NCBI GenBank assembly: GCA_903825645.1
Contig: CAIKBL010000075.1
Span: 1 to 39,397, forward strand
Length of the DNA stretch: 39,397 bases
Reading direction: 5' to 3'
Origin: an uncultured Pseudomonadota bacterium
Lineage (GTDB): Bacteria > Pseudomonadota > Gammaproteobacteria > Ga0077536
The notes beneath the pieces are model-generated. The model saw only the letters and a program-made list of their open reading frames with translations, was not told where the DNA came from and did not search any database. Position numbers and translations under genes: made by a program. Below are positions 1 to 39,397 of this stretch, in pieces; the stretch's first letter is position 1, and every line of letters starts with the position of its first letter.

Positions 1-1043
1 AACGCTATCTGACGCACAGCGTCCAGATCATTGCCGAGATCCCCACGTCGACAGCACGGGCGGCGAGATGCGCCTGGCAAGTCATCCCGGCCATCATTAA
101 GGCATGACTTTTATCCGCGCCGGGTCGATGACGCGCCGCCTGTCTGCGCGCCATCGATTACCTGACGGTCAACGCCAAACGGGCATATCCTCAGCGAGAC
201 CGACGCAGCGGCCGCTTGGCGACTGGGCTCAAGCCCGTATTCGGGCTCGCTTAAGTACCTGCGAATGATTGGTTATTAGGATTTTCGGCCCCGATGGGTT
301 CCACAAACAGGGTGTTCATGCGCCGCGCGGGTGCTGTGTTTTCTAGCTCTTTAAAGCATCCAGCACGACACGGCGAAAAAGCAACGCCGACGGCCGGATT
401 TCGGTTGGGCGGAATGTCCCGGTTAATCTTCGGGGGGTATTCTGAATTTTTAGCAACGGAGCCGATCCTGTCCGAGGTCCGCTCTAGCGGACTAGGTACG
501 AGCCTATATAGACAGTGATAAATAGACAATTTCATCGTCATTTTGCCGGTTTTTTTCAGGCGCATTCAACCTGTGGACGCTTAGTGCCGCTGATTCGGAG
601 AATGGACTCGACGCGACCATTGAACCCCTTAAACGAACATTATCAGAAAACGCGAAATCAAAAAAAAAGCGAGCGCCTCACTGGTTTGCAGAGTCTCATG
701 CGCGAGGCTACTCGCGTTTTTCGTGGGAAAGCGGCGTAATCAGTTAGCCTTTTGTTTATAACGGCGACCCGATTCTGCGTGAGGGAGGTAGATGATGCTG
801 ACGGCTTAACTTCAGCGCGAAATCCAGCCGATTCCGCGCGGGAGTCGCGGTGGCTAACCGCTTTTCGGCTTCTTGAGAAAAAACCTGTTTTGACGTCGGG
901 CGCGCCCATCGAAGCCGGTGCAACCTCTATTCTGACGCGTTATGCGGACGCCAAGGTAAGGTGACGGCCGCGCAAATCCTTGGCGGGCGGCGGCCTCTAA
1001 GAGGCCTAATGGCCGTTTTGTCAGTGGGGCGCGGCGCCGTGCA
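1..1043. other. No convincing gene; left-end region
   Basis: About 1 kb without a credible coding sequence. Open frames here are short, lie on both strands and have compositionally biased translations with no recognisable domain. Positions 225-247 hold two mutually exclusive hairpins: GGGCT (225-229) can pair with AGCCC (232-236), or AGCCCG (232-237) can pair with CGGGCT (242-247) around a TATT loop. No T-tract follows. A gene could run in from the left edge, but frames starting at base 1 close within about 120 bases without a motif I recognise. It may be decayed or intergenic DNA. Confidence 0.5.
992..1006 (-). terminator. Weak hairpin downstream of the lipocalin-like gene
   Basis: GGCCTC (992-997) and GAGGCC (1001-1006) form a perfect 6-bp stem with a 3-base loop. 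It lies about 40 bases past the stop of the minus-strand gene ending at 1044. There is no U-tract on the minus-strand transcript, so it is not a canonical intrinsic terminator. It may only protect a 3' end. Confidence 0.25.
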
Positions 1044-1442
1044 TTAGATGTCTGCGATTTTTTCCCAGTACAGGGCCCGTTGCTCGAGGCGATTACCCAC
1101 CGCCCGGGCCGGCGGGCGTAGGACCAGTCGGTTGCCCTCCAGCGTCACATCGCGCACCTGCGCTGAGCCCACCGGAATCGAAGGTGCCGAAGCATCGACC
1201 GTCGTAGTCAGCTGCTTTCCGTCAAAGGTGTAGTTGCCGCAATATGAATTGTATTCGCGCGTTGCACCCACCGGCAGCGAAGGCCGACCATCGCAGAGCA
1301 CAGCCATCATGCGTCCGTCCGCATTAAATCGGACCAGCCCCATCGCTTTTTCGCCACCATACGGCCCGGACAACGATTCACCTGCGTCATTTGAAACTTC
1401 ACCGCGCACCAGCACCCAGGTTCCCACGATTTCACTGTTCAT
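1044..1442 (-). CDS. Lipocalin-like domain protein
   Basis: A 132-residue soluble protein with no signal peptide or membrane segment. The opening IVGTWVLVRGE, then GLVRFNADGRMMAVL, and a C-terminal stretch of short alternating beta strands match the small lipocalin-like family (Lipocalin_5 type), whose members are mostly uncharacterised. I chose the ATG at 1442 over the one at 1451, because a GGAG lies nine bases before 1442 but directly abuts 1451. A still longer frame reaches 1595, overlaps the upstream gene and looks non-coding. It lies 83 bases downstream of the 490-residue conserved gene on the same strand and is probably co-transcribed. The ligand is unknown; family assignment is fairly good, function is open. 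Confidence 0.7.
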   Translation of the reverse strand: MNSEIVGTWVLVRGEVSNDAGESLSGPYGGEKAMGLVRFNADGRMMAVLCDGRPSLPVGATREYNSYCGNYTFDGKQLTTTVDASAPSIPVGSAQVRDVTLEGNRLVLRPPARAVGNRLEQRALYWEKIADI

Positions 1443-1525
1443 TGGGTTCATCTCCGAAAAAAAACAGGTAGTGGTCGTTCGCCGTGGGCCCCGAAATTCA
1501 GGCCCGCGGCAACACGCGCTATCAC

Positions 1526-2998
1526 TCAGTGATAGCCGAAGAGATGCCGGGTCTTGATGATCTCGGCCACCGCAGACGGCACCATACGTTCCCATTCGGT
1601 GTTGTCTCGTCCGATCTGTCGGAGCACATCTGGGGAATGGATCTGCAAGTATTCGTAATGAATGTCGATGAGAGGCATGATACTGCCCCGCTCGACGAAG
1701 TACTCGTAGAGCTTGCGTTCTGACGGCTCGATTTCCAACGAGTCGAGTGTGATAAGTTGATTTGTCGACGGATCGATAAACGGGTAGATCAAGAGCTTCA
1801 GGTTGCTCCGGAAGAGTCGTCCGAAATTTTCGACGATGCCGCCTTCCAGATTGCGGTAATGGGACGCGTTGAAAATCTCACGCAGGTTGCTGCCCCCCAT
1901 TGCCAATCCGATGGGGCGCGAGGTGTAGCGCGAGAGATAACTTGCGAGCTCATGGTACTGAAGGAAATTAGAGATCATGACGGTGTGGCCCGTGGTAGCC
2001 AAAATCTCTGCACGACTGATGAAATCGTCCAGATCGATCTCCGCGCCGGTGAGGAGGGAGCTCATGGGAATGCCGGCCGACTGCCCCATGGCTATGACAT
2101 CGATTTCCGCACCCGTGACAAGGTTGCCCATGGTCATCTCCATGACGCACACCGTTTCCCCGGGGACGATCCCACTCTCCTCACTTTCAAAGGCGCGGAG
2201 CGCCGAGGCGACGAGGTCTAAATTCACATGAGTCACCGGCCGGAAGCGGCCTCGCTCTACCAGTACGGGTTTCTTATAAAGCATATCGGAAGGTTGCAGA
2301 ACCTTGCCCGAGGCCGAAAACATTGCCGCCTGAGTCAGACCTAATTGGACGAGCCGTAAGCTCATCACGCGGTTGTCGACGGATGCGAAGCTCTCCCCGC
2401 TGAACTCAATGAGATCGATTTCAATCCGATGCGTACCCAAGCCGTCAAGCAGCGACTCAATCAGGCTCTCCGGCTGTCGTTGGAAATAACGCGTGCCGTA
2501 TACGAGATTGACGCCGACGATGCCGAGGGCTTCCTGCTGGAGTCCGTTCTCCAGATCCAACATCCGCACATGGAGAATGATCTGGCTGTCCGGGGTCGTC
2601 GGACTTGTCCGAAACTTGATGCCCATCCAGCCATGGCACTCGTTAGTGCCGCGGTAGTTGCGCGCGGAGACCGTGTCGGCAAACGCGAAATAGGAGGTCT
2701 CCTCGTTGCGTATTTCACCGAGACGTTCGACGTTAAGGTGCTGCTCGTGATCGAGCATCGCCTGCAGGCGATCTTGCGCCACATAGCGCACACACGGGCC
2801 GTAAATGGCGTCGCTCACCTTCATGTCATAGGCGGAAATGCTTTTCGCAATTGTGCCGGCGGCGCCACCGGCCTGAAAAAACCACCGGACGACCTCTTGG
2901 CCGGCACCGATTTCGGCGAAGGTCCCGTAATAGAGCTGATCTAAATTGCAGCGCCGCGCTTTTTCGAGTGCGGCGACAGGATGCGTCTTGATATCCAT
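1526..2998 (-). CDS. Large conserved protein of unknown function (490 aa)
   Basis: A 490-residue, apparently cytosolic protein with no signal peptide or transmembrane segment. The N-terminal third carries a strong signature around residues 25-65 (FAEIGAGQEVVRWFFQ, a GGAAGT loop, then SAYDMKVSDAIYG). I recall this from a conserved family in cyanobacteria and proteobacteria. From memory, database entries of that family carry conflicting transferred names (nicotinate-nucleotide adenylyltransferase, TonB-dependent receptor). Neither fits: I see no HIGH-type nucleotidyltransferase motif, no beta-barrel and no signal peptide. Balanced composition and full length argue for a functional gene. The neighbours are a PP2C phosphatase upstream (153-base gap) and a lipocalin-like gene downstream. 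No function is assigned. The ATG at 2998 lacks an obvious ribosome-binding site. Confidence 0.85.
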   Translation of the reverse strand: MDIKTHPVAALEKARRCNLDQLYYGTFAEIGAGQEVVRWFFQAGGAAGTIAKSISAYDMKVSDAIYGPCVRYVAQDRLQAMLDHEQHLNVERLGEIRNEETSYFAFADTVSARNYRGTNECHGWMGIKFRTSPTTPDSQIILHVRMLDLENGLQQEALGIVGVNLVYGTRYFQRQPESLIESLLDGLGTHRIEIDLIEFSGESFASVDNRVMSLRLVQLGLTQAAMFSASGKVLQPSDMLYKKPVLVERGRFRPVTHVNLDLVASALRAFESEESGIVPGETVCVMEMTMGNLVTGAEIDVIAMGQSAGIPMSSLLTGAEIDLDDFISRAEILATTGHTVMISNFLQYHELASYLSRYTSRPIGLAMGGSNLREIFNASHYRNLEGGIVENFGRLFRSNLKLLIYPFIDPSTNQLITLDSLEIEPSERKLYEYFVERGSIMPLIDIHYEYLQIHSPDVLRQIGRDNTEWERMVPSAVAEIIKTRHLFGYH

Positions 2999-3151
2999 GA
3001 GGTTGGTTGCTCGTTTCGAGGGCCGGACGATGCCAAAGCGACTAGTCTAGACTGGGGTGCCTCTTCTCGACAACGAATCTCGCCTGCCAGCGTCTTATCG
3101 TCTTTCGGGCCACACGGGCGCTCGCTGCCCCGCGTGTCTGGCGAGATGATC

Positions 3152-4582
3152 TCAGGGTTGTGCATGTGCAGAAGGGGCCGCCGCCGATGGGCTCACCAGC
3201 GTCGAGGGCGTGTCGTTGGCCGCGGGCAGCACCGGCAGGTCGCTGGCGGGGCGATCGATGACGCGCGGATCAGCGGCGTGGACGGGGCTCGCCGCGCCGC
3301 CTGAGGCGTGTAATGCGGCATCATTAGGATTCAGTTCGACGATTTCAATGGGTTTGCCGTCTCGCATGCCGGCGCGGTGCGCGCTCTCCGGGATGGCGTT
3401 AGACAGCCAGTTTCGAACCGTCAAGGCGGACTCCGCGAGGTAGGTGCGCCAAGAGGTCACGCCGGCGGCGGAGGTGCTTGCGGTGGACTCGGCGACCCAA
3501 GCATGGACTAGCGCCGGAGCATCCCCACGCATAAGCGTGAAGCCGAGGACGAAGGCTCCGGAAAGTGCGAGACACGCGATCAAGATCACCGCGACCTTCG
3601 CCACCGGGTTGAGACTTACGGGAAGTCCCTCCTCCGGATCTTCCGCGACGGGCGCGCGGATCTGGCCTCGCCCTTCGTGGCGGAGCGTCGGGATGGCGGC
3701 GAGGGGTTCACGGGTTTCGCCGCTGGCATTAAAAATCGGTCGCTCCCGCGCGACCCGACCGTTCAGTCGGGGGGTGAAGCTACCATCCACCGTCGTGATG
3801 GCGACACGGCAGACCCAGATCAGGGTCCGATCGTCTGCGGCTACCGCGGGTAAATCAGTGGCGGCTAATAGGGCGAGGGCGTGGACATCCCGCTCGTCGT
3901 TGTCCCGTTGCGTGAGTAACGTCTGAAACGCGGGACCCACGAACTGGCTGCGGGCGGTGCGCTGCGGGGTGATTGTGAGCGACATCCCGGTTTCGGTGCC
4001 TAAAATAGCCCAGTCGACTTTCGGCAAGGAAGCAATGCGCAGGCGCCTGGCCCACGCCCTGTCTGTGACGAACGCCAAGCCCTGGTTCTGTGCGTTGGGA
4101 TCGGCATCGGAGACGAGGTAGTCGTCCGCAAAGTCGACCACGCGCGGCGAGGCGCGGGAGGCCGAACCCGCAAGATAGCCACCATCACCAATCTGCACCG
4201 ACAAGCCGCCGGTAGGGCCGAGCAAGAGCGCGTTCAAGGTGCACTGGTAGTCACGTAGCTCCTCGGTGCCCGCGTGTGCGCGCAGCTGATCTCGCACGGC
4301 GATCAGACCTCGGATGATTTCGTCGTTTATCAAGGCGTCCGAGCGCTGCTCTTCAAGACGCGGTGTCAGACGGATGAGGACAGCAGCGAACGCCCGGGCG
4401 ACGATCGAGGCTCCTTCGTCAGACTGGGGCGCGGTACCGGTGCCGTCGGCGACGACCATAGCGAGCCACTGCCCGTTGGCACTGGCTTCTACGGCATGCG
4501 CATCCTGGCAGGGCGTGTGATCCCGCAGATGATTTTCGCTGGCCGCCGAAGCGGCCGCTATCTTCCAACGATTAACAGACAT
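3152..4582 (-). CDS. PP2C-family protein phosphatase with a C-terminal membrane segment
   Basis: A 476-residue PP2C-type (PP2C_2) serine/threonine phosphatase. Candidate metal-binding acidic residues are D27 in CQDAHAV, D46 in VVADGTG, D133 in IGDGGYL, and D250/D251 before LIWVCRV. These fit the Mn/Mg-dependent phosphatase core in the first ~260 residues. A basic, proline-containing linker follows, then one hydrophobic segment at about residues 327-350 (VAVILIACLALSGAFVLGF). The last ~125 residues are Ala/Ser/Pro-rich and low in complexity. The catalytic domain is thus probably cytoplasmic and tethered to the membrane, with the tail outside. No Ser/Thr kinase or FHA gene lies nearby, so the substrate is unknown. 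The start at 4582 has no clear Shine-Dalgarno sequence. Confidence 0.82.
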   Translation of the reverse strand: MSVNRWKIAAASAASENHLRDHTPCQDAHAVEASANGQWLAMVVADGTGTAPQSDEGASIVARAFAAVLIRLTPRLEEQRSDALINDEIIRGLIAVRDQLRAHAGTEELRDYQCTLNALLLGPTGGLSVQIGDGGYLAGSASRASPRVVDFADDYLVSDADPNAQNQGLAFVTDRAWARRLRIASLPKVDWAILGTETGMSLTITPQRTARSQFVGPAFQTLLTQRDNDERDVHALALLAATDLPAVAADDRTLIWVCRVAITTVDGSFTPRLNGRVARERPIFNASGETREPLAAIPTLRHEGRGQIRAPVAEDPEEGLPVSLNPVAKVAVILIACLALSGAFVLGFTLMRGDAPALVHAWVAESTASTSAAGVTSWRTYLAESALTVRNWLSNAIPESAHRAGMRDGKPIEIVELNPNDAALHASGGAASPVHAADPRVIDRPASDLPVLPAANDTPSTLVSPSAAAPSAHAQP

Positions 4583-5186
4583 AGCGTTGCGGGGCGGTGA
4601 GTGATCGAACGGGGTGGCGCCATTCTACTGCTCTTACAGGCACCTGCAAGACGCGCCCTGCGGGTAGCGTCGTCGTCGTCGGCGAGATTTTATCGTGAAA
4701 ATTTGCGTGCGACTCGCAGCCAGGCCAACCAATGGTCGGCGCCGAACAGGCACGAAAACGCCCGACGCTCGTTTTTTGAGGGGGGGCGTGAGGGGAACGG
4801 TGCCTATTTAGTTGGACGTCGGCCGTGCGAACTGACACAACCGGTGACGGGAAGCGCAATGTGCCATGATTGAGCGTCCTTTCGCGCGCTGTGCCAGGCG
4901 CGCGGGCACCGCGGGGCCGGGAGCGCTGGGTCGAAGCTTTTACGAGGAAAACAATGGCTGCGGCGGCCATCGGTCCTGGTTCCTCGGCGGACTGCGTGCG
5001 CAGCCACCAAGTCTTTATGCGGGATTGTCCGTACAATTTAAAGTCAAGTTCAGGGGGACCTGTTCGGTGACGACGGCATAGCGGCCGCGGGGAACACCAA
5101 GCGGTGTCTCGGGCGCTCGCAGGCGCTATCAATCCGCAGGGCGTGTCGAGAACGCGCTGCGCCAAGAAAAACTAGGGAGCCAAGCG
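4583..5186. other. 604-bp divergent intergenic region upstream of the nitrate locus
   Basis: This region separates the minus-strand phosphatase gene from the plus-strand nitrate reductase gene. No coding sequence is credible. It is long enough for a promoter and a regulated leader. At 4883-4909 two hairpins exclude each other: CGCGCGC (4883-4889) with GCGCGCG (4898-4904), or GTGCC (4891-4895) with GGCAC (4905-4909). A good ribosome-binding site, AGGGAG, ends eight or so bases before the ATG at 5187. I looked for a sigma-54 -24/-12 element and did not find a convincing one. Confidence 0.5.
4883..4909 (+). promoter_or_regulatory. Two mutually exclusive hairpins in the nitrate-locus leader
   Basis: The stem CGCGCGC/GCGCGCG has an 8-base loop. 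The competing stem GTGCC/GGCAC uses loop and 3'-arm bases of the first, so only one can form. This lies about 280 bases upstream of nasA. It may be a GC-rich coincidence or part of a regulated leader; assimilatory nitrate operons are often controlled by transcription antitermination. No U-tract follows. Confidence 0.25.
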
Positions 5187-7490
5187 ATGGCAATAATGAC
5201 CGAAGCTCCCGCAGAGCGGGTTGCTGAATTGAACAGCGCCATGCAATCGTCAACCGCCACGCGTACCTGCTGTCCCTTTTGTGGCGTGGGTTGCGGCGTC
5301 ATCGCGATCCCTGCGGGGAAGGCGGAGATCTCCATTAGCGGCGATCCCGCCCACCCGGCGAATTACGGGCAGCTGTGCAGAAAGGGGTTGGCGCTCGGCG
5401 ACACGTTAGGACTCTCGGCGCGGCTCCTTCATCCTATGCGCCGTGCAGAAGACGGACAATTTGCGCGGGTTTCGTGGGACTCGGCGCTAGACGACGTGGT
5501 GAATGGATTTGCCTCGATCATCGATCGGCATGGTCCAGATGCGGTCGCCTTCTACCTCTCGGGACAACTCCTCACAGAAGATTACTATGTGGCCAACAAA
5601 CTGATGAAAGGATTCATCGGTTCGGCAAACGTCGATACGAACTCGCGCCTTTGCATGGCGTCCGCGGTTGCTGGACACAAGCGCGCCTTTGGTGCCGATA
5701 CGGTACCCGGTTGTTATGAAGATTTCGATTTGGCCGAATTGGTCGTCCTGGTCGGGTCTAATGCCGCTTGGTGCCATCCGGTGCTGTACCAGCGGATCCG
5801 CGCGCGGAAATCGACGAATGCCAAATTGGTGATTGTCGATCCCCGCCGGACCGCGACCGCAGACGGGGCCGATTTGTTTCTCCCGATTGCCCCGGGTACC
5901 GATCAGGCGCTTTTTTCCGGGCTGCTCGTCCATCTCGCCCTGCACGATGTTTTGGATACGGATTATATTGCGCGGCATACGACGGGTTTTGATGCGGTCC
6001 TGGCCGATGCGAAGAAAAGCGTGCCGACGATTGAGGCCACGGCACAGGCTACCGGTCTTGCGCGTCGAGATGTCGCCGCTTTTTTCGCGCTATTTGCGGC
6101 GACGCCGCGGGTGGTGACCGCGTTTTCACAGGGCGTGAATCAGTCCGGGCAGGGCACCGATAAGGTTAATGCCATCCTGAACTGTCACCTCGCCACCGGG
6201 CGCATCGGAAAGCCTGGCGCCGCGCCCTTTTCGCTCACCGGGCAAACCAATGCGATGGGGGGGCGCGAGGTGGGTGGCCTCGCCAATATGCTCGCTGCCC
6301 ATATGGGATTTGAATCCGAAAATATTGAGCGCGTGCAACGTTTCTGGCGCGCGCCACGCATGGCGGTGCGCGAAGGTCTTAAAGCGGTCCAGATGCTGCA
6401 GGCGGTGGCCAGTGGCCAAATAAAAGCGTTATGGATAGCCGGCTCTAATCCCGCCGCCTCACTCCCCGAAGCTGATCGGATACGTGAGGCGCTCAGGAAG
6501 CTCGAACTGCTGGTGATCTCCGACAATAATCAATCGACTGACACGATTACGAGCGGCGCACACATTCTCCTGCCCGCCCTCGCCTGGGGTGAAAAAAGCG
6601 GCTCAGTGACAAATTCCGAGCGCGTCATTTCACGCCAACGGGCGTTTCTTAAGGCGCCCGGAGAGACGCGTCCGGATTGGGGGATTTTTGCCGAATTTGG
6701 CCGTCGAATGGGCTTTGACGGATTTGACTATGCGTCGGCAGCCGAGGTGTTTCGCGAACATGCGCACCTCTCGTGTTTTGAAAACAACGGAAAACGTGAT
6801 TTTGATATTGGCGCCCTTGCGGATCTAAGTGACGCGGGCTATGACACACTGGCACCTACGCAATGGCCGGCACGCGCCGATGAAACAAGCGGGTCGCGCC
6901 GATTCTTTGCGCAGGGCGGGTTTTTCACTCCTGATCGGAAAGCGAGATTCATTTTGCCGGCGCCTGCGTTGGGGTTGTGTGTTTCGGAAGCATTCCCCCT
7001 GCGGCTCAATACCGGACGGTCGCGGGATCAATGGCACACCATGACGCGCACGGGTCTGAGTGCGCGGCTCGCCCGGGATGTGGCCGAACCGGTGATGGAC
7101 GTCTGTCCGGAAGATGGGGTTGATGCCGGGCTGGTGGACGGCGGTTTTGCCCGTGTCACGACTGCGTGTGGATCTTGCATCCTGCGCGTTCGGATGACGG
7201 ATCGTCAGACGCGGGGGCATCTCTTCGTCCCTATTCACTGGACCGATGAGACCGCATCCGATGCACGAGTGGGCGCGCTGGTGGCGACCTGGCTTGATCC
7301 GGTTTCCGGCCAACCGGATCTAAAAACAACGCCGGCCAAGATCAAGCCGGTCACCTTTGCGCTGCAGGGATTGCTGCTGGCACGGGCAGCCCGTTATTAT
7401 GTCTCCCGATCTCTGGTGGACGCGTGTGGCGGTAGAGCACGCGGTCGCTTATCGTCTCGCGGGGGACGCGGATTCGACTGTCTGGCTTGA
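5187..7490 (+). CDS. nasA: Assimilatory nitrate reductase catalytic subunit, frameshifted near the 3' end
   Basis: This molybdopterin-dependent nitrate reductase (NasA/NarB type) reduces nitrate to nitrite in the cytoplasm. The N-terminus binds a [4Fe-4S] cluster through C29, C32 and C36 (in CCPFCGVGC) and C64 (in GQLCRKG). Molybdopterin-oxidoreductase motifs follow, including SRLCMASAVAGHK, NQSGQGTDKVNAI and a C-terminal MoCo-binding region near LNTGRSRDQWHTMTRTG. The frame stays homologous to about base 7388 (LQGLLLARAA). After that it reads 34 unrelated residues to a stop. The genuine continuation (SPDLWWTRVAVEHAVAYRL) sits in the next frame from about 7390, which implies a one-base insertion or equivalent. 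The BFD-type [2Fe-2S] domain often found at the NasA C-terminus is instead in the downstream enzyme. AGGGAG precedes the ATG at good spacing. Confidence 0.9.
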   Translation: MAIMTEAPAERVAELNSAMQSSTATRTCCPFCGVGCGVIAIPAGKAEISISGDPAHPANYGQLCRKGLALGDTLGLSARLLHPMRRAEDGQFARVSWDSALDDVVNGFASIIDRHGPDAVAFYLSGQLLTEDYYVANKLMKGFIGSANVDTNSRLCMASAVAGHKRAFGADTVPGCYEDFDLAELVVLVGSNAAWCHPVLYQRIRARKSTNAKLVIVDPRRTATADGADLFLPIAPGTDQALFSGLLVHLALHDVLDTDYIARHTTGFDAVLADAKKSVPTIEATAQATGLARRDVAAFFALFAATPRVVTAFSQGVNQSGQGTDKVNAILNCHLATGRIGKPGAAPFSLTGQTNAMGGREVGGLANMLAAHMGFESENIERVQRFWRAPRMAVREGLKAVQMLQAVASGQIKALWIAGSNPAASLPEADRIREALRKLELLVISDNNQSTDTITSGAHILLPALAWGEKSGSVTNSERVISRQRAFLKAPGETRPDWGIFAEFGRRMGFDGFDYASAAEVFREHAHLSCFENNGKRDFDIGALADLSDAGYDTLAPTQWPARADETSGSRRFFAQGGFFTPDRKARFILPAPALGLCVSEAFPLRLNTGRSRDQWHTMTRTGLSARLARDVAEPVMDVCPEDGVDAGLVDGGFARVTTACGSCILRVRMTDRQTRGHLFVPIHWTDETASDARVGALVATWLDPVSGQPDLKTTPAKIKPVTFALQGLLLARAARYYVSRSLVDACGGRARGRLSSRGGRGFDCLA

Positions 7491-7770
7491 TTTCTTTAGG
7501 CGCCTCTCGGCGGGCGCGACGCACCGAGAGTTCCTAATAGAGAAGGGCCGCGGTCTTCGCTGCGCGGCCTATTCAGCACAACGGGTGACCCATGCGCTAT
7601 TTCTGGGACACTGTGCCCAGGATTGGGAACCGACCCTCGCTTTTTTTCATCGGGATGGGACGGGTGCGACTGAGCGATTTCAGTTACTCGCTGCCGGGTC
7701 GGACCTTGGTGGAAATAAAGCTTCCCCTACGCGGCCGCAAGCAGCACGAAAACAGAATTATGGGGCGAGT
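7390..7770 (+). pseudogene. nasA: Displaced C-terminal segment of nitrate reductase, open into the next gene
   Basis: In the +1-shifted frame this stretch encodes SPDLWWTRVAVEHAVAYRL, LDFFRRLSAGA and FQLLAAGSD. These resemble the usual NasA C-terminal region (WW-R, a Y-LAG element, a final LLAG). No stop codon occurs between here and the ATG at 7771. If the frameshift at about 7388 were absent, NasA would run in frame into the downstream multidomain reductase as a chain of roughly 2100 residues. As the sequence stands, this segment is expressed only if ribosomes shift frame or start internally. Confidence 0.7.
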
Positions 7771-10700
7771 ATGATAGATGACGCGTCTGTGGACGAAGAA
7801 ATCCTGCATCGATGTACTTTTTTCCAGGGCATTACCGAAAAATCGCGACGGGCACTTCTCGAGACGGCCTCTGCGGTGACCGTAAACCAGGGCGCGATGA
7901 TTTTTAGTGCGGGCGAACCCTGGGCGGCCGTTTACGTCGTCCTGACCGGCTCCGTGCGAATTAGCGTCGCCGGCGACGCGGGTGAGGCACTGGTCTTGCG
8001 GGTGCTCGGTAGGGGTGAGCTTCTGGGCGATGAATTGATGTTTGGCAACGAGGGGAGTAGTACGCACGCTTACTCGGCCTGCGGTGCCGAAGACACGGTC
8101 TTGTTACGCCTCGAACGGGCGGCGCTTCAGGATATCGCTGCACAAGAGCCGAGTCTTTTTCGGTGGGACCCGCAACATCGAGGTGACGTGGCCGAAAAAG
8201 ACGCGTTGGCGCGTTCTGAGTGCTATCGCCTACTGAATTCACTGGAGGCCGTCGACCCGCAGGCACAGGTCAGTTTCGCCGCTGGGGATATCATTTTTAA
8301 GGAACGCGACGACGCGGATGCGGTCTGGTTAATCGTCGAAGGCGAGGTCATCGTCTATCCGGAAGCGACGCCTGAAGCGCCCTATGCGCGGCTGGGTCCG
8401 GGCCAATGTTTCGGCGAGAAAGCCTGCCTCAACGATGCCCCACGCAGTGCCACGGTGCGGGCCTTGACCGCGCTCGCGGTCACCCGTATTGCCCGAGATC
8501 AATTTGTCCGACTACACGATGTCTCGCCGGCGCTTCGCGCGATCGTGTCCGGGCTTGAGTTTACCTACCAGATGCCGAAGTGCGGGATCGCGCTCAGTTA
8601 CGTGAGCGAAAAAGGCGGAGAGAGCATGATCGAACGGGTGTATCGCCTAGATGACGGGCGCCGTTTCCTGACCTCTTGGGTGCCTGCCAAGCACGCGTTT
8701 AGGCTTGAAAGTACGGACCTGTCTGCTGACGACGGGCGCAGCGTCGAGACAGTCCGATGGACAGGCTCGGCGAGTGGTGAACAGGAGTGGCAGCGCACGA
8801 TCCGATTTTCGGCCGAGGGCGTCATCTGCGGCTTCGCCTCCCTAGGCGATTGGCCCGAAATGCCACAAGCCATAGAGGCTGCCATTAACGCCGTGGTATT
8901 CGGTCGCGAAGCGCTCGAGACGTTTCGGAAAACAGGTCGCCTCGATGTGACACGGCCGGCACAGGCTGAGGAGCAGGCGTGCTTCTGCGTGCAATTGTCG
9001 GTAGATAAATTCCTAACTCTCGTGAGTGAGGGGTATGACACGTTCGAGAAGCTTCGGGAAAAAAATGGTTGTGGATCCGTATGTGGAGGGTGTGAGCCCC
9101 AGGTCCAAGCCATGCTCGGTCGCGCGGCTTGGACCTCGGTCGTGGGGCATGCCCGCGCGATGACGTCGGATATTCGCAGCATTTTGCTCAAGCCGAGTTG
9201 TGCGGCGCAACTTGAGTGGAAAACAGGCCAACATGTGGTGCTCTCTGGACGCCTCGGGGTGCACTGGATCAACCGTAGTTACACCATCGTGTCGGCGCCT
9301 GGCCGGGATTCGGTACTCGAAATCGCCGTAAAAAAGGAGCCCAAGGGGCTGCTTTCTGGCTGGCTTTTTGAGGAGGGGCTCGTCGCTCGGGAATTGCGGA
9401 TTTCAGCGCCCCGCGGAGACGCCGTCTGGCAACCGGGGTTGCGTCCGACCGTGTGCTTTGCCGCGGGCATAGGTATTACGCCGGCAGTCGCGATCTCCCG
9501 TGCGCGTCACGCGGCAGCGGTATCGATGCCCCTGCATGTCGATTACTCAGGCAAAGCTGCCGAAGAGATGGCCTATCTCTCCGAGCTTGAAGATCGCGCG
9601 GCGACAGATGACGCCGTCAGCCTCCAGTGTCGGTTCACGGCGACGGGTGTCCGCCTCAGTGCGGAGGACGTGAGGGAGACCGCCAGACAATTTCCGGAGG
9701 CCGATTTTTTTGTCTGTGGCCCGGAACCCTATATGAGTCTCGTCATCGGCGCGTTACGCCAGGCACAGGTACCAGAAGACCACATTTTCGATGAGCGTTT
9801 CACTCACGCCGGCGCGCCGCTGAGCGCGCCCGCACCCGCTACACCCGCGAGCGAAATCACTTGGTCGGGACCGGACGCATTGTTTCTGCGCGCGCAGGAT
9901 GCCGCGCTCGCGGCGGGCCTAGCGCTCGTGCCGGAAGAGTTGGTGAAGCGCGAACGGCATCCGCTAGACCGCTGGGATGAGCTGGTCGCGCGTGCTGACG
10001 CAAATACGTTTCCGGAAGGGCTTAACGTTTATCTCACTAAGTTTCATGGACTTTTTTATACGGCGCCGGCACAGCGGGCGTTCATGTGTCGCCTCCGGAT
10101 CCCCAATGGCCTGCTCAGGAGTTGGCAGTTACGGGGTTTGGCGAACGTCGCCGCGGCTTGCGGGGGAGACTATGTCGATGTGACGACCCGCGCAAACCTG
10201 CAGATAAGGGAAATTCCCGCGCATCAATCCGTGCAGGTCCTACTCGCGATCCGTGGCCTCGGTTTGACCGCACAGGGGGCAGGTGCGGATAACCTCAGAA
10301 ACATCACCGGAAGTCCGACGGCCGGTATTGATCCGCAGGAGTTGATGGATACCCGGCCGCTTTGCGAGGCCTTGCACCATTACATCCTCAATCATCGAGA
10401 GATGTATGGTCTGCCCCGAAAATTCAATATCGCCTTTGACGGCGGTGGCCGCGTCGGTGTGCTTGAGGACACCAACGATATCGGTTTCGTCGCAACCAAC
10501 GTGTTGGCAGCGGGCGACGTCGCACCGGGCGTTTATTTTAGACTCCTGCTCGGCGGTATTACCGGGCATCAGGATTTCGCTTTTGATACGGGTGTCTTTG
10601 CGCTGCCTTCAGAATGCGTAGGGCTCAGTGCGGCTATCGTTCGGGTGTTCATAAGGCACGGCGATCGGTCTAATCGAACCAAGGCGCGCCTGAAATATGT

Positions 10701-11532
10701 ACTCGATAACCTCGGGCGTGAGGCTTTCCTGGCCGCCGTCGAAATCGAGTGGGGATCTCCCTTGAGGCGCTTGCCTGGGGCTGATCTGGCCCCGAGGCTG
10801 CCGATCGACCGGCAAGGTCATGTGGGCGTCCATCCTCAGAAGCAGACCGGACGCCATTATCTGGGCGTGGTGCTGCCGGTTGGTCGTATCTCGGCCGAGC
10901 AGATGCGCGGCCTCGCGGATATCGCGGACCGCTTTGGCAGTGGCACAGTGCGCTTGACGGTGTGGCAGAACCTGCTGATTTCAGACATCAGCACAGCAGA
11001 TCTGGATGATAGCGTGGCCGCTATCCGGGCCATTGGGCTTGACGTCGAGGCGACCTCCCTTCGGCGTGGGCTCGTGGCGTGTACGGGGAGCGCAGGTTGT
11101 AAATTTGGCGCTGCGGACACCAAGCGTCATGCCCTCGAACTGGTTGATTATCTCGAGGCGCGCTTCACCTTCGATGGCCCGCTCAATATTCATCTCACGG
11201 GTTGTCGCAATTCCTGTGCCCAGCACTATATCGGTGACATTGGCTTAGCGGCGACTAAAATCGAAGTCGATGGCGGGATGGACGAGGGCTATCACGTTTA
11301 TCTGGGTGGCGGGGCGGGCGCGGCGGGCACGCAGGCGATAGCACGAGTGTATGCGCAGTCTGTCTCGGTCGCAGCGCTGTTTCCGCTTGTCGAAAAATTA
11401 ATCGGCGCCTGGCAGGGGAACCGTGAGGGGCCTGCGGAGTCCTTTGGGGCGTTTTGCCAGCGTCATGATCTCGTGCAACTGAAGGCGCTCGCAGCGCGCG
11501 TCTCGGTGAGCGCGGCCGCCCCGGACGCGTAG
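7771..11532 (+). CDS. Multidomain NAD(P)H-nitrite reductase: cNMP-cNMP-[2Fe-2S]-FNR-siroheme nitrite reductase
   Basis: A 1253-residue cytosolic enzyme predicted to reduce nitrite to ammonium with electrons from NAD(P)H on one chain. (1) Residues ~12-125: cyclic-nucleotide-binding fold with a degenerate phosphate cassette (LGRGELLGDELMF). (2) ~154-264: second such domain with a canonical cassette (FGEKACLNDAPRSATV). (3) ~270-395: unrecognised segment. (4) ~400-445: BFD-like [2Fe-2S] domain, CFC then GCGSVCGGC. (5) ~460-675: ferredoxin-reductase unit with RSYTIVSAPG (flavin), GIGITP (NAD(P)) and CGPEPYM. (6) ~740-1245: NirA-type nitrite/sulfite reductase with NLRNITGSPTAG and cluster/siroheme cysteines in CTGSAGC and GCRNSC. 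The ATG at 7771 has a GGGGCGAG-like site upstream. The frame is open further upstream into NasA sequence. Nitrite rather than sulfite is inferred from linkage to nasA. Confidence 0.88.
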   Translation: MIDDASVDEEILHRCTFFQGITEKSRRALLETASAVTVNQGAMIFSAGEPWAAVYVVLTGSVRISVAGDAGEALVLRVLGRGELLGDELMFGNEGSSTHAYSACGAEDTVLLRLERAALQDIAAQEPSLFRWDPQHRGDVAEKDALARSECYRLLNSLEAVDPQAQVSFAAGDIIFKERDDADAVWLIVEGEVIVYPEATPEAPYARLGPGQCFGEKACLNDAPRSATVRALTALAVTRIARDQFVRLHDVSPALRAIVSGLEFTYQMPKCGIALSYVSEKGGESMIERVYRLDDGRRFLTSWVPAKHAFRLESTDLSADDGRSVETVRWTGSASGEQEWQRTIRFSAEGVICGFASLGDWPEMPQAIEAAINAVVFGREALETFRKTGRLDVTRPAQAEEQACFCVQLSVDKFLTLVSEGYDTFEKLREKNGCGSVCGGCEPQVQAMLGRAAWTSVVGHARAMTSDIRSILLKPSCAAQLEWKTGQHVVLSGRLGVHWINRSYTIVSAPGRDSVLEIAVKKEPKGLLSGWLFEEGLVARELRISAPRGDAVWQPGLRPTVCFAAGIGITPAVAISRARHAAAVSMPLHVDYSGKAAEEMAYLSELEDRAATDDAVSLQCRFTATGVRLSAEDVRETARQFPEADFFVCGPEPYMSLVIGALRQAQVPEDHIFDERFTHAGAPLSAPAPATPASEITWSGPDALFLRAQDAALAAGLALVPEELVKRERHPLDRWDELVARADANTFPEGLNVYLTKFHGLFYTAPAQRAFMCRLRIPNGLLRSWQLRGLANVAAACGGDYVDVTTRANLQIREIPAHQSVQVLLAIRGLGLTAQGAGADNLRNITGSPTAGIDPQELMDTRPLCEALHHYILNHREMYGLPRKFNIAFDGGGRVGVLEDTNDIGFVATNVLAAGDVAPGVYFRLLLGGITGHQDFAFDTGVFALPSECVGLSAAIVRVFIRHGDRSNRTKARLKYVLDNLGREAFLAAVEIEWGSPLRRLPGADLAPRLPIDRQGHVGVHPQKQTGRHYLGVVLPVGRISAEQMRGLADIADRFGSGTVRLTVWQNLLISDISTADLDDSVAAIRAIGLDVEATSLRRGLVACTGSAGCKFGAADTKRHALELVDYLEARFTFDGPLNIHLTGCRNSCAQHYIGDIGLAATKIEVDGGMDEGYHVYLGGGAGAAGTQAIARVYAQSVSVAALFPLVEKLIGAWQGNREGPAESFGAFCQRHDLVQLKALAARVSVSAAAPDA

Positions 11533-11617
11533 GCGTGCGAGGAGGTTGCGCGGCATCGGCGTTGTTGCCGCGTCGAAGGATCTTGAGCGCACGGTGCGGC
11601 GTGCGCGAGATAAACCG

Positions 11618-12772
11618 CTAGGCTTCGTCGAGGGTGCGATAAAGCGCGCGCAGCAACGCATGCGCGCGATCATCGCCGACGGTGCCTTCGCCCATGCGAT
11701 TCATGACGTAGGCGAACGTCAAGCCGGCTTCAACGTCGTTGACCACGAGTGAGCCGCCCCAACCGCCCCAGTAACACACCCGCGCATGGGGACTAATGGG
11801 ATTGCGCGGAGAATTCAGTCCATAGCCGATCCCGAAAGTGACTCCAATGCCGAGTACTAAGTCGCGACCGGCTGCCTGCACATCAAATATCCGATCGATG
11901 GTCGTGCCCGACAGCAATTCAACGCCGCGAAAAGATCCGCCATGCGAAACCGCGGCCTGGGCGAGGGCGACGCTGCGTGCGTTGCCGTGGCCACCGGCGG
12001 CGGGAATTTCGGCCCGGCGCCAGGGCAGCTCCCAGGATTGCTCGGCCATCAGCCGAGGATTGGACGCACGATAGGGAATGGAGTTGTGCTCGGGAGCTGC
12101 TGCGCCGTGGCCGCCACCGTACTGAAGTGGCGGCGCGGGAATGACGAGTGCCACGCGCTCGTCGTGTTCGGCGCCTAATCCGATATGGAAATCTGACCCC
12201 ATCGGTTGTGCGATTTCGTCGCGAAAAAACTGACCGACAGTGCGACCATCGACTTGACGCACAACTTCGCCGACCAGGTTGCCCTGCGTGAGGCCGTGGT
12301 AGCCGGATTTCCAGCCGGGCTCCCACCAGGGAGCTTGCTCGGCGAGCAGCGTGGTGACTTTGTGCCAATCGTAGAGATCGGTGCCCGCAATGGGTTGCTC
12401 CCAAGCGGGCAGGCCGGCGGTGTGCGACAGGAGATGACGGATCAGGACCTGAGCTTTCCCGTTCTGCGCGAACGCTGGCCAGTAGTCGGCGACTGGGGCA
12501 TCAATATTCACGAGCCCTCGACTGGCGAGCATCAGCAGGGCGAGGCAACTCATCGTCTTGGTGGTCGAGAATACGTTGATGATCGTGTCCCGTTGCCACG
12601 GGACGGTGCAGTCGGGATCTTGGTACCCGCCCCAGAGATCGACCACCAACTCATCGTGCCTGACGATCGCCACCGATGCGCCCACTTCTCCGCTCGCCGC
12701 GAAGTTGGCCGCAAAAGCATCTTTCAAGGCGGCAAACCGCGCAGCGCAAGTCCCGTTGATCTGAATGTCCAT
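11618..12772 (-). CDS. Beta-lactamase-family serine hydrolase
   Basis: A 384-residue protein of the class C beta-lactamase/esterase (Beta-lactamase, serine-type) family. The nucleophile motif S-x-x-K is STTK in NVFSTTKTMSCLAL. The following LLSHTAGLPAWEQP is typical of the family's esterase-like members. GYHGLTQGNLVGEVV supplies the usual Tyr region. There is no signal peptide, so it is probably a cytoplasmic esterase or hydrolase rather than a secreted antibiotic-resistance enzyme. I chose the ATG at 12772 (MDIQING) because GGAG lies eight bases upstream and homology starts just after. A longer frame to 12904 reads through non-coding-looking sequence. It converges with the nitrite reductase gene with an 85-base gap. 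Substrate unknown. Confidence 0.85.
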   Translation of the reverse strand: MDIQINGTCAARFAALKDAFAANFAASGEVGASVAIVRHDELVVDLWGGYQDPDCTVPWQRDTIINVFSTTKTMSCLALLMLASRGLVNIDAPVADYWPAFAQNGKAQVLIRHLLSHTAGLPAWEQPIAGTDLYDWHKVTTLLAEQAPWWEPGWKSGYHGLTQGNLVGEVVRQVDGRTVGQFFRDEIAQPMGSDFHIGLGAEHDERVALVIPAPPLQYGGGHGAAAPEHNSIPYRASNPRLMAEQSWELPWRRAEIPAAGGHGNARSVALAQAAVSHGGSFRGVELLSGTTIDRIFDVQAAGRDLVLGIGVTFGIGYGLNSPRNPISPHARVCYWGGWGGSLVVNDVEAGLTFAYVMNRMGEGTVGDDRAHALLRALYRTLDEA

Positions 12773-13436
12773 GCTGGCTCCGTGATATGGCTCGAGGTGA
12801 AGATGAAGCCTGCCACATGCCGCCAATCCCGCCAAGTAAACGGTAGGCGCGGTGCCGGCGCAAATTAAGCCTGTGTGCTTTCTGCAGGTCAGGAATATCC
12901 GCATCCAAAACCATTGAGGTGGGCAAAGCGGGCACCGATACCACTGCGCTCGTCATCGACCACGCGAACCCTTCGCCTGTGACCCTCTCGGCCTGGCTCA
13001 TACGGATCAGATCAATGACCTCGGGATGCCCGGGGCTTGGATGTTCCTTAAAGGTGTCTTTAGGGGGGCGGCGCGGTGGAGTGGGGAAGCGTACTCCATT
13101 TCTGACCGCGGCTCCGCGATTCAGTGAGCGCGTTGTGTGCCCGGCTGGTCGGGCAAGGTGAATCCTGTCGAGGAGGAAGTCTAACAAAAAAGGCTTTCAT
13201 CGGCCTCTCGGGATCCGCGCGCCTTCAATTCAATTGTTGCGGCGCGGTGCGTGGCGACGACAAATGGGTGCGCGCTATGCCAAAAGGTTTTTTACCGTAG
13301 ACTCCGAACGTTCATGGGATTTCGATCTCGGTGCCTACCGCTCTCATGGTGGCCGACTTTAATAGTGAGCGCGATAGCCCGTTTGTTGAGAGAGCCCGTG
13401 GCTTTCATAACCGCACCACGACGAGAAGGAGATGAT
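12773..13436. other. 664-bp divergent intergenic region, no gene seen
   Basis: This lies between the divergent serine-hydrolase and carboxymuconolactone-decarboxylase-like genes. Open frames on both strands have no recognisable domain and partly overlap the hydrolase gene. I see no RNA gene, repeat or strong promoter beyond the ribosome-binding site at the right edge. Confidence 0.4.
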
Positions 13437-13793
13437 ATGAGCGAAGAACAAGCAGCTGCCGGGCGCGCCTTGCTAAGCCGTTTGACGGCAACCCCTGAAT
13501 CCATCGACGCGTTTCCGGAGCCGTTTCGTCGTTATACCTTGGAACATTTGTTCGGTGAGGTCTGGCAGGGCAAGGCGCTCGCGTTAGAAGAGCGGGAACT
13601 CATTACCTGCACGATTCTGACGGCACTTGCCAGAGAGCCGGAACAGCGGTTTCATTTTGCGGCAGCTCGCCGGGTGGGGATCCCAAGAGCGAAGATGGTC
13701 GAGATGATTACCCATGCCGCGCACTATGCTGGATGGCCCAACGCGGTGGGCGCGCTGCGTAGTCTTGAAGAGGTTTGGCCTGAAGAAACCTAA
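13437..13793 (+). CDS. Carboxymuconolactone decarboxylase-family protein
   Basis: A 118-residue all-alpha protein of the carboxymuconolactone decarboxylase (CMD)/AhpD-like superfamily. The pattern ERELITCTILTALARE, then FHFAAARRVGIPRAKMVEMI and THAAHYAGWPNAVGALR, matches the family core and its C-terminal YxGxP element. The CxxC pair that makes AhpD a peroxidase partner is absent, so a redox role is unlikely. It resembles the decarboxylase-like branch, many of whose members have unknown substrates. I chose the ATG at 13437 because AAGGAG precedes it at ideal spacing. The 62 codons further upstream in the same open frame look non-coding. It stands alone and is convergent with the CHAD gene. 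Confidence 0.82.
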   Translation: MSEEQAAAGRALLSRLTATPESIDAFPEPFRRYTLEHLFGEVWQGKALALEERELITCTILTALAREPEQRFHFAAARRVGIPRAKMVEMITHAAHYAGWPNAVGALRSLEEVWPEET

Positions 13794-13824
13794 AAAACGG
13801 CGTCGCTATTTTTTTGGACGGATC

Positions 13825-13857
13825 TGGCTTTGTGGCCGTTGCGCGGTCGCAAAGCCA
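13825..13857. terminator. Long hairpin between convergent genes
   Basis: TGGCTTTG (13825-13832) pairs perfectly with CAAAGCCA (13850-13857). The interior GGCCG/CGGTC extends the stem. It sits between two convergent stop codons and so may serve as a transcription end for both strands. There is no T-tract after it on either strand. A second 6-bp hairpin, ATGGCT/AGCCAT, lies at 13897-13915. Confidence 0.4.
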
Positions 13858-13940
13858 TCTCCGGCTTGTGATCAGTGTCGCTGGGTGTGCGCGCAGATGG
13901 CTCCGATTTAGCCATGTTGGGACTCGATCTCCAGGCTTTT

Positions 13941-14831
13941 TTAGCCGTCCAAACGCGCGGCGAGGCGCTGGACCAGGTCGGCGGGTTTGTCGACGGTCAG
14001 GCGTGCGCCCAAACGGATTGATGCGGTGCGTAGCGCTGCGCGTCTCAAGTCAATTTGTGTGCGTATGACGCGGATATCGTGACGCGACAAAGGGGCCGAT
14101 CTCATGCGCTTAATGCGTGCTCGAAAGTCGGCCAAATCGTGATCCTCGCCCAAGATGTCCGCCAGACTATCCAGGGCTCGGCAACGCCCCGTGATGTCGG
14201 GCCAGATAATCTGGAGGAGGCGAAGGTGGTGGCTGTGGTATTTGACGAATTTTCGCCAGTCATGTGCAATTTCAACGTCGTCGCTTTGTGTGACTCGTTG
14301 GTACATTTTGCGCATTTTGGTGTAAGTCCGTCGGAATCCGGGCTCGATGAGTCCAAAATTTTGACGCGTTCCTGCGCATGAGATACTGGCTAAGTCCGTC
14401 GCGTGCAATTTATGGATAAGTCGCGCACCGACATTGTTGAGGCAGGCCGCGTCTTGCGCTGAAGGTGGTGCCTCATCTTGCAGCGCCCGCAGTAGTCGAG
14501 ACCAACGGTCCGCTTCATCGAACCCGGTCGCCGCCTCAACGAAGCCACGTGCGATCTGCTGTGCAACACTGGCTTCACGCCACTGGCAAAGCTTGCGCGC
14601 GACGGCCCGATAGCGGTGATCTTCCTGTTTGAACTCGGCGCGCCTGACATCTTGGACAAGACGGCACAGGGCGCGTAGTTTTTTGAGTGCTTTGCGTGCG
14701 GCATGAATAATGTGGAAAACCGCGTTCTCGTCTGGCGCCGACAAGTGGTGCATGACTTTGTCTAGAAGCGCGCGCCTAATCCGTGCGATCCCGATCGCAT
14801 CCAGTTCGGACGGCTCGAAGCGATAATCCAT
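13941..14831 (-). CDS. CHAD domain protein
   Basis: A 296-residue, helix-rich, strongly basic protein with conserved histidines. Two repeats can be seen, each with a His- and Lys/Arg-rich helix (FHIIHAARKALKKLRALCRL near residue 40; IAHDWRKFVKYHSHHLRLL near 210), followed by LADILGEDHDLADFRARI. This is the CHAD (conserved histidine alpha-helical domain) pattern. CHAD proteins bind polyphosphate in studied cases, and many are coupled to CYTH-type triphosphatases, but no CYTH domain is fused here or encoded nearby. I chose the ATG at 14831 (MDYRFEP). A GTG at 14870 would add 13 residues; neither has a clear ribosome-binding site. It is probably cytoplasmic and transcribed alone. Binding to polyphosphate is inferred from the family. 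Confidence 0.82.
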   Translation of the reverse strand: MDYRFEPSELDAIGIARIRRALLDKVMHHLSAPDENAVFHIIHAARKALKKLRALCRLVQDVRRAEFKQEDHRYRAVARKLCQWREASVAQQIARGFVEAATGFDEADRWSRLLRALQDEAPPSAQDAACLNNVGARLIHKLHATDLASISCAGTRQNFGLIEPGFRRTYTKMRKMYQRVTQSDDVEIAHDWRKFVKYHSHHLRLLQIIWPDITGRCRALDSLADILGEDHDLADFRARIKRMRSAPLSRHDIRVIRTQIDLRRAALRTASIRLGARLTVDKPADLVQRLAARLDG

Positions 14832-15104
14832 TGGTAAGCCAGGGTTCGTCTCTGCGCGCAAAATTACCACCGAATAAGCGAACGCACCATCGCGGCCAGC
14901 CGGTTCCGGTTCGAATAAATGGATTTTTTGCGTCGGTAAAGGACCTTTGTGGCCGGCCTTGAAGGCGCTCGAACAGGGGCCGGTAGGTTTCCTCAGATTG
15001 TATGGCTGCCGCTGACCGCCGGTGAGCGAACGTGGTGCTTCTGGTGGCTGACACGCGCTGCCTGGGCAACAAAGGCCCGCTAAGCGGCATGCGTGCGTGG
15101 GGAC

Positions 15105-16007
15105 TCAGATAAACCGTGGGCCCTGCGCGGTGGAAGCCGAAAGCCGCAACGCCCGGATGCCGATGATGAGGAGTGCCAGCAGAATGAGGGTCATGCCGAG
15201 GATCTCCTCCGCGCTGGGGCGCTCGCCAAAATGCCAGGCGGCGGAGGCGATGGCGACCACAGGCGCGATCAACATACACATCCCCGCGATCCCGGCGTCC
15301 ACATATTTGAGGATATACATCCACAGCCACCAGCACAGCGCTGTCGAGATGATCGACGTGCCCAGCAATAACCATGTGAACCGGGTCGACCACACCACGG
15401 CGGGCTCCCCGCTCAACAGGGCGATGCCGAGTAAGGGAAGGGCGCCGAATGCCATCTGCCAGCCGGTGAGCGATATGAGATCGCGCGGGGTCTTTAGCTG
15501 CATCCGCTTGATGAGGACAGAGCCGATTGCCCACAGAATGCCGGCAGAAACCCCGAGTAGCTTACTCAGCAAAGAGCCGTTCGGTATGCGCGGATGAAGG
15601 ATCACGAGTAGTCCGACGGCGGCTAACACCACGGCTATCCACTGACTCCCACGGACGCGTTCGCCGAGGACCGGCCAGGCCAGCAGTAAGGTCCAGAACG
15701 GCATGCTATAGACGAGAATGGATGTCGAGCTCACGCCGCCTTCCACGAGCGCCCACATACTCAAGCCGACGAAGCCGGTGGTCTGAATCAGGCCGAGCAG
15801 GAGTAGTGCCCCAACCCCTTGCGGGCGTAAGCGGCGGCCGGACAGCGGCAGGGTGGCGAGTAAGGCAGTGGCGGCCAGCAACATCCGATAGGCGGCAAAC
15901 GTGAAAGGGCCGGCGTCCAGCAGCGCGATTTTGTTCAGAACCCAGCTGTAACCCCAACACAGGGAGAGGGCGGTGAGCGCCAGGGTGGACAAGAGGCCTC
16001 GACGCAT
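15105..16007 (-). CDS. EamA/DMT-family inner-membrane transporter
   Basis: A 300-residue protein with about ten hydrophobic segments arranged as two EamA repeats of five, the hallmark of drug/metabolite-superfamily exporters. The first helix carries the typical LCWGYSWVLNKIA. The second repeat starts near ILWAIGSVLIKRM. The substrate cannot be read from sequence; relatives export amino acids, nucleosides or other small metabolites. It is separated by 135 bases from the upstream motB stop on the same strand, so it may be read through from motAB or have its own promoter. A second, distinct EamA gene lies at 35204-36085. Confidence 0.87.
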   Translation of the reverse strand: MRRGLLSTLALTALSLCWGYSWVLNKIALLDAGPFTFAAYRMLLAATALLATLPLSGRRLRPQGVGALLLLGLIQTTGFVGLSMWALVEGGVSSTSILVYSMPFWTLLLAWPVLGERVRGSQWIAVVLAAVGLLVILHPRIPNGSLLSKLLGVSAGILWAIGSVLIKRMQLKTPRDLISLTGWQMAFGALPLLGIALLSGEPAVVWSTRFTWLLLGTSIISTALCWWLWMYILKYVDAGIAGMCMLIAPVVAIASAAWHFGERPSAEEILGMTLILLALLIIGIRALRLSASTAQGPRFI

Positions 16008-16142
16008 GTCAGGGGGCGCCGCAATGCGTTGCGAAGGGTGAAGGGAGCGGCGCCATGGGGCGTGGAGTTTATCAGGGTAGTGGCCGCCGCGATATCCAGG
16101 CTGCGGGCGCGAAGCGTTATGGGCAACCCGTCAGCGCGCGTT

Positions 16143-17291
16143 TTACTGGCCGACGGCGATACGCACAATCTTCCCGAGTTTGGTGGTTTGGCGAGGGGCC
16201 GGCTCATGAGCACCCGCGGATGCCGCAGACAACCCGTCCGGAAGAGTCGCCATCGGGGTGGCTATCTTGCCGGAGGAGGGCGCGATAGACCGTGTAGGTG
16301 CGGCCGGTGGCGTCGCCAACCCTGCAGCGCCGACGGGCGGGGTGGCAGATAGTTTAAGGGCTTCGTGAATAGGTGCCGCGGGTGATTTCTCGAGCGGCGG
16401 TTTCGCGGTCTTGGTGGCTTTGCCGTCGTCCCTATCCTCGGTCGCATTCTCGGCCGCCTTGTTCATCACGATGATCGTGATCCGCCGATTAGCCGGTCCG
16501 AAGGGGTGCTCTTTGTCGAACAGGACCGAAGAGGCCAGCCCGACCACGCGGCTGATCTTCGGTTCGCTCACGCCCGCGGCCATCAATTCGCGACGCGCCG
16601 CATTGGCCCGGTCGGCGGACAACTCCCAATTACTGTAACCGTTGCTGCTGGCGTAAGGGGTCTTGTCGGTGTGCCCGGAAATACTGATCTTATTCGGGAC
16701 CTCATTAATCACCGTGCTCACTTCATGCAGGAGACTGCGCATGTAGTTTTCAAGGACGGGACTGCCTTGCGCAAACATCGCCCGGTTTTCTTTGTCGATG
16801 AGCTGAATTCTCAGGCCTTCGCTGGTGATATCCAACAGCAATTGATCTTTGAACGGCTTCAGGGCCTGACTTGCTTCCACGGAGGCCTTCAGCTGGATCA
16901 TGAGCTCTTCCATGCGTGCTTGTTCTGCCTTGGCGGCAATCGCCTCAGCATCCTCCAGCGTCGGGATCCCCTTACCTTCGATTTCTTCGTCAGACTGTCG
17001 AGCCTGATTCGACGGTGAGGGACCTTGTCCGGCGAGGATGCCAGAGCCGCCATCAAGCACGATGTTCGCGCCAGTGCCCCCGGGACCGTTCGCGGCGACC
17101 GGATCTTTCATGTAATCGGAGATGGACGCGCGCTGCTCCGGGGTCGTCGAACCCAGGAGCCACATCAGCATGAAGAACGCCATCATGGCGGTGACGAAGT
17201 CGGCGAAGGCCACCTTCCACGCCCCCCCGTGGTGACCATGCCCACCCTTTTTAATGCGCTTGACGATGATCGGGGGCGATTCAATCGACAT
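16143..17291 (-). CDS. motB: Flagellar motor stator protein MotB
   Basis: A 382-residue stator subunit. A short basic, His/Gly-rich cytoplasmic N-terminus precedes one membrane helix (AWKVAFADFVTAMMAFFML). It contains D31, the conserved proton-carrying aspartate of MotB. A linker and plug-like region follow, then an OmpA-type peptidoglycan-binding domain from about residue 180 to 285 (ISGHTDKTPYA, ELSADRANAARREL, GPANRRITI). The last ~90 residues are Ala/Pro-rich. The conserved Asp and lack of a PomB-like signature suggest proton rather than sodium coupling. It lies 41 bases downstream of motA on the same strand. Together they would form the force-generating stator ring of the flagellar motor. 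Confidence 0.95.
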   Translation of the reverse strand: MSIESPPIIVKRIKKGGHGHHGGAWKVAFADFVTAMMAFFMLMWLLGSTTPEQRASISDYMKDPVAANGPGGTGANIVLDGGSGILAGQGPSPSNQARQSDEEIEGKGIPTLEDAEAIAAKAEQARMEELMIQLKASVEASQALKPFKDQLLLDITSEGLRIQLIDKENRAMFAQGSPVLENYMRSLLHEVSTVINEVPNKISISGHTDKTPYASSNGYSNWELSADRANAARRELMAAGVSEPKISRVVGLASSVLFDKEHPFGPANRRITIIVMNKAAENATEDRDDGKATKTAKPPLEKSPAAPIHEALKLSATPPVGAAGLATPPAAPTRSIAPSSGKIATPMATLPDGLSAASAGAHEPAPRQTTKLGKIVRIAVGQ

Positions 17292-17332
17292 CGGCTGCTC
17301 TTACCCGCGCGTGGGCGGTCACGGCGTCCCGC

Positions 17333-18187
17333 TCATTTTCGCTTAACGTGCTCTTCCAGTTCCCTGAAAGAGGGGCGCTCGGTAGAAAAAATGGCCTTGC
17401 GGCCGAATTCCACCGCTATCTGGGGCGAATAGCCCTGCTGTGAGGCTAGCAGAGCCGTCTTGATGACTTTGAAAAATTGCGCCTCGTCGCGTGCGAGATG
17501 TTCCACGCTGGTCGCCACCGGGCCGATGAGACCGTAGGCGAGGAGGATCCCGAGGAAAGTCCCGACCAGCGCCGAGGCCACATGGTGGCCGATTTCTTTT
17601 GCGGGCCCATCCAGCGCGCCCATCGTGATGACGATGCCGAGGACTGCCGCCACAATCCCGAAGCCAGGCAAACCGTCCGCAACCCGGCTCAGGGCGGAGG
17701 CCGGTTGTGCCCCCTCTTCGTGATGGGTGTCGAGCTCCACGTCCATCAGATTTTCGAGTTCGAAGGCATTCTTGATGCTGCCGCTGACCATGAACCTCAG
17801 GTAGTCCGTCAGGAACTCAACGGCATGATGGTCATGCGCAATGACCGGGTATTTTTCAAAGATAGGGCTCTTGTCGGGCTCTTCGACATCGGCTTCCAGC
17901 GACATCATGCCTTCTTTCCGCGCCTTGGCGAGGAGATCATAAACTAGGGCTAGCGCGTCCATGTAAAGGCTCTTTTTGTATTTCGAGCCTTTGAGCAGCG
18001 CCGGCAGACTCGCCGCGGCGGCCTTGATGACCTTGATCGGATTGGAGATGCAGAAGGCGCCGAAGGCGGCGCCCCCGATCACGACCAGTTCGAAGGGTTG
18101 CCAGAGCGCGAGGAGATTCCCTCCCAGAAGGGTGAAGCCGCCCGCGACGCTACCAAAAACAACGAGGATCCCGACAAGGACATTCAT
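17333..18187 (-). CDS. motA: Flagellar motor stator protein MotA
   Basis: A 284-residue inner-membrane protein with four hydrophobic segments: two at the N-terminus (VLVGILVVFGSVAGGF; FELVVIGGAAFGAF) and two at about residues 165-225. A long cytoplasmic loop between them, rich in charged residues, contacts the rotor in studied homologues. The conserved Pro appears in DGLPGFGIVAAVLGI and a second in LIGPVATSVEH. I chose the ATG at 18187. A TTG six bases further upstream is the only alternative. Transcription probably starts from the sigma-28-like promoter at 18231-18257. Partner of MotB in a stator complex; forms an operon with it. No chemotaxis genes are in the window. Confidence 0.95.
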   Translation of the reverse strand: MNVLVGILVVFGSVAGGFTLLGGNLLALWQPFELVVIGGAAFGAFCISNPIKVIKAAAASLPALLKGSKYKKSLYMDALALVYDLLAKARKEGMMSLEADVEEPDKSPIFEKYPVIAHDHHAVEFLTDYLRFMVSGSIKNAFELENLMDVELDTHHEEGAQPASALSRVADGLPGFGIVAAVLGIVITMGALDGPAKEIGHHVASALVGTFLGILLAYGLIGPVATSVEHLARDEAQFFKVIKTALLASQQGYSPQIAVEFGRKAIFSTERPSFRELEEHVKRK

Positions 18188-18230
18188 GTGCAAATAAACC
18201 GTTGAGTTTCATTGGGCTTCACTCGATGAC

Positions 18231-18257
18231 TTATCGGCGAGGTCGCGGGGGTCTTGA
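18231..18257 (-). promoter_or_regulatory. Sigma-28 (FliA)-type promoter for motAB
   Basis: Read on the minus strand the site is TCAAG, 14 bases, then GCCGATAA. The -10 element is a perfect match to the flagellar sigma-28 consensus GCCGATAA and the -35 matches TAAAG at four of five positions, with exact consensus spacing. It would give a leader of roughly 35-40 bases before the motA ATG. Confidence 0.8.
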
Positions 18258-18272
18258 GGCCGCAGGCGACGC

Positions 18273-18299
18273 TAAAGCCGGTTGCGCGACGGTCGCTAA
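18273..18299 (+). promoter_or_regulatory. Sigma-28-like promoter for the REC-GGDEF-EAL gene
   Basis: TAAAG (18273-18277) is a perfect sigma-28 -35 element. After exactly 14 bases comes GTCGCTAA (18292-18299), matching GCCGATAA at six of eight positions. It faces right, about 40 bases before the ATG at 18343. It is weaker than the motAB promoter but has the same architecture in the same intergenic region. Confidence 0.55.
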
Positions 18300-18342
18300 A
18301 TCAGTCACTCAGCGATGCGACTAATCGAGTCCCCTAGATACG

Positions 18343-20133
18343 ATGCTCCTCAGCCTGTCCTTAAATCAGCCGCCGACCACGCGAAGCGACAACGTGCTGT
18401 CGCTGCTGCTCGTGGAAGATCATCCGGGTGATGCCTTGCTCATCCGGACACTGCTGCTTGAGGCCGCGCCCCGCAGCCTCCAGATCCAGGTGGCGCCCAC
18501 CCTGGCGGAGGCGTGTCGGCAGTTGCGGGGCACCCCGGTTGATGCGGTCTTGAGCGATCTCGACCTGCCCGACTGCGAGGGGTTCGATACCTTAAGGGAG
18601 CTCCTGCAAGCGACCGAAACGATACCGATACTCGTCCTGACACACTGCGAAGAAGAGGCGTTCGGCCTGGAACTGATCAAACGGGGGGCGAGTGATCACC
18701 TGATCAAAGGGCAGGTAGACGGTCGACTTCTTTTGAAGGCCATCCGCTATGCGATCGAACGCAAGGAAACTGAACGACGTTTCCAAATACTTTCCCGGTT
18801 TGATCGACTGACTGGATTGGCTAATCGCGAACATTTCGGGGAGCGCTTCGCACAGGCCATCGGGCGGGCGGAGCGTTCGGGTCGATTCGTCGCGTTGCTG
18901 TTTCTCGATCTGGACCGCTTTAAATCGGTCAATGACACCTTGGGCCATATGGTCGGTGATACGCTGCTGGTGGAAGTCGCTCATCGACTTCAGAACTGCG
19001 TCAGAAAGGTCGACACCATTGCCCGGCTAGGGGGCGACGAATTTACCGTCATTCTAGAGGAGCTCGAGAATACCTCGGATGCGCAAGTAGTTTGCGATAA
19101 AATTATTAAAGCGCTAGAAACGCCTTTTCTGATCCTGAACCACGAGCTCTATGTCACGACCAGTATCGGGATTACGTTCTATCCGTCGGATGATCTCACC
19201 CCGCATGATTTGTTGCGCAACGCCGATGCGGCCATGTACCGGGCCAAAGATGAGGGCCGTAACAAGTTTCACGTGTTCACTTCTGACCTCAATGTGAAAG
19301 CACAGCGGCGGCTGGGACTTGAATCCGCGTTGCGCCATGCGATCGACCGCGACGAATTACACTTGTGCTATCAACCGACCCTGGATGTGCATACCGGTGT
19401 GGTGCTGGGCGCGGAGGCGCTGTTGCGTTGGAACCACCCGCAGTTGGGTAGTGTGTCGCCACTCGAGATGATCCCGATAGCGGAAGACACGGGCTTAATC
19501 GTGCCCATTGGTGCCTGGGTGCTCAGACGGGCCAGCCTGGATGCCCGACAGTGGCAACTCGCGGGCTTTCCGACCTTACGCGTCGCGGTCAATCTTTCGG
19601 CCCGGCAATTTCGCGGACAAGACCTCTTCGGCACCGTTTGCGCGGCGCTGGAAGAAGCCGATCTCAAGCCCGAGCTTTTGCAACTCGAAATCACCGAATC
19701 GCTGTTAATGGAAGATACCGATCGCAGTATCGCGGCACTGCGGGCGCTGAAATCGCTGGGGCTGGGTATTTATCTAGACGATTTTGGGACCGGCTATTCG
19801 TCGCTGGCCTATCTGAAACGATTCCCGTTGGATGGACTCAAGATTGATCGCTCCTTTGTTCGAGATCTGCCACACGATAGCGAGGACGAGGCGATCGCAC
19901 GCGCCATTCTGGCGCTCAGCACCGCCTTGCGCCTGCGGGTGGTGGCAGAGGGCGTAGAAAACACGGAACAATTCGATTTTCTGCGCAATGAGGGCTGCGA
20001 CGAGGCACAGGGTTTCCTCTTTTCCCGTCCGTTGGTGCGCACCGATTTCATGGAATGGCTCAAAAAATCGACCAAGCCCCCGCAAGCGGGCGTTGTGCGC
20101 CGGCTGCAGGCCGACCGCCGCCGTAAGGCCTGA
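18343..20133 (+). CDS. Response regulator with GGDEF and EAL domains (c-di-GMP turnover)
   Basis: A 596-residue soluble protein. Residues ~19-130 form a receiver domain with phospho-acceptor D72 in VLSDLDLPD and a conserved Lys in HLIKG. Residues ~150-310 form a GGDEF domain with an intact RLGGDEF active site near residue 230 and DLDRFKSVND as the metal/GTP motif. Residues ~325-570 form an EAL domain with EALLRW, VNLSARQF, LEITES, DDFGTGYSS, KIDRSF and AEGVE all present. Both catalytic halves thus look active, so the net direction (c-di-GMP synthesis or breakdown) cannot be told. No histidine kinase gene is adjacent. It diverges from motAB, with a sigma-28-like promoter in front, which suggests expression with late flagellar genes. 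No clear ribosome-binding site. Confidence 0.93.
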   Translation: MLLSLSLNQPPTTRSDNVLSLLLVEDHPGDALLIRTLLLEAAPRSLQIQVAPTLAEACRQLRGTPVDAVLSDLDLPDCEGFDTLRELLQATETIPILVLTHCEEEAFGLELIKRGASDHLIKGQVDGRLLLKAIRYAIERKETERRFQILSRFDRLTGLANREHFGERFAQAIGRAERSGRFVALLFLDLDRFKSVNDTLGHMVGDTLLVEVAHRLQNCVRKVDTIARLGGDEFTVILEELENTSDAQVVCDKIIKALETPFLILNHELYVTTSIGITFYPSDDLTPHDLLRNADAAMYRAKDEGRNKFHVFTSDLNVKAQRRLGLESALRHAIDRDELHLCYQPTLDVHTGVVLGAEALLRWNHPQLGSVSPLEMIPIAEDTGLIVPIGAWVLRRASLDARQWQLAGFPTLRVAVNLSARQFRGQDLFGTVCAALEEADLKPELLQLEITESLLMEDTDRSIAALRALKSLGLGIYLDDFGTGYSSLAYLKRFPLDGLKIDRSFVRDLPHDSEDEAIARAILALSTALRLRVVAEGVENTEQFDFLRNEGCDEAQGFLFSRPLVRTDFMEWLKKSTKPPQAGVVRRLQADRRRKA

Positions 20134-20524
20134 ACAACCTCGCCCCTCGACTCCCCGCTGGACTCTTCGCGATTTTTACGTTCAACTGTGGCAAGCACCC
20201 AACAAGTTAAGGGACTTGTCTCGGTATTTTAGGTTCTTTGCTTGCAATAACCCCGTTATCAAATAGAATGCTGTGGTATTTCTAGCATAATAAAAGAAGA
20301 ACGAGCGGCGTTACGGTGTAGAGTTCGGCTTGCGCACCGGGGTAAAAACCCGGACGCGCGCCGAGTGGGTGAGGGCGCTCCTTCACGCACTGTATGAGTC
20401 GCCGGGTGTGGAGCCCACTGTTGTATTGTTGCACGCGTACAACGCGCCGACAGCGGGCGTGGCGATAAGGCAGACACAAAAAAATGCCGCGCCGCACATT
20501 TAACGAATCTTGTTGAGCGAGAGC
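20134..20524 (+). other. Intergenic region and structured leader of squalene-hopene cyclase
   Basis: About 390 bases without a gene. Downstream of the promoter at 20242-20269 the leader has several hairpins. One is CCGGG/CCCGG near 20336-20352 with a GTAAAAA loop. Another is an extended hairpin at 20364-20391, where AGTG pairs with CACT and GTGA with TCAC around GGGCGCTCC. A third is a looser TTGTA/TACAA stem near 20422-20443. I recognise no known riboswitch class. Confidence 0.4.
20242..20269 (+). promoter_or_regulatory. Sigma-70-type promoter with an embedded palindrome, upstream of shc
   Basis: TTGCAA (20242-20247), a 16-base spacer and TAGAAT (20264-20269) make a good housekeeping promoter. 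Within the spacer lies ATAAC-CCC-GTTAT (20247-20259), a perfect 5-bp inverted repeat that overlaps the -35 end and could be an operator. The transcript would carry a leader of about 250 bases before squalene-hopene cyclase. Confidence 0.5.
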
Positions 20525-22588
20525 ATGAACGAACGATTTGACGTCACTGCACATTTAATCGCCGGACAGCGTGCGGAGTTCCGCTACGATCCGTTTCAGT
20601 CGTCGGCTCACGCCTCGGAACTTTCATCAGACCCGGTGCAGCTCGCCCTGACGCGATCGACGCAGGCAGTCTTGGGCGTTCAGGCGGCAGACGGGCATTG
20701 GCGCTACGACCTAGAAGCCGATGTCACTATCCCTTCCGAATATCTGTTTTTACACTATTTTCTGGGTGACGTTGACGCCGCACGGGAACAGCGGATTGCC
20801 AAATATCTGCGTCGGCGACAGCACGAAAACGGCAGCTGGCCACTCTATGAAGATGGCCCGGGCGATCTGAGCGCCACGGTGAAGGCCTATTTTGCCCTCA
20901 AGCTCGCGGGCGATCTCCCCGATGCGCCGCACATGCTTCAGACCCGCAACTGGGTCCGCGCCAACGGCGGCGCCGAGCACGTTAACGTTTTCACGCGCGT
21001 CACGCTGGCGATGTTTGGTCAAATGCCCTGGCGGACCGTCCCGGCCATGCCGGTCGAAATGATGTACCTGCCGAAGTGGTGGTTCTTTAACCTGACCAAG
21101 GTCTCCTACTGGTCGCGCTGCGTGATCGTCCCGCTGCTGATCATTTTCGCGAAGAAGCCCGTCGTGACTCTGCGTCCAGCGCAAGGGATCCACGAGCTTT
21201 TCATCGCCCCGCCCGAGACGTTGCAGCACCTGGATAAATTTAAACCGGGCAAACTGCTGGCCAACGGCTTCCTGCTGGTCGACCGTCTGCTGAAGGCGCT
21301 AGACCCCCTGATGCCCAAGTTTTTCCGGGAAGGCGCCTTGCTGCGTGCGGAGCACTGGATGCGGGACCATACCCAGGGTAAGGGCGGCATTGGCGCGATT
21401 TATCCCGCGATGGCCAATGCAGCCGTTGCCTTGAAGCTCGTGGGCGCGCGGGATGATGATCCGGATTTGTGCCGAACCCTGCAGGCGATCGAGGATTTAG
21501 TCCTCGATGAGGACGATGAGACCTATTGTCAGCCCTGCGTATCGCCCATATGGGATACCTGTCTGGCGCTGTCAGCACTGACAGAATCGGGCGCGCCGCC
21601 GAGCCACCCTGCGGTGCGCCAAGCGGTTGACTGGTTGTTTGATCAGCAGATTTTTGTGCCCGGAGACTGGTGCGACCAAGCGAAAGGGCTGGTGCCCGGC
21701 GGTTGGGCGTTCCAATATGAAAACGACAAATATCCGGATGTCGATGACACGGGGATGGTGCTGATGGCGCTCCTGCGGGCGGGTGCACAGGACAACCCGC
21801 ACAAGCTCAAGCGCCTTAATCAGGGCGTTAACTGGCTGCTGGGCTTGCAAAATAAGGATGGTAGTTGGGGCGCCTTTGATATTGGCAACAACTACGAATA
21901 TCTGAACAACATTCCGTTCGCCGATCATGGCGCGCTGGTCGATCCCGGCACGGCTGATCTGACGGCGCGTTGTATCGAACTGCTGGCGATGCTGGGTCAC
22001 GATCGGACGTTCCCCCCGATAGCGCGTGCACTTGAGTTTCTCGAGCGCGAGCAGGAGGAGTGTGGCGCCTGGTATGGCCGGTGGGGCGTGAATTACATCT
22101 ACGGTACTTGGAGTGTCTTATCGGCGCTCGGGGTGCTCGGCGAAGATGCCGCCAAACCGTTTGTGCGCAAGGCCGTTGAGTGGCTCCACTCGGTGCAGAA
22201 AGAAGATGGTGGCTGGGGAGAGTCCTGCAACTCCTACGACGATCCGATGTTGAAGGGACATGGCGAGAGCACGGCCTCGCAGACCGCTTGGGCCCTGATT
22301 GGCCTGCTGGCTGTCGGCGAAGTGGATTCGCCGAGTGTGCGCCGTGGCATCGAATACCTGACGCGCACGCAAAACGCCGGGGGTGAATGGGACGAGCAGC
22401 TGTACACGGGGACCGGGTTCCCGCGGGTGTTCTATCTGCGTTACCATGGCTACAGCAAGTACTTTCCGCTGTGGGCACTGGCGAGCTACAGTCGACTGCG
22501 CCGCGGGTTGCCGACCCGCCAGCACGAAATTATCGCGCGTGGACCGATCGATATCGGTGCATTGCCGGTCATGAGCAGCTCCCGCTAA
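20525..22588 (+). CDS. shc: Squalene-hopene cyclase
   Basis: A 687-residue monotopic membrane enzyme that cyclises squalene to hopene/hopanol, the committed step of hopanoid synthesis. The catalytic acid motif D-x-D-D is present as DVDD at residues 405-408 (KYPDVDDTGMVL). Several QW-type repeats characteristic of triterpene cyclases are visible: LGVQAADGHWRY, RRRQHENGSWPLYEDG, LLGLQNKDGSWGAFD, HSVQKEDGGWGES and RTQNAGGEWDE. Length and motif order match full-length bacterial SHC. I chose the ATG at 20525; a TTG at 20510 is an alternative. No hpn genes or squalene synthase genes flank it, so the rest of the pathway must be elsewhere. A strong upstream promoter and a long leader suggest separate control. 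Confidence 0.95.
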   Translation: MNERFDVTAHLIAGQRAEFRYDPFQSSAHASELSSDPVQLALTRSTQAVLGVQAADGHWRYDLEADVTIPSEYLFLHYFLGDVDAAREQRIAKYLRRRQHENGSWPLYEDGPGDLSATVKAYFALKLAGDLPDAPHMLQTRNWVRANGGAEHVNVFTRVTLAMFGQMPWRTVPAMPVEMMYLPKWWFFNLTKVSYWSRCVIVPLLIIFAKKPVVTLRPAQGIHELFIAPPETLQHLDKFKPGKLLANGFLLVDRLLKALDPLMPKFFREGALLRAEHWMRDHTQGKGGIGAIYPAMANAAVALKLVGARDDDPDLCRTLQAIEDLVLDEDDETYCQPCVSPIWDTCLALSALTESGAPPSHPAVRQAVDWLFDQQIFVPGDWCDQAKGLVPGGWAFQYENDKYPDVDDTGMVLMALLRAGAQDNPHKLKRLNQGVNWLLGLQNKDGSWGAFDIGNNYEYLNNIPFADHGALVDPGTADLTARCIELLAMLGHDRTFPPIARALEFLEREQEECGAWYGRWGVNYIYGTWSVLSALGVLGEDAAKPFVRKAVEWLHSVQKEDGGWGESCNSYDDPMLKGHGESTASQTAWALIGLLAVGEVDSPSVRRGIEYLTRTQNAGGEWDEQLYTGTGFPRVFYLRYHGYSKYFPLWALASYSRLRRGLPTRQHEIIARGPIDIGALPVMSSSR

Positions 22589-22766
22589 GGCGAGTGCGCT
22601 TGGGGTGGTTCGGCCCCCGCTGGCGGCCACCGGTTGTGCGATTGCCCCGCGCGGTGGCGTCGCCCGGACACACACGCGAGTCCTCGCTAATTCTGATCTC
22701 AACACCAACAAGACGGCAAACCGGTCGGTGCGTACCGCGCGCCGATGGTAGACGGAGTGACTAGCC

Positions 22767-24563
22767 ATGTCGGATTACACCGCCCCCCTTGCTGATATGC
22801 AATTTGTGATTGAACGGCTCTGCGGCCTGGACACGGTGGCCGGTTTGCCGGCGTTTGCTGACGTCAATAGCGAACTGCTCGGGGCAATCCTGACCGAGGC
22901 TGGGACGCTGGCCAGCGAAGTACTGGCGCCGCTCAATCGGATGGGTGACAAGACGGGCGCACGTCTTGAGGCGTCCGGCGTGCAGATGCCGGCGGGTTGG
23001 CACGCGGCCTATCGACAATTTGTCGAGGGCGGTTGGAATGGCCTCAGCTTCTCGACCGACAGCGGCGGCCAGGGCTTGCCGAAGGTCGTGGCGACGGCCG
23101 TCGCCGAAATGTGGAACGCGGCCAATCTGTCATTCGCGCTGGGGCCGATGCTGACGGCGGGTGCGGCCGAAGCACTCGAACATCACGCCAGCCCGGCCTT
23201 GCGCCAGACCTATCTCGAAAAACTGGTGACCGGCCACTGGATGGGCACCATGAATCTGACCGAGCCGCAGGCGGGCTCTGATCTCAGTGCCGTGCGCGCG
23301 CGCGCGGTGCCCGAGGACGATCACTACCGCATCAGCGGGCAGAAGATCTACAGTCCCTATGGCGAGCACGATCTGACCGAGACCATCATTCATCTGGTCC
23401 TCGCGCGTCTCCCGGACGCGCCGGCGGGGACCCGGGGGATCTCCTTGTTCGTCGTGCCAAAATTTCTGGTCAACGCAGCGGGCGAACTGGGGATCCGGAA
23501 CGATGTGCGGTGTGCGTCGCTCGAACACAAGCTAGGGATCCACGGTAGCCCGACCGCCGTGCTGATCTATGGTGAGCAGGGCGGCGCTGTCGGCTATCTG
23601 GTGGGCGAGCCTAACCGCGGCCTGGAATACATGTTCACGATGATGAACAACGCCCGCCATGCGGTTGGTCTGGAAGGGGTCGCGGTGGCCGAAGGGGCGT
23701 ACCAAAAAGCGCTCCATTTCGCGCGTGAGCGGGTGCAAGGGCGACCTGTGGGGTATACGGGCCAGGACGTCCCGCCGATTATCGAACATCCGGACGTCAA
23801 ACGGATGTTGCTCACCATGAAAGCCGGCGTGGAAGCCATGCGGGCAGTGGCCTATGTCTGCGCACTTGCTTTTGACCTAGGGCGAGAGCACCCAGATCCG
23901 GCGGCGCGTGCCTACTGGGCCCGGCGCGGAGATTTCCTGACGCCGATCGTCAAGGGCTGGTGCACAGAGTTCGGCCTGGAGTTGGCCTCCGTCGGGGTCC
24001 AAATCCACGGCGGCATGGGTTTCATCGAGGAAACGGGGGCGGCGCAATATCTGCGGGATGCCCGCATCACGACCATCTATGAGGGTACCACCGGTATTCA
24101 GGCGCAAGATTTGGTGGGTCGCAAGACGGTCCGCGACGGCGGGCAGGGCGCCCGTGAACTGCTGGCGGAGATGCGGAGCGATGTCACGGCTTGGCGCACG
24201 GCCCCGGAGCCCCGCTTACAGACGCTGGCCGACGATCTCGCGGCGGCACTCGACCAGGTGCAGACGTCGATCACCTGGGTGATAGAAAGCCAGGCCACCG
24301 ATCCGCGGCTCGCGGCGGCCGCTTCGGTCAGTTATTTGAAGCTCTGGGGTATCGTCCTCGGCGGTTGGCAATTAGGCCGGGCAGCCGCCTTGTGCTTTGC
24401 CGATCTCCGCGAGGCTCGCGCGGAGACGAGCTTTGCGCAGCGTAAAATCGTCGCCAGCGAGTTTTTCATGACGCAGCTGGTGCCGCAGGTCGCGAGTCTC
24501 GCTCGCATCATCACCCGCGGCTCGCCGGCCGTTTTGATCCCGACGGCAGACGCGTTCGCCTGA
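22767..24563 (+). CDS. Acyl-CoA dehydrogenase, DmdC-like subfamily
   Basis: A 598-residue FAD-dependent acyl-CoA dehydrogenase. Its length (about 600, against about 380 for classical enzymes) and C-terminal extension match the group that includes 3-methylmercaptopropionyl-CoA dehydrogenase (DmdC). Seen in order: N-terminal helical domain, MGTMNLTEPQAGSDLS (flavin/substrate loop), YGEHDLTETIIHLVLARLP, then GISLFVVPKF, GLEYMFTMMNNARHAVGLEG, QIHGGMGFIEETGAAQYLRD and YEGTTGIQAQDLVGRK. The YEGT-type glutamate is the likely catalytic base. Many members act on ordinary medium/long acyl-CoAs, so the DMSP link is only suggestive. It follows shc by 178 bases and precedes the hydroxyacid operon by 114 bases, all on the plus strand. 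Confidence 0.88.
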   Translation: MSDYTAPLADMQFVIERLCGLDTVAGLPAFADVNSELLGAILTEAGTLASEVLAPLNRMGDKTGARLEASGVQMPAGWHAAYRQFVEGGWNGLSFSTDSGGQGLPKVVATAVAEMWNAANLSFALGPMLTAGAAEALEHHASPALRQTYLEKLVTGHWMGTMNLTEPQAGSDLSAVRARAVPEDDHYRISGQKIYSPYGEHDLTETIIHLVLARLPDAPAGTRGISLFVVPKFLVNAAGELGIRNDVRCASLEHKLGIHGSPTAVLIYGEQGGAVGYLVGEPNRGLEYMFTMMNNARHAVGLEGVAVAEGAYQKALHFARERVQGRPVGYTGQDVPPIIEHPDVKRMLLTMKAGVEAMRAVAYVCALAFDLGREHPDPAARAYWARRGDFLTPIVKGWCTEFGLELASVGVQIHGGMGFIEETGAAQYLRDARITTIYEGTTGIQAQDLVGRKTVRDGGQGARELLAEMRSDVTAWRTAPEPRLQTLADDLAAALDQVQTSITWVIESQATDPRLAAAASVSYLKLWGIVLGGWQLGRAAALCFADLREARAETSFAQRKIVASEFFMTQLVPQVASLARIITRGSPAVLIPTADAFA

Positions 24564-24677
24564 CGGCTTCTTAGGCACGCGGTGCGGGGCTGTCTGCACG
24601 TCGGAGTCGCACTGCGTCGGGGCCTTCTGTTATGGTGATCGCGCAGCACGCTGGGCTGCCTTGATGTGAGGAACAAG

Positions 24678-25883
24678 ATGACGTCGCCGACCCTGCAGGC
24701 GTTTGAAAAACGCCTTTCCGACTGGTATCTGCAGCGCTGTCAGAACATCGCCGATTTGCGGCGACTGGCGCGGTGGCGTGTCCCAGCCCCGATGTTTCAT
24801 TATCTGGATGGTGCGGCCGAGGATGAAATCACCTATCGCCGCAATTCAAGTGACTTCGACCACCTGGAGTTTCTGCCGAGAAATCTCGTGGACATCTCGC
24901 AGATAGATCCCGCCACCACGGTGATGGGACAGCGCATCGAGATGCCGGTCATCTTTGCACCCACCGGCATGTCGCGCATGTTTCATTGGGAAGGTGAGCT
25001 CGCGGTGGCGCGGGCCGCCGCACGGGCGGGCACGATTTATTCGCTGTCTACCGTCGGCACGCACTCTATCGAAGAGGTGGCGGCGGTCAACGCAGGTCCC
25101 AAATGGTTCCAGATCTATGTCTTTAAAGATCGCGGGCTGGTGACGGAGTTCATCCAGCGCTGCAAGGCCGCCCAATATCACGCGTTATGCCTGACCATTG
25201 ATCTGCCTCTGACCGGCAAACGCGAACGCGATTTCCGCACGGGCATGACGCTTCCGCCTTCCTTCACCCTGCGCAGCTGGCTCGATTTCTTCCTGCACCC
25301 GGTATGGTCGGCCACGTATGTGACCGCGCCGCCGTTTTCAATGGCTAATGTCGCGCATCGGGTAAAGACGGTGAGCAAGGATAACGTTGAAACGTTGATG
25401 TCTTACATCGGTAATCAGTTCGATCGGACTGTGACCTGGGAAGACGCGGGCGCCATGGTCAAGGAGTGGGGCGGACCTTTCGCGGTCAAAGGGATCCTGA
25501 ATGTCGACGACGCGCGTCGCGCGGTCGATATTGGCGCACAGTGTCTGATCGTGTCGAACCATGGTGGACGTCAGCTGGATCATTCGCCGACGCCCATCGA
25601 TGTGCTGCCCGAGATTGTCGCGGCGGTTGGCGACCGCGCAGAAGTGATTTTGGATGGCGGGGTGAGACGCGGCACGGATGTGCTGAAGGCGCTCGCCCTC
25701 GGCGCACGGGCCTGTATGACGGGTCGGGCTTATCTTTATGGGTTGGGTGCTGGCGGTGAAGCCGGTGTCGATAAGGCTATGCAAATCCTGCACGATGAAA
25801 TCGTGCGCGACATGGCACTCCTGGGAACCCGCAACGTAGCGGAGATTACGAGCCAATATGTACGCAGACGCCGCGGAGTTTGA
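24678..25883 (+). CDS. lldD: FMN-dependent L-2-hydroxyacid dehydrogenase (L-lactate dehydrogenase-like)
   Basis: A 401-residue TIM-barrel flavoenzyme that oxidises an L-2-hydroxyacid to a 2-oxoacid, feeding electrons to the respiratory chain. It shows family landmarks: FHYLDGAAEDEITYRRN near the N-terminus, FAPTGMSRMFHWEGE, STVGTHSIEEV, WFQIYVFKDR, and the catalytic His/substrate Arg in IVSNHGGRQLDHSPTP. DGGVRRGTDVLKALALGA then binds the FMN phosphate. I chose the ATG at 24678, which has GAGGAAC just upstream. A GTG at 24666 is the alternative. The stop overlaps the start of the next gene by 26 bases, so translation is probably coupled. L-lactate is the default substrate; other 2-hydroxyacids (glycolate, mandelate, 2-hydroxy-4-methylthiobutanoate) are not excluded. 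Confidence 0.88.
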   Translation: MTSPTLQAFEKRLSDWYLQRCQNIADLRRLARWRVPAPMFHYLDGAAEDEITYRRNSSDFDHLEFLPRNLVDISQIDPATTVMGQRIEMPVIFAPTGMSRMFHWEGELAVARAAARAGTIYSLSTVGTHSIEEVAAVNAGPKWFQIYVFKDRGLVTEFIQRCKAAQYHALCLTIDLPLTGKRERDFRTGMTLPPSFTLRSWLDFFLHPVWSATYVTAPPFSMANVAHRVKTVSKDNVETLMSYIGNQFDRTVTWEDAGAMVKEWGGPFAVKGILNVDDARRAVDIGAQCLIVSNHGGRQLDHSPTPIDVLPEIVAAVGDRAEVILDGGVRRGTDVLKALALGARACMTGRAYLYGLGAGGEAGVDKAMQILHDEIVRDMALLGTRNVAEITSQYVRRRRGV

Positions 25884-26352
25884 TTCCGATATCCCCACGC
25901 TGAGGCGAATTTTGGCCGAGTGCCGTACGATCGCGGTGGTCGGGCTATCGGCCAGTTGGCATCGTCCGAGCAATTTCGCCGCAAAGTACATGCAGGAGCA
26001 TGGCTATCGGATCGTTCCAGTCAACCCGGCCTATGAAAGCGTGCTGGGGGAGCCCTGTTATCCGTCGCTCGAGGCGATTCCGTTTCCTATCGATATGGTG
26101 GATTGCTTCCGTGCACCGGCCGAAATCATGTCCCTTGCGCGCAGCGCGATTGGCATCAAAGCAAAGGTATTGTGGATGCAGCTGGGTATTGTGAATGTCG
26201 AGGCCGCGGTACGGGCACGCGAGGCAGGCCTTGAGGTGGTCATGGATCGGTGCGTTAAAATTGAACACGCCCGCTTATTCGGGGGCCTGAATTTTGTCGG
26301 GGTGAATACCCAAGTGATTTCGGCCAAACGTCCTCGGCATCTTGCGAATTGA
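25858..26352 (+). CDS. CoA-binding Rossmann-fold protein (YccU-like)
   Basis: A 164-residue single-domain protein. The Rossmann opening TIAVVGLSASWHRPSNFAAKY is followed by IVPVNPAYESVLGEPCYPSL, VDCFRAPAE and WMQLGIVNVEAA, and ends with MDRCVKIEHARL. This is the small CoA_binding_2 family. Members bind CoA or acyl-CoA, but their physiological role is unsettled. It overlaps the end of the L-hydroxyacid dehydrogenase gene by 26 bases and is followed after 3 bases by metY, so it is firmly within the operon. Without an attached catalytic domain it is more likely a regulatory or carrier protein than an enzyme. Confidence 0.85.
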   Translation: MYADAAEFDSDIPTLRRILAECRTIAVVGLSASWHRPSNFAAKYMQEHGYRIVPVNPAYESVLGEPCYPSLEAIPFPIDMVDCFRAPAEIMSLARSAIGIKAKVLWMQLGIVNVEAAVRAREAGLEVVMDRCVKIEHARLFGGLNFVGVNTQVISAKRPRHLAN

Positions 26353-26355
26353 ATC

Positions 26356-27645
26356 ATGGCCGATCGTAAATTCGGATTTGAAACGCTTTGTCTCCACGCC
26401 GGTCAGATCCCGGACGCGGCTACCGGTGCGCGGGCCGCGCCCATCTATCAGACAACTTCTTATGTGTTTGATAGTGCAGATCATGCGGCGAGTCTGTTTA
26501 ATCTGCAGACCTTCGGTAATGTCTACACCCGTTTATCGAACCCCACCAATGCCGTGTTCGAAGAGCGCATGGCCGCGCTGGAAGGCGGGCGCGCCGCGGT
26601 CGCTGTCAGCTCTGGCATGTCCGCCCAGATGGTCGCGTTGCTGACGCTGCTGGATGCGGGTGACCACATCGTTTCCTCGAAATCACTGTATGGGGGCACG
26701 TATTCCCAGTTTGATGTCAGCTTTCGGCGCCTCGGGATTCAGACGACCTTCGTCGACATCGACGATCTCGATGCCGTCGCTGCGGCCATTACGCCCAAGA
26801 CCAAACTGGTTTACGCCGAGACGCTCGGTAATCCGCTCATCAATGTGCTGGATATCGAAGCCGTCGCTGAAGTCGCCCATGCAGCCGGCTTGCCGCTTGT
26901 CGTTGACAATACCTTCCCGACGCCTTTCTTGTGTCGCCCGATTGAATGGGGCGCGGATATCGTGGTGCATTCAGCGACCAAGTTTATCGGCGGCCATGGG
27001 ACCTCGATTGGCGGGGTGCTCATTGAATCCGGCAAGTTTCCCTGGGATAACGGCAAATTCCCGGGCATGGTGGAGCCCTCGGCCGGCTACCACGGGGTGA
27101 AGTTCTACGAGACTTTTGGGGATTTCGGTTTCTGCATGAAGGCGCGGGTGGAGACGCTCCGCACGATGGGCCCGGCGCTCAGTCCGTTCAATGCGTTTCT
27201 GCTGCTGCAAGGGATCGAGACGCTGCCGCTGCGTATGGAGCGCCATTGCCTGAACGCGCAACGCGTAGCCGAATTTCTCGCCGCCCATCCCCAAGTGGCT
27301 TGGGTTCGTTTTCCGGGGCTGCCGGGCGATCAATATCACGCGCGGGCACGCAAATACCTGCCCAACGGCGCGAGCTCAATCATGTCTTTTGGGATTAAGG
27401 GCGGTCAGGCCGCAGGCGTCCGTTTCATCGAGAACGTCCAGTTTCTAAGCCATCTCGCTAACGTGGGCGACGCCAAGACGCTGGTGATTCATCCGGCCTC
27501 CACCACCCATCGGCAACTGTCAGAGACGCAACTCATTGCGGCGGGCGTAGGTCCCGACATGATTCGTATTTCGGTCGGACTAGAAACCCTTGACGATATC
27601 CTGTGGGACATCGATCAAGCGCTCGCGAAGGCAGGTAAAGCATGA
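26356..27645 (+). CDS. metY: O-acetylhomoserine sulfhydrylase (PLP enzyme)
   Basis: A 429-residue PLP-dependent gamma-replacement enzyme of the Cys/Met metabolism family. The family opening GFETLCLHAGQIPDAATGAR, then YQTTSYVFDSADHAASLFNL, YTRLSNPTNAVFEERMAALE and SSGMSAQMVALLTLLDAGDH, are textbook MetY features. The PLP lysine is in HSATKFIGGHG. Length (about 430 against about 390 for MetB/MetZ) and the LFNLQ insertion favour O-acetylhomoserine aminocarboxypropyltransferase. That enzyme makes homocysteine from sulfide, or methionine directly from methanethiol. It starts 3 bases after the CoA-binding gene, and its stop overlaps the next start (ATGA). Its placement between two hydroxyacid dehydrogenases is unusual for a methionine biosynthesis gene. 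Confidence 0.93.
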   Translation: MADRKFGFETLCLHAGQIPDAATGARAAPIYQTTSYVFDSADHAASLFNLQTFGNVYTRLSNPTNAVFEERMAALEGGRAAVAVSSGMSAQMVALLTLLDAGDHIVSSKSLYGGTYSQFDVSFRRLGIQTTFVDIDDLDAVAAAITPKTKLVYAETLGNPLINVLDIEAVAEVAHAAGLPLVVDNTFPTPFLCRPIEWGADIVVHSATKFIGGHGTSIGGVLIESGKFPWDNGKFPGMVEPSAGYHGVKFYETFGDFGFCMKARVETLRTMGPALSPFNAFLLLQGIETLPLRMERHCLNAQRVAEFLAAHPQVAWVRFPGLPGDQYHARARKYLPNGASSIMSFGIKGGQAAGVRFIENVQFLSHLANVGDAKTLVIHPASTTHRQLSETQLIAAGVGPDMIRISVGLETLDDILWDIDQALAKAGKA

Positions 27646-29030
27646 ATTCGGTTTTGATTGAACAAGTTAAAAATGTCGTGGGCGAGGCAGGACTCCTCTT
27701 AGGTGATGCCATCTGCGCACGCAATATTCATGTCTGGCGGCAGAGCCCTATCCGCGCGATGGCGATTGTCCGTCCGGCCTCCACGGCGGAAGTGTCAGCG
27801 GTGCTGAAACTGTGTCATGCCAGCGGGCAGACCGTGGTGGTGCACGGAGGCCTGACCGGGCTGGTTCAGGGCTGTAATGGCACTGAGGCGGATGTCGTGC
27901 TCTCTCTGGAGCGACTCAACCGGATTGAAGAAATCGATCCGGTCGGACGCACGATGACAGTCGAAGCCGGCGTGCCGCTGCAGTTACTGCAAGAAGCAGC
28001 CGAAAAACACAGCCTCATCTTTCCCGTTGATCTCGGCGCACGGGGTTCGTGCCAAATCGGGGGCAATGTGGCGACCAACGCGGGCGGCAATCGGGTCATT
28101 CGTTTCGGCATGACCCGGGAAAATGTGCTCGGGCTCGAAGCCGTGCTTGCGGACGGTACGGTCGTGACCTCAATGAACAAGATGATTAAGAACAACGCGG
28201 GCTACGATTTAAAGCAGCTTTTTATTGGGAGTGAAGGCACGTTGGGGATCGTCACCCGGGTGGTGGTGCGTTTGCGAGAAATGGCGTTAGGTCAGCAAAC
28301 CGCGTTTGCAGCTTTTGATGATTTTTCGCAAGTGTCGCGCTTTCTGCGCTTCATAGATCGCGCCATGGGTGGCGGGCTGTCTTCCTTCGAAGTGATGTGG
28401 CGAGATTATTATGAACTCGTCACTACCGCGCCTGCGAACAACACGCGTCCGGTGTCCATCGATCACGCCTATTTCGTCATATGCGAGGCGCTAGGCACCG
28501 GCCATGCGGACGACGCGGAGCGCTTCGAAGCGACGATGGGCGAAGCCCTCGAGCAAGGGTTAATTGTCGACGCTGCGGTGGCCAAATCAGAAAACGAGCG
28601 GCGCTCGATGTGGCGTATCCGGGATTCGGTTGACCAGTTTTTTCGGTACGGTCACGCCTTTCTTTACGACGTAAGTCTCGCGATCCGAGACATGGATGCC
28701 TACGTGAGGGAGGTCAAAAGCCGGCTTCATGCGGCCTATCCGGATCACCATTGCTTTACGTTGGGCCACATCGGGGATGGGAATATTCATTTCGCCATTG
28801 CCGTGGGCTCAGAAGATTTGGCGCACCACCATCGCGTCAACGCGTGTGTCTATGCTCCGTTGGAGGCCATTGGGGGCTCGATTTCGGCCGAGCATGGGAT
28901 CGGCACCGAAAAACTCGACTATCTGGCGCTCAGCCGAAGGCCTGCAGAAATCGCTTTGATGCAGCAGTTGAAGCGTACGCTCGATCCCAAAGGGATCCTC
29001 AACCCGGGCAAAATCTTCGCATTTTCCTGA
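27642..29030 (+). CDS. FAD-dependent 2-hydroxyacid dehydrogenase (GlcD / D-lactate dehydrogenase type)
   Basis: A 462-residue vanillyl-alcohol-oxidase-fold flavoenzyme. It has an FAD-binding domain (VVHGGLTGLVQGCNG, LDLGARGSCQIGG-like loop, NVATNAGGNRVIRFGMTREN, NNAGYDLKQLFIGSEGTLGI). The FAD-oxidase C-terminal domain carries a metal-ligand region HIGDGNIHF and the closing SAEHGIGTEKLDYL and DPKGILNPGKIF. This matches D-2-hydroxyacid dehydrogenases (D-lactate, glycolate GlcD, D-2-hydroxyglutarate). With the FMN enzyme upstream, both L- and D-hydroxyacids could be oxidised by products of this operon. It starts in an ATGA overlap with metY, with an AGG-containing site eight bases upstream. The substrate is not determined by sequence. 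No GlcE/GlcF partner is present. Confidence 0.87.
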   Translation: MNSVLIEQVKNVVGEAGLLLGDAICARNIHVWRQSPIRAMAIVRPASTAEVSAVLKLCHASGQTVVVHGGLTGLVQGCNGTEADVVLSLERLNRIEEIDPVGRTMTVEAGVPLQLLQEAAEKHSLIFPVDLGARGSCQIGGNVATNAGGNRVIRFGMTRENVLGLEAVLADGTVVTSMNKMIKNNAGYDLKQLFIGSEGTLGIVTRVVVRLREMALGQQTAFAAFDDFSQVSRFLRFIDRAMGGGLSSFEVMWRDYYELVTTAPANNTRPVSIDHAYFVICEALGTGHADDAERFEATMGEALEQGLIVDAAVAKSENERRSMWRIRDSVDQFFRYGHAFLYDVSLAIRDMDAYVREVKSRLHAAYPDHHCFTLGHIGDGNIHFAIAVGSEDLAHHHRVNACVYAPLEAIGGSISAEHGIGTEKLDYLALSRRPAEIALMQQLKRTLDPKGILNPGKIFAFS

Positions 29031-29166
29031 GCCGGTTGATCTCGGTGCCACCGTCTGGTATGCGGCGCACGCCTCGCCTTAACCGCCGCCCTAAGGTACC
29101 CCTCGCGTGTCCGCGTATGCAGTCGATGCGGGTTGGCCAGGGGCGGTGCCATTTCCAGGACCGTGT

Positions 29167-29655
29167 ATGAACAAGCAAGCAATTCCCGCCCCCTTTGAAG
29201 ATCGCCTGACTGTGCAGGCTGAATGGCTCGATCCGAATGGCCACATGAATGTCGCCTTCTATCTGCGGGCGGTCGATGACGGGAGCAATGCGTTTTTTGA
29301 TGACATCGGTCTCGGCTGGGGTTACACCCAAGGCGGCGTGGGTTCGATTTTCGTGACTGGCTGCAATGTCGATTTTCGGCAAGAGTTGTTCGCGGGTAAT
29401 CGACTGCGGGTGACCACGCAACTCATTGACGCCAGTCACAAGCTTATCCACTGTTACGCGGAGCTGTTCAACGAGGACGACGGTTATTTGGCGGCGACGT
29501 GCGAAACGCTCTACATGCACATTGCGTTTGCGACCCGCCGCAGTGCGCCGATCCCGACGTCCGCGCAACAACGCTTGACGCAGATTTTGAGCGCCCATCA
29601 AGCCCTGCTCGGCACGCCGGCGACGTTGGGTCGCTCGCTGGGGATCCGTCGATGA
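29167..29655 (+). CDS. Hotdog-fold acyl-CoA thioesterase
   Basis: A 162-residue 4HBT-like thioesterase. The hotdog signature is AEWLDPNGHMNVAFYLRAVD, whose Asp and N-G-H-M-N motif form the active-site helix start. It is followed by FVTGCNVDFRQELFAGNRLRV. The family includes 4-hydroxybenzoyl-CoA and betainyl-CoA thioesterases. I chose the ATG at 29167, because an AGGA lies about six bases upstream and homology starts within the first ten residues. A frame open to 29107 looks non-coding. It is 136 bases after the FAD enzyme gene and is probably the last gene of the operon. It would release CoA from an acyl-CoA intermediate; the acyl group is unknown. Confidence 0.83.
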   Translation: MNKQAIPAPFEDRLTVQAEWLDPNGHMNVAFYLRAVDDGSNAFFDDIGLGWGYTQGGVGSIFVTGCNVDFRQELFAGNRLRVTTQLIDASHKLIHCYAELFNEDDGYLAATCETLYMHIAFATRRSAPIPTSAQQRLTQILSAHQALLGTPATLGRSLGIRR

Positions 29656-29819
29656 GCCAGCGCGCGCGCCTGCTCTTGGGATGGCGTGAACGGACGGGCT
29701 CCGAAGGGCGGCCGCGCGAACTCCGGACGTCTGTAGATCCCGGGTGGGGACGCCACGGGTCTGCGTATCGCGGACGCCCAGCGATCCGCCGGAGTCCCTG
29801 ATCCCGCGTCTTTGTTTTA

Positions 29820-29857
29820 GCCCCTTCGGGTCAGCGCTCCGCGTGCCTGAAAGGGGC
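29820..29857 (+). terminator. Hairpin downstream of the hydroxyacid operon
   Basis: GCCCCTT (29820-29826) and AAGGGGC (29851-29857) form a 7-bp stem enclosing a second GC-rich partial stem. It lies 165 bases past the thioesterase stop. It lacks a clear U-run, so it is at best a weak or Rho-assisted terminator. Confidence 0.35.
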
Positions 29858-30218
29858 CTTGTGCTGCACTCTCGGGGGGCTGCTTTTTCACGCGAAGCGG
29901 ACCAACCCCAAGACGACACACCTCACAAACGGCTATTCCAACCCCCCATACCTGGCGTTTGTGACTGATGCGGACAGATCTTTGCTTGCCGTGGGTACAG
30001 TCGGGGCGACGAACCTGCGCTGCCAGGCTTTGAATCGCCCGTGCACCATCGATCGGAAATTCTTGAGTCGCAGCTGTTGCACACTCCGCCGAGCTTTTTG
30101 GGCATCCCTCCCGCAAGCTTGATAAGTTCCTCAATCAGTGCAGTTCTGGGAGGAAGTCTGCCCCAATCGTTGGGTGACATGGTTAGTCGAGCTGGATCTT
30201 TTTACATACGCAATGTAT
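29858..30218. other. Intergenic region at the edge of an accessory insertion, no gene assigned
   Basis: About 360 bases between the operon and the toxin-antitoxin pair. A minus-strand frame at 29923-30180 starts with a plausible-looking helix (ALIEELIKLAGGMPKKLGG) but then becomes compositionally odd. I could not match it to a family. It may be the remnant of a lost mobile gene. Confidence 0.35.
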
Positions 30219-30509
30219 TCAATGGCTGTGTAGTTTTTCGTGCAACCAGACTTTAATCAAAGACTGGTATGGCACATCACGGGAATTTGCCGCAGTCTTG
30301 CTCGAATCCAGCAAGTGCTGAGGCAATCGCAATGAAATCGTTTTGGTCGTGGGCTTGAGATTGGGCAGAGACACTTTCTGGGCCTTGGTCCAGTCCAGGT
30401 GTTCGGTGGAGTCGTGGGACTCCCAGTACAACCGCTCGTCCTTCTCGCTGTTGAACTGTGGAGTAGCCTTAGTGCCGGCTTTAACGGCGGCCTTAGCTGG
30501 CTTGGTCAT
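30219..30509 (-). CDS. CopG-family ribbon-helix-helix antitoxin
   Basis: A 96-residue protein. The N-terminal half is charged and flexible, with a family-typical ERLYWESHDSTEHLDW, then KVSLPNLKPTTKTISLRL. The C-terminal part is a ribbon-helix-helix: the strand KTISLRLP followed by two helices ending VPYQSLIKVWLHEKLH. This is the CopG_antitoxin family often paired with BrnT-type toxins. It is predicted to bind DNA at its own promoter through the RHH and to cover the toxin with the N-terminal region. The start overlaps the upstream toxin stop by 17 bases, so the pair is translationally coupled in the toxin-first order typical of brnTA. Confidence 0.85.
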   Translation of the reverse strand: MTKPAKAAVKAGTKATPQFNSEKDERLYWESHDSTEHLDWTKAQKVSLPNLKPTTKTISLRLPQHLLDSSKTAANSRDVPYQSLIKVWLHEKLHSH

Positions 30510-30795
30510 AAATTGCTCGCTCCTTTCTGTGCATGTCCCGGGCTGAAATCACCCGAATCAAGGTTCCTGCTTTGCGTAGGGTGAAGGTGATGTGCAAGGC
30601 TCGCCCTTCGTCCGTCTTTCCAAATGCATGAATGCGGATCTCCTGGGCGCTGTGGGCTGCATCCTCCAGGATCGGCAGCGGGGTGTTGAAAAACATCTTC
30701 TCTGCCTCCGCCATAGAGACGCCATGCTTGTCCTCGCTTTTTCGGGCATTGCCAGCGTCCCAGTTGAAGCCGCTGATCTTGGCTAGACCAATCAT
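30493..30795 (-). CDS. brnT: BrnT-family toxin (RelE-like ribonuclease)
   Basis: A 100-residue toxin of the BrnT family, which folds like RelE and cleaves RNA in the studied Brucella protein. Diagnostic parts are SGFNWDAGNARKSEDKHGVS, MAEAEKMFFN, IRIHAFGKTDEGRALHITFT and the C-terminal VISARDMHRKERAIYD, where family active-site basic residues lie. The frame is open 25 codons further upstream to 30870, but those codons encode the tail of a decayed serine recombinase. I therefore place the start at the ATG 30795, which gives the usual BrnT length of about 90-100. No strong ribosome-binding site precedes it. Transcription may come from a promoter inside the recombinase remnant. The toxin appears intact. 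Confidence 0.82.
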   Translation of the reverse strand: MIGLAKISGFNWDAGNARKSEDKHGVSMAEAEKMFFNTPLPILEDAAHSAQEIRIHAFGKTDEGRALHITFTLRKAGTLIRVISARDMHRKERAIYDQAS

Positions 30796-31590
30796 TGCAA
30801 AGGTCAGCGGAATGCCATCCTCTGCGCTGACCAGCATGGCGTTAGAGCGCTTTTCCAGCTTGCTGGCCACGTCCCCCAGGTCCTGCCGGGCTTTGCTCAG
30901 CGCGTCCGGCCGACCGACCAGGTCCCTATAGCGCCTGCAGGTTGACGACGTCAGAGCAGTACGCCATTAGCGCCCGCTCGAACGGCTAAACGGACACGGA
31001 CCCGCCGACCGAGCAGCTGGTGCAGTGCAGGCGTCTGTGGCCGGGCTGGATGCCGCCGAGTTCGTCCCGGTTGCGGGTGCCACTGTTCTGCCCAACCAGC
31101 GCGCGGCCACTATCGCCGCATATAGTGATTCCGATGCCGGTGAGGAGGTGAGGCACTGGACCCTTGGTGCGAAGCACGACCAGGAGCGAATACACCAGGT
31201 CCATCGGGTTGGCCTTGATCTGTTCGCGGCTGTACTGCTTGCCGTCGCTGGCCGTCACCAGCGTGGTGCCGGCATTTATAATCTGAGCCAGTTGGGCTAG
31301 GGCCTGGATTGGCTCTGCCCTCGAAAGCCGGTCGAGGCCTTCCACCACCAGCACGGACTCTGTGGGTATCCGGCCCTGTTCGGCAGTGACCAGGAAGACG
31401 TCGAGTGCCCCAGACTCGATATGCCGCTGGTGGCAGGCCGATAGCCCTTCATCCCGCAGCGAGCATTTTTCCGTCCAGGAGGCCGTGTTCAGCGGCCTCC
31501 TGTGCGGCGTAAGCCATCTGGTGCCGCCGCTGCTGTGGCTCGAAGCCTGACGCGGATCGCTGAACCGCACATAGCGCTACACAAGACCTG
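30796..31590 (-). pseudogene. Decayed large serine recombinase (resolvase) gene
   Basis: Pieces of a site-specific serine recombinase occur in order, in three frames. The N-terminus [12 protein letters not shown] (about 31590-31540) is followed in another frame by MAYAAQEAAEHGLLDGKM. The first frame then resumes: LRDEGLSACHQRHIESGALD, LVVEGLDRLSRAEPIQAL, IINAGTTLVTASDGKQYS. After LLVVLRTKG (about 31170) similarity stops. A C-terminal coiled-coil fragment reappears as ALMAYCSDVVNLQAL, then in a further frame RPDALSKARQDLGDVASKLE (30970-30800). The middle of the gene, including the DNA-binding and zinc-ribbon parts, is missing. It directly abuts rimO on one side and brnT on the other. Clearly non-functional; family assignment is by recognisable catalytic-domain motifs. 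Confidence 0.8.
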
Positions 31591-31604
31591 TTAAACTACA
31601 CCCC

Positions 31605-32936
31605 ATGAATGCAATAAAAGAAAGAATCCCGCGCATAGGCATGATATCGCTAGGCTGCCCCAAGGCGCTGGTGGATTCCGAACGGATCCTGACGCAACTG
31701 CGCCTCGACGGTTACACCATTACGAACAGTTATGTCGGCGCTGATATCGTCGTGGTCAATACCTGTGGTTTCATCGACAGTGCCAAAGCGGAATCCCTCG
31801 ATGCGATTGGGGAGGCCCTGAACGAGAATGGTCGGGTGATCGTCACCGGGTGTCTCGGTGCGCGTGCCGAGGAAATCCGCGAGCGACACCCCGGCGTGCT
31901 TGCCATCAGCGGGCCACAGCAATATGAATCGGTGGTGGCAGCGGTCCACGCGCATGTTCCCCCGCCGCCGCATAACCCGCATATCGATCTCGTGCCGCCG
32001 CAGGGGATCAAATTGACGCCCCGTCACTACGCCTACCTGAAAATTTCGGAAGGCTGCAATCACAGCTGTAGTTTCTGCATCATTCCCTCGATGCGGGGCA
32101 AGTTACGCTCGCGACCGTTACGGGAGATCATGGCGGAAGCCGAACGTTTGGTGACCGCCGGGGTACAGGAGTTGCTCGTCGTGTCACAAGACACCAGTGC
32201 CTATGGCAGTGATTTGAAGTATGTCGAAGACGACTGGCGTGGGGCGGTCCGAACGACTAGCTTTGCGGGACTTTGTGCAGCCTTGGGCGAGCTCGGCGTG
32301 TGGATCCGATTGCATTATGTCTACCCGTACCCGCATGTGGACGACGTTTTGCCGTTGATGGCGGCCGGAAGTGTCTTGCCTTATCTCGACATTCCATTCC
32401 AGCATGGCAGTCCGCGGATCTTGAAACTGATGCGCCGCCCAGCGGCCGCTGAGAACACCCTCGCGCGGATTCGGCACTGGCGTGCGCTGTGTCCCGACCT
32501 GACGCTGCGCAGCACGTTCATTGTGGGTTTTCCGGGCGAGACAGAAGCCGAATTCGAGGCGCTTCTTCAGTTTCTCGATGAGGCTCAACTCGATCGCGTC
32601 GGCTGTTTTCAGTATTCGCCGGTGGGCGGCGCCGCCGCCAACAATCTACCGGCGCCGGTGCCGGAGGCGGTCAAGCAAGCGCGCTGGGAACGCTTCATGG
32701 CCCATCAGCAAACGATTAGCGCCGCCCGTCTCAAGCGTCGCGTGGGGCAGGAAATCGAAGTGCTCATCGATCAGTGCGAGGGGACTCGGGCAATCGGTCG
32801 AAGTGCGGCAGATGCACCCGAAATCGACGGGTTGGTCTATATTCGTAAGGCCGGCCGGCTGGCGGTGGGCAGTCGCCACCGGGTACTGATTGAACGCAGT
32901 GATGCGTACGATTTGCATGGACGACTGGTTTCCTGA
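31605..32936 (+). CDS. rimO: Ribosomal protein S12 methylthiotransferase RimO
   Basis: A 443-residue radical SAM enzyme that adds a methylthio group to the conserved aspartate of ribosomal protein S12. It shows the three-domain MTTase build. The N-terminal domain has cluster cysteines in [24 protein letters not shown] and [13 protein letters not shown]. The radical SAM domain has [20 protein letters not shown] (C-x3-C-x2-C) and [11 protein letters not shown]. The C-terminal TRAM domain begins near residue 375. [11 protein letters not shown] and [14 protein letters not shown] separate it from MiaB. The ATG at 31605 has no obvious Shine-Dalgarno. A TTAAAC-like -10 may lie about 17 bases upstream. 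The upstream neighbour is the 5' end of the decayed recombinase, so the original promoter may have been altered. Confidence 0.95.
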
Positions 32937-33020
32937 GGGTTCCCGGCCCGGGCCGGCGCTTGCCTTCAGCGCAACGCCGTGTAGATTCTGTGGCGTGATG
33001 GGATTTGACGGAGAAGAACG

Positions 33021-33890
33021 GTGAGTAAAGTAGCTTTTCTGGGGGTGGGGACGATGGGCTTTCCGATGGCCGGCCATCTCGCCCGGGCGGGTCATGAGAT
33101 CACCGTTTACAACCGCACAGCGGCCCGCGCGGAGGCTTGGTGCGTGGGACAGGGTGGGCAGGGCGCCGCGACGCCCGCGGCCGCCGCCCGGGATGCCGAA
33201 GTGGTTTTTTCTTGCGTGGGTAACGATGCTGATTTGCGCGCCGTGACTTTGGGTGATGACGGCGCCTTCGCAGGCATGTCGGCGGGTACTGTCTATGTCG
33301 ATCATTCCACCACCTCTGCCGAGATCGCACGCGAACTGGCCGGCGTCGCCGCGGCACGGGGGATCAGTTTTCTTGATGCCCCCATTTCGGGTGGGCAGCG
33401 CGGTGCCGAAGAGGGGATCTTGACCATCATGGTGGGCGGCGACGCCACCGCGTTCCAACGCGTTGCCCCGGTATTGGCGGCCTACGGCCGCAGCGTCAAG
33501 CACCTAGGACCTTCCGGGGCCGGTCAACTGACCAAAATGGTTAATCAAATCTGTTGTGCCGGTGTCATTCAGGGGCTGGCAGAGGCCCTCAATTTTGGTC
33601 TCTGTGCCGGGCTCGATATGGCGGCGGTGATTGAAGTCATCAGTAAAGGCGCCGCGCAATCCTGGCAAATGGATAATCGCGCCGCGACTATGGTGGAGGG
33701 ACGTTTTGATTTTGGTTTTGCGGTGGACTGGATGCGCAAAGATCTCGGTATCGTGCTGGACGAAGCGCACCGCAATGGCGCCACCCTGCCGGTTACCGCG
33801 CTGGTAGACCAGTTCTACGGCACCCTCCAGCAGCGGGGACGCGCGCGGGCAGATACCTCGAGTCTCATTGCCTTGTTGCGCGATTACTGA
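33021..33890 (+). CDS. 3-hydroxyisobutyrate dehydrogenase-family NAD(P) oxidoreductase
   Basis: A 289-residue beta-hydroxyacid dehydrogenase. The N-terminal Rossmann domain has GVGTMGFPMAGHLARAG and YNRT, the latter suggesting NADP preference. The family substrate signature is FLDAPISGGQRGAEEGILTI. The catalytic Lys is in GAGQLTKMVNQI. The all-helical C-terminal domain has DNRAATMVEGRFDFGFAVDWMRKDLGI. Relatives include 3-hydroxyisobutyrate dehydrogenase, tartronate semialdehyde reductase and succinic semialdehyde reductase; the substrate cannot be chosen here. It starts at GTG 33021 with GGAG eight bases upstream. It is followed after one base by the Sel1-repeat gene, so translation of the two is probably coupled. 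It lies 84 bases after rimO. Confidence 0.9.
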   Translation: MSKVAFLGVGTMGFPMAGHLARAGHEITVYNRTAARAEAWCVGQGGQGAATPAAAARDAEVVFSCVGNDADLRAVTLGDDGAFAGMSAGTVYVDHSTTSAEIARELAGVAAARGISFLDAPISGGQRGAEEGILTIMVGGDATAFQRVAPVLAAYGRSVKHLGPSGAGQLTKMVNQICCAGVIQGLAEALNFGLCAGLDMAAVIEVISKGAAQSWQMDNRAATMVEGRFDFGFAVDWMRKDLGIVLDEAHRNGATLPVTALVDQFYGTLQQRGRARADTSSLIALLRDY

Positions 33891-33891
33891 C

Positions 33892-35211
33892 ATGAAAAAC
33901 ATCTCCCGGATTGGGGCGCAGCGGGTGGGTGAATCACCGCCGCTCGTGGCCGCCGCGGCCCGCGGGAATACCGAGGCGCAGTTTGAGCTGGCGGGTTGGT
34001 TGCGCGAGCACGGTGAGCGCCCGACCGATGGGGGACAGGCCTTCGCCTGGGATCTCCGCGCCGCACGCGCAGGGCATGTCCAAGCCCAGTCCCGGGTAGG
34101 GGCGGCGTTGCTCGATGGCCGAGGCTGCGAGGTTGATCTCATCAGTGCCATTGGTTGGCTACGCGAGGCGGCCGAGTCCAACGAACTGGATGCCTTGACC
34201 CGACTCGGTTGGTGTTACCAGACCGGGACGGGGATCGCGCGCAATCTGGCGCGCGCGTTTGCCTGTTATAGCGCCGCGGCACATAGCGAACATCCGGCCG
34301 CACATTTCGGCCTCGGCGAGTGTTATCACCGCGCGTTGGGGATCCCGCGTGATGATACCCGTGCGATGCAGCATTGGACGCTGGCGGCCCAACAGGGACA
34401 TGCCCGCGCGCAACTGCACCTGGCGCTCGCCTATGTGCAGGGTTGGCACGGAGAGCCGGACTATCTCCTTGCCCTCCAGTGGGGGCGACGGGCCGCAGCG
34501 GCCGGCGATCTCGAGGCGCAGTGCAGTCTGGGATTGATGCTGAGCGGCGCGCCTGAGGCGCATCGCGATCGCGCGGAGGCCGAGCGCTGGTTGAGTGTCG
34601 CTGCGAACGCCGGCATGGCGAAGGCACAATATGCCTTGGCGCGCTTTTACCAACGAGGCTTCTGCACGCCACCGACCCGAGACACGCCTTTGAGCTGGTT
34701 GCGCAAGGCCGCAGCCCAGGGTCATCCCAAAGCCGCTTTCCGGATGGCGCTGGCCTTTGAAAAGGGCGAGTGGGGTGCGCCGGATAAGCTACGGGCAGGG
34801 GTCTGGTGGCGGCATGCGGCAGAACTCGGGTTCGCGCCGGCGGGCTACGAAGTCGCGCGCCGGGCGATGGCTGGCCTGATACAGGGGATCCCGCCTGCAG
34901 AGATCGTCGAGTTGTTTGAGCGCTCGGCTCGACAGGGCTATGGGCGCGCCCAAGCGGGTCTCGGTCTGTGTTACGCGAAAGGTTTTGGGGTGCCGCGTGA
35001 TTTGGTGCGCGCGTATGCCTGGTTCACACTCGCCGCCGATCAAGCCTTGGCTAAGGCGAAGTCAGCCCTCGCGGCGCTCGATCTTATTTTGACGCCGTCC
35101 GCGTTGGTGGACGCACGCCGCGAAGGCGCGATGTTGCGCGTGAGTTTATCGACGCTAGACGCGAAGGCGGACGAAGACGCTGTTCTCGTGCTGGCACGCA
35201 CGCTCAGCTGA
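33892..35211 (+). CDS. Sel1-like repeat protein
   Basis: A 439-residue protein made almost entirely of about nine to ten Sel1-like (TPR-related) helical repeats. Typical units are AARAGHVQAQSRVGAALLDG, LTRLGWCYQTGTGIARN, LGECYHRALGIPRDD, AANAGMAKAQYALARFYQRG and LGLCYAKGFGVPRDL. No signal peptide or membrane segment is visible, so it is probably cytoplasmic and acts in protein-protein contacts. I chose the ATG at 33892, one base after the stop of the upstream dehydrogenase. A TTG at 33868 would overlap it. The coupled arrangement suggests a shared transcript, but a functional link is not implied. Its 3' end overlaps by 8 bases the 3' end of the convergent transporter gene. Confidence 0.88.
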   Translation: MKNISRIGAQRVGESPPLVAAAARGNTEAQFELAGWLREHGERPTDGGQAFAWDLRAARAGHVQAQSRVGAALLDGRGCEVDLISAIGWLREAAESNELDALTRLGWCYQTGTGIARNLARAFACYSAAAHSEHPAAHFGLGECYHRALGIPRDDTRAMQHWTLAAQQGHARAQLHLALAYVQGWHGEPDYLLALQWGRRAAAAGDLEAQCSLGLMLSGAPEAHRDRAEAERWLSVAANAGMAKAQYALARFYQRGFCTPPTRDTPLSWLRKAAAQGHPKAAFRMALAFEKGEWGAPDKLRAGVWWRHAAELGFAPAGYEVARRAMAGLIQGIPPAEIVELFERSARQGYGRAQAGLGLCYAKGFGVPRDLVRAYAWFTLAADQALAKAKSALAALDLILTPSALVDARREGAMLRVSLSTLDAKADEDAVLVLARTLS

Positions 35212-36085
35212 CGCGGCGCGTCATCGTCAGGGCGCGCAGCGCACTGGACGAGAGAATTAATCCCCCGCCCATCAACGCCGGCAGCCCCGGGACTTCACCG
35301 TGCACGACCCACGCCCACAGGGGATTCAAGACCGGTTCCAGCAAGAGTAATAAGGCCCCTTCCAAGGCGGTGACGCGGCGCAGACCAAGGGAGATGAGGA
35401 TGAACGCACTGCCTAATTGGAAGACGCCCATGTAGGCGACAAGTCCCCAATCTGCCACGCTGGCGTGCGCCGGGATACCGACGAGGGGGAGGAGTCCCGC
35501 ACTCAGGGCAACATTGGCGACGATAATGGCGGCTATCGCGCGTTGGAAACCATCGGGGACACGGCGAGATAAGCCTCGCATGGTCAGGGTCGTAAATGCC
35601 CAGGTCACGCCACAGACCGCAGCGACGGCGCCGCCAAGGACTGGGTTGGGGGCCGTCCGGGTGACGTGGGCGGGTGCAAGGAGGAGCAAGATCATTCCCA
35701 CCCCAATGAGGGAGACGAAGCCTATCTCACGCCGTGCCACGGGCTCTTTTAGCAACCAAGGTCCCAACAGCAGCAAGTAGAGTGGGGCGGTGTATTGCAG
35801 AAAGATGGCGGTGGCGGCGTTGGTGAGTTTGTTCCCCCACATGAAAAGCAAAGTGGTTGCGGCGTGAGCCAGGGCGGCTGGTAACAGCTGTCGGTCCCAG
35901 CATTGTCGCGGTGGCCGAATGACGAGCAGGAGAAAAATGGAAATGACCAGTGCGCGCCATCCCGCCAATTCGAGGACATTGAAGCTGACTGCCTTGATGA
36001 TCGTCGAGCCGGTCGAGAGCAGTAGCGCACCGGTTAGTATTTGGACGTAAGCCACCCAGATCGGCGCGTGTTGCCGCGTGTTCAC
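35204..36085 (-). CDS. EamA/DMT-family inner-membrane transporter
   Basis: A 293-residue protein with about ten membrane helices in two EamA repeats. It begins IWVAYVQILTGALLLSTGS. The first repeat includes LLFMWGNKLTNAATAIFLQYTAP, typical of the family, and the second starts near VCGVTWAFTTLTMRGL. It ends with a motif-like LLLLEPVLNPLWAWVVHGE, common in RhaT/EamA exporters. The substrate is unknown. It differs in sequence from the other EamA protein in this window (15105-16007). The start lies 61 bases from the broken end of the abiEii gene, so this locus marks one side of the AbiE deletion junction. Confidence 0.87.
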   Translation of the reverse strand: MNTRQHAPIWVAYVQILTGALLLSTGSTIIKAVSFNVLELAGWRALVISIFLLLVIRPPRQCWDRQLLPAALAHAATTLLFMWGNKLTNAATAIFLQYTAPLYLLLLGPWLLKEPVARREIGFVSLIGVGMILLLLAPAHVTRTAPNPVLGGAVAAVCGVTWAFTTLTMRGLSRRVPDGFQRAIAAIIVANVALSAGLLPLVGIPAHASVADWGLVAYMGVFQLGSAFILISLGLRRVTALEGALLLLLEPVLNPLWAWVVHGEVPGLPALMGGGLILSSSALRALTMTRRVS

Positions 36086-36146
36086 CTGAAATCCTCGTGA
36101 AAGGGAAAGCGGCCTTCCCGCGCCGCAGTGACCGGCGCGGTCTAAC

Positions 36147-36521
36147 TCATTCCTCCATCATGCCATTAGTGGGCGGTAACGTCCAAGACGGTGCGCGCAC
36201 TTGGCCCGTCATCGACACCGTCGCCGACTCCCCGCGCGGCCAATGGAAGCGATCTCGATTTTCGGCGAAGACGGATTTGAGGAATCCTTCGTCGAGGTGC
36301 GCGCCGTCTCTCAGTGTGAAGTCAAGGTCTTCGGAGAAACGATAGGTTTCGAAGAAGCATTTCTTGAGACAGGTTCCACCCTTGAATATCCAGCTATCGG
36401 CGAGGGCTTCGTGGCTGTAGATGCCCGCAAGCATCCAGCCTAAAACGTAGTCCTTTTCGACGACGTGAGCATTTAGAGAGGTCTGCTCTGCAATAGCGAG
36501 GATTTCGCGCTTCTCAATCAT
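36147..36521 (-). pseudogene. abiEii: Truncated AbiEii-type nucleotidyltransferase toxin
   Basis: Only the first ~100 residues of an AbiEii/AbiGii toxin remain (full-length proteins are around 260-330). The retained part includes IAEQTSLNAHVVEKDYVLGW and the nucleotidyltransferase signature FKGGTCLKKCFFETYRFSED followed by LDF, with the catalytic acidic pair. Similarity stops after FLKSVFAEN, and a foreign tail of about 30 residues leads to a stop at 36147. The rest of the toxin, including later NTase motifs, is lost. The ATG at 36521 overlaps the stop of abiEi (ATGA), the normal operon arrangement. It is very unlikely to be toxic. Confidence 0.8.
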
Positions 36522-37327
36522 AAGCGACCCTCGCGTATCCAACTATTGGGAACGAGAAGGCGCCACTTGGAAATAAGGTTCGGGGTTTCTACAGAAGGAT
36601 CGAGTTTAGCGTGCCCTCCACTTAGTTGTTTGAGGCATTTCTGGGCAAGCACATCCGCACCCGACTGACGCTCTGCAAGAAATCCTAGGCGTTTAAAGAC
36701 CGCACCATTGCCAAGACGGCTGGCGTAATCGATGAGCTTGTTGTCGTCCCGATCATTGCGCTTTAAGTAAGCGTTGAAGCAATCTGCACTGTGCTGAATA
36801 CCCCCGCCGAGCGTGGGATCATTGAGCATGTCGATGATCGTGCGATGCACGTCGGAAACAGGCACACGCGTCTGATGGCGCCAAACCGATTGAGTTCCGA
36901 ATATCTTCTGTTCGTCGATATGCGTGAGTGTGAAATGCATCCCCTGGCGTATCTGCCGTTTTTTGCGAACCGGCTGCGCAGTTAGGACAAGGACGTCTTT
37001 AAAGATCTGTTCGGTTAGGTCCCAATGTTCTGCAGCGGTACGGCCTCCGATATAAGCTGGCGCAAAGAGTGCAGGCACAAGAACCCAGGCATCATCAAGC
37101 AGGCGCTTAGAGCCCTGGGTATCAATCGAAGCAGCAACATATGCGCCGCGCCCGACTCGACTTAGCCAGCCTTGTTCCATCCATCGTGAGAGCCGCTGCG
37201 CCGCTGAGATGCGGTCGACATTGAGCGCAGTCACCACGTCGTCGACGTGAATCACGTCGCCGGCCTTGGCAAGCACACTGACCAATTGGGCACGGCCCTG
37301 GGGTAGCTCTTTATGCTTTTCCTTCAT
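36518..37327 (-). CDS. abiEi: AbiEi-family antitoxin / transcriptional autoregulator
   Basis: A 269-residue protein of the AbiEi family, antitoxin of type IV toxin-antitoxin/abortive-infection systems. The N-terminal ~80 residues form a winged helix (VDDVVTALNVDRISAAQRLSR, then GWLSRVGRGAYV). The C-terminal part is the AbiEi domain (PALFAPAYIGGRTAAEHWDL, VHRTIIDMLNDPTLGGGIQH). Studied homologues bind inverted repeats at their own promoter and repress it. Matching palindromes lie upstream here. The ATG at 37327 is preceded by AGGA at five bases. The partner toxin gene downstream is truncated, so this is now an orphan antitoxin. Base composition here is noticeably lower in GC than the flanking core genes, which fits acquisition by transfer. 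Confidence 0.87.
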   Translation of the reverse strand: MKEKHKELPQGRAQLVSVLAKAGDVIHVDDVVTALNVDRISAAQRLSRWMEQGWLSRVGRGAYVAASIDTQGSKRLLDDAWVLVPALFAPAYIGGRTAAEHWDLTEQIFKDVLVLTAQPVRKKRQIRQGMHFTLTHIDEQKIFGTQSVWRHQTRVPVSDVHRTIIDMLNDPTLGGGIQHSADCFNAYLKRNDRDDNKLIDYASRLGNGAVFKRLGFLAERQSGADVLAQKCLKQLSGGHAKLDPSVETPNLISKWRLLVPNSWIREGRL

Positions 37328-37344
37328 ACGTCCTATTTAGCAAA

Positions 37345-37364
37345 ATATGCGAAATACTGCATAT
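37345..37364 (-). promoter_or_regulatory. Candidate AbiEi operator 1
   Basis: Perfect 6-bp inverted repeat ATATGC-N8-GCATAT between the predicted transcription start and the abiEi ATG. It shares ATGCGAA (37347-37353) with operator 2. Its position suits autorepression. Confidence 0.5.
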
Positions 37365-37396
37365 ACACTAACAGGGGCCACGGAACTTTTCAAGTT

Positions 37397-37405
37397 ATTA
37401 TATCA
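37397..37405 (-). promoter_or_regulatory. Extended -10 promoter for abiEi
   Basis: On the minus strand the sequence reads TGATATAAT: a perfect TATAAT (37397-37402) with an upstream TG, the extended -10 form. The -35 region is poor, as is common for such promoters, and is overlapped by operator 2. The leader would be about 60 bases. Confidence 0.6.
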
Positions 37406-37411
37406 CCCGTA

Positions 37412-37430
37412 ATTCGCTCAAAATGCGAAT
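37412..37430 (-). promoter_or_regulatory. Candidate AbiEi operator 2
   Basis: Perfect 6-bp inverted repeat ATTCGC-N7-GCGAAT covering the -35 region of the abiEi promoter. It contains ATGCGAA (37423-37429), also found in operator 1. Two related inverted repeats flanking one promoter match the known mode of AbiEi autoregulation. Confidence 0.5.
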
Positions 37431-37681
37431 CATGGCAAATGTACTAATGAGATCAAAAACAGATCGCTAACCGCTATCGGGAGACGAACGAAAGCGAAAA
37501 GGGCAGTTGGGGCTGCCCCCCTTTCCAACGGGTGCCGCTGAAAACACAGCAACAGCAGGTTTCAGGTGAAAACAATCAACTGATCCACAAGAACGGCCGT
37601 TTTTAGGGGATTTCGGACGCAAAGTTTAGACACGTATTTGGACACATCCTGGACACGTATGTGTATAGGCATTTGTTTTTG
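37431..37681. other. AT-rich junction between the AbiE remnant and the IS remnant
   Basis: No gene is seen. There is a perfect hairpin GGGCAG-TTGGGG-CTGCCC (37501-37518) flanked by A/T-rich arms, a looser CTGAAA/TTTCAG stem near 37550, and the short direct repeats annotated separately. Composition differs from the core genes. Confidence 0.4.
37628..37660. repeat. Three short direct repeats next to the IS remnant
   Basis: AGACACGTAT (37628-37637), GGACACATCC (37640-37649) and GGACACGTAT (37651-37660) are three imperfect copies at a period of 11-12 bases. IS21-family ends carry multiple short transposase-binding repeats, and these lie just outside the truncated 3' end of istA. They may be such binding sites. 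Confidence 0.4.
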
Positions 37682-38894
37682 CTAGTATAATTTTTCTACT
37701 TGCAAGAACAACGTCTTGGCGTTAGCCGCCGCAGGGTGCAGCCGATCCTGGGCGCGATGGGTACTGGACGCACGTTTATGCGCCGCCAAGGCTTCGATGT
37801 GCGCCCTGATCTCCACCTGCTCGCCGGCGTCGTAGGACCGCCGATGATGCGCGAGGAGGTGCTGGCCATCGACGATACGGACGCCGTCCCCCGTGGCCAG
37901 TACCGTCACCGTCGACCGCACATGGGTGTGCGGTACGCTGTAGTCGTTGAGGTCAAAGCGCACGTACGGTGTCTCGTCTACCTTGACCTCTTGGCGCTGT
38001 TCGCTCGGGAAGGGCTCGGCGTGGGCGGGGCGTATGCTCCTCACCCCATGCCGCGCGAACCGTTCAGGTGCGATCCTCTGGACACGGCCGATCAGCGGCC
38101 TCGCCCTGACACCAAGCGTCGGCTTGGGCGTTCAGATCATCGAGACCGTTAAAGGGGCGGGCGGCAAAGAAGGCGTCGCGTGCATAACGGATGGCGCGCT
38201 CTACGCGGTCCTTCTCGTTGCCCCGGGCGACAGCCACGAGTCTCGGCTGGAAGTGGTAGTGCGCCGCCAACTCGAGCAGGGTCGGGTCGAAGTGGATGGC
38301 CTGGCCGACGCGTTCCAGTACCGCACTCTTGCGGTTGTCATAGAACAACACCCGGGCGATGCCCAGACGCTCGAAGCCTTCGACATGGCCGCGGATAAAC
38401 TCGCCCATGGCGGCACCCAGATAGAAGCGCAAAAAGATCATGCGCGAGTAGGCCAGTACCCTCACGAACGCCATCAGCGGACGTTTGGCGCGTCCGATCT
38501 GGACATGGCCGAAGTGTGCCCAGTCCACTTGTGCAATCTCGTCCGGGAGCGTCCGCAACCGCAGATACGCCTCGGCCGGCGGCCGCGGCCGCAGCAACGC
38601 CACCCAATGCCGGAAGTGGTCTGCCGAGCCCCGGTAGCCACGCGCACGGGCCATCGTATACAGCCGGCTGGCCCGCAGGGTCGGATAGCGGTCCAAGATC
38701 TCCAGGATAAATTCCGTGTAGGGATCGACCTTCGCCGTCTTGGGGAGTGCCGGTGCTTCAACGCGGTCGGCCTGTCGCAACACACGCCGCACGACGCCGC
38801 GGTGCACGTTTAGCTGCGCCGCGATCGTGCCTATTTTTCAACGCTCGACCGTATGGAGACGCAAGATCTCCACTTCGAGTTCGCGGGTGATCAT
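37682..38894 (-). pseudogene. istA: IS21-family transposase IstA, broken
   Basis: The start at 38894 reads MITRELEVEILRLHTVER, then a TGA (38838-38840) where [20 protein letters not shown] resumes in frame; it probably was a Trp codon. The helix-turn-helix is followed by an rve-type DDE integrase core: [16 protein letters not shown] (first Asp), [31 protein letters not shown] (second Asp) and [19 protein letters not shown] (Glu). The frame stops at 38064 after RPCPEDRT. The C-terminal domain continues in another frame from about 38060 (DETPYVRFDLNDYSVPHTHV) to a stop at 37682, short of a full-length IstA. One nonsense codon, one frameshift and truncation make it inactive. Confidence 0.85.
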
Positions 38895-38909
38895 GGCGCA
38901 CGCCCTTCA

Positions 38910-39357
38910 TCACGGACCGCCACGTAAAGGACCGCGCCGCGTAATCCGCGGCAACACGCTACCGCAGAAACGGCAACGCGGGTGTCGCGGCACGCCGGCC
39001 ATACCGCTGCCAACGGGACGATAAAGCGAGGATTCAACCTGAACGCGGACCTCAGGAGGAGACCTAACGAGGGGCGTGATGTTCTCTTCGAGAAGGGGGG
39101 CGTGCGGAAGCCTGATGCGCCACTTCCTGGGGTTGGCGGACGCGCCATCGTCGCTGCCGCTCAGCATGTTGATGCGCACCACGCCCCGTGTGTCGATACC
39201 GGGAGCCCGCACGCAGAACGGACTGGCGGCGGCGATCAATCGCACACGCCGGGCCGCAGTAGGGGTTGCCGCGGTCACAGTGGCGACAAATACGCGCCTG
39301 CACGCCGCAGCGCGCACTGCAGTAGAGTCGATACGACGTCCCACCAGAACACGGCAT
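38910..39357 (-). pseudogene. Cysteine-rich accessory ORF of the IS element, frameshifted
   Basis: From the ATG at 39357 the frame gives a short cysteine-rich start (YCSARCGVQARICRHCDRGN, then YCGPACAIDRRR), likely to bind zinc. An arginine/glutamine-rich stretch with RYRHTGRGAHQHAERQRRW follows. That frame closes at 39064. The family's end appears in the neighbouring frame: ITPLVRSPP, then PRCRFCGSVLPRITRRGPLR, closing at 38910. From memory, similar small proteins of unknown role lie directly upstream of istA in some proteobacterial IS21-type elements. It is not expected to give a full product. Identification is by pattern and position. Confidence 0.6.
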
Positions 39358-39397
39358 CCAGATTGTCCAAAAGACGGGACAACGCAGAGCCGCACAG

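Follow-up and report, generated by a model that had tools for sequence, protein, structure and literature searches.

The logic of FliA-controlled c-di-GMP enzymes is already known from precedents in Escherichia coli and Pseudomonas. In E. coli, FliA drives motAB-cheAW, yhjH (pdeH), and ycgR; the stator operon, the c-di-GMP gene yhjH, and the PilZ brake gene are thus all FliA-driven, from sites that lie far apart on the chromosome (PMC4183435). The set of genes described here resembles that regulon in its three kinds of gene and differs from it in that the stator and enzyme sites lie in one shared gap. In Pseudomonas putida, bifA has two transcription starts, one of them 40 nt 5′ of the start codon and behind a sigma-28 site, and overexpression of FliA reduces c-di-GMP in a BifA-dependent manner (PMC5300878). 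A fliA mutant of Pseudomonas aeruginosa has raised c-di-GMP and lowered bifA expression (PMC4866697). The likeness to our locus is that a c-di-GMP phosphodiesterase gene is activated through FliA; the differences are that the second P. putida start is a sigma-70 start, FliA control being partial (PMC5300878 and PMC5026340), and that the sections available of PMC5300878, PMC5026340, and PMC4866697 do not mention adjacency of bifA to motA. Pseudomonas flgM-flgN-flgZ is a FliA-dependent operon, and in P. putida the truly bifunctional c-di-GMP protein PP2258 affects motility through FlgZ (PMC6093933 and PMC3913639). As in that operon, the flgMN genes here are followed by a YcgR-like PilZ gene. The differences are that the available sections of these two sources mention no placement of the enzyme gene beside stator genes, and that the enzyme here has a receiver domain and is preceded, next to motAB, by a sigma-28 site of its own.

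Among the titles and abstract openings listed for open-access papers, none described motA and a REC-GGDEF-EAL gene diverging from a gap that has a sigma-28 promoter for each; such a case may exist outside them. The product of E. coli yhjH is an EAL protein without a GGDEF domain, whereas here a REC-GGDEF-EAL gene diverges from motA.

The divergent gap and the strength of its sites

The window, that is, the whole stretch of 39,397 nucleotides that was analysed, is contig C75 of a 4.1 Mb genome assembled in 90 contigs (G000, the own genome), and its closest named relatives are gammaproteobacterial MAG contigs. Two public MAG contigs (L036 and L039), with MotA proteins 81% and 74% identical to that of the window, are titled Klebsiella pneumoniae; these titles look wrong. 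In the window, motA and the REC-GGDEF-EAL gene diverge from an intergenic gap of 155 bases at 18188-18342, and the back-to-back sigma-28-type sites that the first-pass annotation had placed there were borne out on both strands (Table 1). MotA matched TIGR03818 with 394 bits (cut-off 304), and MotB, encoded downstream of motA on the same strand, matched NF006548 with 362 bits (cut-off 277). Position 18343 is the sole start codon of the REC-GGDEF-EAL gene between the in-frame upstream stop and the domain match. Both −10 boxes end 43 bases 5′ of the start codon (18187 for motA and 18343 for the enzyme gene), and the predicted leaders would be about 36 nt for both genes if the starts fall 7-8 bases beyond the −10 box. 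No sigma-70-like site was found at 18100-18420, and none was expected either (shuffle mean 0.0). The own genome encodes FliA on contig C65 (TIGR02479; 271 bits, above its cut-off). About 160 bases upstream of this FliA match, on the same strand, is a strong and possibly autoregulatory sigma-28-like site (21.5; L192:8632-8659, minus strand).

Table 1. Genes and putative promoters around the motA/REC-GGDEF-EAL gap of the window
Feature	Position	Strand	Evidence
motB, stator subunit, 382 aa	16143..17291	-	NF006548 over cut-off; PF13677, PF00691
motA, stator subunit, 284 aa	17333..18187	-	TIGR03818 equivalog over cut-off; PF20560, PF01618
Putative sigma-28-type promoter of motAB, TCAAG-N14-GCCGATAA	18231..18257	-	exact match, conservation, shuffles
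Putative sigma-28-type promoter of REC-GGDEF-EAL gene, TAAAG-N14-GTCGCTAA	18273..18299	+	conservation, shuffle control
REC-GGDEF-EAL gene, 596 aa, putative bifunctional c-di-GMP enzyme	18343..20133	+	PF00072, PF00990, PF00563

TMAAG-N14-GCCGATAA had a single match without mismatches in the 4.1 Mb genome, the motA site, and when the gap region was dinucleotide-shuffled 400 times, no shuffle reached the score of that site. Sigma-28-like patterns with up to two mismatches occurred 233 times genome-wide, against 228 for the reversed control; as there was no general excess, pattern counts alone were discarded as evidence. The plus-strand site is weaker than the motA site, its −10 box, GTCGCTAA, having two mismatches relative to GCCGATAA. 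We scored it with two matrices. The first was made from motA promoters outside the order, using the 41 of 70 scanned motA upstream regions in which at least 10 of 13 positions matched the consensus and the site ended 35-110 bases from the start. Another 6 loci, out of 76 considered, had been left out, their motA start being unmatched. Selection by consensus match biases this matrix towards GCCGATAA. On it the plus site scored 6.6, lower than all 41 training sites (9.4-25.3), and 11 of 400 shuffles reached this score; for the plus sites of the seven relatives with the same gene pair (see below), 0 to 9 of 400 shuffles reached the score. The second matrix was made from 18 sites of the order itself (13 motA and 5 flagellin), including sites of the own genome, and its background includes the true sites, the plus site among them. 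On this matrix the plus site scored 16.5, within the training range (14.0-25.3), and the expectation for a score as high is about 0.004 per 155 bases on one strand. The fifth base of the −10 box is C in 5 of the 18 second-matrix sites. Taken alone, the plus site is only marginal against the general model that the first matrix represents.

The flagellin sites of the second matrix came from a scan of 12 of the 24 flagellin-domain matches in 8 genomes: five scored at least 12 and entered the matrix, three scored 11.0-11.5, and four had no site. The flagellin gene of the own genome, on C65, has a strong site (22.1). Upstream of flgM on the same contig lies TCAAG-N15-GTCGCTAA, with a −10 box identical to that of the plus site.

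These scores bear on the reading that only the motA site is real, the plus-strand match having arisen by chance and the enzyme gene using an unrecognised promoter. The low score on the outside-order matrix with its 11 shuffles, the two −10 mismatches, and a genome lacking any general excess of such patterns all fit a chance match, whereas the identical −10 box before flgM argues against one. The decisive evidence came from related genomes.

Conservation of the paired sites

A MotA orthologue (at least 66% identity) was found in 13 of 36 genomes of the order, the own genome included, and in 8 of those 13 a REC-GGDEF-EAL orthologue was divergent from motA and adjacent to it. The eight pair genomes (G000, G002, G005, G008, G009, G010, G013, and G014) belong to two genera of one family. 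Conservation in related genomes had been named by the first-pass annotation as a check on its proposal, and a sigma-28-like site was present on each strand, facing its gene, in all eight, the window and seven relatives. The annotation had also described the spacing as exact; this holds for the window, where both sites have N14, but the spacer between the boxes was 14 or 15 bases among the pair genomes. The motA site was found at a similar distance in 13/13 MotA genomes of the order, again including the own genome, with scores of 7.9-19.8. In G005, which is 87% complete, both sites were present and a FliA match was absent. A class-wide sample of 369 genomes yielded three matches at E <= 1e-175, all of them from the own genome or its family (two).

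Since G009 and G010, and likewise G013 and G014, are near-identical at the locus, the eight genomes represent six lineages. Over these six (15 pairs), the mean pairwise identity of the plus site was 0.64 in the −35 box and 0.76 in the −10 box, compared with 0.28 and 0.27 in the flanks. Such values are inflated by the location of the boxes through a motif search; hence the same search was rerun in shuffled gaps, where the mean identity was 0.37 and 0.41, and none of 200 shuffled sets matched either the observed plus-site identity or the summed score. An unanchored MAFFT alignment placed the plus −10 boxes together in 5 of the 6 lineages; that of G008 was not aligned, its site lying about 70 bases further on. 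The boxes of the plus site were thus maintained while the surrounding gap diverged.

With the second matrix, 3 of the 10 enzyme orthologues with readable upstream DNA had a plus site within the training range (G000 as given above, G002 at 19.2, and G026 at 16.0); the other seven were below it (G005 at 13.8, G008 at 11.9, and G009, G010, G013, G014, and G017 each at 9.2). The −10 box degrades after GCCGCT in G009/G010 and likewise in G013/G014, and in G014 a different position in the larger scanned stretch slightly outscored the plus site (8.4 vs 8.2). A chance match would be consistent with the seven low scores; it is hard to reconcile with retention of the site in 8/8 pair genomes and before both readable non-adjacent orthologues described below, with conservation limited to the two boxes and unmatched by the 200 shuffled sets, and with the failure to find such a site before five other EAL genes. 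As far as sequence comparison can judge, conservation settles that the plus site is no chance match, and we consider it very unlikely that the motA site is the only real one.

The distance between the −35 outer edges was 15, 16, 25, 85, 23, and 23 bases in the six lineages. In the window, where it is 15, two polymerases could touch, judging from known footprints, and the two sites might then form a single composite divergent element at which FliA polymerases interfere or cooperate and so fix the ratio of stator to enzyme. A geometry that ranges from 15 to 85 bases is not a fixed one and therefore points to two separate promoters; a composite element seems to us improbable.

The enzyme gene beside motA and away from it

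Orthologues of the REC-GGDEF-EAL protein (at least 60% identity) were found in eleven genomes. In one of them, G006, the gene is cut by the contig end; the ten with readable upstream DNA, the own genome included, all had the site upstream, with scores of 6.6-18.3. Two of these ten are not adjacent to motA, and both have a sigma-28-like site. In G017, a gene for a 939-aa PAS histidine kinase separates motA from the REC-GGDEF-EAL gene, and the stretch from the kinase gene to the enzyme gene contains a site scoring 18.3. In G026, where FliA is present and this MotA was not found at E <= 1e-40, the site before the orthologue scores 15.8; a squalene-hopene cyclase gene lies 3′ of the enzyme gene both there and in the window. 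No such site was seen for the more distantly related enzymes of G018 and G020 (about 50% identity). The own genome's five other EAL genes, scanned from 300 bases before to 60 after the furthest start, were also without one; their best scores were 4.7 (first matrix) and 6.4 (second matrix), compared with 6.6 and 16.5 for the plus site. The plus site accompanies the enzyme gene rather than motA, and adjacency of the enzyme gene to motA is dispensable. That a common sigma-28 factor controls both the stator and the c-di-GMP enzyme, as first suggested from the window, is thereby well supported by comparison, both by the 8/8 pairs and by the 2/2 non-adjacent orthologues.

Two further features of these genomes were recorded. 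The G017 kinase (L189:3186-6005) is a multi-PAS histidine kinase, 939 aa being its longest frame, and may be a partner for the receiver domain. Position 3208, just inside that frame, has a weak sigma-28-like match (6.0), which would therefore be upstream of the kinase gene only if translation in fact begins beyond it. G026 has on C67 (L149) a second GGDEF-EAL gene, 46% identical, with a very strong upstream sigma-28-like site (21.2).

Alignment of the ten orthologues showed intact GGDEF, RxxD I-site, and EAL catalytic motifs in every one, at the residues that we take to be catalytic in the two domains. The enzyme probably makes or breaks c-di-GMP. The receiver was more variable. What we presume to be the phospho-accepting aspartate and the acidic pocket were intact in the window (VED...SDLDLPD), G002, G005, G008, and G017; in G026 the aspartate is retained and the pocket reads EE; and in G009, G010, G013, and G014 (L139-L142) the aspartate is replaced by glutamate and the conserved threonine is also lost. 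With the aspartate lost in four orthologues, the phosphate site is thus less widely conserved than either the promoter or the catalytic domains. Over the GGDEF-EAL part, NCBIfam equivalog matches were all below their cut-offs, the best being DibA (500 of 980 bits), and neither YhjH nor BifA appeared by name among the matches listed for the enzyme (25 of 66 families).

The enzyme orthologue was present in 9 of the 13 genomes with this MotA and in 2 of the 23 without it (Fisher p = 0.0003, uncorrected for kinship); with the partial G006 gene excluded, p was 0.00007, also uncorrected for kinship. In G012, G018, G019, and G020, motA had no adjoining enzyme orthologue. Both promoters could be real and their shared gap nevertheless meaningless, the enzyme being another late flagellar gene whose product acts away from the motor, for example on adhesion or polysaccharide. 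Persistence of the promoter with the enzyme gene in G026 and G017 despite the non-adjacent motA, the loose spacing between the sites, and the four genomes just named would all be expected on that account; less easily explained by it are the retention of the pair in eight genomes of two genera despite a diverged gap, the co-occurrence with MotA, even uncorrected as it is, and the YcgR-type gene that lies behind flgMN under a sigma-28-like site in the own genome. We regard this account as a serious possibility, to which we give rather less than even weight.

A proposed route from FliA to the motor

We think it very probable, from the promoter comparisons above, that the gap holds two FliA promoters through which motAB and the enzyme gene would be co-induced. 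Because each gene has a conserved sigma-28 promoter, the two are likely to be induced in concert, as part of the late flagellar set. Whether the enzyme affects the motor is a separate question, to which we assign about an even chance of a positive answer; direct control of motor output by the c-di-GMP enzyme is a reasonable hypothesis. The first-pass annotation had gone further in proposing a direct c-di-GMP route to the motor. The sequence does not show such a route: no physical link to the stator was visible, and the likely effector is a PilZ protein encoded elsewhere, behind flgMN. FlgM and FlgN were identified on C65 behind a sigma-28-like site, and directly behind their genes lies that of a 245-aa PilZN-PilZ protein of the YcgR/FlgZ kind (PF07317, PF07238), which, from the spacing, is presumably co-transcribed with flgMN. 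The flgM-flgN-PilZN-PilZ stretch is L194:9746-11299 (G000 C65).

As the stator, the enzyme, and the effector all lie behind sigma-28-like sites, a circuit connecting them is plausible. FlgM is exported after completion of the hook during flagellar assembly. With that export, FliA would switch on the stator genes and the enzyme gene simultaneously, and would induce flagellin and flgMN-ycgR alongside them. The enzyme, tuned via its receiver domain where that is intact, would set a c-di-GMP level sensed by the YcgR/FlgZ-type PilZ protein, which in turn would adjust the torque or bias of MotAB-containing motors. If E. coli YhjH and Pseudomonas BifA are a guide, the enzyme would more likely act on balance as a phosphodiesterase in swimming cells.

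Other genes of the own genome also have sigma-28-like sites. Among its nine MCP genes, C38 carries a site (21.1) upstream of the furthest start, and C30b carries one (16.3) within the longest reading frame; C30a and C40a gave no first-matrix site on re-scanning (best −2.0 and −3.9). A gene for a 168-aa PilZ protein on C21 (L198:1337-1908) has a strong site, TCAAG-N14-GCCGATAC, directly upstream, with a score of 19.0; at E <= 1e-20 this protein matched in only 1 of 35 other genomes, with 37% identity, and for this reason the gene was kept out of the main claim. The site of a PilZ gene on C51 (11.6) was set aside, as it lies within an upstream reading frame. Among the relatives, G014, G013, G009, and G010 (L129-L132) encode a second MotA-like protein, 38% identical to that of the window; a further FliA match occurs in both G009 and G010, and flagellin-domain matches number six in G009 and six in G013, which hints at a second flagellar system.

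A broader reading is that the motor of this family has a c-di-GMP switch of its own, which belongs to the late flagellar programme. FliA would co-induce MotAB, a YcgR-type brake, and a response-regulator enzyme with both GGDEF and EAL domains, and in some lineages (G017) this enzyme would be fed by a PAS histidine kinase whose gene lies between motA and its own; elsewhere the receiver would have lost its phosphate site and transcription would be the main control. We offer this reading tentatively and consider it, as a whole, doubtful. The locus itself adds a case, conserved and testable, in which the late flagellar programme appears to take in c-di-GMP metabolism, the enzyme gene being placed beside the stator operon. 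Loss of the receiver phosphate site with persistence of the promoter and the catalytic motifs suggests that transcriptional control can outlast phosphorylation as an input. The enzyme may ultimately regulate the product of the adjoining stator operon; if it does act on the motor, one sigma factor would set both the supply of stators and the signal that slows the motor.
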